Source of the DNA: Crambe crambe
Taxonomy: Eukaryota > Porifera > Demospongiae > Poecilosclerida > Crambeidae
Assembly: GCA_963924555.1 (NCBI GenBank)
Contig: OZ004594.1
Coordinates: 1,240,001 to 1,304,000, forward strand
Length of the DNA: 64,000 nt
Direction of reading: 5' to 3'
The notes under the pieces were generated by a model, which was not told the DNA's origin, searched no databases, and worked only from the letters and a program-made list of their open reading frames with translations. Made by a program: the position numbers and the translations under genes. Shown here in pieces: positions 1 through 64,000 of this stretch. The number at the start of each line of letters is the position of its first letter. Position 1 is the stretch's first letter.

Positions 1-1479
1 AAGAATTTGGCCCATTATTGGAAATCAGCCTTGGTGCCTTGGGAAACTGCCCCCAAGATGATCATAAGTGAATTCTAGGCATTCAGGATCATCAGAGCAT
101 TAAGTTGTAGCTAATGGAAAGGTTTACATAAGCAAAGACATTTGATATATGCTCAGCTGGTCACACAGAGTACCAGGTAATGAGACTGATTATCGCGTGC
201 AATTCCTTATCAACTTCCATAAGCAGGAGCCTTTACTATTATTGAATTGAGAAGGTGGGCAGCTGATCAATGACTCGTCACTGAACACATTGAGGTCATG
301 GAGTCCAACAATGAGTTGCCCAGATAAAGACTGCTGGTGAGCTTTTGTTAATCACTAATGGTCCATAATGCCTAAACATCTGGCTAATTGACTGGAGCTG
401 TAAAATCAATGGGAAGCCTTTTGTTTTTAGGTCAAACGGTCCCTACAGAGAGAGAGAGAGAGAGATCTCTAGGTCTGACGCTATGTTCATACATGCATAA
501 ACCATTTTCTCATAAGCGTCTTTACTTGCCTGAACGTTATCATCGCTGAGTATGAGAGGTTTGAGAGGCTGCAGGTAACCAAGTATGTCAGGAAACTGAG
601 TCCTGTGGAAGAAGAAGAAGAGGAAGAAGGAGAAGGAAAAAAAGAAGAAGACGAAGAAGGAGAAGGAGAAGAAGAAGAAGAAGAAGAAGAAGAAGAAGAA
701 AGAAGCAGTAAGTGAGATAAATGATATTGAAATATTAGGATGTCACAAAGTGCAAAAAATAGCTTATGCAATGCTATGAAATATGAGATGCATGGGTGTC
801 TGTCTCTCTGCCCCATACATCTGTAACCAGCATACTAATATGACTGTGTTTGCAAATGAGTAATGCTTAGGATGACATCAGTGAAAGCCCTTATCAAATA
901 TCGGACTGCAGAGTCTCTGTGGCCAGGGTGCAGCTAACCCTGAAACCAACATACTGGGAACATCCCACATGTGGTCTCATGGGAGCTAAAAAATACCAAG
1001 AAAGGATTTTTTTATAATTAATAGGTTAATTGTCACTATGGTGTCTAATCATTTGGTGGTGCTGAAGGTCGAAAATCATAATAGGTAACTTGTCACCATG
1101 GACTCTGGTTTCCATATCATCTGGAATGAAGGCTTAATAAGGTATACTCCTGTGCTTATTCATGCATACTGCTTTTTCATAAAGGTCATTGGGGTGGCCT
1201 ACCCCCAATTTTCACCATGAATTAACTCCAATAAAATGCCGCCATAACTTTTAAGGGTATTATGGTTGCTAAGCAGCGTTCAATACGGTCTTATTTAGAG
1301 GCTGTGAAAACAATCGCAAGCAGGGGAATTCCACCTTACTACTCTGAAGTATCCCAAATTAGGTGACTACATGTAACAACCTGTGGTCACCAAAGGGAGT
1401 AGCCTATTGGGGGAGGGGGAAGTTCAGCTGTTTTGGGGGGGGGAAGCTTCCCCTGCATCCCCCCCCCCCCCCTAGATGA
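1..1479. other. Sparse region, no supported gene
   Basis: I see no convincing coding exon here. It holds a short GA run near 450 and a long GAA microsatellite (607-702). The serine-rich antisense reading frame over that microsatellite is an artefact of the repeat. Near 1420-1475 there are G- and C-homopolymer runs. The region could be the 3' flank of the minus-strand exons that begin at about 1480. Confidence 0.6.
607..702. repeat. GAA microsatellite
   Basis: Imperfect GAA/AAG triplet repeat with a purine-only strand. The run is seen directly in the sequence. On the other strand it reads as a poly-serine frame, which I do not treat as a gene. Confidence 0.9.
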
Positions 1480-2069
1480 AACCCTGTGCAAGTCTGAGAG
1501 AGAAACTTCATATAAGGTTAATACATACTTTAATGTTGCTACATCTTGACTGTAATACATGTAAGGTCCTCTGTCCTTGCTCCCCTGAGGATTATCCTGG
1601 AAAAGAGAAGTTACATTCCTCAAACCTTCAGTTAGATAAACAGGCATTTCCTCAAGTGGAATACTATAAATATTTCCAATAGTGATATATTCAGTGATGG
1701 CGCCTGTAATAATCACCTTACCCGGTAGTAATAGAGTTTTGCTCCTATAATATTATTTTATTATTTTCACATGCACACCTTACCCACTGGAGGATCTTGG
1801 CAATGGTGGTGTTGACCTTAAGATTGAAGTCCTCCCACTTCTCCCCCAACACCAGTGGCTCTAATGGCTTGTCGTCATGGAAAGTGATAAAGGATCGTTT
1901 GTCTTCCTGCATGTGAGCCCATAATAATATGATACAAGATGGCATCTCCTTCATTACTCACCTGACGATGAGCTGATATTATTTTGAGTTTCTTGTCCAG
2001 GAAGGCTGTGGTGAAAGCTTTCCTTGCTGGCCAGCTGTGGAAAGACATACCATCCACTATAAAGTGCAC
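1480..2069 (-). CDS. Exons of an unidentified minus-strand gene
   Basis: Several minus-strand segments read like real protein and are bounded by splice sites. One segment contains VHFIVDGMSFHSWPARKAF and LDKKLKIISAHRQ (about 1960-2069). The next contains SFITFHDDKPLEPLVLGEKW and VNTTIAKILQW and ends at a GTAAGG donor near 1778. A micro-exon sits at about 1729-1750. A further segment (about 1480-1705) contains YITIGNIYSIPLEEMPVYL and YSQDVATLKYVLTLYEVSL. I do not recognise the family. Both ends are unresolved. The exons may belong to the same transcript as the membrane-anchor reading frame at 3202-3456, but the sequence between them (2070-3200) gives only weak candidate exons, for example around 2290-2404. 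Confidence 0.4.
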
Positions 2070-2404
2070 ACTCTCTATGTAAAAGGCTTAAACAGTTGGT
2101 GCTAATTAGAAGAGAGAGCTTGTGTGTTTGAAATCACTTAAAAGAAGTACTTGCTAAAACCTTATTAATTACTCATAATGTAACAGAAAATTACTCCAGT
2201 GGCCAGGGTGATTGGCATATGTGCATGCAGTTGAAAGCAGGCTCCCCTTTTCCCCCACTCCCTCTGCGAGAGCGGGAGCCTGGGTAGGCTAAATTGTAAG
2301 CTGTTTTGGATAAAGCATACACAAATGAAGCACGTTTCTGTTAGCATGATGAACCTTAGCTTGTCATCTATGTGATCTGAGCAGACTCTGTCTTGGAATC
2401 GCAA

Positions 2405-3200
2405 GACTCCCCCTACTCTAAGGTGAAATTAGCTGTATTCAATGTCAGGTAATCATTGTGGCGACGATAACTAAACACGATACGCTAGTCCAATAACAGC
2501 CGTCTCTAATGAATAGACCACTGAAATTCAATTATGGAGAGGGATTAATTACCTCAAAGCAGGGAGGAGTAGTATTCTGTTACAAATTGCCGCCCATGCC
2601 GTCTCCATGCATGTTCCATGCATGCGTACCAGTAACCACTCCTAACCAAACGTGCATGTTAAGGTTCATATTACCTGTCTGCAACTGTTCCTGTGAGTAT
2701 TAAAGGAGTCCTCTTTTCAGCAATATCCCTTAATAATTAAAAAAAAAAAAAAGATTTAATAGAGAATTTGATGCTGCATTGGTTCATGGAAAGATGATAT
2801 GTGGTGTTTGTTAACATTGTATGTGTGCAAGGAAATAGCTAAAAGAGTTTGCTGCCCTTACATAGGATCTCTTGATGTGCAACTTCAGAACCAGCTAGGA
2901 GAAATGTTTAATTAAAGGCCAGTCACCTGTATTTTAACTTGCCAATCTTCTGACATGGCACAATTGCTACTTGTCCTTCAAGGATATCTGTGCGATTATG
3001 ACAAAATTAATATTTATAAAGCAATATCTATTACTACGTTTATCATCAAATTTCCGTGAGGGAGGGAGGTCACAATACTACTTTGGATAACCAAGCCTAC
3101 ATGTACTTGTAAAATGCTGAAGCCTTTACCAGGTTATTTAAAATTCAATATTTTGACAAAGTCGGATGAGGGAGGTGACAATGAACTTAAGTTTGCTTGG
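2405..3200. other. AT-rich stretch without a recognisable gene
   Basis: No long or family-matching frame is visible. It has a poly-A run near 2738-2752. It may be intron of the unidentified minus-strand gene. Confidence 0.45.
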
Positions 3201-3201
3201 C

Positions 3202-3456
3202 TTAATCAGGATATACATCTCTGATCACTTTCAAATCAACTACAGGAGGGGATAGGGTGCGGGGGCCCGGGAGTATTAGTGGGTGTGTCAGTACAGTCCA
3301 CACACCATCTGTTTCTATTCTGAATGATGGTGTTCTCCAGAGTACAGCTGTAACTACTACACAGATGCAGAGAATGGCAGAGAGTACTGGAACATATCTC
3401 CCACTCCCAGTAGCGACAGAGCTTCCAGTACGATTCCTCTTCTTCTGCTTCTGCAT
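3202..3456 (-). CDS. Small single-pass membrane protein or first exon of a type II membrane protein
   Basis: The 84-codon frame begins with ATG at 3456. It opens with a basic, hydrophilic segment (MQKQKKRNRTG), followed by one hydrophobic span (about residues 22-41, VPVLSAILCICVVVTAVLW) and a proline-rich remainder. That is the layout of a signal-anchor (type II) protein. A possible donor (GTATAT) lies just before the stop codon, so this may be exon 1 of a longer gene whose later exons lie at lower coordinates. An ETS-like and an NRF1-like motif lie 30-65 bp upstream of the ATG, which supports a real 5' end. Function unknown. Confidence 0.45.
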   Translation of the reverse strand: MQKQKKRNRTGSSVATGSGRYVPVLSAILCICVVVTAVLWRTPSFRIETDGVWTVLTHPLILPGPRTLSPPVVDLKVIRDVYPD

Positions 3457-3486
3457 CTCTTAATCTTGCACTCTCAGCGTTTTTTA

Positions 3487-3522
3487 ACCGGAAGTAAACA
3501 TAAAAATACACGCATGCGCAGT
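3487..3522 (-). promoter_or_regulatory. Promoter motifs: ETS-like plus NRF1-like palindrome
   Basis: ACCGGAAGTA (3487-3496) matches the ETS/GABP consensus and ACGCATGCGCA (3510-3520) matches the NRF1 palindrome. They sit directly upstream of the minus-strand ATG at 3456, a typical arrangement for a housekeeping CpG-type promoter. Confidence 0.45.
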
Positions 3523-3609
3523 AACATTAGATCCGGTCTAAAGTCTTGTGATAAAAACAGAAGCATACAACAATACATATTTATACTGAATATAAGGTCA
3601 GTTCAAACT

Positions 3610-4467
3610 TCATGTCTTGTTCTTGACAGGTTTGGCCATCTTTTTCCTCAATTTCCTGTTCTTTTCCAGTATCTTATTTCTTCTTCCTTCAGATTTGCCC
3701 CCTCCACCACACGTCACCTCAACATTGATGTGCTTCCCCTGCAGGCGACTGCGATGGAACTTGAGGGCATTCTGCATCACTTTGTCACTGTTCAGTTCCA
3801 GAAAGCCGCAACCTTTTGAATTTCCTGAGTCTTTGTGAGTGAGTAAGCGAAATTCGACAATGGGCACTCCTTTTTTCTGGAAATGAGAAACAACATCTTC
3901 TTGAGAGGCAGATTTGGGCACGTTTCCCACAAAGAGGAGGTAACGCTTCTTTTTTGTGGATTTCTTTGCTTGACTTTCACTAATAATTTGTCCTCCGCCA
4001 ACAACTCCGCGTTGTTCTTCAGTCTCTGAATCACTCTCATTGTCAGTCGACAGTGACTGTACAGCAGAGGGATTTTTTGAGTGAGGTATCAGTGTTGTTT
4101 TCTCCTTCTGACTAGAAATAAAACCTCTACTGGACACTTGAGTATCACCAATTAAAGCTGGCTTCTTATTGGAGGAGTCTGTTGCCGTTTTCTTCTTCCT
4201 AGGCAAGTCTGCTATTGTTTTCTTTTTCCTAGGAAGGTCTGTTACTACTGTCTCCTCGATTTTCTGCTCTGACACATCTATGTCCAAGAATATACACTTT
4301 AATCCAGATAGTGGTATCATAAAAAGGCAATGAAACCTTTTTTTCTTTTTTTCTTCAGCTGATCCTTCCAAAATCTAATATGATAAACATCATGAATGAG
4401 TAATAAAGTAAGCTAAATTATCATACTTCAGCCTTCTTTCTTTTCTGGCCATATCTTGAGATGCCAT
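3610..4467 (-). CDS. Nop6-like nucleolar RRM protein
   Basis: Three exons join in frame: 4467-4427, 4374-4337 and 4277-3610, giving 248 residues that start MASQDMARKERRLKFWK. The N-terminal half is lysine- and acid-rich and low in complexity, with repeated PRKKKT blocks. An RRM follows: RNP2-like LLFVGNVP and RNP1-like KGCGFLEL are both visible. The C-terminus carries GGGGKSEGRRNKILEKN, a tail seen in the Nop6 group of RRM proteins. In yeast, Nop6 acts in early small-subunit ribosome assembly in the nucleolus, so the same role is inferred here. The very short first exon places the start. A simple single-exon start at 4371 would be wrong because it lies after a splice acceptor. Confidence 0.75.
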
Positions 4468-4547
4468 GCATGCAGTGGTAATCTATCTGGGCCTACCCTT
4501 TACCATATTGCGAATTGCAACCTCTAACTCTGTTTACCCTTTACCTC

Positions 4548-5606
4548 ATGGCAACTTCAGGCGGTCTCTTCGAAAGCAGTGACTGCTCATTATGGAGAGC
4601 TGCTCTGGCAAGCTATCCCTCCGTGTTGGAGAGGAAAGGAGCTGAAAGCAGGAGCAAAAAATCCAAAAGCAAAGTAGAAGACCTCCTTCAGCTGGATCTA
4701 TGGTATAAGAGATAGGGTATATAAATGGGTAGTCTATCCACCACATTTATAACTGTGCAGGTATCAACACACACTGCCAGAGTTAATTTCAAGTAGGGAA
4801 AAACCTCACTTGACTCATGCGGAATTGATCAAACTGATGAAATGGAAGCTGACAGTAAAATACTTCTTTTTTCCAAGTCTTGCTAATTATCATCTGTAAT
4901 TTAGCGAGGGAAGTTCAGGCCTCGACTGACTGAACTGGTGCAGCAGAACCAGCCTGACGAAGTTGAGAAGGTGACACAGGAGGCATTTGAGATGCTACCC
5001 AAGTTGGAAGCAGCTGTCAAACATCTCTGCAAACTTAAAGCCGTAGGTCCAGCCACTGCATCAGGTACACATGCATATGTGAGGTGACCTTTTTTATTCA
5101 CAAAGTACAAGAAGTCAGTGGTACCTGCTTTACATCCCAGCCCTTGACTATCAAATTTATATTCTGGCATAGTTGACTAGGGATATGGTAAAGGATTGAC
5201 TATGCCAGACTACTATACTATAACCATAATACCGTTTTCTTTCACCTCCCTTCCCTCCTCAGCTGTGCTCTGTGCCTTCTCCCCTCAGCTAGCACCTTTT
5301 ATGGCAGATGAGTCTGTGCTGAGTATCCCAGGACTGGGAAAACTGGAATACAACATCAAGCATTACATGGCATATGCTGTGAAAACCAGAGAGAAAGTGA
5401 AAGAACTGAACGAGTTAGAGAAGGCGAAGACGGCTAAGATTTGGACAGCCCACAATGTTGAACTTGCACTTTGGACTTACTATTTCGCTCAGAAGTATGA
5501 CATTGAGATCTCAGAAGCAAACAAGAGTGAATCTGAAAACACCGAAACTAACCCAAGTGAGCTCCCACCACCACCAAAAAGAATGAAAAAAGACACGAGT
5601 CATTAA
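4548..5606 (+). CDS. Conserved uncharacterised protein with a helix-hairpin-helix-like motif
   Basis: Four exons join in frame: 4548-4702, 4797-4854, 4905-5064 and 5263-5606, giving 238 residues. The 58 bp second exon encodes a helix-rich stretch (LTHAELIKLMKWKLT) that runs into RGKFRPRL. Residues around LCKLKAVGPATASAVL resemble the hairpin of HhH/HhH-GPD DNA-binding folds, followed by SPQLAPFMADESV and a long C-terminal helical region ending in a charged tail. I recognise the overall pattern as a widespread eukaryotic protein of unknown function. No catalytic lysine of a DNA glycosylase could be assigned. The gene ends about 60 bp from the convergent DPH7 gene. Confidence 0.7.
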
Positions 5607-5666
5607 ATTGTGACTATTTAGTTTGAAGTGCATATGATCAGCTAAGCTGAAATGAAAGACAAGTTG

Positions 5667-7294
5667 CTAATCTTTATTTTGCAATGATGTAGTCCACAAG
5701 TGCAGAGAATGGTCATAAAAAGAACAGCTAGCAAGAGTAAATACATAATCTTCTTCCTTGTCGTTCTTCCTCACAGTCTCAAAACTCCTGCACCAATCAA
5801 TTCCATATGCCAGGGAATTGTGTTTGTCATACGCATCCACCACTTCAATGGGTTTTGAAGATTTCAAGTGACAGTCCACCACAGAAAAGTTGTTGTGCAT
5901 GCAAGCAGTTGATGCAATGTTCGGGAGGACATGGTTCCACTTGATCCTCCAGATTCCACCACCCAGAGACTTGTCTTTGAAGGGCTTGGACATGTTGCGA
6001 GTGTCCCATAGCAAGAGATGCTCGTCGTAGCTAGAAGGAGAAAAAATCAGTTGTAATAATCAGGGGCAGTAAACAATCACCCTGAGGGCAATACAGTGAA
6101 AACCTCCAAAATAATGGACACACTTGAGACCCCTTTGTAGATCTAGAGAGGTTGTCCTCTTTTGGAGGTTACAAAAGATTGTCCTTTGTTCTTCTTTTGG
6201 GGTGTCCTTTATCGGACACTACATTAACTACCAGCTGAGGTCAAACTTTAAATACCTACCTCCCTGATCCCAAAATATGTTCTTCACAAGGATGAATTTG
6301 CAAACTGCATACTCCCATGTTATGCCTGTGCCAGCAATGCAGTTTGTGAAATGAGAACTATATACCCACCATCTCTCTCACCATCTGCTGGAAAGGCAGG
6401 GTCTGGAAGTGCCTACTCTCAAGTCCCACTGATGAAGTTTGCTGTCATCTCCCCCAGAAAAGATTATCTCACTTCCATGCCCAAAGCACACAATCCATGC
6501 TTCATAAGTGTGAGCTTTCCAAACCTCTTTCAGGTTAAGTCCTGCTTCACACACTTCTATCACTCCTATCTGTCCCAGCGAATCACTAACAGCTACTGAA
6601 CTGACGAATAAAAAAATGTCTTGCTCTGCACTATACTGAGTTATAGTCTTATGGACCACACTTACTAACTTGGTTTGTTTTCCCCAGTCTAGAGACAGGC
6701 AGAGTTGGAGAGAATCTCCTTTTGCACCATCTCTCGCTACTAACTCCACATTGCCAAGGTCACTGAGAAGCAGCTGTGTTGAAGTAAAACCAGTATGCAC
6801 CCACATTAACTATGAAATTGCTAATATCATATGCTTATTATCTCTTACTTCATTTTTCACTTGTTCCAGCTGAAGAAAACAAACTGATCCACAAGATGTA
6901 GCAGTAGATAACACACTTTTCTCTGCAATGGACTTCCTACACACACACAATAGGGTCATGTAGCAGAATTGCATCCCTTCCCCTCCCTCTCTACCATTTC
7001 ATGTCCAAATTTCCAGATAAATAACTCTTGGTTTCTTCCTTTAAAATCCTAGATAGTCTGCAATAGAAATAATAATTTAGCCAACAAAGCACACGAAAAA
7101 TTATATAGAGCTAACTTTGAACCATCCCACTTGAATAGTGTTAAGGATCCCAGTCTAGTACTATCTTCCTTATTCAGTTGATAGGTACCACATCCTAAAA
7201 TTGCCTCTAGTCCAGCAGTAGGACACCATTCCACTGAATCTGCAGTGAGTACTGTATCAAAACCTTCAAGCATTATTATTACATTGACACGCAT
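5667..7294 (-). CDS. DPH7: Diphthine methyltransferase (WD-repeat protein DPH7)
   Basis: DPH7 (WDR85) acts in diphthamide synthesis on elongation factor 2, removing a methyl group from the diphthine intermediate before amidation. The N-terminus (TADSVEWCP, then LGCGTYQL) matches the family start. Further exons encode DMKW near 7010, a segment at about 6850-6945 (KSVLSTATSCGSVCFLQL), the block with WKAHTYEAWIVCF and SGGDDSKLHQWDLR (6400-6800), a small exon reading HNMGVCSLQIHP with EEHILGSG (about 6255-6335), and a last exon beginning SYDEHLLLWDTRNM with GGGIWRIKW and CSFYDHSLHLW. About seven exons make a complete beta-propeller. One intron uses a GTTAGT donor (about 6668). It shares a roughly 260 bp promoter region with RBBP6 on the other strand. 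Confidence 0.93.
6089..6228. repeat. MITE-like repeat in a DPH7 intron
   Basis: The sequence contains AACCTCCAAAATAATGGACA and, further on, TCCTCTTTTGGAGGTT, so its ends are partly inverted. A related copy lies at about 33,660-33,740 and a more distant one at about 60,354-60,500. It looks like a short non-autonomous DNA element. No transposase is present. Confidence 0.5.
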
Positions 7295-7430
7295 GCGTAT
7301 AGGTTGCGCACGTGCGCTAAGAAATTTGAATTCGTTAATTAAGAATGTAGCTTGTGACTTGATTTGACCAATCAGAGCGCTACCGCGTTACGTTATCGTT
7401 TACGCTACGCTACATAAAGATGGAGTGTGT
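7270..7430. promoter_or_regulatory. Bidirectional DPH7/RBBP6 promoter
   Basis: The interval between the two divergent start codons (7294 on minus, 7554 on plus) holds ACGCATGCGT (about 7290) and TTGCGCACGTGCGC (about 7304-7317), both NRF1-like and GC-rich in an AT-rich surrounding. A CCAAT-type box (GACCAATCAGAGCG) lies at about 7366. The RBBP6 ATG is preceded by a probable 5' leader intron (GTAACC near 7470). Confidence 0.5.
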
Positions 7431-7553
7431 GCTTTCTGCTTCTTGAGCTTCTTGAGGCAATTTATCACAGGTAACCGAGTAAAATATTACTAGGTGATAA
7501 AATTTATTCTTCACTCATTTATACAGGTGTTTATTTAAGAAGGAGGGTTCAAA

Positions 7554-10500
7554 ATGTCTTGTATTCATTTCAAATTCAGCAACACTTTTGAGAACGACAA
7601 GATCAAATTTGATGGCCTCCACATCTCTCTAGGCGACCTAAAGGACGCCATTATTAAGCAGAAGAACCTCAAAGCCAATCTCTATACCCTGAAAATCATT
7701 GATTCACAGAGTAAAAAAGGTGAGTTCACCCCTTGTCAAAGACAACTCTTTCTTGTGTGGCGATGTTATTGATTTTCTCTCTGTATGTTTAGAGTATACG
7801 GACAGTCAAGAAATGCTGCCTAGGAACACATCGGTCATCGTGAGCAGAGTTCCCTTGGCTAATGCCCAGAGAATACCCAAATCAAAGTAAGTCTGTACTA
7901 AAATATCCTATTGTGCTGTATAAAATGTCAAATCTGGTTATTAATCATCTCACCCCATTCCTTTATCTCCCTCCCTCTCGTCTGTTCTTCACTGCAGGTT
8001 CAAGGACCCTACAATACCTCAATCAGTATGTGCAATCCAGCCATGCCGCTGTCTAATGTTATGTAGTCAATGTTATAAGTTATTCATGGCGCCATCATCG
8101 AGGACTCTCACCTCACAGATGATGTGGTGCCTCGAGCTACAAACTGTAGTAGACCTAGCTCAATTCAGAGAGACTCTTTTCAAAATGTCAGATTTTGCAC
8201 TTTTTATTAATATAAATTTGGCGGGTGAGAAATGTGGTATGTTTTTTTTTTCTCACGTAATGTGTTGCATGCTACTATGTCTTTGTTTCAGCAGGTTGAG
8301 TGTGTGGCCTTGTTCACCGTACAACTTTGTACAGTGTTGTCAATAGAAACTCCCTTTAATAGTCCAATTGTCCCAATACCATTGCTGTATTTTGTACTTA
8401 GGGAAGAATAGGAAGCCTCAATACTTTTAAGCTAAAGTTAGTGTTGGTAGCGTAGTCACTTCAATTCCTTCCAAAGGATTCTACTACTTCTTCCAAAATG
8501 CCGCCACCACATCTTCCTGGTACTACGGCAGTGACCCAGGACACCAGCAGCAACAAGATGCTCACTGCCGAGGAGTTGAAGAAGGTGTGTTGGAACTTTT
8601 TGCTACGACCTCGGTGTCATTTTTCCCCCATTCATTGTATCATTTCACATCTATTTCTTTGTATTGTTATTTTTATTTATTTATTTATTATTTTTTTTGT
8701 GCATGAAGGTTGTGTATTTTGAGTGTGTGTATTATTTGATGGCATGTTTTATTGTGCTTTGCAGACAGCAGATCTTGCCAGTGCCAATGCAACTGAAGAA
8801 GACAAGGTGATGGCTATGATCAGTCAGTCTGGGGAAGGTTATGAGCCTTCACAGTAAGTATTACCATGTCATCCCCCTTAATTAATTGTGATGTATCTCT
8901 AAACAAACCATTAACCACCTATTTCCCTGCATGAGTATTGTGTCAAAAGATGGAAGTCCATGGGTTGTATCAATACAAGTCATTAAGCACCAATCTCCCT
9001 GAATGAGTATCGTGTCAAAAGTTGGAAGTTCATGTGTTGTATCAATTTTGTGTAGGTATGTGTGGACTCGATCATCAGGAGGTGGAATGATGTCTGGAAT
9101 GAAGGTGAACCCCCCACCTCCTTCCTACATCTGCTATCGCTGTGGCAACCATGGACACTGGATCAAGTTTTGCCCTACCAATGGTGTAAGCTGTGATAAT
9201 AGGAATTTGGTGGTATAGCGTGAATAATAATCTTGGCCACCATGCTTCTTTATAATTATGATCAAAGCTATGCTTTCTCTCTAACACATACAGGACCCAA
9301 GTTACAATAACTATCGGTACAGAAGGTCAGTGGGGACTCCTTCTTCACAGATAGTCTCTGTCAATGAGAACGTGCCTGGAGCCATGCTGGATCGCCATGG
9401 AAAACTGGTGGTTCGAGCAGTAGACCTGTGAGTGCAGCATGAGAAGAGAGTGACCATAATGATAAAGGTTTAGTGAGCCTTTGGTTGTGGTAGATCTGAT
9501 ATCACCAATAGGGTGGAGATGATCTTATCAGTATAAGGGTATTTTTCTTGGCGTTATAATTGTTCTTGATTTTTCTAGCAAAGCAGTGCAGGACTACAAG
9601 AAGAAAAACAAGCAGCAGTCCCAAGATCAGGTCAAAGGTGAACTGGAGACGCCACCTGAACTCATCTGTAGCATTTGCAAAGAGTTGATGAAGGATGCCG
9701 TCATCATTCCTTGCTGTGGGGAGAGCTATTGCTATGACTGCATCCAGGACTACCTCTGCGAGAATGAGTTCACTTGTCCTTCATGTAAGAAGGAAAACGT
9801 CTCCCCCGACAACCTTGCCCCCAATAAGGCCCTTAGGAAGGTAATCACACTTGTGAATATTGTGCGTGGCGACCACAATATTCCATGGAGACATTCCAAT
9901 ATCCGTGGAGACATTCAGTAATATTTGTATGTTCTTCTTTTTCCCTTTTAGTCTGCCATGAATTTTCAGATGAAAGTTGCTGAGGACAAAAGTGTAGCCA
10001 TGGCTAGTGGGACTGGTTTTGTGAAGAAGCCTCCAGTCAATGTACCGGCTGTAGTGCCTCCTCCAAAGATGGCGTCCAAGTCTTCTCAGTTGTCTAACTC
10101 CGAGAGTGGAGAGAAGGCTGGACCGATAGCAGCTGCTGAGACCAAACCTGCTGTGAGTGCTACTGCAACATCGGAGTCAGAAGCAACGAAACAAGAAGCC
10201 CCCAAGTTAAATGTTGTCACGAATAGCCCTCCTGCACTGTCTACTGCAGAGCAAGATGGCAATGAAGGAACTGAAGCAGCTGAAGACAAGACCACGCTTC
10301 TTTCTGCTGATAATTCCTCCATTTTGAGTGTTTTGAAGCCAGATAAAGGGGCTAGGAGTCGAAGCGGTTCTCCAGCAAATGTGTCTAGTCCAGCTGCTGC
10401 CAAGATGACGAATGAGAAGTTGATCCCAAAGCACAGCAACTTGACCAATGCTGCAATTCCTGGAATGTTGCCAGGTAAACACCTGATGTTGGTGTGCATT

Positions 10501-13272
10501 AATTAGTGTAACACCTGCATGGTGGGGTGTAATAAATCAGGATGTGCTAAACCGGATGATAGTGTGCATTAATTAGAGTCCTATTCACATTGCTATATAT
10601 AGGGGTACCTCTGACGTCTAGATTGCTTCCGCAGACTTTAGGTGCAGCTTTGGCTCCTGCCCCTGCCAACATGCTTGGACACCAGGGCCTCTTCCCTCTC
10701 ATGCCAGGGATGTCCTCCATGCTTCCTGGTCAGACAACCCACCATCCAGCATCCAATTCGGCCACTTCAAGGTCAGTATAAGAGTTGTATACTTAGTTTT
10801 ACAGGTGTGATTATTCATTGGTTGTATTCAGTGACCCCACTGAATTGCAAAGACTGGCAGCTGAACTGCTACTCAATAATGCCATATCTAAGAAGAGGAC
10901 ATCCCCTTCTCCTCCTCCACTCACCATAGACGAGTTCTATCGCCAAAAGAAACTCCTCAAACATTTGTAAGTTGCTTTTATTTTTGAAGTTGTTTTCATT
11001 CTAGCCAATGCTTTCAGTAGTGTACCTTTTCCTGTCTTTCTCAGAACTAAACGCCGACAGAGTTCAGATTCATCCAAGTCGTCATACATGTCCAGTGATT
11101 CCTACTCCCGGTCCAGCTCCTCAGATTCTTCATACAGTGATTCGTACTCGAGTGAGAGTCGATCTCCTTCTCGATCCCCACTCCACAGAACCAAGACCTC
11201 TCACCGTCACTCTCGGAAGCACAAGCTGAAACGTGACCGAAGGGGAAAGAAGCATGGGCCCGAGAAAGAGAAGAAAGAGAGACGAGGAAAAGCTCGTGAT
11301 GACAGGGAGAGAGAGAAAGTCAGAAAGGAGAAAGAAACATCCAGGAAACATCGGCACACAAAGCGGAGAAGATACGAGGCTAGTCCTTCTGGCTCGCAAG
11401 ATCAAGAGTCACGGCAAAAACGTTCTCGACCAGCAGCAGAGAAGAAGCTATTACTCGAGGAATTGGCAGCAGATGCCACAAATCCTCCTCCATCTTCCTC
11501 TCCCTCTCCTGATTTGGCTGCCACACCCCCTGAGGTGCAATTATCAGGAAATGACAGGTCTCTCTCCCCCCTCATTAAGGACTTGGAGGGTTCTTCTTCA
11601 CAACAAAGGCATAAGCATAAGAAGAAAAGAAAACATAAGCATCATCGGCACAGAGGAAAAGAGTCGAAGTCGAGTGCTCAGAAGGAAGAAGATGTGGAGG
11701 AAGAATTAGAAGAGAATAAAATGGCCCCATCCCCTAAGATATCGGAGAATGTTGATGATGCTCTGGAGAAGGGCAATGGAAGTCTGATTGAAGTACCAAA
11801 GATCAATGTTGAAGTTGTTGGAACGGAGTCTGTAAGTGAGACTTGCATTGTTCCTCCTCACTCTCATCCAAAAGATGATGATGATAAAGTGGAGGATCGG
11901 ATTCAGGAAGATTCATCTACTTCTCCATTACCTGACAAAGCAGCTGAAAAAAAGGAAAACGAAACCTCAGAAACAAGTGGAGGAGCCTCACCAGAAGACT
12001 TGCCAGAAGATGGAGCCAACGAACCAATTGTTTCCACTGACAATGTTGTAGCTAAAGAGATGCCCACTGCTGGGAATGCCACTAGAGATGAAGATGAGAG
12101 TTGTGATGAAATGATGATAGAGGAAGAATCAATTGCTCTTCATGCTGACGATGTCCTGGACCCTTCCCTGACAGAAGGTGTTGAAACTGAAAAGAAAGAA
12201 GAAGCAAAGCTTGTGGAACCTGGTAAGTTCTTAACCAAGTGTGTAGGTTCATTTACACCACATGCCATTGGTTTTTTCAGCTCCCCCTCCTCTCACTATT
12301 GAGGATCTATCTTCAGTTTTAGCCCACCTGGGATCACTTGCCGATTGGCGCTCTCTTGGTTTGGAGCTGCGAGTCCCTGGACGCAAGTTAACACAAATCC
12401 AGCAGAAGCACCCAGTGGAAAGCCTGGAGAAGGTGATACTTTATTGGCTGGAAAATGCGGCTAAAGAGAATCGCTCGTGGAAGTACTTGGTCACTGCTCT
12501 CAGAAGTATAGAGGAGAGTGCAATAGCTCATCACATCATCAAAAAATACCCATCAGCTGGCCCTGTCACCTCCGCTGGTTAGTGAACACAGATACATTGA
12601 TGTAGCAGACATCACATCTGTATCATTTTAGGGAAAGAAGAAGGTGAGATCAGTGATAGCGAAGAAGAAGTAGAGGATGGAGATGGGAAGAAGAAAAAGA
12701 AATCTGAGAAGGCTAATGATTTGCCCGACCTTCGAGAAACCATTGCCTCCTTAAAACCTGATCTTAGGGAGACTTTGAACTCACATAAAACCAGGAAGCG
12801 ACCTGCCCCTGGTGATGCAGAGAGTGGGGAAGAGGGAGAGGGTGAAAAGGTGGGCAGTAACGACAATAGTGATGAAGAAGAGGATGACGCACAACACTTT
12901 AAACAGCCACCCAAACGACTGAAGAAGAAGGATAAGGTTCCAAGTATAGCAAGCAGTGTTAGAGGCAGCCTTATGGAGAGTGAGGACAATTCAGATGGCA
13001 GTAGATCATCATCAGAAAGTGAAGAAGAAGTGAAGAGTAAATCAAAGGCAAAGAAGCACAGATCTCGTGATGTGGGGAGGAAAGGAACGAGAGAAAAGAA
13101 AGCCAAGAAGGAAAAGAAGCACAAACATTCTCGAGATCATAAACGTCGCTCTTCTCTTACCAAGTCTTCTCACAAATCAAAGAAGCATTCCAAAACTGAA
13201 CGGGAAAAAAGAGAAAAGAAGTTAAAGAAGCATAAAAAATCATCATCACACTCTGAGAGATCACGTCACTAA
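7554..13272 (+). CDS. RBBP6: RBBP6-like RING ubiquitin ligase with an added Death domain
   Basis: RBBP6/Mpe1 proteins are E3 ligases that also take part in mRNA 3'-end processing. Exons run from 7554-7719 through 7793-7886, 7998-8025, 8477-8584 and about ten more. In order they encode the N-terminal DWNN ubiquitin-like domain (MSCIHFKFSNTFENDKI), a linker (TADLASANATEEDKVMAMIS), a CCHC zinc knuckle (CYRCGNHGHWIKFCP, about 9140), the RING/U-box (CSICKELMKDAVIIPCC with CPSCKK, 9668-9795), a Ser/Lys-rich region, a PLTIDEFYRQKK block and a long RS/acidic/lysine tail. The exon at 12281-12573 encodes a Death-domain-like fold (LADWRSLGLELRV, WKYLVTALRSIEE). It is joined in phase by good splice sites on both sides (GTAAGT at 12222, TTTTTTCAG before 12281, GTTAGT at 12574). 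After it comes another charged tail (12631-13272). I know of no Death domain in vertebrate RBBP6. Predicted length is about 1,300 residues. Confidence 0.9.
12281..12573 (+). other. Death-domain exon inside the RBBP6 gene
   Basis: This exon carries the hydrophobic and tryptophan pattern of a Death domain: LGSLADWRSLGLELRV, then LTQIQQKHP, then LEKVILYWLE, SWKYLVTALRSIEE and a closing helix with AHHIIKKYP. It is phase 1 at its 5' end and flanked by lysine/glutamate-rich exons of the same gene, as expected for an exon-shuffled module. Domain identity rests on pattern only. Confidence 0.7.
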
Positions 13273-13451
13273 GTCATTATATATTATTGGTTTATAATTC
13301 ACTGAAATTATTAATTATTGTGTTAACTTTGCTTTTTAAAGTTCGGTAATGATCGTTCTTGATATTAATGATGCGATGCATATGCGCGCGCGCATAATCT
13401 GGCGGCCCCACCCCCAAAAGGAGGTAAAGGGTCGGCGCCACCAGACTAATT

Positions 13452-16400
13452 ATGGCAGAAGGAGTAGAAGATTCTCTCTTCCTTCAAGCTAGGTACTTCA
13501 TCTTGACACTGTGTTATAGGTTATTTATGTTGTGCGTACGCAGGGGCATAGTGGGAGTGGAGTTTGAAGAATGGATAGGGAAGCTGCTTGCTGTTCTTCA
13601 ATCCAACGACAGAGGTCCCACTTGTCTGACGCTCCTCAGACAGCTCTATGTCCTCACAGCTGCCACTAAGTACAGGAGAAAGTAAGCCTATTATCACACA
13701 AGGCATACGCTTCCATATGCACGTATTAAGATACTGTATGATGCACTGGTAATTTATGCCCCTAGCCTCAGCCTTGAAATATACAAATTGCTGCTGAGCA
13801 TAGTGCTTGAGCCTGAGCAAGGGTCCTTGAAAGTGAGACTGATAGCAGCCACCATTCTGCAAGAGTTGTCTCCATCCAAACACATCGATGTCCCAGATTT
13901 CAACCCGCCAGTGGAGAGGAGGAACATTCCTTTTGTGCTCCCGGTCATGCTGGCACAGTCAAACACCAGAGACAAATTGATCCAGTTTGCCCCCAAAATT
14001 ATTGAGTAAGTTGATTCTGAGAGTTATGGAGTCAAAAATTGTTTCAATACAAGGCTGCAGTACATACGGCCCAGCCTAGATTTTAGGGCCATCCCTACAT
14101 TTTTTTTTTTGCACTTAATTATACAGTAAGTAATATGAACATCTTTTTTTCTCTAATTATACAGGTTCATGACAGGACCTGGTCAGGACAGCGAGTTAGC
14201 CCTGGCTGTGCTTAGCGCCCTTCATGGTCTGTGTTCCCACCCCAGGGCATTGGAACTGGTAGAAGCAGAGCAGCTGCACTCCATTGGTCTCCAGCTGGCC
14301 ACTTGGCTCAAGCAAGCCAGCAAAAACTCCCAGCCTGCTCCCACCACTGGAATCAGCCTTTTTGGAGGAGGAGGAAAGAAACAGGTATTATATGGGAAGT
14401 GAACTTCTTGAAGAAACGTCCAGGGTCCTATCATAGAGCCCTATAGCAGCGTCTGTAGCATAGCAATTTACATAATTTTTATCTTTTATTATTCCATCAA
14501 GTTGATTCCAGTGAAAGAGATTGATGGTGGACCATCACAAGGAATATTTACGGTCTTAAATCTAGGTATGTTAATTAAGTTTTGCCTTCTCTCCGATCTC
14601 AAGGCAGTGTCATCCCATTCTGTTATTGCAGGTGGCTACTACTCTACTGACCAGCTGCTGAATGTCGCTGCTTTCTCCTTCCTCCGACGATGGCTTAGGA
14701 CTGCCGTTGTGAACAAGGATGGGGTCCCTCCATCCCCTTCCACCTCCCTCTCTGCCACACCCACTCCAGAAGTGGTACGTTAAAAATTTTTTTCAACTGC
14801 CTCAAAGAATTTATAATAATATTTCTTCCATAGGAAAGTAGAAGTATTTCTCGTACATCCACTCCTTCACTTACTTCCTCCCTCCCTGGTGGTTTCACCT
14901 CTCCTCTGGTCTCGTCCGGTGGGTCTCCCCTGATTTCTCCGGGGGCAGGAAGGAGAGGGAAGCCGGGACTGAAGGAGGCTGCTGTCCAGTATTGCCTCAG
15001 GGTTATTGAGCAGTGTGAGAGAAGTGAGTTTTGATTTGTATAGGCCTATCAGGCATGGCCATGGCTGTTTTATCTCCAATTTGTTAGAACCTCTTAAGAG
15101 TGAAGATATGTTGCTTATTGATGCAGTGAGTTGCACATCTCTTCTTTCTCCCTCTAATCTTACCATCTTCTCCCTTTTCCTTCCCTTTTATAGTGCCTGT
15201 ATGAGTGCATCTCTACACTCAACCTTCTCTGCTCAGCGAGCTCCTCCCTGATTCACACAGTCTTCCCCAAGATGCGACTCCTCTACTCTCGTGTCACCCA
15301 AGATCCCATCTCCAACTCCAGACTCCTCCTTGTCTTACTGCAGTTCTTCGTCAACCATGGTACAATATTACTTTCCATCATTCTTTTAATTAGAGTAACC
15401 GTAATAGTACAAAATTACTTCTCATAATTAGAATGTGCGTAGGCAGTTATAATTTTATTCTATGATAGGCGAATCGGAAATGTATGACTTAGACGGCTTG
15501 ATTGATCTATTCTTTGGAAAAGTTTTATCAATAAAGTTCAATGAGTAAGTTCTCAGTTAATAACACTCTTTATTATCATTATAGCCATTATTAGTCCTGC
15601 CCTAGCCTACGACGTCATAGCCTACCTCATTGACAACACTGAGAAGCTGCATACCTCTACAAGCATCTTCACTAAATTCTTCCCTAACATCCTAAAAGTA
15701 TAAGGTTTTTATTTGTTTATTATTGTTGTTGTTGTTGTTGTTTTCCTTCTTCTTCCTTTGTTCATTGCACTGTATACATCTTTCGCGTATAGATATTAGC
15801 TTGGTTCCCTGTCACTTTCACTGCCGAGTTTCTCCAATTATTGCCCACCTTCATCTCGGAGAACACAGCCCTGGAGGTCCTTCACTCGATCTTGGACCTT
15901 CCATGTCTGGCCGCCACTCTTCAAGCCCAGTACATCCTCTCCACTCATCCCAACAGCACCATTGATACCCTCTTCCCTCAGTACTCCAAGTGCCTCGCTG
16001 CTTTCCAAGACGGGACGTACAAATTCATGTTTGGTCACTTCCTGCGCTCGGAGAATGGGAAAGGGGACACCATCGATCGACTGGGCAGCTTACACCATCT
16101 CCTCTTGGATTTTGTGGAGCATGAAAGAGTGAAGGCTGTGGCAAGAGTGGCTCCTCTCATGATGAAGTGAGTCAAATTGAAGTCGTTTCCTTTTCATGCA
16201 AGAAGCTGTTGCTATTTGTATCATTGTCCAGAATTTTTTTCAAGACCGTGTTGTATGGAGGGAACAGTAAAGTGACGATACAGCTGGCCTCAATACTGCT
16301 GGAAAGGATTGTTCTCCTGTACAATCTCGAGCCCTTTGTCAGCGAAGCTCACAAGGTCTTGGCCAAGCAGCTGCTGCTCATCTACGAACTCCACCCCCAC

Positions 16401-17105
16401 TTGGTTGTGGACCAGCAGAGAGATCTTTTAGATTACCTTGGCAACCTAAGGACTCTAACCACTGGTGGAGAACACTGTTATATACATCTGGTGAGATTTT
16501 TTTTTTTTTTTTTTCCAAAGGAAAATATCATTATTAATGTGCAGATATGGATAGTGGGAGAGTACAGTCACGTTGGTTATGATTCACGCTGTTCCTCCAG
16601 TCTACTTAACCAGTTCTTTGGGGTAGGTTGTGGTGCACTTTATTTAGGATTAACACACCCACACACCGTTATTCTGCCCACACAGACTCTAGAGTCGGTA
16701 GCATACGAGATCAGCATCAACTTTAATAAGGAGGTGAACTTCAGCACTCGGCTCTTGATGGTTCTGATGAGTACGGTGGCAAAACTGGCCTCCCGTTGTC
16801 AAGATCTAATACCCAGGGCTCTCTTGTGTCTCAACAAGATTGTCTTGCTCAGTTCTGTAAGCTCTCCAGCCTGTTATTCATTAAAATTCATGAAACATGA
16901 CCTATAGGACACTGGAAATGATCAGGACACACACCGGATTCTCCTGAACAGGGCTAACGAACTGGTGAATGTGCTAAAGATTCCAAGCCTGGCATCTGCA
17001 GTGCTCAGCCCCCCTCCTCACCACTATGGGACCAAGGAGATGAAGAGGCAGACAGACATGACAAGACTACTACAGTCCACTTCAAACCACCTCAATATAA
17101 AGTAA
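13452..17105 (+). CDS. AP5Z1: AP-5 complex subunit zeta-1
   Basis: AP5Z1 (KIAA0415, SPG48) is the large helical subunit of the late-endosomal AP-5 adaptor, which works with SPG11/SPG15 in retrieval from endosomes to the Golgi. The first exon (13452-13492) encodes MAEGVEDSLFLQA. The second (from 13544) encodes a segment ending LRQLYVLTAATKY, as at the start of the human protein. Later exons carry the hallmark blocks STDQLLNVAAFSFLRRWL, AVQYCLRVIEQCER, WFPVTFTAEFLQLLPTFI with TALEVLHSILDLPCLAA, LVVDQQRDLLDYLG, IWIVGEYSHVGYDSRCSSS and TVAKLASRCQDLIPRA. These follow human AP5Z1 in order, so the gene looks complete at about the usual 800 residues. A poly-T tract at 16498-16514 marks one intron. 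The stop at 17103-17105 is only about 80 bp from the convergent RPS2 stop. Confidence 0.92.
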
Positions 17106-17182
17106 TTTTGTACAGGCACGTGTTCAAAAAAAATAATTTTTTTTTCTTTTCAATATACATCAATTGTTCTATGTTCCCATTC

Positions 17183-18168
17183 TTATAACTCTGGCTGAGC
17201 TGCTGCAATGGGTTGGGATTTCTGGGTCTTGGCCAGGTAGTCTGTAAACTCCTGGTAAGGGGTTTTGTTCAGCTTGCTCTCCGGCCAGAACTCAGGGGTC
17301 AAGTAGGTGAAAGTGCACGAGATGGCAGCAAAGGTTGCCTTGGCTACAATATTGATGTATCATTCAACACTACAGATAGACTGGGTAAGGTATACTTGCC
17401 AAAGTTTCCAAGAGTAGCAGTAGAACCCCTACCACTGGTGTAGCAGTCCTCCACACCTGCCATCTGCAGCAGCTTCTTGGGAACGCCAGCTGCAACGATA
17501 CCAGTACCACGAGGAGCAGGAATAAGACGTACCAACACACTGCCACACTTTCCTGTCACCTGATAAAAGCAATTTTAAGCATGTAGTCTATCAACAAATC
17601 ATAGCAACTTACCTTGCAGGGAACAGTATGTGGGCTGCCGATTTTATTTCCCCAGTAACCCAAACGAACTGGAATGACGGAGAGTTTTGCCAGACTAATA
17701 GCTCCTCTGATAGCAGTGGCTACCTCCTTTGAGCACTTGACACCGAGCCCTACATGACCACTGTAATCACCCATTGCTACAAAGGCCTTGAACCTTGTGC
17801 GCTGGCCAGCTCTGGTCTGCTTTTGAACAGGCATGATCTTGAGGACTTCGTCTTTCATGGAATTACCCAAGAATTGATCTATAATCTCCGTTTCTTTGAT
17901 TGGGATAGAATAGAGGTAAATGTCCTCGATTCTCTTGATCTTTCCATCCTTCACAAGACGTCCCAATTTTGTCACCGGAATCCACTAAAAGAAACATTAC
18001 TTGATAATAATACCACATCTTCTTAATACTACAAACCTCCTTATCTTCCGGCTTTCCTCTACCTCTACCACGTCCACGCCCCCTACCACGACCTCTTCCT
18101 CGTCCACGACCACCTCGACCAAATCCTCCACGGTCTCCTCCACCACCGGCTGATCCTGGGTCTGCCAT
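17183..18168 (-). CDS. RPS2: 40S ribosomal protein S2 (uS5)
   Basis: Four exons (18168-18037, 17984-17613, 17559-17400, 17343-17183) give 274 residues. The N-terminal RGR-rich tail (GRGRGRG repeats), [15 protein letters not shown]-region equivalents and [17 protein letters not shown] identify uS5 of the small ribosomal subunit, which lines the mRNA entry channel. The third intron (17399-17344) starts with GCAAGT rather than GT. Using it restores the family sequence [11 protein letters not shown] across the junction and keeps the total length divisible by three. The ATG is preceded by an apparent 5'-leader intron, and a pyrimidine tract lies near the likely transcription start. Confidence 0.96.
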
Positions 18169-18651
18169 TTACTGCATTCAAAAAAATATCACATTCTTTC
18201 TATTCCACACTCCTCTCACTAGTAATAAAAACTCGAAGTTAATTCAGATCGTGAAAGATTACTTACGTGATGTCTTCTACTTTACCCTTTTTACACACGT
18301 TGCAAAGAAGGAGAAATTTTACTGCGCATGCGCTAATAACTTGGCAACTGTTATAGCCACTCCCCTAACAACAGAGAACATGGCGCCCAATAAACAAAGC
18401 CGCACCTGTTAGTGCATTGACTTTTCTAAGCTTGGAGTGACGGATCTGTTCTTCCTTTGGACGGGCGAAGTAAGCGAAGTAAACCTCCCAGGGATCTATA
18501 ATAGGTAAAGAAAGCTTAGCCCCAGGAAAGTTTATAATAACCTATAAATACAAGGTGAAAAAAAGCTATCTCCAAATAGCTAGTTTATAGTACTCATCAT
18601 TTTCTAGTACTGATCATCATTCATCTGACTCGAACTCTGAATTTTGCAAGT
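18169..18651. other. Divergent intergenic region between RPS2 and DNAI2
   Basis: Contains the RPS2 leader intron and promoter motifs plus the DNAI2 upstream sequence. No additional gene is seen. Confidence 0.55.
18296..18333 (-). promoter_or_regulatory. RPS2/DNAI2 shared promoter: NRF1-like palindrome and TOP-like tract
   Basis: TGCGCATGCGC lies at 18323-18333. On the minus strand it is followed about 15 bases on by the pyrimidine-rich TTTCTCCTTCTTTGC, which resembles a 5' TOP start of ribosomal protein mRNAs. Placement is consistent, but the start site itself is not proven. Confidence 0.4.
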
Positions 18652-21118
18652 ATGGAGATCGTATACGTCTACACAAAGAAGCGTTCAGAATTTGGTCGGC
18701 AGCCTTTATTTTCAGACTCTGGAGCCCAAACAAATGTCAACATTGAACCGGATGAGTCTCTGAGAGACAACTTTATTGAAAAGGACCCTGTAGACATGGT
18801 AGTACAGTATGCTCCAGAAATGACAGAGCATGAGGTAACTTCATCAACTGAGTGTAGTTTGGATAAATGCAACCCTCTCCCCTTACAATTCCAACTCTAG
18901 GTGAACACAGAGCGGTATGAGACAGAGAGTCGAGGAATGAACCACACTGAAGGTGGTTGGCCTAAAGATATCAATCCTGCAGAAGTGGAGCAAACCATTA
19001 GATTTAGGAAGAAAGTAGAAAAGGATGAGGCCTATATCAATATAATCGCACGTCTTGGATCAGTGAGTTTTAACTAGCTTCTATCTGAAAAAACTCTTAA
19101 ACTGTGTCTATAAATTTAGGAAATGGAGCACTACTTAATGCAAAACAATGCCATAGATATTTATGAAGAGTACTTCTCAAATTACAAATCAACTGCAATC
19201 TCCAGTGATCCTCCTTCTGCAAAGACTGTCAGCATTTTCCGGGACCCAAATGATGTCAAAAGAGCAGTTACTCATATATCCTGGTATCCTGATGGTGCTG
19301 CTCGGCTAGCTGCTGCCTACTCTACACTAGAATTTCAGAAATTGGGGGGTACAATGTGTCTAGATTCATATATTTGGGAACTAGGTATGTTATTAGCCAT
19401 GATTTCAATATCAGGTATATATTTAACTCTCACGACTCTAGAGAATCCAAACAAACCAGAGCACACTATGCATCCTTCATCTCCCATGCTGTGTTTGGAG
19501 TACAACCCCAAAGATCCTCACATGTTAGTTGGGGGTTGTTACAACGGCCAGCTAGCTGTCTTTGACACACGAAAAGGAAGTCAGCCTGTAGAAGTCACTC
19601 CTGTGGAAATCAGCCATCATGATCCTGTTCACAAGTTAATCTTTCCTTCCTCAAAAACAGGTAAAACTTTCACATATTATTATAGAGTCACTACAATGAA
19701 TGTTTTGTTGTTTTTTTTGTTGTTGTTTTTTTTTTGCTGTAGGCTCTGATGTTTTCTCTACATCTACTGATGGTAGAGTGTTGTGGTGGGACATTCGTAA
19801 GCTGGGCGAGCCAGTTGAAACGCTACCATTGGAATTTGCTGGTTTCAAACCTGGGCAGAAACTGGGAGGAATATCCCTGGAATATGAGTCTACTATGGTA
19901 ACAGGTCATAAGTAGGGTGAAAGTGATATTGATTCCAATTCCTTTGTAGCCAACCAAGTTCATGGTAGGTACTGAACAAGGTGCCATACTTTTGTGCAAT
20001 CGTAAAGGGAAAACTCCAGCTGATAAAATCACGTCAGCCTTCACTGGTCACCATGGCCCCATATATTCCTTACAAGTTAGTTTCTTCTTCTTCTTGTGTC
20101 CATAGCTACTAATATTATTCTTTCATCACAGAGAAACCCTTTTTATCCCAAATACTTCCTGTCTGTTGGTGATTGGACAGCTAGGGTAATAAAAGGACTA
20201 AATTATTATATGAATATTCACCCGTTTCTTTTTATATCAATAAAGATTTGGTCGGAGGATGCCAAAGAATCTCCCATTATGTGGACAAACTACAATTCTA
20301 CAGTTTTGACTGACAGTTGCTGGAGTCCAACCAGGCCTGGAGTGTTCTTCACTTCCAGTATGAGTGGAAGTTTGGATATCTGGGACATCCTTTTCAAACA
20401 ATCGGCCCCAACACTTTCTGTCAAGGTGAATTAAAGTGTCAGCTAGTAATAGCTGGTTAATGATTTCTTCTTCTCTTTTCTTTCTTTTGAAGGTGTGTGA
20501 TGATTCTCTACACTCACTTCGTTGTCATGACCAAGGCAAGCTTTTAGCCTGTGGCTCCCATTTGGGTGACATCACTTTGCTGGAGCTATCTGATTTCATC
20601 AGTGTTCTACAGCCCAATGAGAAGCAGAATATCACTGCTGTAGGTCACAGGTGTAATATCACACTAGATGATAATATCATCAATACTTTTGACTAGGTCC
20701 TGGAGCGTGAAACTCATCGTGAGAAGATCTTGGAAGGACGACGGCGTGAGATAAAATTGAAACTCAAGCAGCAAACTGCTGCAGCAGCTGCTGCAGCCAC
20801 AGGGGGAGGAGGAGGGGGAGCTGGAGGGGGAGGAGCCGGGTGAGTACAGTACACAAGATCAGAGCCAAAATTATCCCTTCTTGGTTGCACAGAGAGGAAG
20901 AAGGGGATAATGAAAATTTCGTTGGCGATGCCGAGAAAGATTTTTGGACTCTTTTGGCTCAAGAAAGGAAAGATATTGAAGCCAAGGAAGAGAAAAGACG
21001 AGAATTACTAATGCCAAAACAGCCAACACCCATCCCAGAGTTAGAAGAAGAAGCAGTTCCAATACAAAATGCTGAAGAAGATGCCAAGTCCAATAATGAA
21101 GGAGCAGTTGAATCATGA
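18652..21118 (+). CDS. DNAI2: Axonemal dynein intermediate chain 2
   Basis: DNAI2 is an intermediate chain of the outer dynein arm that powers ciliary beating. The start [15 protein letters not shown], the block [30 protein letters not shown], the WD segments ([88 protein letters not shown]) and [15 protein letters not shown] all follow the human protein in order. About twelve exons are separated by short introns. The C-terminal exons carry a glycine-rich insert (GGGGGGAGGGGAG, near 20800-20838) and then a charged EE/EK helix ending at 21118. In a sponge this fits the flagella of choanocytes, larval cells and sperm. Confidence 0.95.
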
Positions 21119-21519
21119 TTTCACAATGATGACTGAATATTAGTGGAATATTTTACTTTAATACTTTTGAGCCTTCTCTTTCTTTGAGTCTTTCTTATCT
21201 TCTAACTCCCCACCTAATGTCATCTTCTTAGTAACTTTTAATTTAATCATTAATTATTTTCCTGTCTATAATTCCGATACTAACTGTACTCATAAATCTT
21301 GTACTGCCATGTGCCATTATAATTATAGTGCTGCACGTGCAGATTTATGGGAGGGGCTCTCAGTACCAATATTTATGAGCTCCGCCCACTCCCTTTCAAA
21401 TAGTTGCAAAAAATGTAAACAGCTTTTTCTGGTGCATTGAGTGTGCACTTTATGACAATTTTTTGGTAGATTAGCTAGCCTGTTAGATCCAAAGGTTCTA
21501 GCTGTTAGCTGCTTTAGCC
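21119..21519. other. Intergenic region between DNAI2 and the formin gene
   Basis: No gene is seen. It contains the perfect palindrome CTGCACGTGCAG (21331-21342, an E-box core) and GGGCTC/CCGCCC-type boxes near 21353-21390, which may belong to the formin promoter. Confidence 0.45.
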
Positions 21520-24500
21520 ATGGGAACTAATGAAGGATGGCCTGAGGCATTCGGTTTCTCTGTGATTGGCAGTGCTCCAGTGATGATCAGTGATGTAGAG
21601 TTTGGAGGTTCAGCTCAGCAGGCAGGTCTGCAGATTGGAGACTTCATTGTGGAACTGGATGGGGAGACAGTGGAGCAGTGGAGCAGAGAGGAGGTAAAGG
21701 ATAGCTTTAGGGGAGGGCTACACAGTAGTCTGAAATCATTACCTGTTTTTTTATTCGGGCAGGTCATTCAACGAGCATATCAAGCTCGTAAAGTACCTCC
21801 CAGCTTAGTAGTGGTGTCTCGCATCAAACAATTCTCTCTCCAGCGGGGAGAGGACGGGGGGTTTGGGGTGACCTTCCGTGGAAACAGCCCGGTGTTTATT
21901 AGATCTGTGGACTTTGACACTCATGCTCGTTCAGCAGGACTGAGATCAGGTGACCTGCTAGTGGAAATGAATGGCAATAATGTTCGGTGAGATTTCTTAT
22001 AATTATGAGATACCAGTTAAATTTCACAGAAACCAATTTCATTGTGTCCACTATACACAGGTACTCAACTAAAACTGAAATTTTGCAGTTACTGAAGTCT
22101 ACAAAGGGTCCCTTAAACTTGAAAGTTGTGGCTGGGGGGCTGGCTCCAGCTAGCAAGTCCTCTACAGTTCAAAGAAGTGGGAGGAGCAAGGGGAGGGGCC
22201 AGCAGAACATATCGCATAAGAAGATCGCAATAAGATATGAAAAGGCACGGTTATTTCATCACAAGGTAAAAAGCCGTAGCAGCATAAACTCACTTATGCA
22301 AGCACTGCAGGACTATTGGCTCTTCTTGTAGATGGACTACTATCTGATGGGTGATCCCATTAAAAAGACCCACTTACTGACACTCCTTCGCCTGTACTCC
22401 AAGGACCACGACATTAGCAGTCTAGGGTCCTCTCTCAATATTCTTCTAGACTCCCCAATAGAAAGAAGATTATTTTCTGATATCAGGTAGCTATGATTGT
22501 TCAGCTGAATATTAGTGTTCAGCTGTTCAGCTGCAAAGCCAAAATGTTCAGCTACATGCTAATAATATTATGTCCACACTAATCTCCACTCTCCAGGACT
22601 TTCATACATCCATCACACTTTGATCAATTCGATGTCTTAGTCTCATTCGACCCTCAACGTCCACTGCAAACAGCCAGCAGCAGAGAGAATTCTTGGAGGG
22701 GATCCCTCATGTGGACACGCCCATTAGGATCTGGAGGAGTACCGTAAATATTTTGATATAGCTAAACATCCAGGAAAGTATTGGCTACCTTCAAATATTA
22801 TTCATGCAGAACATCGCCTATGAGAGCTAGCATGCCAAATTTATCAGAAACTGCTGGAAGGTGCTAAGATTAATTATAGCTATTTTTGGTCTCACCTTTC
22901 ATCATGTAAATTTTGTGTTGTACAGGGTGGTTAAAGTGAACAGGGGGAGTGGCAGCTTTGGATTCACACTGAGTGGCAATGCACCTGTGTTCATACGTTC
23001 GGTGGACAGAGGAGGGGCTGCAGAGAAGGCAGGGCTTAGGTCAGGTGATCAGCTGCTCAGATTAAATGGCGTTAATATCAGGTGAACTATAAGAGTATTG
23101 CGAATAAAGTATCCATTTAAATTGCATCTTATCACTCTAGAGATGCCACTCACTCGCAAGTGGTACGCCTGCTCCAAGGAAGTGGTTCACACCCTACAAT
23201 TATGGTGTGTTCACCATTCATATCCTCCAGTAGTCCTGGTCATCAAATGATGGGTCCTCCTGTTGCGACTGACAATGATGTCAAAATGAACATCAAAGCA
23301 TTCAAGGATAAAGTAAGTATGATACGTCACCTCTTCACTGATGTGACTGCGACTTTGTTGTTAGATGGAAGATGTTTTAGTCGAGGAGGAGAGAAAAGGA
23401 GTGATGAAACAACTCTCAAAGTTTTCCCAGCACAAGTAAATCATGTGACATTAATAGTAGCTAGCTTGTTGATAATTTTAATGTGTTCAATTGATAGAGA
23501 AATTCCTGAACTGGTGAACAGTCTGAGTTGGGTGCTGGATAGTCCTGCTAAGACCGTTCTCTTCCACTACATCTGTCGGCTTCTCCCAGAACAAGCCCAA
23601 GTTGAATTTGATAGGATTGCTGCCACCATGTTGGCAGGAGGTGTGTAAATTTTCTTATCTTCTTTGAAATCACGACTATTCCAGTGTATTTCCATAGAGC
23701 CAACCAGTAGCATGTCAAGTGCTGGGCCACTGGAAGGAGAAGCCATTGTACCTGGTTCTCGTCTCTCCTTGTCATCATCTGGGTCTTCCTATAGGCACTC
23801 AGTCGGGAATGGGGTACCTGAAGGAGGTGTATCTGGAAGGGGCATAACAGGAGGAGGTGGTGCTTTTGGAATGGGTGTGGCAGGAAGAAGTGGATCACCT
23901 GGTGGGGGCGTGGTAGGAGGAGGTGGTGCCTTTGGAAAGGGTGTGGTAGGAGCACCCAGTGGGGATTTTGCTGCTGGAGGGACGAATCTAGAAGATGCTT
24001 CTATAAAGAGTCCGAGAGTGGGCGATGGTTTGAGTGATGGCATCAAACAACAGGCTGCCGCACTACGTGTGGAGAAGAACAAGGAGAGCATGCCAGTTCT
24101 CCAAACTCCTTTGGAAGCAGCTGCTTCAAGATTGAAGGATCCACCCAATGCTTCCCTCATGTCTACCCCAGGGGGTGTCCCACTCCCTCCAAATCCTCCT
24201 CCAACACCAGCAGGTGGAGTGGGTGGAGTCCCCATCCCTCCTCCTCCTCCGCCAGCTCTGCCAGGAGCTACTCAAAGTCACCTCAAGAGGGTCAACTGGG
24301 AGAAGATTCATGGTGGTGGCGAGGGAACGATTTGGAGAGAGGTGAGTGTGGTAGATAAGATTGTTCACAAAAATCCAGACTAGCTAACTACACAATTTAT
24401 AGCTGAGTGGATTAGAGGAGACCTTGGAGTTCTTGGAAATTGAAGAAAAATTTGCCAATCAAAAGCCAAAAGATGGTAAATAGCATTCAATATCTCTCTT

Positions 24501-26932
24501 GGATCCTTATGATGATTAATCTTTCCAGCTGCAGCGAAGAAAAATAATATGAAACCAGCCATCTTGGATCAAAAGAAAGCATATAATATATGTAAGACTA
24601 TAGCATAGTAGCTATTGCATGGATAAACACATTATCGAGTCATTCTGTAGCCATTCTTTTGGGCCACCTGAAATTGCCATTCAACAAGATCAAGGAAGCT
24701 ATTTTGGCTTGTGATGATTCTGTTCTCTCTGAGCAGCACTTGAGACAAATGGAAGCATTTGCTCCAGACAAAAAAGAAGTAATTCATCTTTTCTCTCTCT
24801 TTAATTTATGATAATGATGTTCTTTCATCCTCACCACAGTGTCTTGGCTTTGCAAGGTATCATGATAATCCTTCAGTACTCAGCAAAGCAGATAAATTTT
24901 CCTGTGAAGTAAGGAAGTAGACAGTTAAGGAGCAAACTGACTCATTACTCATCATTCTTCTTTATTAGATGAGCACCATCCCAGGCTACAAACAGCGTTT
25001 GAGAGCAATGATCTTCAAATCTCATTTCAAGGCCAAAGTAGAAGAGATAAAACCAGTGAGTTTAGCTTTATTCATCATTGTATGGATGGGATAATCTTGG
25101 CATGATTACCATTAGGATCTCGAAGCTATTTCAAAGGCATCCAGACAACTTCAGACAAGCAAGAACTTCAAACGAGTCCTGGAGGTAATTAAGTTGCTCC
25201 TGTGATTGTGACGTTATCATCGGTTATTAATTTTTGGTAGATTGTTCTGGCTGTGGGCAACTATATGAATGCTGGAAATCGCAGAGTGGGAGGTGCAGTA
25301 GGATTCAGAGTCAATTTCCTCACACAAGTAAGTCTCCTTTAACTTGATTGTAATCTATTTTCCTCTCTTTGAATCCTTTCAGTTGAAAAGTCTGAAAACT
25401 ACTGATAATAAGTCCACCTTGCTCCACTTTGTGGCTGGAACTGTTGAGAGGAAATTTCCGCAAGTTTTGGAGTTTGCCGAAGACCTTAGTTTCACAACAA
25501 GAGCAGCTCGAAGTACATCCATAGCTAGCTAGTTACCCACCAACAACTCCATGGATAATGGCTGTTCCTTTTTATTGTATCCCTTCTTAGTATCTGGTGA
25601 GACTCTTGAGGTGGAAGTGAACGAATTAATGCAAGGTCTTCAAGACATACAGAGAGATATCAAAGAAATCTCTCCCGAGGAAGAAGATATTCCTGGGGAT
25701 AGATTTCGAGAAATCATGACTGTATCCTGTATTAGCAGTAGCTGAAGCTTGGATGCCATCTGTTTGTTTGTTTGTTTGTTTGTTTGTTTGTTTGTTTGTT
25801 TGTTTGTTTGTTTGTTTGTTTGTTGCTTCTTGACTAGTTACAGAAATTCATTTCTGAGGCAGACAGAGAAATGACAGAACTGTTGAAGACCTATTCACAC
25901 ATGAAGCAGGACTACGCCTCAGTACTCAAGTTCTTTGGGGAAGACCCCTCCAAGATGCGCATCGATGACTTCTTCAGTACTTTTGCAGCTTTCATATCCG
26001 ATTTTGATGTGAGAAATGATTTACTGTAACTACGAAATCAATAATTCTTAGTAGTGCGTCTTAGACAAGTGTGTGGTAGGTAGCTTGCCTGATGAATTGT
26101 TCTTTTGCTGCCACTGCAGAGAGCTGTGAAGGAAAATCGAGAGCACCGAGAGAAGCAAGCACTCATTGAGATGAGGAACCAGGAGAGAGAGAAAGCCACA
26201 AAGAAGAAAGGAGGATTCAAGATCTTCTCCAGATCTAGCAAAAACATGGAAGAGGAGGTCAAGAGGGAACTGGAAGCTAAAGTCAAGTCCAAGAAGATTG
26301 ATGTAAAGGCCCTTGAGGAATCTCGCAAGAATAAAGCAAAGAGGAGCCTAGATGACAAGCCACAAATGGATTTTAGGCACCTCTTACGGCAAACTAACCA
26401 GTCACAGACCAAGAAAAGTCCAAAGAGCAGAAATAAGAGAAGAAGCAAAGATGAGACAGACGACAAGAATTTGAAGCACGATCCAAAAGCTAAAGTGAAG
26501 AAGAACACCACTAAACCTTACGCTTCTTCACAGGCTGAATTAACAGGTTCTTGGGACTATATACCATCACCACCGACAAGTACTATAGAATTAACAATTA
26601 CTGAGGACGATGACAACTACACTAACAATAGGATCAGCAAAGCAGCTACATTCCCAAAGGAGAGAATACCACCTCCACTTTCTTCCATGGAGCTTGATGA
26701 ACAATATATTCAGCATGATCAAAGACTTCCTTATTCTGAATACATGTATGACAGTGAGGATGAGAGTGAAGATCTAGAGAGTGAGGAAGAAGGAGATGGA
26801 GACATATTGTCGAGCTCTGCTGTCATAGATCTACACGAACAGGACAGTTATACTGCTGAAATGGAATGGAATGAAGGCAGGGGGAACTGGAATGCACCCA
26901 ATCAAGATTTTGACTTTGAAACTCAATTTTAA
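21520..26932 (+). CDS. Delphilin-like formin with three PDZ domains, harmonin-N-like domains, FH1 and FH2
   Basis: Formins nucleate and elongate actin filaments. The exons encode PDZ1 (FGFSVIGSAPVMISDVEFGG, from 21550), PDZ2 (FGVTFRGNSPVFIRSVDFD, from 21860), a harmonin-N-like helical domain (about 22250-22740), PDZ3 (FGFTLSGNAPVFIRSVDRGG, 22960-23230), a second harmonin-N-like segment (about 23270-23640), a Gly-rich then Pro-rich FH1 (23800-24270) and an FH2 domain. The FH2 begins SHLKRVNWEKIHGG, contains NNMKPAILDQKKAYNIAILLG and VLAVGNYMNAGNRRVG, and continues through FFGEDPSKMRIDDFF. The large last exon (from 26121) is lysine-rich and then very acidic, ending DFDFETQF. Vertebrate delphilin (GRID2IP) has the same order with fewer PDZ domains and sits at glutamate-receptor synapses. 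An animal without neurons using this design is notable. The tail is partly duplicated at 29197-29409. Confidence 0.88.
25761..25824. repeat. TTTG microsatellite in a formin intron
   Basis: About 15 uninterrupted GTTT units lie between two FH2-coding exons, close to the 3' splice site of the intron. Confidence 0.92.
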
Positions 26933-27083
26933 TTTTAATCATATGATTACTAGTACATTTACCCTCATTAGTTCGAGTGAAATTCACTCCTACCTACTGC
27001 GCATGTGCAGACTAACCTAGTAAGCAAATTTTGCGTATGCGGTACATTAGGGGTGTGTGCGGCCAGACCCAGACTAGGGTGGA

Positions 27084-28745
27084 ATGAGCAGAGGACGCTG
27101 CAAGAAGTTTTTCTACAATCGTACCCCGAAAGGAAAAGCTGCGTTTCTGGTTTTCGTGATAAATGTGTTGGAGACGTTTGCTTTCTACGGATCACTGAGT
27201 CTAATTCAGTCCGCCCTCTCCAGTCACTGGTCGAGAGATCTAGATCATGGCGGCGGCACTGACGATTCCAAATCTTTTACTGTCTTCATGGTTCTTCTAA
27301 ACACTGCTGGTAGGGTCCTATACCCTGTCGGTGGATTGATAGCAGATGTCTACCTAGGAAGATACAGGGTCATTCAGATTGGACTGTGGTTCTATTGGAT
27401 TGGACTTGCTATAATCCTCCTGTCTAGGGCCGTGGGGGGAAAACTTGATGACTACCCACAATTGCAAGTGGCGCTTCCTATAATTGCCATAGTGTTTGTT
27501 TTGATTGGTTCGGCAAGTGTGGAGCCCACAATCATTCCTTTTGGAATGGATCAGATACGACAGGGTGCTTCCTCTGACGAACTCAGCTCATACTTCTTTT
27601 GGTACTATTTCGGACGTAATTTTGGTTACATGCTTGTCACCCTGTTCTCGTTAGTGGTAGCCATTACGGTTCCTCCCATTGTATTGCTTGGAAGATCTGC
27701 CTATTTTATTACTGGAATAACGGCAATCATGATGGTTACAATTGCGATGGTATTACATCATTGTCTGCAGCACTGGTACTACAAAGCCAATCGAATGGAA
27801 AACCCCATAAGATCCATCAGCAATGTCCTCTTCTTTGCAGCAACCGTAAAAAGACAGCCTCCACGCTATAGGAGAAGTTTCAGATATGGAGAAGGCAAGA
27901 AGTCAAGGATGGATTTAGCTAAATTAGAATACGATGGAATTTACAGTTCTGAAAGAGTAGAGGATGTGAAAACATTTTTTCGTGTCTTATTGGTCATCAT
28001 TTCTCTTGGTGGCAATTTCATCACATATGGAGCAGTAAGTCATTAAAAAGCAATCGGTCCAACCTTTTATAATTAGCTATTCTTGTGCAGCTCAGTAATG
28101 TATATTCCGTGGAATTGAAGTTTTATCAATTACGCACCCAGCTTACTCCATCCAATCTCTTTATTTTGATTGAGAGTGGCTGTGTTTTGTTTCTTTTACC
28201 TTTCCTAAATCACTTCATCCTTCCATGCTGCATCACAGATGCGACAATGAAGAGGCGCATAGGAGCAGGCATGTTCTTCGGTTTTTTCTCTGCATTTAGT
28301 GCACTGGTGATCTATTTGAAGATTGCACAGATCCTCCCCCTGTCAGCCCTGTGGTATTTATTTCCAATCATCCTATTTGCAGTTGACGATACATTGACAC
28401 GTGTCACTGGTGAGATAATAATTATCTTTAGTGTAGTTCAAACTTAAATTTCTCATTGTAGGTCTGGAGTTCATATATGCCCAGTCTCCTAACAGCATGA
28501 AGAGTATTCTGGTTGGCTTATACTACTTTTTCTTTGGCATTTTCACTGGAATAGGCACTCTTACTTTTGATGAGATGGTCCAGAGGTATTACATTTACTA
28601 CTTTGTCCTGCCCATTTCTGCTGTCGGTTTAGTTGTCTACAGTGTGGTGGCTTATCTCTATCGTAACCGTCGGAGGCCTACTAATGATGAATCAGAACAG
28701 GACATGGAGAACAGATGTTATGCTGCTAATGTTTACTCATCATAA
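27084..28745 (+). CDS. POT/SLC15-like transporter A
   Basis: Three exons (27084-28034, 28091-28409, 28462-28745) give 517 residues with about 12 hydrophobic segments. GGLIADVYLGRYRVI is the POT/NPF family loop between membrane helices 2 and 3. IGSASVEPTIIPFGMDQI and DELSSYFFWYYFGRNFG match the FGADQ and FxWFY family signatures. Helix 1 reads VLETFAFYG, where classical proton-coupled members have ExxERFxYYG, so two charged coupling residues are altered. Substrate (peptide, histidine, nitrate or other) cannot be told from sequence. It has the same exon structure as copies B and C. An NRF1-like CTGCGCATGTGCAG lies about 75 bp upstream. Confidence 0.85.
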
Positions 28746-28959
28746 ATTATTATAAATATCACATACAGTAATTATCTATATAGCTGATGGTTAAATGAAG
28801 CCCACTGCATGTTGTATAGGGAATTTCCACTCTATTAAAGCTGTAAGATTCACTATCCAAAGAAGGCTGGGTGGAGTACTTTTTTACTATAGCTGATTGC
28901 AGCACAATAACTTAATTGGTATGCTGAATCAGCAAAAATGAAAAGAATAATAGCAGACC

Positions 28960-29409
28960 ATGAAATTCTGTGTGCTCATTTTCCTCCTTTGCTTGCATTC
29001 AATAACATCTAAATCTCCCAGACTCAGTGAGTTATTTATCCCCTTCTTTATGTATTAGCTCAGCCTTAAATATGTCATTACCCCATTTAGCTAGCATAGC
29101 TAAATGGGGTTGTAAAGACATTTTCTTTAGCTTGCAAGTCCCAGCATGATGTGTATAAACTATATTATAGATCACTATAATGTGAATGCTGACCAGTATA
29201 TTCAGCATGATCAAAGACTTCCTTATTCTGAATACATGTATGACAGTGAGGATGAGAGTGAAGATCTAGAGAGTGAGGAAGAAGGAGATGGAGACATATT
29301 GTCGAGCTCTGCTGTCATAGATCTACATGAACCTGAAATGGAATGGAATGAAGGCAGGGGGAACTGGACTGCACCCAATCAAGATTTCGACTTTGAAACT
29401 CAATTTTAA
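28960..29409 (+). CDS. In-frame chimeric gene: esterase signal-peptide exon fused to the formin acidic tail
   Basis: Exon 1 (28960-29026) encodes a signal peptide ([17 protein letters not shown] then KSPRL) and ends at GTGAGT. Exon 2 (29171-29409) begins after TATTATAG and reads HYNVNADQ, then passes without a frame change into the duplicated formin tail (YIQHDQRLPYSEYMYDSE, ending DFDFETQF). The total is 101 residues with a normal stop. The junction at 29196/29197 is the tandem-duplication breakpoint. The product would be a small secreted or membrane-released, very acidic, tyrosine-containing peptide. It may be a new gene or simply a duplication relic. It sits downstream of transporter A in the same position as the intact esterase downstream of transporter B, so it probably keeps the esterase promoter. 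Confidence 0.6.
29081..29109. repeat. Perfect 12 bp-stem palindrome, copy 1
   Basis: CCCCATTTAGCT, a 5-base loop, then AGCTAAATGGGG. It lies in the intron of the chimeric gene and is duplicated with the unit at 31566-31594. Related arms, inverted, flank a small exon at 34934-35055, so it belongs to a dispersed palindromic or MITE-like element. Confidence 0.8.
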
Positions 29410-29558
29410 TCATAATTATGGTTAATATTTACTAGTACATTTACCATCATTAGAAATTCACTCCTACCTACTGCGCATGTGCAGACTAACCTAGTAAGCA
29501 TGCGGTTAGGAACTCTACATTAGGGGTGTGTGTGTGGCCAGACCCAGACTAGGGTGGA

Positions 29559-31210
29559 ATGAGCGGAGGACGCTGCAAGAAGTTTTTCTACAATCGTACC
29601 CCGAAAGGAAAAGCTGCGTTTCTGGTTTTCGTGATAAATGTGTTGGAGACGTTTGCTTTCTACGGATCACTGAGTCTAATTCAGTCCGCTCTTTCCAGTC
29701 ACTGGTCGAGAGATCATGGCGGCGGCACTGACGATTCCAAGTCTTTTACTGTCTTCATGGTTCTTCTAAACACTGCTGGTAGGGTCCTATACCCTGTCGG
29801 TGGATTGATAGCAGATGTCTACCTAGGAAGATACAGGGTCATTCAGATTGGACTGTGGTTCTATTGGATTGGACTTGCTATAATCCTCCTGTCTAGGGCC
29901 GTGGGGGGAAAACTTGATGACTACCCACAATTGCAAGTGGCGCTTCCTATAATTGCCATAGTGTTTGTTTTGATTGGTTCGGCAAGTGTGGAGCCCACAA
30001 TCATTCCTTTTGGAATGGACCAGATACGACAGGGTGCTTCCTCTGACGAACTCAGCTCATACTTCTTTTGGTACTATTTCGGACGTAATTTTGGTTACAT
30101 GCTTGTCACCCTGTTCTCGTTAGTGGTAGCCATTAAGGTTCCTCCCATTGTATTGCTTGGAAGATCTGCCTATTTTATTACTGGAATAGTGGCGATCATG
30201 ATGGTTACAATTGCGATGGTATTACATCATTGTCTGCAGCACTGGTACTACAAAGCCAATCGAATGGAAAACCCCATAAGATCCATCAGCAATGTCCTCT
30301 TCTTTGCAGCAACCGTAAAAAGACAGCCTCCACGCTATAGGAGAAGTTTCAGATATGGAGAAGGCAAGAAGTCAAGGATGGATTTAGCTAAATTAGAATA
30401 CGATGGAATTTACAGTTCTGAAAAAGTAGAGGATGTGAAAACATTTTTTCGTGTCTTATTGGTCATCATTTCTCTTGGTGGTGATTTCATCACATATGGA
30501 GCAGTAAGTCATTAAAAAGCAATCGGTCCAACCTTTTATAATTAGCTATTCTTGTGCAGCTCAGTAATGTATATTCCGTGGAATTGAAGTTTCATCAATT
30601 ACGCACCCAGCTTACTCCATCCAATCTCTTTGTTTTGATTGAGAGTGGTTGTGTTTTGCTTCTTTTACCTTTCCTAAATCACTTCATCCTTCCATGCTGC
30701 ATCACAGATGCGACCATGAAGAGGCGCATAGGAGCAGGCATGTTCTTCGGTTTTTTCTCTGCATTTAGTGCACTGGTGATCCGCTTGAAGATTACACAGA
30801 TCCTCCCCCTGTCAGCCCTGTGGTATTTATTTCCAATCATCCTATTTGCAGTTGACGATACATTGACACGTGTCACTGGTGAGATAATATCTTTAGTGTA
30901 GTTCAAACTTAAATTTCTCATTGTAGGTCTGGAGTTCATATATGCCCAATCTCCTAACAGCATGAAGAGTATTCTGGTCGGCTTATACTACTTTTTCTTT
31001 GGCATTTTCACTGGAATAGGCACTCTTACTTTTGATGAGATGGTCCAGAAGTATTACATTTACTACTTTGTCCTGCCCATTTCTGCTGTCGGTTTAGTTG
31101 TCTACAGTGTGGTGGCTTATCTCTATCGTAACCGTCGGAGGCCTACTAATGATGAATCAGAACAGGACATGGAGAACAGATGTTATGCTGCTAATGTTTA
31201 CTCATCATAA
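29559..31210 (+). CDS. POT/SLC15-like transporter B
   Basis: Recent tandem copy of transporter A with exons 29559-30503, 30560-30878 and 30927-31210 (515 residues). Differences from A are few, for example loss of two residues after SSHWSRD, and T to K in VAIxVPPIV. All splice sites are kept and no stop or frameshift is present, so it appears functional. The shared family motifs and the altered helix-1 motif are the same as in A. Confidence 0.85.
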
Positions 31211-31434
31211 ATTATTATAAATATCACATACAGTAATGAATTTTATTTATCTATATAGCTGATGGTTAAATGAAGCCCACTGCATGTTGTATAGGGAATT
31301 TCCACTCTATTAAAGCTGTAAGATTCACTATCCAAAGAAGGCTGGGTAGAGTACTTTTTTACTATAGCTGATTGCAGCACAATAACTTAATTGGTATGCT
31401 GAATCAGCAAAAATGAAAAGAACAATAGCAGACC

Positions 31435-33247
31435 ATGAAATTCTGTGTGCTCGTTTTCCTCCTTTGCTTGCATTCAATAACATCTAAATCTCCCAGACTC
31501 GGTGAGTTATTTATCCCCTTCTTTATTTCTAATTATGTATTAGCTCAGCCTTAAATATGTCATTACCCCATTTAGCTAGCATAGCTAAATGGGGTTGTAA
31601 AGACATTTTCTTTAGCTTACAAGTCCCAGCATGATGTGTATAAACTATATTATAGATCACTATAATGTGAATGCTGACCAGATCTCGATATCTGGACTGT
31701 CTTCAGGCGCTTTCTTCTCAGTGCAATTTCACGTGGCCTTCTCAAGTACCATCATAGGAGCAGGAATTGTGGCAGGAGGTTAGAGTTACCTAAATGACTA
31801 ATCCAGGGCCTGAGATTGCAGAGATGAAGGCTGAGGGTTTGTAACATAACACTCACTCATTTTGCTCATGAGTTTGAGCTGGTTCAGTATGCAAGCTAGG
31901 CCACTCCTTTATATTCTTCTGCTTTCTTTATCAGGACCATATTGGTGTGCCAATGATAATCTGGAAATAGCCTTGTCATCGTGCATGCTCTATCCAGAAA
32001 GTATATCAGTTCAAGAGCTTATCAATATAACCTATGCAACTGCTCTATCACTGACTATTGACAAACCATCTAACCTGAGGAACGATAAGGTATATCTCTT
32101 TTCTGGGACCAAAGACACCGTTGTAGTACCAGGTGAATGGTTATTAATTTGTAAGCATTATTAATGTTAACTAAACTTGTGTTATCTGTGTTATGTAATG
32201 TTAACTGTAAGTGTTATATTAATGTTAACTAGTATTTGCCGTATTCTTTAATAACAGGTGTTGTTCATAAGCTTGCTGAATACTACTCTCACTTCACACC
32301 CAATGGAGTCACGACTCAATTTCATATTCCAGCTGAGCATTCAATGGTTATCTCCTTAGGTTAATAATAGAACCTTCAGCTGTTATGTAGCTATTATACA
32401 GGTGACTGATGATTATGGGAATAATTGTGGTATCTTGGCATCTCCTTTTATCAACAACTGTGGCTACCAAACAGCTGATTACATCTTGCAGCACATTTAT
32501 GGAGACATAGAGAAGGCCAACAGCAGTCACGCAGAGAAAGAACATGTATGACTAAAGGAACCATGACAGTATTATATGGGAATTAATTCTACAATGGGCT
32601 AGGGCATGCTTGCTTTTGTGGGGAAGACCCTGTCTTTATCATTACTAATAATGCAATACACATTGTACTGTGCAGCTACTAGAGTTTGACCAATCTGAAT
32701 TCTTTGAGGATGTGCCTAAGCTTGTTAGTATGGACAGTACAGGCTATGTGTATGTTCCCAAAGATTGTCAAGATGGCCAGAAGAAATGTCGCCTACACAT
32801 AGCTCTTCATGGCTGCATGCAGGGACGGTAATGCCATGCTACTACCATACATAGCTGTGTATGAAGGTTGTATATAGAACATTATGTGATTGGTCTATAG
32901 AGTGTCTGTTTCCACTGACTTTGCTTGGCATGCTGGGTACAATGGACTGGCTGAGGTGAACAACATCATTGTGTTGTATCCACAAGTAGTGAAGTCACCT
33001 GTCACCCCATACAACCCTAACGGATGCTGGGACTGGTGAGAGCTATTCCCTCTCCTGCTTTTCTCATGTCTCTCTCTTATATTTTAATTTTACAGGTGGG
33101 GATATTCTGGACCATCTTATGGTACGGGTATTAAAGCAGCTCATATTAGTTATTTTAACTTTATGCAATATTTTGAACCCTGCAGCATCAAAAATAGGTC
33201 CTCAAATGGCTGGAGTCAAACTAATGCTGAATAGGATTGTTGATTAA
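31435..33247 (+). CDS. Secreted PHB-depolymerase-type esterase 1
   Basis: Nine exons (31435-31501, 31656-31778, 31935-32132, 32258-32346, 32402-32545, 32676-32827, 32901-33035, 33096-33121, 33186-33247) join in phase to 331 residues. A signal peptide ([17 protein letters not shown]) is followed by [20 protein letters not shown], whose GLSSG is the GxSxG nucleophile elbow. [10 protein letters not shown] supplies the likely catalytic Asp and EHSMVTDDYG the likely His. [23 protein letters not shown] and [11 protein letters not shown] are typical of bacterial extracellular poly(3-hydroxybutyrate) depolymerases and related esterases. Inferred role: secreted hydrolysis of polyesters or short hydroxyacid oligomers. 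Introns show it is a true nuclear gene. The family is mainly bacterial, so ancient transfer is possible. Confidence 0.85.
31566..31594. repeat. Perfect 12 bp-stem palindrome, copy 2
   Basis: Same sequence as at 29081-29109, in intron 1 of esterase 1. It was carried along by the tandem duplication. Confidence 0.8.
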
Positions 33248-33262
33248 TAAATTGATCTCTAA

Positions 33263-33273
33263 TGCGCATGCGT
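33263..33273. promoter_or_regulatory. NRF1-like palindrome upstream of esterase 2
   Basis: TGCGCATGCGT about 130 bp upstream of the ATG at 33395. Part of the recurring promoter motif of this window. Confidence 0.4.
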
Positions 33274-33394
33274 GCTTAGTTAATGCGGCAACTTTGCGGA
33301 ACCTCTGCTGTTTCATTCCGTCCCTTTCTTGGGAATAGTGGAGCCCTACAATTCCAGTGAACAAGCTATGAGTTAAGTTAGCTATCTACTAACC

Positions 33395-35136
33395 ATGAGA
33401 TGCGAGATAATCTCTGTTTTCCTGACTTTCTTTCATCTGATTGAATCTAAATCTCCCAGGCTAGGTGTGCCAGTTATCATTACTGCAAATTGCTAGGTAA
33501 CCAGAATCTATGTATAGGACACTATAATGTGAATGCTGAGCAGATCTCAGTGTCTGGGTTCTCATCGGGAGCCTTCTTCTCAGTGCAATTTCATGTGGCC
33601 TTCTCGAGCACCATCATGGGAGCAGGAATAGTGGCAGGAGGTCTGGATCCAAAATACAATAGAACCTCCAAATAACGGACACACTTGGGACCCAGAATTT
33701 TGTCCTAAGTAGAGAGGTTGTCCTCTTTTTTGGAGTTTGTGTAGAGTGTAGCTATAATACTGTAGATATTTATAAAAGGGTGAGTAGGATAAACTTGATT
33801 TTTTCTTTCTTCAATAGGACCATATTGGTGTGCCAAAGATAGCATTGAAGTTTTATTGTCATGTACAGTAAATCCAGAGAGCATATCAGTCAACAAGCTG
33901 ATAACTAAAACTTACGCTAATGCTTTATCCCTGGCAATTGATGACCCATCTAACCTTAGAGACGACAAAGTCTTCCTCTTCTCTGGGAAAAAAGACAGTA
34001 TAGTAGCACCAGGTGAAGTTGCATAATTATAATTATCTCTGGAGACTCATAGCTAATTATTGAGTGTCCAATATTTATGCTTATAGCTACCCATTCAGAT
34101 CCATTTTGTAAGATAAGCCTGCATGGGCACGAGGTTATCATGCTAGCCTAGCTTAGCTAGCTAGCTAACTTTGTACAATTTATTAGGTGTTGTTCACAAG
34201 ACTGCTGAATACTACACTCACTTCATACCCAATGGAGTTGCAACACAATTTGATATTCCAGTTGAACATTCAATGGTAAAATCTTACTTCCCTAAAGGTT
34301 AAAAATATTATGGTCAATATATACACCCTTCATCAGGTGACTGATGATTATGGAAATGATTGTGGTGTCTTAGCATTTCCTTTTATTAACAACTGTGACT
34401 ACCAAACAGCATATTACATCTTGCAGCATATCTATGGAGACATAGAGAAGGCCAACACCAGTCATGCAAGGAAAGAACATGTATGATCATGATCACATGA
34501 AGCATGGTGATGTAGTCTTAATCTAGTCAATACACCAAGCCACCATAGCTAGCTACTTCTCTAAAATCACCACATTCTCAAACTGTATAGCTGTTGGAAT
34601 TTGACCAATCTGAATTCTTCGGTGATGCTCCTCAGCACGTTAGTATGGACACAACCGGCTATATTTATGTGCCCAAAGATTGTCAAGATGGCAAGGAAGA
34701 ATGTCGTCTACACTTAGCATTTCATGGGTGCTTGCAGGGACGGTACATGCAAGCTATTCTGTGCATGGTTGTTACATAAACTATCATCCATGTATAGGGT
34801 ACATGTTTCCACTGACTTTGCTTGGCATGCCGAGTACAATGGACTGGCTGAGGTGAACAACATCATTGTATTGTACCCACAAGCGGTGGATTCACTCATT
34901 CTCCTCAACCCTTTGGGGTGCTGGGACCAGTAAGCTAAAGAAAATGTCTTTTACAACCCCATTTATCTATGTTGCATCACCTTCTATAGCTATGGATATA
35001 CAGGGACATCTTATGGTAAGAATTTTTGATATATTTAAGGCTGAGCTAATACATACTTAGATATTTGTATCTAGTGACAAAGAGTGGTCTTCAAATGGCT
35101 GGAGTCAAACTAATGCTTAACAAGATTGTCAGTTAA
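33395..35136 (+). CDS. Secreted PHB-depolymerase-type esterase 2
   Basis: Nine exons with the same phases as esterase 1 (33395-33464, 33518-33640, 33818-34012, 34187-34275, 34337-34480, 34591-34742, 34798-34929, 34990-35015, 35075-35136) give 330 residues. It has a signal peptide (MRCEIISVFLTFFHLIES), nucleophile motif VSGFSSGAFF, Asp in SGKKDSIV and His in VEHSMVTDDYG. Divergence from copy 1 is clear at protein level, so this is an older duplicate. Two changes fall in a normally conserved patch: [11 protein letters not shown] has become NPLGCWDHYGY, which may alter substrate contact. The coding frame is intact. Confidence 0.83.
33660..33740. repeat. MITE-like repeat in an esterase 2 intron
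   Basis: Contains AGAACCTCCAAATAACGGAC and GTTGTCCTCTTTTTTGGAG, matching the repeat in the DPH7 intron at 6089-6228. Ends are partly inverted. Confidence 0.5.
34934..35057. repeat. Inverted relatives of the palindromic element around a 26 bp exon
   Basis: GCTAAAGAAAATGTCTTTTACAACCCCATTTA on one side and ATATTTAAGGCTGAGCTAATACATA on the other are reverse complements of sequences that surround the palindrome at 29081-29109. They lie in the two introns that flank exon 8 of esterase 2. Confidence 0.55.
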
Positions 35137-35208
35137 TTATCGATATCATAGATTGCACGTGACAATGGTAAATTACATGGGGGTGTGGTTGACTAGCGGT
35201 CGATCACC

Positions 35209-37086
35209 ATGGAAGGTTCTATACAAGAAGGGTCAGTGCACAACAACGATGCTCTATATACAAGTCGTTCTAGCGTCTTGGGAAGCCCTGTTGAATCAGC
35301 ACCTCTACTTGCTTCCTGCCATGGCGATAAAAGGAGGCATTCACTCTCTGACAACTCCTCCATCGACTCCAGCTCAAGGACATTCGAGTTCGATCTCGAC
35401 AGGGAGAAAAAACGTTGCAAGAAGATGTTCTACAATCGCATTCCAAAAGGGAAAGCTGCATTTCTGGTCTTTGTAATAAATGTCCTAGAAACGATTGCTT
35501 TCTATGGATCATTGAGTATAGTTCAATTTGCCCTTCTGCCACATTTCTCTAGTGATGATCTTAATGGCCAAAAGTCTTTCCTTGTTTATACGATTCTCCT
35601 AAACACTGCTGGTAGGGTCCTATACCCTGTCGGTGGATTGATAGCAGATGTCTACCTGGGAAGATACAGAGTCATTCAGATTGGACTGTGGTTCTATTGG
35701 ATTGGACTTGCTATATTACTAATGTTTTTAGCTCTCCATGATCAAATTCAATCTTCTCAGGGCCACCTAAATGTAAAACTGATAATGCCAATAATCGCCG
35801 CAATCTTCATTGTCATTGGTTCAGCAAGCGTGGAGCCTACCATTATAGCTTTTGGAATGGACCAGATACAACAGGGTGCTTCTTCTGATGAACTCAGCTC
35901 TTATTTTTCGTGGTTTTATTTTGGACGCAACTTTGGTTATGTTCTCATCAATCTTTGCTCATTAGCCTTCGTGGTGTCTTCTGTCTATGTGCAATACTTA
36001 TCACCTGGTACCTTTAAGTTTTGCATTATAGGTGCTATTGCAATTGTGGTAGTCACAATAGCCATGTTATTGCACTACTGTCTGCAGCACTGGTACTACA
36101 AAGCTCGTCGGATGAATAATCCTGTAAAATCCATTTGCAACGTGCTCTTCTTTGCAGCAACTGTAAAAAGACAGCCTCCACGCTACAGGAAAAGTTTCAG
36201 ATATGGAGAAGGCAAGAAGTCAAGGATGGATTTAGCTAAGATAGAATATGATGGGATCTACAGTTCAGAAGAAGTCGAAGATGTAAAAACTTTTTTCCGT
36301 GTGCTATTAGTCATCATTGCTCTAGGTGGTTATTTCATCACTTATGGAGCAGTAAGTTATAACTCACAAAGAAGTTTAATAATAATCATTGTATTTATTG
36401 CAGCTGTCCAACACTTTTTCCGTACTGTTTCAGAAGAATAGTACAGTTATTACCTATCGCAGTGAAGCATCAAGCTTGTACTTTCTCATAGAAAGTGGAA
36501 TGGTTATACTCTTCATTCCCTTCTTGAATCACTTCATACTTCCATGCTACCCAGGAGCAAGTATGAAAAGACGCATCGGAGTGGGCGTTTTCTTTAACTT
36601 TCTGTGTGCCTTGATTGGAATGGTGATCCAGCTAGAATTATACAGAATCACCAAACAGACAATATGGCTCTGGCTTATCATTCCCATTATCTTTCTTGCA
36701 ATTGGAGATATGTTGATTTTTGTCACTGGTAAGAAGATGTTTTATAACTATTGTTTCTATTAATCTTATTTCGCACATTAACAGGTCTAGAGTTCATCTA
36801 TGCACAGTCTCCGAACAGCATGAAAAGTGTTCTCACTGGTTTATTCTACTTTGTCTATGGAGTTTTCTTTGGTGTAGGCACACTAATCTTCCATGTGTTT
36901 GACGACAGTGATCATGATATATATATATTTTACACTGTTTTGGCTATATCCGGAGTTGGGTTTATCGTCTATGGACTAGTGGCCTACTTCTACCGCAATC
37001 GTCAGAGACCTACCAACGATGAATCGGAGCAGGACTTAGTACACAGATCTTATGCAGCTAGTGTGTACTTATCAGGAAATCATTAA
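35209..37086 (+). CDS. POT/SLC15-like transporter C
   Basis: Three exons (35209-36351, 36404-36728, 36785-37086) give 589 residues. It is clearly related to A and B, with the same loop GGLIADVYLGRYRVI and VINVLETIAFYGSLS in helix 1. It has a much longer cytoplasmic N-terminus of about 75 residues. That extension contains ESAPLLA, which fits the [DE]xxxLL lysosome/endosome sorting signal seen in SLC15A4-type transporters, and a serine-rich run. Endolysosomal location is therefore an inference. A and B lack this extension as annotated, so either they differ in location or their upstream exons have been missed. Confidence 0.85.
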
Positions 37087-37300
37087 TACTTAATATTAAT
37101 GTTTAGTCTTTTATTTCTTGTTATAGATCAGTATACATGAACTTTAGTATTGCATCATTACCATTCTTGATACATGATTATGAATCTTTTTATGATTACT
37201 AATAAGGAGGAAAGTCTACAAGCATATGTAGCCCTAGTCCCAAAGGTGTGGCTGAAGATATTTGAATACAGCTCTTAGCTATTATTAGTGCTGGAACAGA

Positions 37301-39640
37301 ATGTCTAGCTCTGGCAATGTCATGAATGGTGAGTTAGTACAATTAATACCTATAGCTAATAATACTAATGTCTATTAATTGTTCATTTAATCCTTGGATC
37401 ATTCACTATACAGAGCCGCCGGAAGCAATTTTGAGGTGGTCAGGCTGAATATGCGCGCGTAAGCGCGCGGGAAATTTTTACTGACCACGCCCACTTTATA
37501 ACCACACCCACCTATATTAACGGTTGAACACGTGGGCAATTTTGTAATGTTGACGACCATTACCAATGTTGTTCGATCGACGAGTGGTCCGGTTTTGGCC
37601 TGACCAGCCGGAGCGGTTCCGGCGGCCCTGCTATAACTGCTCAATTCTTAACCAAATTTCAAATTTCAAAAACCAGCTCATGATCAGCTCTCTGCTGGTA
37701 ATTTAAATGTGAAAGAATTGAGCAGAAATGATCAAGATAACACATGTTAGTTCAATTAAGTCCATTGAAACAGATGTCAGCAGCTCTACTAATGGAGTGC
37801 CTCATAGCCATCGTGGCAGCGTCAATAGTAGCTATGGTGATAACTCAGGGCTGTGGAGGATGAATTCAAAGGAGTTTAGACGTGAAATGATCAAGTACAG
37901 GCTCAAGTATCTATTTGCACAGCCGTGTTCACTATTCTGTAAGACCAGCATCCAACGCATTCCCTCTGGTAAGAAAGTCTATCTCTTTTTGGTTTTGCTG
38001 GGGCTGGAGCAGCTGGCCTACAGTGTGTCCAGCGACATCATCCTTAATAAGCTCTTCCTATCTCGAATTGGTATCAAAAATATTCCAATATTAAGGAGTA
38101 TCATTGTCTACATCGCTGGCAATCTGCCATTCCCAATCGTTGGTTGGATTGCTGATGCTTGTGTTGGACAGTATTGGATGATGCATTTCAGCATGTGGAT
38201 TTTATGGCTTGGTTATGCTGCCATGGCATTTTTGTGCAGCATCAGTAAGTTCGCGTCATGGAATAGCTATCTCTTCCCATTCTGCTTCCTTGCTGCCAGC
38301 TTTGGTTCTGCAGGGTTTCAAGCAAATGCTATTCCACTAGGTGCTGATGTGATCAACTACAAGACATCGGAAGAATTGAGCTCCTACTTTCATTATTATT
38401 ACTGGATGAGAAACTTAGCCATCACCGTTTACCTTGTTTGCACTGCATGTGCTGACTTCCAAACAAAGCGTAATACCGTTATTGATATGATTCCAGTGCT
38501 ATGCATATCTCTTTCTCTCGTTTTGAATGGCTGTTTCAGGAATTGGTTTGATAGGAACCGGGAGAGGAAAAATCCATACTGGAAAGTTATTCGAGTATTA
38601 TTTTTGGCCATGGTGATAAAGAGACCAATCCATCGCAGTGCTTTCAGCTTCTCTGGTGCGTCTCCTCCAAGTCGCATCAATCTGGCGAAAAAAGTCCACG
38701 GAGGGAAGTTTAGCAACGAGGAAGTGGAAGATGTAAAGACATTTCTCCGTCTCTTGCTGGTAGCGCTTTCCGTTTTGAGCAGTCTGGTTTTGTTCATGGG
38801 AGTAAGTGGTTTTCTTTTGATATTAAGATTCTATGATTTAATAACTAAATCTCACATATGTAGTTATTCCAAGTGACAAATCTCCAACTTCATGACATGC
38901 ATCCAGTTCTTTTCGGCCTCAACTCCACCAATGACTTACTCAACAACTGCATATTTTCTGACAAGTTCACCTTTACCTTCAATTCTGTGACAATCCTGTT
39001 CATCATTCCCCTGTTGGTCCATATCATTTATCCTTTCTTACGAGAGTATGTGCCAAACATGCTGAAGAGGATCGGTTTGGGGTTCTTCCTGGCAAGTGTT
39101 TCCGTCCTTATGTCTCTGTTTCTCAGTGCAGAGGGTACGAAGAGAGACCACTCCAGTAGCTGCATGTTCACCGCTAATTTCAGCAGTTGGGAGGAGAGAA
39201 ACAGTTACAGTAATAATCCAGCACCTGACTATCTGATTATGATACCTCACTTTTTCTATACAATGGCTGAGATCTTCATCAATGTTACCAGTAAGTCTTA
39301 TGCAGAATCAGATAGCTAATTAGCTATAGATTATTATATATTTTCCTTTTATGTAGGTTTGGAATTTTTTTACGCTCAGTCTCCTCACAAGATGCGTGGG
39401 ATGATGATAGGACTGTTTTTCTTTGTGTGGGGTGTGGGTTCAGCACTTGCCGAAACACTGATCCTCGTATTCTCTAAAACCTCCATTGGTCCGTCCCTAA
39501 CCTGTGACTTCTGGTACTATTTCATGTATGTGGTCTACGCTGTGTTGGCGTTTGTTGTTTACGTGGTGCTGGCCTGTTGGTACAAGAACAGACAGCGAGG
39601 AGAAACTGACAGTGTACAATTCTATAGACATATTTCCTAA
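37301..39640 (+). CDS. POT/SLC15-like transporter D
   Basis: Four exons (37301-37328, 37726-38801, 38864-39290, 39357-39640) give 604 residues. A 28 bp first exon (MSSSGNVMN) is joined in phase 1 to the long second exon. D and E form a second subgroup. Helix 1 reads VLLGLEQLAYSVSSD, the loop reads FPIVGWIADACVGQYW and the C-terminal hairpin begins SLEFFYAQSPHKMRGMMIG, a stretch also typical of plant NPF and animal SLC15 proteins. The first intron holds a 220 bp transposon-like element with target-site duplication. Substrate unknown. Confidence 0.82.
37411..37630. mobile_element. 220 bp MITE with 14 bp terminal inverted repeats
   Basis: The left end CAGAGCCGCCGGAA and right end TTCCGGCGGCCCTG match at 13 of 14 positions when inverted. 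The element is flanked on both sides by CTATA (37406-37410 and 37631-37635), a 5 bp target-site duplication. It is GC-rich compared with its surroundings and has internal inverted pieces (GGTCAGGC and GCCTGACC). No coding capacity, so non-autonomous. The CAGRG ends recall hAT-type elements, but those usually leave 8 bp duplications, so the superfamily is uncertain. Confidence 0.75.
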
Positions 39641-39912
39641 TAAAAGGACTTCTCTATCATTACAATCAGCTGACCACAAAAGCCAATTATAGGTATCACA
39701 CAATCATGTGATCATGGAACAATAATACTCTAACACTTATTTCCTTTTACATTCCATTTTTAGTCTCTTATCACAAAATCACAATCTAATTAGTCATTAT
39801 GGATAGCCAAAAAAGGCACAATAGGTAAAGGGTGGCTATCTAGTTAGCTGCTACACTGCTTGTTATACAGAAGATTACCAAACAGCTCTCGAAATTAATT
39901 AGCACTTGCAGT

Positions 39913-40005
39913 ATGTCTAGAGATCTTAAAAATATATATGGTGAGAATGGTTCTTAATTAATCATATTAATGGATACTTAGCAACAATTATTCTAATATA
40001 TATCA

Positions 40006-40042
<37 letters not shown>

Positions 40043-41958
40043 TGCACTGGCAACCAAGTGACCCTGATGAAGATCGTAGAAGCAATGATTCTGGAGTACG
40101 GAGTATGAGTTCTGGAGAGTTCAGACGAGAAATAATCAAATACAGACTCAAGTACTTATTCAGACAACCTTGTTCGCTGTTCTGCAGGAACAGTGTGAGA
40201 CGGATTCCCTCTGGGAAGCAAGTTTTTCTGATTTTCGTCCTGCTGTGGCTGGAGCAAGTAGCTTACTCATTCTCCAGTGATTCCATACTGACTCCATTTT
40301 TCCATCAAGTCATTGGCAATGACACTTTGCACTACATCCCGATAATTCGGGGTTTTGTGACATACACTGCTGGCAACCTACCATTCCCAATAGTAGGTTG
40401 GATTGCTGATGCTTGCATTGGACAGTACCGGATGATTCATATCAGCATGTGGATTCTATGGTTTGGTTATGCTGCCATGGCTCTGTTGTATAGCATTCGT
40501 AAATTCACGTTATTGAGCTATTACCTTCTTCCCCTCTGCTTCATAACCATCAGCATCGGTTCTGCAGGATTTCGAGCGAATGCTATTCCATTTGGTGCTA
40601 ACTTGATTAATTATAGGACATCAGAAGAATTAAGTTCTTATTTTTACTATTACTACTGGATAAGGAACCTAGGTTTCTTGGTCTATTTCACTTCGTCTAT
40701 TTGTCACGGTATCGAAAAGAAAGATGAAGATATCATCATGTTTATGATTCCTGTGGTGAGCATTTCACTGGCTCTCTGTTTGAATGCCTGTCTCAAGAAA
40801 TGGTTCATAGACGATAAAGAGAAAAGGAATCCATACAAGAATGTAGTTCAAGTGTTGTCCCTGGCAGCAAGAATCAAGAGACCAGTCCATCGCAGTGCTT
40901 TCAGCTTCTCTGGTGCATCACCTCCAAGTCGCATCAATCTGACAAAGAAAGTTCACGGAGGGAAGTTTAGCAATGAGGATGTGGAAGATGTAAAGACATT
41001 TCTCCGTCTCTTGCTGGTATCTCTTTCCATTATGAGTGGTCTGGTTTTATTCATGGGGGTAAGTGGTTAACATACTGTATCTATTTCATCTTGTTGGGTA
41101 AATTTTTCTTTCATTTCTGCAGGTCCTCCAAATCATTGATTTGCAACTTCATGACTTGAATCCAGTTCTCTTCAATATCAGCTCCACCAGCACAGCAATA
41201 AATAACTGCATATTTTCTGACAAATTCATCTTCTCCTTCAGTGAGGTGATGATCCTACTAGTTATCCCCTTACTGAACCACGTCCTTTATCCCTTCTTTC
41301 GAGAATACATACCCAATATGCTGAAGAAGATTGGAGTGGGCTTATTTCTGGCTGGTTTAGCAGCACTCACATCACTGATCCTCAGTGCAGTGGGAGCAAA
41401 TAGAGAACATCACACAACAGACGTAGACCAGTGCATGTTCACAGCTAACTTCAGTGATTCCACGAAACATTATGTGCATAATTCAGCACCCGATTATCTG
41501 ATCATAATTCCTCTCTTTCTGAGCACGCTGGCTGAAATCTTTATCAATGTTACATGTAAGTTTTCAACATATCTTGCAGTAAAACTATAATTATTGTCGA
41601 TACTATATAAGGTGCATGGTACATGCAGCTAGTTATGGGTGGGTCAATAGCTTATATATATATTTCCTTTTATGTAGGTTTGGAATTTTTTTATGCTCAG
41701 TCTCCTCATAAGATGCGTGGGATGATGATAGGACTGTTTTTCTTTGTGTGGGGTGTGGCTTCAGCACTTGCCGAAACACTGATCCTCGTATTCTCTAAAA
41801 CCTCCATTGGTCCACCCCTGACCTGTGACTTCTGGTACTATTTCATGTATGTGGTCTACGCTGTGTTAGCATTTATTGTTTATGTGGTGTTGGCCTGTTG
41901 GTACAAGAACAGACAGCGAGGAGAAACTGACAGTGATATATTTTATAGAAAATCATAA
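39913..41958 (+). CDS. POT/SLC15-like transporter E
   Basis: Four exons (39913-39940, 40007-41058, 41123-41555, 41678-41958) give 597 residues. The 28 bp first exon (MSRDLKNIY) joins in phase 1 to a run of about 12 aspartates encoded by a GAT microsatellite (40007-40041). It is closely related to D, with LWLEQVAYSFSSD in helix 1, FPIVGWIADACIGQYR in the loop and SFSGASPPSRINL in the central cytoplasmic loop. The poly-Asp tract replaces the N-terminal sequence of D and could vary in length between individuals. Confidence 0.82.
40007..40041. repeat. Coding GAT microsatellite (poly-Asp)
   Basis: Uninterrupted GAT/ATG triplets that form the start of exon 2 of transporter E and encode aspartate. 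Confidence 0.9.
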
Positions 41959-42027
41959 TAGATTTAGTAAGATCATCTTTTGTGGTAATTAACAAGTGTA
42001 CAATGAATGAAGAAAGTTGCCAAATTG

Positions 42028-44020
42028 TTAATCATGTTTACGATCTCGTGAAGATGGTGATGCTTGATGGCTCTCCTGAATGAGAGAGAAAATTTGCACC
42101 CAATAGCTAGCACACCCGAATTCAAAAAATCTAAATGTACCGGTTTGGTATATGTAGGCTTCAATGAAGGTGCTCCAGTCCGCTGATGTTCCATTAGCAA
42201 TTTTTGTTGCCTGGGGTCTTGTACATTAGTGCTGCCGGAGTACCCCTGGGGCTGAATCAGCTGTTCAGGGTATGTCTGCCCTCCAGCTACAACTTGACCT
42301 CCAGTTACAACTTGACCTCCAGCATTCTAAGTTATTATACAAGATTATTCCTTGCTAGGTGCAAATCTGGGCCTGGCTACAAAGCCACCTAGCTCACATA
42401 TGTACACACCTGGGATATGTAATGAGTATGTCCCTGTAATTGAACCTCGTGACCTTGGAATTGAGTCTGCATCATGAGGTCATGTGACCCAGGCTGGCCG
42501 TACACCTGGTGAGTCATGTGAATGTCATGAGAAAGCCCCTGGTAACCTTGTGGAGGAAGAGATGTAACTAGTTGTTGTTGTTGTTGTTGTTGTTGTTGCT
42601 GTTGTTGTTGTTGCTGTTGTTGTGGCTGTTGTTGGTATGATAACTGGACTACTGGTTGGCCAGCAGCCATGTTGCTATAGGAGGTGGTATACTGATAACT
42701 TCCAACCACAGGAGGCACAGCTATAGGAAAGTAATATACAGAGAGTAAAACCCTAGGTCCCAGTCTTAAAATATTTTATAGCTAGAGACCGCACATACTA
42801 ACCTTGGTATTGAGGTTGCTGGATGTAAGTAATTCCATGAGCGGCTGCAGCGCTCTGAGGGTTGATGGAGGGGTGTGAACTGTGCACACTCTGCATGTGA
42901 ATGTCTTGTGGAACCTGATGGGCGTGGACTTGTACCCTCTGATCCTGGTAGGGTGCCCTCTGTATCCCTGAAGGTTGGATGTGATGGGTGGGAGTATAAG
43001 GTGGATGAGGAGTAGGGTGATAGGAATCGGAACTTGATCGAGGATGAAAAGAACCCCCACTTCCTAATATATATATATATATATATTCAAAAACTCTTAT
43101 TAAAGCCCACCATATTCTACCTTGTCTCATATAAGGTACAGGTGCCTCTGGCGTGGGAAGAAGAGGTCCTCGCTGAGCTTGCTTCTTTGGTGGGGGCCCC
43201 AAGGGGCTTGCGTTGGTTGGAGAGCCAGGGAGAGAGTGTTTGTGGGTCAAACCTGAAGACTGCATGTGCATTCCAAAAGATGAAAGCTCCTCACACAATT
43301 GTCAGTTTTTGTACATCCAAATATACACATACCTGAATTAGTCTAGGATCCGATGGAGATGTGAAATCTGCTCCTACTGATCTCTCTAACTCCCTATAAG
43401 TGATATCACATGATAATCATATGACAACCTAGTTCACATACTGTTTCTGTTCCATTTCTTTCATTCTTTTTTTCTCGTCCTCTTCATGCAGAACTGTCTT
43501 CAGCTGCTGGAAGAGTCGGTGCTTCTCTGCCTTGAGAGACTCCAAATGACTTTGAAGTGATCTAATCTGCAGTTGGAATCAAATTTGGAGTTGGGTCTGA
43601 ATTTAATTCCAAAAAGAGAGAGTATCGGGATGACATGACATGATACCTGTTTAGCAATGTCTTCCGGTGTCTCTGGCTCACTATCCTTTGCCTTTTCAGC
43701 AGATTTGCCCTCAGGTTGATCCAAGGTCACACCTTCTCCTGAAGCAGGTCGTTCCAGGTTCTGACGAGGACCTTTCTCCTCTTCTTTCCCATTTTCTGAT
43801 GCTGCTGATTTGTTTTCTGATTCATTGGACCCATCAGAAGATGGAGAAGCTTTATCAATGACTTCTTTGACTCCTAAAGCTGGATATCAGATAATGAATA
43901 ATACCCACTGTTGCTATGAGTACCTTCTTCAGTCTTTTTTCTCTCCCTTGCGATATGAATCTGGAGAAAGTTCAGCTGTTTTGCTGTTAGCGGTGTCCTT
44001 TTGCATAATATCTTAGCCAT
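42028..44020 (-). CDS. GPS2: GPS2-like subunit of the NCoR/SMRT corepressor complex
   Basis: GPS2 is a nuclear corepressor subunit (with HDAC3, TBL1 and NCoR) and an inhibitor of Ubc13-dependent ubiquitination. The first exon starts at 44020 (MAKILCKRTPLTAKQLNFLQ) and is followed by an acidic/Ser-rich linker. The diagnostic coiled-coil segment encoded near 43440-43570 (LESLKAEKHRLFQQLKTVLH, then DEEKKRMKEMEQKQ) parallels the human helix that binds NCoR and TBL1. The rest is low complexity: Pro/His/Gln-rich segments, a CAG/CAA tract (42568-42630, about 20 Gln) and a last exon ending ESHQASPSSRDRKHD. Identification rests mainly on the coiled coil and composition. About eight exons. ING3 starts 109 bp away on the other strand. 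Confidence 0.65.
42568..42630 (-). repeat. Coding CAG/CAA repeat (poly-Gln) in the GPS2-like gene
   Basis: Mixed CAA and CAG codons on the minus strand make about 20 near-consecutive glutamines. Confidence 0.9.
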
Positions 44021-44128
44021 TAGCTACCAATCAGCTATCATACTCCTTTCCCTTTCCAAAGAATGATGTGCATTAATTGGAAGCGAGTGTGCATTATTTG
44101 GAATTTGAGTGCAGAAACAACAGAAGAA
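44021..44128. promoter_or_regulatory. Bidirectional promoter of GPS2-like and ING3
   Basis: Only about 110 bp separate the two start codons, so the genes must share a promoter region. No strong known motif stands out in it. Confidence 0.5.
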
Positions 44129-45468
44129 ATGCATTACTTAGAAGATTATTTGGAGAGTGAGTGATTACTATAGAACCATAGAATGGTAAAAATGATCCCT
44201 TCTTCTATCAGTAATTGAGTTTCTACCTGCTGAGCTCAAGTCTCGTTTTCTTCAAATCAGAGAGCTAGATGAACATGTTCAAGGTAATAGTTTGGGCTTG
44301 TGTCTTTGGATTGCAGTATAATGTATAATCATTAGGTCAATTAGAAAGCCTCAATGACAGGAGTAAGACCTTTTTCACTCTCTGTCGGAAAAACAACAAA
44401 CCTGAATTGCGTGAGCAACAGTACCAGAATCTCTGTCAGGTGAGAGTCATGTGACACATAATAAGTTGTAAGTGATTCTGGTATTTCATTTCCAGGAATA
44501 TGAAAAAGTGTTGAAGGACTCGGAAGAAAAGATTAAACTCAGCAATCAGATACATGACCTGGTATAAGGAATGAAACACCATTTTATTATTACTATAGCT
44601 ACTCTCATTCATTTCAGCTTGATAGACATTTGCGGCGAGTGGATCAGGACTTGAGTAGGTTTACGATTGAGTTGGAGGCAGACACTGCTGGAATCACAGA
44701 AATTCTAGAACAGAGTGAGTGGCAAGGGCTAGCTTGAAGTGCTAGTCCAGTAGTCACTACATAATATTATTTTTTAATAACAGAATCTTATCTTTTGGAT
44801 CGCCCACCTACTCCTGAGAAACCTGTCACAGGTCAAAGTACGTTGTCAAGGCAACCATAGCTCCTCATACTGTGCAATAATCTAACCTTTCTCAATTTAG
44901 AACGGAATAGGCACTCAGTCATGCTACACGATGATCTCATGAATGGGGACTTTGACGACTATAGCCCCTCTCCTTCAACCAGGGCGTCCCCTGCTCCCTT
45001 CTCCCGCATAAAATACTCCAGGTATGTGTACATGTCAGTTAAAAATTCTCATTTGGACAATCAAATACCTTGGAATAATAAGATAATCAAAATTAATGTG
45101 AACAGCAGTTACATAGAAAGGGTTTGATACAGGATTGCAAGTTGAATTGTAGCCATGTCGTACATATTCACTCATGTCGTGTGAATGGAGGTGATGGGTC
45201 TTCATTGTGTCAAACTTCTTCATAGAGATGAGTACTCTGCAGGAAATTTGCTGGAAAGTCGTAGTAATGGAAGCTTTGCTCTAGTTTCTGGTTTTTCTTT
45301 GAAGGGACTGCACCTATTGGAATCTCATAGTCGTGTGCCCGTTTTATCGGCAGCTTTGCTCTGTCCAGTGGTGAAAGCCAGTCAAAGCTAGTCAGCATTC
45401 CTATATGGGTGTGGTCATAGGCCGGGTTTTCAGTCAGTAGTATTTCGTCAATGTGTTTAGAGTTGTCT

Positions 45469-45502
<34 letters not shown>

Positions 45503-48500
45503 CAACAATCAATTCATACAGTATAAAAATACTCTTTCTCCATACTTTTTTGGTCCATGTGTAATATCGGTGAGCAGTGTGTCATAGAAGGTGCTCTGTT
45601 CTTTATTGAATTCCATGGATGCTGTCTCCTCTTCCTGAAGCACAGCATGGTCATCAGCAGTGCCAGTAGACTCAAGCACAGAGCGCCCAGCACCACCAGA
45701 CACCCAATGATGACCTGATCCTTGGTACTGCTGTTCTCAGTTGTAACTAGAGTCATGGAGGTCGTCTTTATGGTATTCTTTGATGGTTTAGTTGCGGATG
45801 ATGTGGAGTCCTGCTTTATTGTGATGATGTTGGTCGGAAACGAGGAGTTTGAAACGATAGGATCGCTGGTGGCTTGGTCTTTTCCATTGGTGGGTGTGGC
45901 CCCGTTAATTGTGGGTATGTTTTCAGTCGATATTTGCTGTGAAGTGGAAGAATGTTTGATAGGGGATGAAGTGATGGGTGGGGTTTGTCCAGAGGGTGTG
46001 GTCATGGCTGGATCCACACTGGGTGGCGGTAGATCACTAGTAAGTGATGAGAGATCTGCAGAAGGAATATACAAACAAGTATAGGCTATAATTACATTAA
46101 GACTGTACTAAATGGATGGAGCAGATGAATTCTCGGAACTACCATCCTTATTCAATTTTGGCGAGGCGAACAACCTCTACGTGCCAAGTTGCCTGATCCT
46201 TCGTTCAAATCACACATCATCACATTCTTTTGGGATTCCAGATCTTTAATGACAAGAGGGCAGTTGTAAAGTTACAGCTTCAGAAGTGATGTTCGTGGTT
46301 ACTTTAGTTGCTAAGTGTTGTTAGGTGTGTAGTGTACATCTCATGGTAAAAGTACTATGGATAGTGAATAGCATTGGAGACGTTTCCCTGGCTCATAACT
46401 GCACTAAATAGGACTTATAAGGCGCGTGGTGCTGATTCTACTGCTTGGCTGAGCGCAATTAGAGAGACGGACACTTGGTTGCTAGCCAGGACAGGTTCTG
46501 TGTGTATGAAACAGCATCAAAATTGGATTTGTCTTGTGCAGATGTTCTTCTCAAGATCATTTTTCAGATTAGACTACTGCTTTAGCAATTTTGATGTTAA
46601 TTATCATAACATTATAATTGTGTATACACACATAGTGAGTAAACTTTGTTTGATCCAAATCCACTATGTTATTATAACTAGAATTATTTAATGCACAAAT
46701 TTCATTTTGTGTATCTATCTTCAGTGCAGTGCAGTGCAGTGCAGTGCAGTGCAGTGCTTATGATGATATTGACCGGACATGATATCATAAGCTCTGCAGT
46801 TGTCACTTTAGGGGAAAGGTGCTATTGGGAGTTTTACTGTGTTTCCCTTCCCAACCAATATATATATACACAGTATGAGCAGGGTTTATTTAGTGCATAT
46901 GTGAAAGTCAAACAAGGGAAGGTGAAAACCGATCAACTCAATTCAATGAGAGCTGGTTTTGGTTGCAATGTCGCCTGGTATTTTCAAAATACCACGGCAG
47001 CTTCAGTGTTAGATGTTTGTAAATATGACTTACCCAGATGGACTGTTATGATAGGTGCTGCATCGAAGAGGAAGGTATTGAGTGAGCCAGGGGTTATCGA
47101 GCTGAAAGGTGCATTGGAGTGAACATAGTGCGCTACTGATCCAGTCACATTCCTGTGACACTGAACTCTGAAATTGTCTGTTGTGGAGGAACTATCCTCC
47201 AGGTATAACCCAATTACATCTCCATCTTGCACTGTCAAACGACGTCTCTCATCTGGCATAAAATAGACTAACTTTTCTCCATCAAGTGGTTCGAAATTGA
47301 ATACATTTGCACCAACGAGATCATATGAATCTTGTATCATTCTAGAGGGTCTCCACACTTGTAAGTGAATACTATTTCTTCCTCTCCTTTCCACAGCTAC
47401 CCCCCATTTTTTGATGATCCCCGGACAAGAGAAACTGTAGGTGGGTACCAGGGCTTGAATCCCCACAGGTAGCAACAGGCATTCACGTTCTTCTTGGTGG
47501 ACAAACGGAGGGAGATTATGAATACATTCTCTACTGTGTGCGGCTACTGCAGAGATTTAGTGTAAAAATATCAGAAGTACATTTTACAAGTGCTCACCAT
47601 TTCTGACAAAGAGCAAGAGAATTGCAAGTAGAATTCTTATCAATAGCAAGCTTTGATGCTTCATTTTACTGCTCACTCTCTCCGGTTCAGTCACCAGCTG
47701 AAACTACAACTTATGGCTCTCGGCCAGACTTTTTTATATTCAAATACAGCCCCTCAATGGAATGCTGTGCTAGTCGTATCCATAGATTCCATATTCAGTG
47801 GTTGAAGCATATGCAGCATCGTGAGCCAAGATGCACAATAATCCAATTTGCTTCACCCAAAACCAACTAATTCACTGTTTTGACTGCTCTGCCTTATTAA
47901 CAATGCAAGAAGTGTTTTATTTTTTCCGAGGGCATTGGGATGTGGTAGGTCTGCCATTCGGGGGGTTGAAGGAATGTGGAGTGATTGAATTCAGGTGGCA
48001 CTCCAGTGGGTGTGGCTATTTTGATTCATTTTTAGTGGGTGGAAGATTCTTACACTTTTGTTTCCTTTTAAAGACGTATGATGTTATCTTTCCCTTATTA
48101 GGCGTGAAAAAGAGAGGCAATCGGTGTTGAGTCTGCCCGGTCCTGCCGATATTGACTCTGATGTGCTGGATCTTGACGACAACTTTACACCCTCTTCGCT
48201 CTATGCCGGCACAGGGGGGAAGCCCCCACTAGCCTTCAGTATTTCCGATACAAAGCCTCAGCGTAAAAGGTCAGTTATTTGTTTTAAGGTCATCACATGA
48301 AATATCCCAGGAGTGTGATTATGCCACTAGACATTCTTAAGATTCTCAACGTTACCTTGTCAATTTACAATAATATGCAGTACATAATAATGTTGCCATT
48401 AAAAGTGAACATAGATGAAAGCACTAAAAGTATCCAAACTGTGAAATCCATCCCTCTCTGTTATCACTACACTACTAGGTCACTTATCAACCAGCCATCA

Positions 48501-48897
48501 CCGATTCTGGCAGAATCGATTATGACTGAGCCTAGTGAGTGGATGGTTGACCCCAACGAACCAAGATACTGTCTCTGCAATCAGGTAAACACAAATAGCT
48601 ATGTACAGTGTGTGTGTGGTCTGACATGTACTTCGTTTTATGTACAGGTTTCTTATGGTGAGATGGTTGGCTGTGATAACTCTGAGGTGGGTATGTGAAA
48701 AATGGTGTCTATGCACCTTTTATGCACGCATGCCAACAATGCAGTGAATCAACTGGGTTTTCTTTTTTATATTGCAGTGTCCCATAGAGTGGTTCCACTA
48801 TGGTTGCGTAAGCATCTCAGAGCCTCCCAAGGGAAAGTGGTACTGTCCTCAATGCTCTGCAAATATGAAGAAGAAAGGCAGCAGAAAAAACTATTAA
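44129..48897 (+). CDS. ING3: Inhibitor of growth protein 3
   Basis: ING3 is the PHD-finger subunit of the NuA4/TIP60 histone acetyltransferase complex and reads H3K4me3. The first exon (44129-44156) encodes MHYLEDYLE and the next starts at 44212 (IIEFLPAELKSRFLQIREL). The ING helical domain continues through QIHDLLDRHLRRVDQDL and ELEADTAGITEILEQ. After a low-complexity linker, a 3.1 kb intron (45022-48100) is followed by exons with SVLSLPGPADIDSDVLDLDD and then the PHD finger (YCLCNQVSYGEMVGCDN, WFHYGCVSI, GKWYCPQC), ending SRKNY. All Cys/His ligands of the finger are present. The long intron is exceptional for this window and hosts an antisense gene. Confidence 0.93.
45210..47664 (-). CDS. 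Single-pass receptor nested in an ING3 intron
   Basis: Four exons (47664-47598, 47546-47034, 46055-45546, 45466-45210) give 448 residues. There is a signal peptide (MKHQSLLLIRILLAILLLF) and a compact ectodomain of about 170 residues with CPGIIKKW, LQVWRPSRM, DLVGANVF and LTVQDGDVIGLYLE, which looks like a beta-sandwich. A long Ser/Thr/Pro stalk with several N-glycosylation sites follows, then one membrane span (VIIGCLVVLGALCLSLLALL) with a basic stop-transfer RKRR. The cytoplasmic tail holds several tyrosine motifs: ENPAYDH (NPxY, a PTB or endocytosis signal), HDYEIPI, YYDFP and a C-terminal LYEEV. I do not recognise a named family. It could be a lineage-specific adhesion or immune-type receptor. 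It lies wholly inside ING3 intron 45022-48100 on the opposite strand. Confidence 0.72.
45472..45500. repeat. GA microsatellite at a splice acceptor
   Basis: The (GA)n run, read as (CT)n on the minus strand, forms the pyrimidine tract just before exon 4 of the nested receptor. Confidence 0.85.
46725..46757. repeat. GTGCA pentanucleotide repeat
   Basis: Six to seven tandem AGTGC units in the 978 bp third intron of the nested receptor (46056-47033). I see no gene in the rest of that intron. Confidence 0.9.
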
Positions 48898-53721
<4,824 letters not shown>

Positions 53722-54104
53722 TGTAGTTGACAATAATAGCTAGTAGCTGGAAATCCATCATTTTTTTCTGTTTTTTTATTTGTATAATAATTATGCACTA
53801 TTATTATGTGTATCAAAAAATATCACACAGTTTTATTTTCTTTGTCCATTGTACATTGTTTTTTTGTTTTTTTTGTTTTTTTCCATTTCTGTTGCTGTGT
53901 AAGACTTGTATGATTTAGATGGTGTTATATACATGTTACTTTATCACCTTGTTTATGTCCATCATTATGTACATATAGATCTCTTTTCGATTTTCTCTTT
54001 TTCGATTTTTGCTTCTAAGTATTTATTCATTCAGTAATGCGCATGCGTATATGCATATGTTTGGGTGTGGCAATAATAGTATCTATGGGTGTGGCTTGTC
54101 GATC
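53722..54104. other. GRB2 3' region and putative promoter of the next gene
   Basis: T-rich GRB2 3' flank (53760-53990), then ATGCGCATGCGTAT at 54037-54050, an NRF1-like palindrome about 60 bp upstream of the proposed first exon of the ubiquitin-repeat gene. Confidence 0.45.
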
Positions 54105-57100
54105 ATGGCTGGTGCTCAAAGGTGAGTTCGTAGCTCGGCCCGTGAGATGTTCTAATCAGATACGCTAGTAGTTAGCCAGTCTCGTGAGCTAATACAGGTT
54201 TTAGGGGGTCTAGCATGCAATAGGTCAGGAAAGTTGATCATCAGTGTCAATTTTTGTGAGGGAGGAGGGAGGTCATCCTTAATTGAGTCGAGCAAGTTTT
54301 GTGGGTGTGGCTTCAAAGATTGCCTCATTGAATGGGGGTACCGGGTATTGATGAGTGCTCGCAAAATTTAAGACCATTGACAGTATATTTTGCTCGCTTG
54401 AATTTATCTTGCACATGCACAAATTCTACTGGTCAACCAAAAACCTCTGTACTGACTTTGTTCTAGAAATCCATGAAAATCGTGGATAGCATGCGCAGAA
54501 CATGTAAGTACGTCATCAAATTTGAGTGCACGTGTAGTCTTTACTTAGCGAGCAGGTAATTGCTGCCTCTTTATCTAGCTGCATGCAATTGATAGCAATC
54601 GTCCCTTCATGAAGGAGCTTACTGCTTCTATTTGTATGATTTTTAGAATTGAATAGCCAAGCCTACGTCCACCTTCTTGAATAGCTTCAAGAAATCTTGA
54701 GCCATCCTTTTGCTTGCACTATTTCGACTGAGTCATGACGTATTGTGACGCGATTTTCTATGCGCGGCGCACACTGCTGCTTACTCAGCAAAACAAAGTC
54801 AGTATAGGAGTTTGACCAGACTCTCTCTTCTGCGTGTGAGAGTCTGGCCCGCGCGAGACTATTCTCTCCCCATTATAAATCCCTTGTAGTATAGTCTAGC
54901 ATAGCCGACCCCTTTTATTGGTGGGTGGGGGAAGGGAAAGAGCTTGGTGTCATTATACAGCATTTTGTGCATGGTGCATGTTATAGTTATACCAGTTGCA
55001 CGCCCAATCAGATTGCAGTATAGCCTTGTACCCAGGCCACCACTTTTTTTGTGGGGCGGTGGAAAAGTGAGAGGGCCTGGTGTCAATTATTGTACCTAGA
55101 CTCTAAAATGATGCAGAGGCGGGAAATAGAGCACTGTTTGTGCATGCGCCAAAAATTTCAAAAAAAATTTCACGCAAAATTCCTGCCATTACACTTTATG
55201 ATGGTGTGTGATGTCACAGCATGTAACTACGTGTATGAGCATGCGCTATAAGATACCAAGAAAACCATTGCAATGAAATTCTCTGGAGAAGAGAAGACAA
55301 GACTGGCACTTTTAAAATTATTCATAGTGGCAAGAATTTCTTTATCCATAAACTGCTCTCCCTTAAATCCAGAGGAGATGATCACAGCCTTAGCTCTCCA
55401 CTATTCCCCAATGAACAAACGAATGGAGAGAATTACTTGCTGCTGCTCCTTGTTCAGTACTAGGTGGGGTTGTCCCAGCTGAAATAGGGCGAAAACAAAC
55501 ACACCGTCCGCAATGAAGAACTGGTGAACTAGAGCTGGTCTGCTGCAGTGCTATTGCATCATGCATCAGCACGTTCTATCAGCTTAGCTTTAGACCTGAT
55601 CCACATCAGCAAAATAAACTGAGACAGTACTATCCCTCTCAAGTCAAGCTTATGGTTGAAAACAAGTAGCAATGACTCTTCTTGTCTAACCAGTTGGTAG
55701 CAGCACTTCTTTCATTAACAGCTTGCAAAGAACGCTTCTCAGAGTAAGGTGAGTTGAATCTAGCGCAGAAAGAGCAAAAGCGACAGAACAGTCTCTATCT
55801 AGAGCTGCTGACTCAGATCTCATCATGTAATGTTTATTACGATATGTGTAAGGGACGTGCACGTGGGAGCATGTGTATGCAATTAATGCAGGCCCTCTCA
55901 CTTTTCCACCGTCCTGTGAAAAAAGCAGGGCCTGGTATGAGACTATATAGTTGCAGTATTGCATTCTTTGCACAGTAAAAAGTGGTTCAGCAAGAATTCT
56001 CTAGAATGGCTGAGTGTGAGATAAGCATTCAGGGAGCTTGATTTGCCACAAGTCAGACACAAGTCACCATCTTAACTACAATACGCTAAGGAGCACAAGT
56101 TCACAAATTACTCCAGCCTTAAGTGCACCATGCACTGTATTTCATCACCAACCTTAAGTGTGCCATGCACTGTATTTCATCACCAGCCTTTGGCAACATG
56201 AATGGTCCCATGGCCTCCAAGTCCTATTTTAGCATTGTACACGTACATACATATGTACATATGCACTGTGTGACCCTGGGATTAAATAGTCTGGCGTAGT
56301 CTACCCTTATTGGTAGGCAGGGGAAGGGAAAAGGTCTGAGTTTTAACTATTGCTGTCTATAATAATTACAGTTATAATATCTTTGTGGAAACCCCTACAA
56401 ATCCAACCTCCATCACTCTTGAGGTTAAGGCTTCTGATACAATTAAGACCATCAAGTCTAAGCTTCAAGATGAAGAAGGTATTCCTTCTAATGAACAAAG
56501 ACTCTTCTTTAATGGGAAGCAACTTGAAGATGGTCGTACATTATCAGAATATAACATCCAGAAGGAATCCACACTTTATTTGCACACTAGCTTGATAATA
56601 TTTGTGAAGACGCTTACCGTGAAAACCATCATCCTTAAAGTTGAGACTTCTGATACTATTGAGAGTGTTAAGTCAAAGATCCAGGACAAGGAAGGTATCC
56701 CTCCTCACCAACAAATACTCTTCTTTGCTGGAAAGCAACTTGAAGATGGCTTTACATTATCAGACTATAACATTCAGAAGGAGTCCACCCTTCATCTTGT
56801 GCAAAATGTAATATTTGTGAAGACACTTACTGGCAAAACCATCACCTTTGAGTTTGAAGCTTCTGATACAATTGAGAGTGTTAAGTCAAAGATCCAGGAC
56901 AAGGAAGGTATTCCTCCTGACCAACAGAGACTCTTCTTTGGTGGGAGGCAACTTAAAGATGACCTTACATTATCAGACTATAACATTCAGAAGGAGTCTA
57001 CCCTTCATCTTGTGCAAAATGTAATATTTGTTAAGACACTTACTGGCAAACTCATCACCTTTGAGTTTGAAGCTTCTGATACAATTGAGAGTATTAAGTC

Positions 57101-60100
57101 AAAGATCCAGGATAAGGAAGGTATTCCTCCTGACCAACAGAGACTCTTCTTTGCTGAGAGTCAACTTGAAGATGGCCGTACATTATCAGACTATAACATT
57201 CAGAATAAGTCCATCCTTCATCTTGTATTGCATCTGGAAAGTGTAATATTTGTGAAGACGCTTTCTGGCTCAATTACCATGACCCTTGAGTTTGAAGCTT
57301 CTGATACAATTGAGAGTGTTAAGTCAAAGATCCAGGATAAGGAAGGGATTTCTCCTGACCAACAGAGACTCTTCTTTGCTGGAAAGAAACTTGAAGATGG
57401 CTGTACATTATCAGACTATAACATTCAGAAGGAGTCCACCCTTTATATGCACACTTGGAAAATTTTTGTGAAGACCCTTACTGGCAAAACCATCACCCTT
57501 GAATTTGAAGCTTCTGATACAATTGAGAATATCAAGTCAAAGATCTATGACAAGGAAGGTATTCCTCCTGACCAACAGAGACTCATCTTCGATGGGAAGC
57601 AACTTGAAGATGGCCGTACATCATCATCCTATAACATTCAGAAGGAATCCACCCTTCATATCGTTTTGCGTTTACGATCTGACATGCGAATTTTTATAAA
57701 GATGCCTACTGGCAAAATCATCACCCTTGAGGTTGTGGCTTCTGATACAATTGAGAATGTTAAGTCAAAGATCCAGGATAAGGAAGGTATTCCTCCTGAC
57801 CAACAGACACTCATCTTTGCTGGGTGGCAACTAGAAGAAGATGACCTTATATTATCAGACTATAACATTCAGAACGAGTCCACCCTTCATCTCGTATTGC
57901 ATATACGTTCTAGCATACAAATGTTTGTGAAGATGCCTACTGGCAAAACCATCACCATCGAGGTTGAAGCTTCTGATACAATTAAGGATGTCAAGTCAAA
58001 GATCCAGGACAAGGAAGGTATTCCTTCTGACCAGCAAAGACTCTTCTTTAATGGGAGGCAACTTGAATATGGCCTTACATTATCAAAATATAACATTCAG
58101 AAGGAGTCCACCCTTCATTTAGTATTACGTCCTGGCATGCAAATTTCTGTGAAGACGCTTACTGGCAAAACCATCACACTTGAGGCTGAGGCTTCTGATA
58201 CAGTGGAGAATATTAAGTCAAAGATCCAGGACAAGGAAGGTATTCCTCCTGACCAACAGAGACTCATTTTTGCTGGGAGGCAACTTGAAGATGATCATAC
58301 ATTATCACATTATGACATCCAGATGAAGCCTATCCTTCAACTTATATTGAATATGGATAATGTCATGCAAATTTTTGTAGAGACTTTTACAGGCAAAACC
58401 ATCTCTCTGTTGGTGGAGGCATTCGATACAATTGAGAATGTCAAGTCTAAGATCCAAGACAGGGAAGGTATTCCTTCTGATCAACAGAGACTCACATATG
58501 CTGGGAAACAACTAGAAGATGGTTATAGTTTATCAGATTACAAAATCCAGAATGACTGCACTCTTCATCTTGAGTCATATCTGCATAGTAGCATGCAAAT
58601 TGTAGTGAAGCCTCTTCATGACAAAACCATTACCCTTGATGTTAAGACTTCTGATACAATCAAGGACATCAAATCTAAGCTACTGGACAGGGAAGGTTTT
58701 CCTCCTGAGAATCAGATACTCGTGTTTGCTGGAAAGCAACTTGAAGATGGTTGTACATTATCAGATTACAACATCCAAAAGGAATCCACCCTTCATGTTT
58801 TATTTCGCATCAAAAGTGTATTTGTGAGGATGCTTTCAGGCAGAACCATCACTCTTCAGTTCGAACGATATAGATGTACAATTGAGAATATCAAGTCAAA
58901 GATTCGGGGCAAGGTAGGGATTCCTATTGACCAACAGAGACTCATCGTTGCTGGTAAGCTACTGGAAGATGGCCACAGTATTCATGAATACTTAATATAT
59001 ACCGATTGTACCATAAATCTTTATCATGGAGTCATGCCTATCCTCATAAAGACCCATGATGGCAAAACCATCACCCTTGAGGTAGAAGCATATGACACCA
59101 TCAGGACTGTGAAGTCAAAGATTCATGACAAGGAAGGAATACCATCCGATCAACAACGTCTCATCTTTACTGGGAAGAAACTCAAGGACTACCAAACATT
59201 GTCACATTGTAATATTCATGATGAGTCCACACTTCATCTTTTTCATGGTGTCATGCATCTCTTTGTGAAGACCCTTACAGGCAAAACCATCGAGCTTGAA
59301 GTCAAGGTTTCCGATACTACTGAAATTATTAAGTCCAAGATCCAGGATAAGGAAGGAATCCCACCTGATCAGCAAGTACTCGCCTTCGATGGGAAGCAAC
59401 TTATGGATGGATATTCTTTATCGGATTACACTATTCATGACAATGACCTGCTTCATCTAGTGTTACAGATATTTGTGAAGACCAAGAATGAAGAAACCAT
59501 AACCCTCCTTGTAAAGCCAACTGATACCATCAAAAGTATCAAGTCCAGTATTTATTGTAAATCAAAATTTCAAATCTCACCACAACGACAGCAACTTTTT
59601 TTTGCTACAAAGGAACTTTTTGAAGATGGCCTCACTGTATTTGACTATATCATCAAGAATAACTCAACTCTTCATTTATACGAATGTGAGTATTGTTGAT
59701 TTATTCTATAGGGGGTTGTTAATTAAGAACCGTGCATTCATTCCTTCAGCTGGCGATTTAGTATCATATGTGTCATCGCTCCCTGCTTCTGTCTGCCCCT
59801 TCCTAAATCAGCAGCTGGACTGGGACAATCAAATGGACAGGGACCTACATTTCGTAGCAGATGATTACATGTTGGACTGGGAGAAGAAACTCTCAAACCA
59901 ATTGGGAATAACCCTTAGTGATATATACAATATCAAAACAGAACACCATAAGCCTAATCTCATAAGGTAAGTAAGATTCCATTGCAAGTGTTTACTTGTT
60001 ATAACTATCAAGGTATGAATAATGACTGTTATTTATCTCCACAGGAGAGCAGTCTTGAAGAAGTGGAAGAAAAAGCAAGGTGTCCATGCCACCTATAATA

Positions 60101-63100
60101 ACTTGCTGCGCCAATGCTGTCTTGGAGGGGATGCACATACTGCTGCAGCCATTTGTGAAGTCCTAAGGAAAGAGAGAGGTATACCTATACTAATCATACT
60201 ACATGTCATTTCAGTGACACACAAAATTTCATGCCAACTGGCTAGCTATAGTAAAAATGATGGAGATGATATTGGAAGGGGGGCTTTAATCAACCAGGGG
60301 TGACCTAATTTTGTACCTCCAAGCACCACTTTGACTAGCACTTATTACATACAGTGAAATCTATTTAGTTAGTCCATGCATCATTAAATATCACTCTGTC
60401 ATGTCCCAATAGAACCTATTCTGTCTTTAAAGGGAAAGGCCACTTGTTCCTGGCCCAGGAGTGGTCACATTAAGCAGGATTCTACTGTTTAACCTGTCTA
60501 ATGCTCTTGAGATTTAAGCCCATTTATTTTAAACAGATGTAGATGAAGATGCTGAGGAAGAAACAGCAAATGCAGAAGACATAGAAGATGCTAATGCTGA
60601 TAAAGAAGCAACAACTGCTGATGAAGAAACAGTTGCAGACGACTTCATCAAGGTTATTGAGGAAGCTGCTGCTAATGATAAAGAGATTGAAAGGAAAATG
60701 GCTCACTCCACCTTTGTTGGTCCTCCAGGCTCTGGCAAGAGTTCATTCATGGATCGTCTACTAGGTAGGCAGAGGAAGCAATTCTCCCCTTCCACCGGAG
60801 TGTGTGGTACCATCATTATGGTCGACATTGACGTAACTAAATCGTGCCCTCTCCAGGCGGTTAACATACTAGAGTCTGATGTTTGGGAAGAAGCCGAATG
60901 CAACGAATCATTTGTGGGGCAAATGGATGTTAGAAATGAACTAGCCCCAAAAAGACCTGGGTTTGAGGATAGGAACGAACCAGAAAGTACTGAATTATAT
61001 ATTGGACGTGAGACACACTCTGAGCATATTGAAGAATTCGAAGAAGTTATAGAAAGTGTTATACCTGACATGCCAGTCCAGTCAGCAGAAGAAGCTGCCA
61101 GTCTAACTGCAGCAACAACCACTCCCCCTATTGAAGAGACGACTACCAGTCTCCCAATCAAATCAAAAATTATCACATTGAAGTTTGACGATAACACCCG
61201 TTCAGTGATTAAGAAATATGGCTTCAAGAAATTCAAGAAGTACCTCAAGAAAACCTTTACCCTGTACCTCAGGGACACCGGAGGCCAGGTGGAGTTCCAA
61301 GAAATTATAGGTCTTCTCGTATTTGGCCCATCTATCATCTTCTTTCTTTTCAATATCAATCTTGGATTTCAGGAAAAGTTCAGCATCGAATACAGGGTTA
61401 GTGCTAGTGAGTCTACTAACCACTACACCTCTTCTATCACTACAGAAGAAGCCCTACTCCAGTGCTTGTCTACTGTGTATGCTATGGATACATCGAGTGA
61501 AAGCCGTGTCAAGACACACAAGCCTCTTGTATTTATTGTTGGCACTCACATCGATGAGCTTCAAGCCAGAATCAAAGATAAGGATCTGGTTGATGCCGAA
61601 ATTGCCAAGCTGAATCGACACTTGGATTCATTGCTTATCAATAATGGATTTCGCCACCTTGTTGAGTATTATGATCCAGATGAAGGAAAGGTCATGTTTA
61701 CTATCAATAACATGTCTGATAGTGACAACGATTTCACATTCGTTCGAAGACGAGTCGAAAATTTGATCAAAGGTCGTGATGAGTTCACCATCCAATACCC
61801 ACTCAAGTACCTGTTATTCTGCCTCGACTTGCAATTCAGAAAAGAATGCATATTGACTCTCAAGGAATGCAAGGCCATGGCAGCAGTGTATGGTATCACA
61901 GGAGACCAAGTAATTGACCTCCTACACTTCCTTCACTTCAGAATTGGTGTCATCCGATACTTTGATGTTGAAGGTTTGAGACACATTATCATTAAAGAGC
62001 CTCAAGTTCTCTTCAATAAAGTTACCAATCTCATCATCAAAACCTTCTCTTCTGCATCCCTCAGAGATACAGAAAGAAATGATTTCAAGAAGAGGGGCAT
62101 TTTTTCAGCATCTTCCTTCAAAAGCATTGTTGAAACTGACGACAAGATTACCTCAAGTGAGTTTCTACAGCTTTTGGTTCACCTCCGCATTATTGCTCCA
62201 TTCCCCACACCAGAAGGTCAGGAAAAGAAATACTTCATGCCGTGCGTTCTTAATCACGTTCCAGAATCCAATTTAATTCTTCACACAGATATCTTACCTC
62301 TGGCTATCACATTTGAACGTAGACATTGTCCTAAAGGTGTGTTTGGCGTCCTGGTTACTCACATCATGACCCCGGAATCAGATCTCAAAACCTATTATCA
62401 AGCTGAATTTCAACTTATGGAAGAGAGGATATTCAAAGATCAAGTGTCTTTTAATGTCATATCCCGTGAAATTGAAGAAGATGAAATATCTATTAAAGTC
62501 AATCCTTCACATCTTGAGATCAATTTCTTTCCTTACTCACAAGGTGAAGATCGTGAAGTATCAATTGAAGAAGTTTGTAGCACCATTCGTGAGATTGTGG
62601 AGAAGTCAATTGTTAAGTCTTTCAGGGATCTACACTATAATGAAGAGAGAGTCAAACCAATAATGTGCCTCAGATGTGAATTCTGCAATGAACTCCATCA
62701 AGTGAAAAAAGCAAAAAGAATTACTTGCAAAAAAACACGTAAAACTAGTCGTATTCCACCACGAGGAAGATATTGGTATGACAAAGGTCGGTCAATAATA
62801 ATGATCATGGTAGCTAGCTAATATGGCTACTGGAGCCCTAGCCTCATACCCAGGCCCTCTTTTTGCAGAGTCAAAAAAAAGAAGAAGCGGGCCTTGCCAC
62901 CTGGGTACAAAGCTACTTAGCTACCATTTCATGTTCATGCTGTCATGTGTATTTTCTGTCCCTTCAGGTTCAGCTGATAGTCTCCATGAAGGAAGTGCTA
63001 GAGTTGCCAGTATAGATGAAGAAAGGACAGAACTAGGTAATGATTTACATGATTGTGGTATGATAATCTTTCATTTGAGTTTGGTCTATTTTCAGTCAAA

Positions 63101-63382
63101 GATGATCATCAAGAAGTTTTCCATGAAGTGAAGTCACTGGCTGTCAAGTGGGAAAGGCTTGCTGGCAGACTGCATCTTAGTACTGACTGCATTGCAATCA
63201 TCAGAGAAAATAATTGTGGAAATGTGGTGAAGTGTCTCTCTTTGGCATTGGAAGAATGGCTGGACTTGAATTACAACTATGTGCGATATGGGAAGCCAAG
63301 TTGGAAGATGCTTGCTGAATCAGTGCGAGGTCTTAACAATAGCCTCTATGAAAAAATTGTCGAGAAGTTTAACATTCACTAG
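54105..63382 (+). CDS. Poly-ubiquitin-like, Death, ROCO-type GTPase, Death protein
   Basis: The coding exons 56372-59685, 59750-59966, 60045-60178, 60537-62786, 62968-63036 and 63096-63382 join in phase. With a proposed 17 bp first exon at 54105-54121 (MAGAQ, GTGAGT donor, phase 2) the total is 6,288 bp or 2,095 residues. The first 1,100 residues are 15 diverged ubiquitin-like repeats of 70-77 residues (for example [33 protein letters not shown]). None keeps a C-terminal Gly-Gly, so it cannot be processed to free ubiquitin. A Death domain follows ([20 protein letters not shown] ... [11 protein letters not shown]), then an acidic linker. The GTPase has P-loop [19 protein letters not shown] (G3) and VGTHIDEL (G4). 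A COR-like helical region follows, with a Cys-rich patch (CLRCEFCNE). The end is a second Death domain ([15 protein letters not shown] ... [12 protein letters not shown]). Function is inferred to be signalling on a ubiquitin-like scaffold. I know of no named protein with this order. Confidence 0.8.
54893..55096. repeat. MITE-like repeat fragments
   Basis: GGGGGAAGGGAAAGAGCTTGGTGTCATTAT and, about 130 bp later, GTACCCAGGCCACCACTTTT with GTGAGAGGGCCTGGTGTCAA. The second piece has inverted ends (CCCAGGCC, GGCCTGG). Relatives occur at 55880-55960, 56284-56350 and 62838-62912. Confidence 0.55.
55880..55960. repeat. MITE-like repeat, inverted-end copy
   Basis: GGCCCTCTCACTTTTCCACC followed by GCAGGGCCTGGTATGAGACT. 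The outer pieces are inverted copies of each other and match the 55019-55096 element. Confidence 0.55.
56117..56186. repeat. 35 bp tandem repeat
   Basis: Two adjacent copies beginning CCTTAAGTGCACCATGCACT, differing by one or two bases. Each contains the palindromic TGCACCATGCA-type core. Confidence 0.8.
56372..59685 (+). other. Array of 15 diverged ubiquitin-like repeats (one exon)
   Basis: Repeat starts can be followed by the (M/V/I)xIFVKT-like opening and the DTIxxxKSKIxDKEG core. Lys27, Lys29 and Lys33 equivalents are kept in nearly all repeats, and position 28 is Ser rather than Ala. Ile44 of the hydrophobic patch is Phe in many of the first eight repeats (RLFF) and Ile in several later ones (RLIF). 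Lys48 is kept in some and replaced by Arg, Ser or Trp in others. Repeats 12-15 are the most diverged. The linkers between repeats (LVQN, LVLHLES, LYHGV) replace the RLRGG tail. Confidence 0.9.
60354..60500. repeat. MITE-like repeat in an intron of the ubiquitin-repeat gene
   Basis: Begins TACAGTGAAATCTATTTAGT and ends AGCAGGATTCTACTGTTTAA, giving approximate inverted ends. It recalls the elements at 6089 and 33660. Confidence 0.4.
62838..62912. repeat. MITE-like repeat in the penultimate-exon intron
   Basis: CATACCCAGGCCCTC at the left and GGGCCTTGCCACCTGGGTAC at the right are partly inverted and match the family at 55019-55096. It lies in intron 62787-62967. Confidence 0.55.
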
Positions 63383-63429
63383 AAAAACCACAATGCTTCT
63401 ATAATTATTTTTTTTTAATTAACGGAGGG

Positions 63430-63478
63430 CGTGGTGATAAAAATTCGCGGAAAAAGAGCGCGCCGGGAAGTAGCTAGC
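63430..63478 (+). promoter_or_regulatory. Probable promoter of the NSMCE2-like gene
   Basis: GC-rich patch with ATTCGCGGAAAAAGAGCGCG (from 63442) directly before the ATG at 63480. The TTCGCGG and GCGC pieces recall E2F sites. Only about 100 bp separate it from the upstream stop codon. Confidence 0.3.
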
Positions 63479-63479
63479 C

Positions 63480-64000
63480 ATGGCCAGAAGCAACCACCTT
63501 AGACAACCTTATGACCAACTGGACAAACTGAACTCTACAGTAGAAGGAGTAATGAAGTGCGGTATCAGTATGGCTGAGGACATGCAGGTATATTAAATAG
63601 ATGACAGTTCACCATCATTGTCTAATCCCACCCCCTTGCTGTACCATAGGAAGAAGAACAGAAGTACAGTAACCATGTTGATGAAATTGAGCAGTACTTG
63701 TTGGAGTTTGCCAAGCTTTCAGACGATGTCAACCTTAGAAAGGCAGCTATGGATAAAGTGCAACAGGTCAATTCAGATGTCCAGGAAGATGAAGTGAGTA
63801 TTAAAGGGTCATATTTTACTATTAATTTATGTCCCCCCCTCCCCCTTTCTTGAAGGAGCCTCCTGAACTTTCAAAGGTGTTTCTGGCCTGTTTGAGTGAG
63901 CTCCAGTTGTCACAAAAGACTTCATATGACCCCTCCTCCCACCCCATCGTCAAAGACTTCATGGATCAGGTCCGAGGCACCAATATGAACTCTGACGACG
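63480..64000 (+). CDS. NSMCE2: NSMCE2/MMS21-like SUMO ligase, 5' part
   Basis: Exons 63480-63587, 63650-63793 and from 63856 to the window edge are in frame, all phase 0. The product starts MARSNHLRQPYDQLDKLNS and reads GVMKCGISMAEDM, then VDEIEQYLLEFAKLSDDVN and a segment with HPIVKDFMDQVRG. Helix pattern and spacing resemble the N-terminal coiled coil of NSMCE2, the SUMO E3 subunit of the SMC5/6 DNA-repair complex. The decisive SP-RING (Cys/His) part lies beyond the window, so the call is tentative. Confidence 0.45.

Follow-up and report, generated by a model that had tools for sequence, protein, structure and literature searches.

A predicted sponge protein that joins tandem ubiquitin-like repeats to Death domains and a ROC-COR GTPase

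Results

Gene structure and domain order

The window analyzed was a 64,000-nucleotide stretch of the genome of the sponge Crambe crambe (C17:1240001-1304000), and the genome searched was a 143-Mb assembly of 119 contigs. The gene described here, A1, lies on the forward strand, and its features are given in window positions. Rebuilding A1 exon by exon yielded 7 exons and 6 introns, all with GT..AG boundaries and in phase, and a product of 2,095 residues with a single terminal stop, which reproduced the initial annotation's prediction of one protein from phase-consistent exon joins. The introns measured, in order, 2250, 64, 78, 358, 181, and 59 nt. Exon 1 (54105..54121) is an ATG exon encoding MAGAQ plus 2 nt and ending at a GT donor. 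Exon 2 (56372..59685; acceptor TTACAG, donor GTGAGT) contains the entire array of 15 tandem ubiquitin-like (UBL) repeats (56376..59684, residues 8-1110), none of which ends in GG. The following 64-nt intron (59686..59749), earlier noted as a possible gene break, separates the array from the first Death domain (DD1), which is divided between exon 3 (59750..59966) and exon 4 (60045..60178). Exon 5 (60537..62786) encodes an acidic linker and the ROC-COR GTPase, with the G1/P-loop motif GPPGSGKS at 60719..60742, the G3/switch II motif DTGGQ at 61274..61288, the G4 motif GTHID at 61541..61555, and COR (COR-A and COR-B) at 61796..62785. Exon 6 (62968..63036) encodes a linker, and exon 7 (63096..63382) encodes the second Death domain (DD2) and the stop. 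An alternative donor at 62810 was rejected as it broke the frame (5 stops).

The open frame of the UBL segment (56340-59699) spans 1,119 codons and that of the ROC exon 762 codons, against maxima of 177 and 211 codons, respectively, in 200 mononucleotide shuffles of each; these long frames are not due to chance. When profiles for the ubiquitin, Death, Roc, and COR families were run, as the initial annotation had proposed, the UBLs and DD1 scored above the cut-off, COR-A straddled it, and Roc and DD2 fell below. The predicted order of poly-UBL, Death, ROC-COR, and Death was confirmed as present in the sequence of A1.

Two further copies, A2 and A3, were found downstream of A1 on the same strand, and all three are full length and open. 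A2 (C17:1307658-1316868) encodes 2,188 residues with 18 UBLs, and A3 (C17:1320878-1333658) encodes 2,529 residues with 21 UBLs, DD1, ROC-COR, and DD2, joined as in A1. An exon 1 with its donor (M[AD]GAQ) also heads both paralogs (C17:1307658 and C17:1320878).

Ubiquitin-like repeats

The 15 repeats of A1 were counted both by the Pfam ubiquitin family (PF00240, 1,128 bits) and by a local profile, in agreement with the number first annotated. Over 70 core positions, the 54 repeats of A1-A3 shared 49-90% identity with host ubiquitin, with means of 74% for A1, 84% for A2, and 80% for A3. The GG end required for processing of a polyubiquitin precursor was found in 0 of the 54, which bears out the earlier view of the units as non-cleavable. 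Lysines were mostly retained, with Lys29 in 52/54 and Lys48 in 43/54 repeats (Lys48 at 0.67 in A1).

The exact Leu8-Ile44-His68-Val70 patch occurred in 1/15 repeats of A1, 7/18 of A2, and 8/21 of A3, and positions 8, 44, and 70 were all hydrophobic in 6/15, 17/18, and 18/21, respectively. Position 44 was Phe in 20 of the 54 repeats, and residue 2, the column before Ile3, was Gln in 7. Identity to host ubiquitin across all 54 was 0.90 for the buried core, 0.77 for other surface, and 0.70 for the patch, the surface and core positions being presumed rather than computed; for A1 alone, the patch stood at 0.53 compared with 0.71 for other surface. The Ile44 patch is not preferentially conserved, least of all in A1.

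The initial annotation had likened the array to a linear ubiquitin chain. The likeness was upheld for repeats 7 and 8, the single pair tested, which aligned over its full length with linear di-ubiquitin chains, 2zvn among them; it was not upheld for the links between repeats, which span 4 to 11 steps compared with 10 in true linear di-ubiquitin. Sequence and pair alignment together indicate that the arm resembles a linear chain, and the patch figures suggest that the classical reader surface is not specially constrained.

Death domains and ROC-COR

DD1 matched the Pfam Death family (PF00531) at 30.6 bits in A1 and 36.1 bits in A3, above the cut-off of 22.6. DD2 scored 16.0 bits in A1 and 16.1 bits in A2, below the same cut-off. 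Its alignments to the C-terminal domains encoded by two sister ROCO genes, which themselves score 30.4 and 31.9 bits, showed 30 and 26% identity. A predicted model of DD2 contained six helices but was poor (pLDDT 52.7). The annotation of two Death domains was substantiated by profile for DD1; DD2 is a putative Death domain, suggested by alignment to the sister Death domains and not by its Pfam score. A homologue search with DD1 found no relatives elsewhere at E <= 0.1 among 98 candidates. In a Death-domain scan of the genome, 150 of 965 candidates were scored, and all matches listed exceeded the cut-off.

The G1, G3, and G4 motifs were found upstream of COR in all three models, and G..GSGK.S, D.GGQ, and GTH.D were invariant in an alignment of eight ROC-COR sequences that included A1. 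COR-A of A1 scored 34.2 and 34.4 bits as protein, just under the cut-off of 35.3, and 37.9 bits, above it, in the genome scan; all eight aligned members matched COR-A at E <= 0.01, and the fold was assigned as COR. The Pfam Roc profile reached 18.1 bits in A1 compared with a cut-off of 27, and 7/8 aligned members matched it at E <= 0.01. The assignment of a ROCO-type GTPase held on the strength of the motifs and COR-A, with the Roc profile itself below its cut-off. A single-sequence search of the PDB with ROC-COR returned nothing at E <= 0.1, and a profile search with the trimmed ROC-COR alignment returned weak matches alone (E >= 0.15), LRRK2 Roc among them. NLRP and LRR chains were discarded as PDB relatives since the NACHT-LRR columns of the ENA protein P0002 had been in the profile. 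Pfam scans of the pieces of the A1 model identified no protein kinase family, no OAS domain, and neither NACHT nor LRR, so that A1 was not classed as an NLR.

Selection, repeat turnover, and gene continuity

Comparison between the copies gave dN/dS values of 0.18-0.25 for ROC-COR and 0.08-0.20 for DD2, and purifying selection is acting on both. DD1 diverged fast (0.80, A1-A3). The first UBL gave 0.21-0.59 between copies and the last UBL 0.53 (A1-A3); A1, A2, and A3 have orthologous first repeats, and A1 and A3 orthologous last repeats as well. When repeats of one array were compared with each other, mean dN divided by mean dS came to 0.32 for A1 (95/105 pairs), 0.60 for A2 (147/153), and 0.49 for A3 (192/210), and the inner repeats of A2 and A3 include many recent duplicates, some identical. 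These ratios, taken with the inner duplications, point to an array that is labile in number yet held to the fold.

The 64-nt intron raised the question of whether two adjacent genes lie here, with a poly-UBL gene stopping at 59699 and a Death-ROCO-Death gene beginning at about 59750. This arrangement would agree with the stop met within 14 bases when the UBL frame is read past the donor; the gap of just 64 nt argues against it, as do two comparisons. In A2, the UBLs run directly into the acidic linker and ROC-COR in a single 2,093-codon frame; no DD1 was found in this copy, apparently through an in-frame deletion. The same UBL-DD1 junction was also found at 9 loci, at each of which a GT donor follows the last UBL in unchanged phase and an AG/CTGG acceptor lies 61-589 nt further on. 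A junction motif built from exonic residues only occurred at 34 places in any frame across six regions, 10 of them (assigned by eye) in the UBL frame. Of these 10, nine show both the GT donor and the acceptor and one (C17:2526396), an inner repeat, shows neither; the acceptor was found at 0 of the 24 places outside the UBL frame. We took this as strong comparative evidence that the UBL array and the Death-ROCO part probably form one gene, as first annotated, and we regard two genes as highly improbable. A pseudogene or assembly artefact was judged yet more remote. Tandem repeats are easily mis-assembled, and two other UBL regions of the genome contain assembly gaps of 200 N each, but the A1-A3 stretch is free of any N, the three models have no frame break, and the selection on ROC and DD2 speaks against a pseudogene.

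Relatives in the same genome

ROC-COR relatives were located at 66 matching places (64 scored among 466 candidates), and 149 of the 150 matches listed in the COR-A genome scan (339 candidates) exceeded the cut-off. The sister at C6:4522168 is 86% identical in ROC-COR, which is followed by a Death domain and preceded, at a distance of about 2 kb, by an ankyrin-repeat frame; the reading of an exchangeable arm there leans on the neighbourhood of the ankyrin and ROC-COR frames. A second sister (C17:1600777) is 73% identical and carries a C-terminal Death domain, and P0002 combines NACHT, LRR, and ROC-COR. Relatives of the ROC-COR part appear to carry ankyrin or LRR N termini where A1 has UBLs.

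Three loci at C17:1.81-1.82 Mb also contain the UBL-DD1 unit, and there a ZU5-like exon comes next in place of ROC-COR. The ZU5 label was obtained in one of two pieces scanned (21.9 bits versus 21.0), the PDB search with the ZU5-like piece gave no relative (two chance-level rows), and no family was found for a later Death domain in the two pieces scanned; UPA and Death domains at these loci are putative, suggested by likeness. With UBL-DD1 on two chassis and ROC-COR behind other N termini, both halves appear to shuffle. UBAN-like (CC2-LZ) matches in the genome numbered two, at 34.1 bits (with one internal stop) and 26.7 bits, both below the cut-off of 35.3, and ubiquitin-chain readers may be present in this genome.

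Discussion

The architecture of A1 suggests an unusual signaling or immune scaffold. From position in the protein, the UBL array was read as the sensor or binding arm, ROC-COR as the switch, and the Death domains as the output. We hypothesized that a single gene encodes such a sensor-switch-output protein, a proposal held at slightly less than even confidence. The 15 UBLs would form a covalent, uncleavable arm resembling a linear ubiquitin chain, and this arm would most likely bind, multivalently, proteins that handle ubiquitin, whether host or microbial. ROC-COR would act as a GTP-dependent dimerizing switch, and the flanking Death domains would hand the signal on to Death-domain adaptors. 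The binding partners, the GTP gating, the Death-adaptor output, and the immune role are what we infer from this arrangement. ROCO proteins generally dimerize through COR and bind GTP through Roc (PMC6337361). In favor of this explanation we counted the three open copies, the single frame of A2, the selection on ROC and DD2, the recurring UBL-DD1 junction, the ROC-COR relatives, the turnover of inner repeats between orthologous end repeats, the core identity to host ubiquitin, and the hexa-ubiquitin and OASL precedents. The points counted against it were the Ile44 patch not being preferentially kept, the link lengths, the fast DD1, the DD1-less A2, the sub-cut-off and poorly modeled DD2, the reliance on neighbourhood at C6:4522168, the finding of no DD1 relative among 98 candidates, and the behavior of lysine-keeping hexa-ubiquitin described below.

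A more specific role had been put forward in the initial annotation, in which the array is a standing mimic of linear ubiquitin, bringing readers of the NEMO, TAB, or UBA type to the Death platform without E1-E2-E3. Consistent with this are the alignment of a repeat pair with linear di-ubiquitin, including the 2zvn chain, the hydrophobic positions 8/44/70 in nearly all repeats of A2 and A3, the two UBAN-like matches, and the activation of NF-kB by ubiquitination-resistant linear chains (PMC7348737). A direct parallel is less likely, since ubiquitination-resistant linear hexa-ubiquitin boosts NF-kB signaling via Ile44 and a lysine-keeping form is reported not to have that effect (PMC7348737), and the lysines are mostly kept in A1-A3. 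The patch is also less conserved than the other surface, residue 2 is seldom Gln, both UBAN matches lie below the cut-off, and A1 retains the exact patch in one repeat and a hydrophobic one in six. Docking of NEMO- or TAB-like readers was consequently found to be weak or unsupported, and the role as a whole is considered unlikely. The wider scaffold reading that contained it survives in the single gene, the uncleavable units, and the GTPase motifs, and does not in the docking of such readers. An uncleavable N-terminal ubiquitin moiety is a signal in the ubiquitin-fusion-degradation pathway, and the array could instead be a built-in degron that keeps the Death-ROCO part scarce until needed. Its N-terminal position, the absence of GG ends, and the retention of Lys29 and Lys48 would fit, but the lysines may be mere inheritance from ubiquitin, Lys48 is reduced in A1, and neither the 15-21 units nor the repeat turnover would be explained; we hold this more doubtful still.

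A further reading is conceivable, though on balance improbable: a genome-encoded chain, made without E1/E2/E3, beyond most deubiquitinases, and gaining and losing repeats, would have been recruited by an animal family of Death-domain GTPases as an exchangeable bait or sensor arm, where it would attract, multivalently, proteins of the host or of microbes that handle ubiquitin and trigger a GTP-gated Death signal.

Several known systems share parts of this design. The DAPK1 group of ROCO proteins, described as exclusively metazoan (PMC6337361), likewise has ROC-COR and a Death domain without LRR; A1 differs in having no detected N-terminal kinase and in carrying the UBL array and a Death domain before ROC. 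The LRR-ROC-COR repertoires of brown algae are candidate immune receptors and resemble this family in their large size and shuffling N-terminal repeats, but their LRRs lie on separate exons, whereas the entire UBL array of A1 lies in one (PMC11378527). Sea-anemone NG3, a novel animal immune candidate, shares Roc/COR and Death and differs, as described in the source, in its kinase, SH3, and TIR domains and in having no UBL array (PMC5094078). The immune protein OASL also fuses tandem UBLs to further domains, and these two UBLs are said to mimic polyubiquitin; they are C terminal, compared with 15 N-terminal units in A1, and the OAS domain was not found in A1 (PMC6019448). Sponge NLRs and Death/TRADD-N proteins likewise show lineage-specific Death-domain architectures, and a Dysidea figure legend in this literature names UBQ and COR domains; the order poly-UBL, Death, ROCO, Death did not occur in the portions of text available (PMC12909245, PMC8195603). 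The polyubiquitin genes UBB and UBC have head-to-tail units as in A1-A3, in which the units instead lack GG ends and are fused to other domains. The ENA proteins P0009 (1,825 aa) and P0013 (1,533 aa) are similarly giant arrays of diverged UBLs, with no GG unit ends seen in the former and about five in the latter, compared with 0/54 in A1-A3; unlike A1, their precomputed Pfam lists contain no Death or COR family.

The initial annotation knew of no described protein with this order, and none was found here: no relative of the A1 domain order appeared in the protein searches, and no description in the parts of the literature read. Of 7,088 candidates in the search with the ROC region, 2 were identified as ROC-COR proteins, and their precomputed lists name no ubiquitin family; in the search with the UBL array (7,850 of 7,984 scored) the named proteins among the 120 matches listed were largely polyubiquitins; candidates were confined to 0.55-1.75 times the query length, and gene models of close kin may be missing from the collection. 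A1 is accordingly presented as a predicted ROCO-Death protein with an N-terminal arm not found described.

Cells normally assemble ubiquitin chains enzymatically once translation is done, and a different set of enzymes removes them. If the proposal is true, 15-21 uncleavable units encoded within a Death-domain GTPase would bypass this enzymatic control. The 15-, 18-, and 21-unit tandem copies would provide a natural series for the effects of chain length and patch quality on signaling. The UBL array sits where other ROCO proteins bear repeats thought to bind ligands, which would make an immune role of this sponge family directly testable.

Within the window, the neighborhood of the main gene (copy A1) comprises tandem POT/PTR2 transporter-like frames at window positions 27078-38876, of which two of the three scanned scored above the Pfam cut-off, and an adjacent adaptor gene with SH2 and SH3 exons at window positions 53077-53721, directly upstream of A1. 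In A3, the third tandem copy, the intron between the ubiquitin-like (UBL) array and the first Death domain (DD1) was 589 nt (about C17:1329670-1330200, stretches L013-L014) compared with 64 nt in A1. One stretch inside this A3 intron was found to have inverted ends and is perhaps a small transposable insertion.

UBL-DD1 arrays were also observed leading into a ZU5-like exon, in three copies on the minus strand of the same contig at C17:1807202-1808044, C17:1815636-1816430 and C17:1819782-1820396 (stretches L016-L018). The tripeptide HFC lay close to the end of the ZU5-like exon in all three, at the place where ZU5/FIIND-type proteins have the HFS autoproteolysis site. Diverged poly-UBL frames were present at C20:2088607-2091552 (982 codons) and C15:7144680-7146809 (710 codons), and no DD1 match was found around either within the flanking stretches examined. 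Two ENA proteins matched in the search with the UBL array likewise consisted of diverged UBL repeats, with no unit ending in GG seen in P0009 (1,825 aa) and about five in P0013 (1,533 aa).

Among the matches listed, ROCO (ROC-COR) genes were hugely expanded in tandem clusters on contigs C1, C3, C5, C8, C11 and others, and several clustered matches had a same-strand Death match nearby, as exemplified by the same-strand ROCO/Death neighbors at C8:8143196 and C8:8141645, each in a 1,041-aa frame. A sister ROCO gene at C6:4521704-4527971 (stretch L037) was 86% identical in ROC-COR, with an ankyrin-repeat frame upstream and a Death domain downstream.
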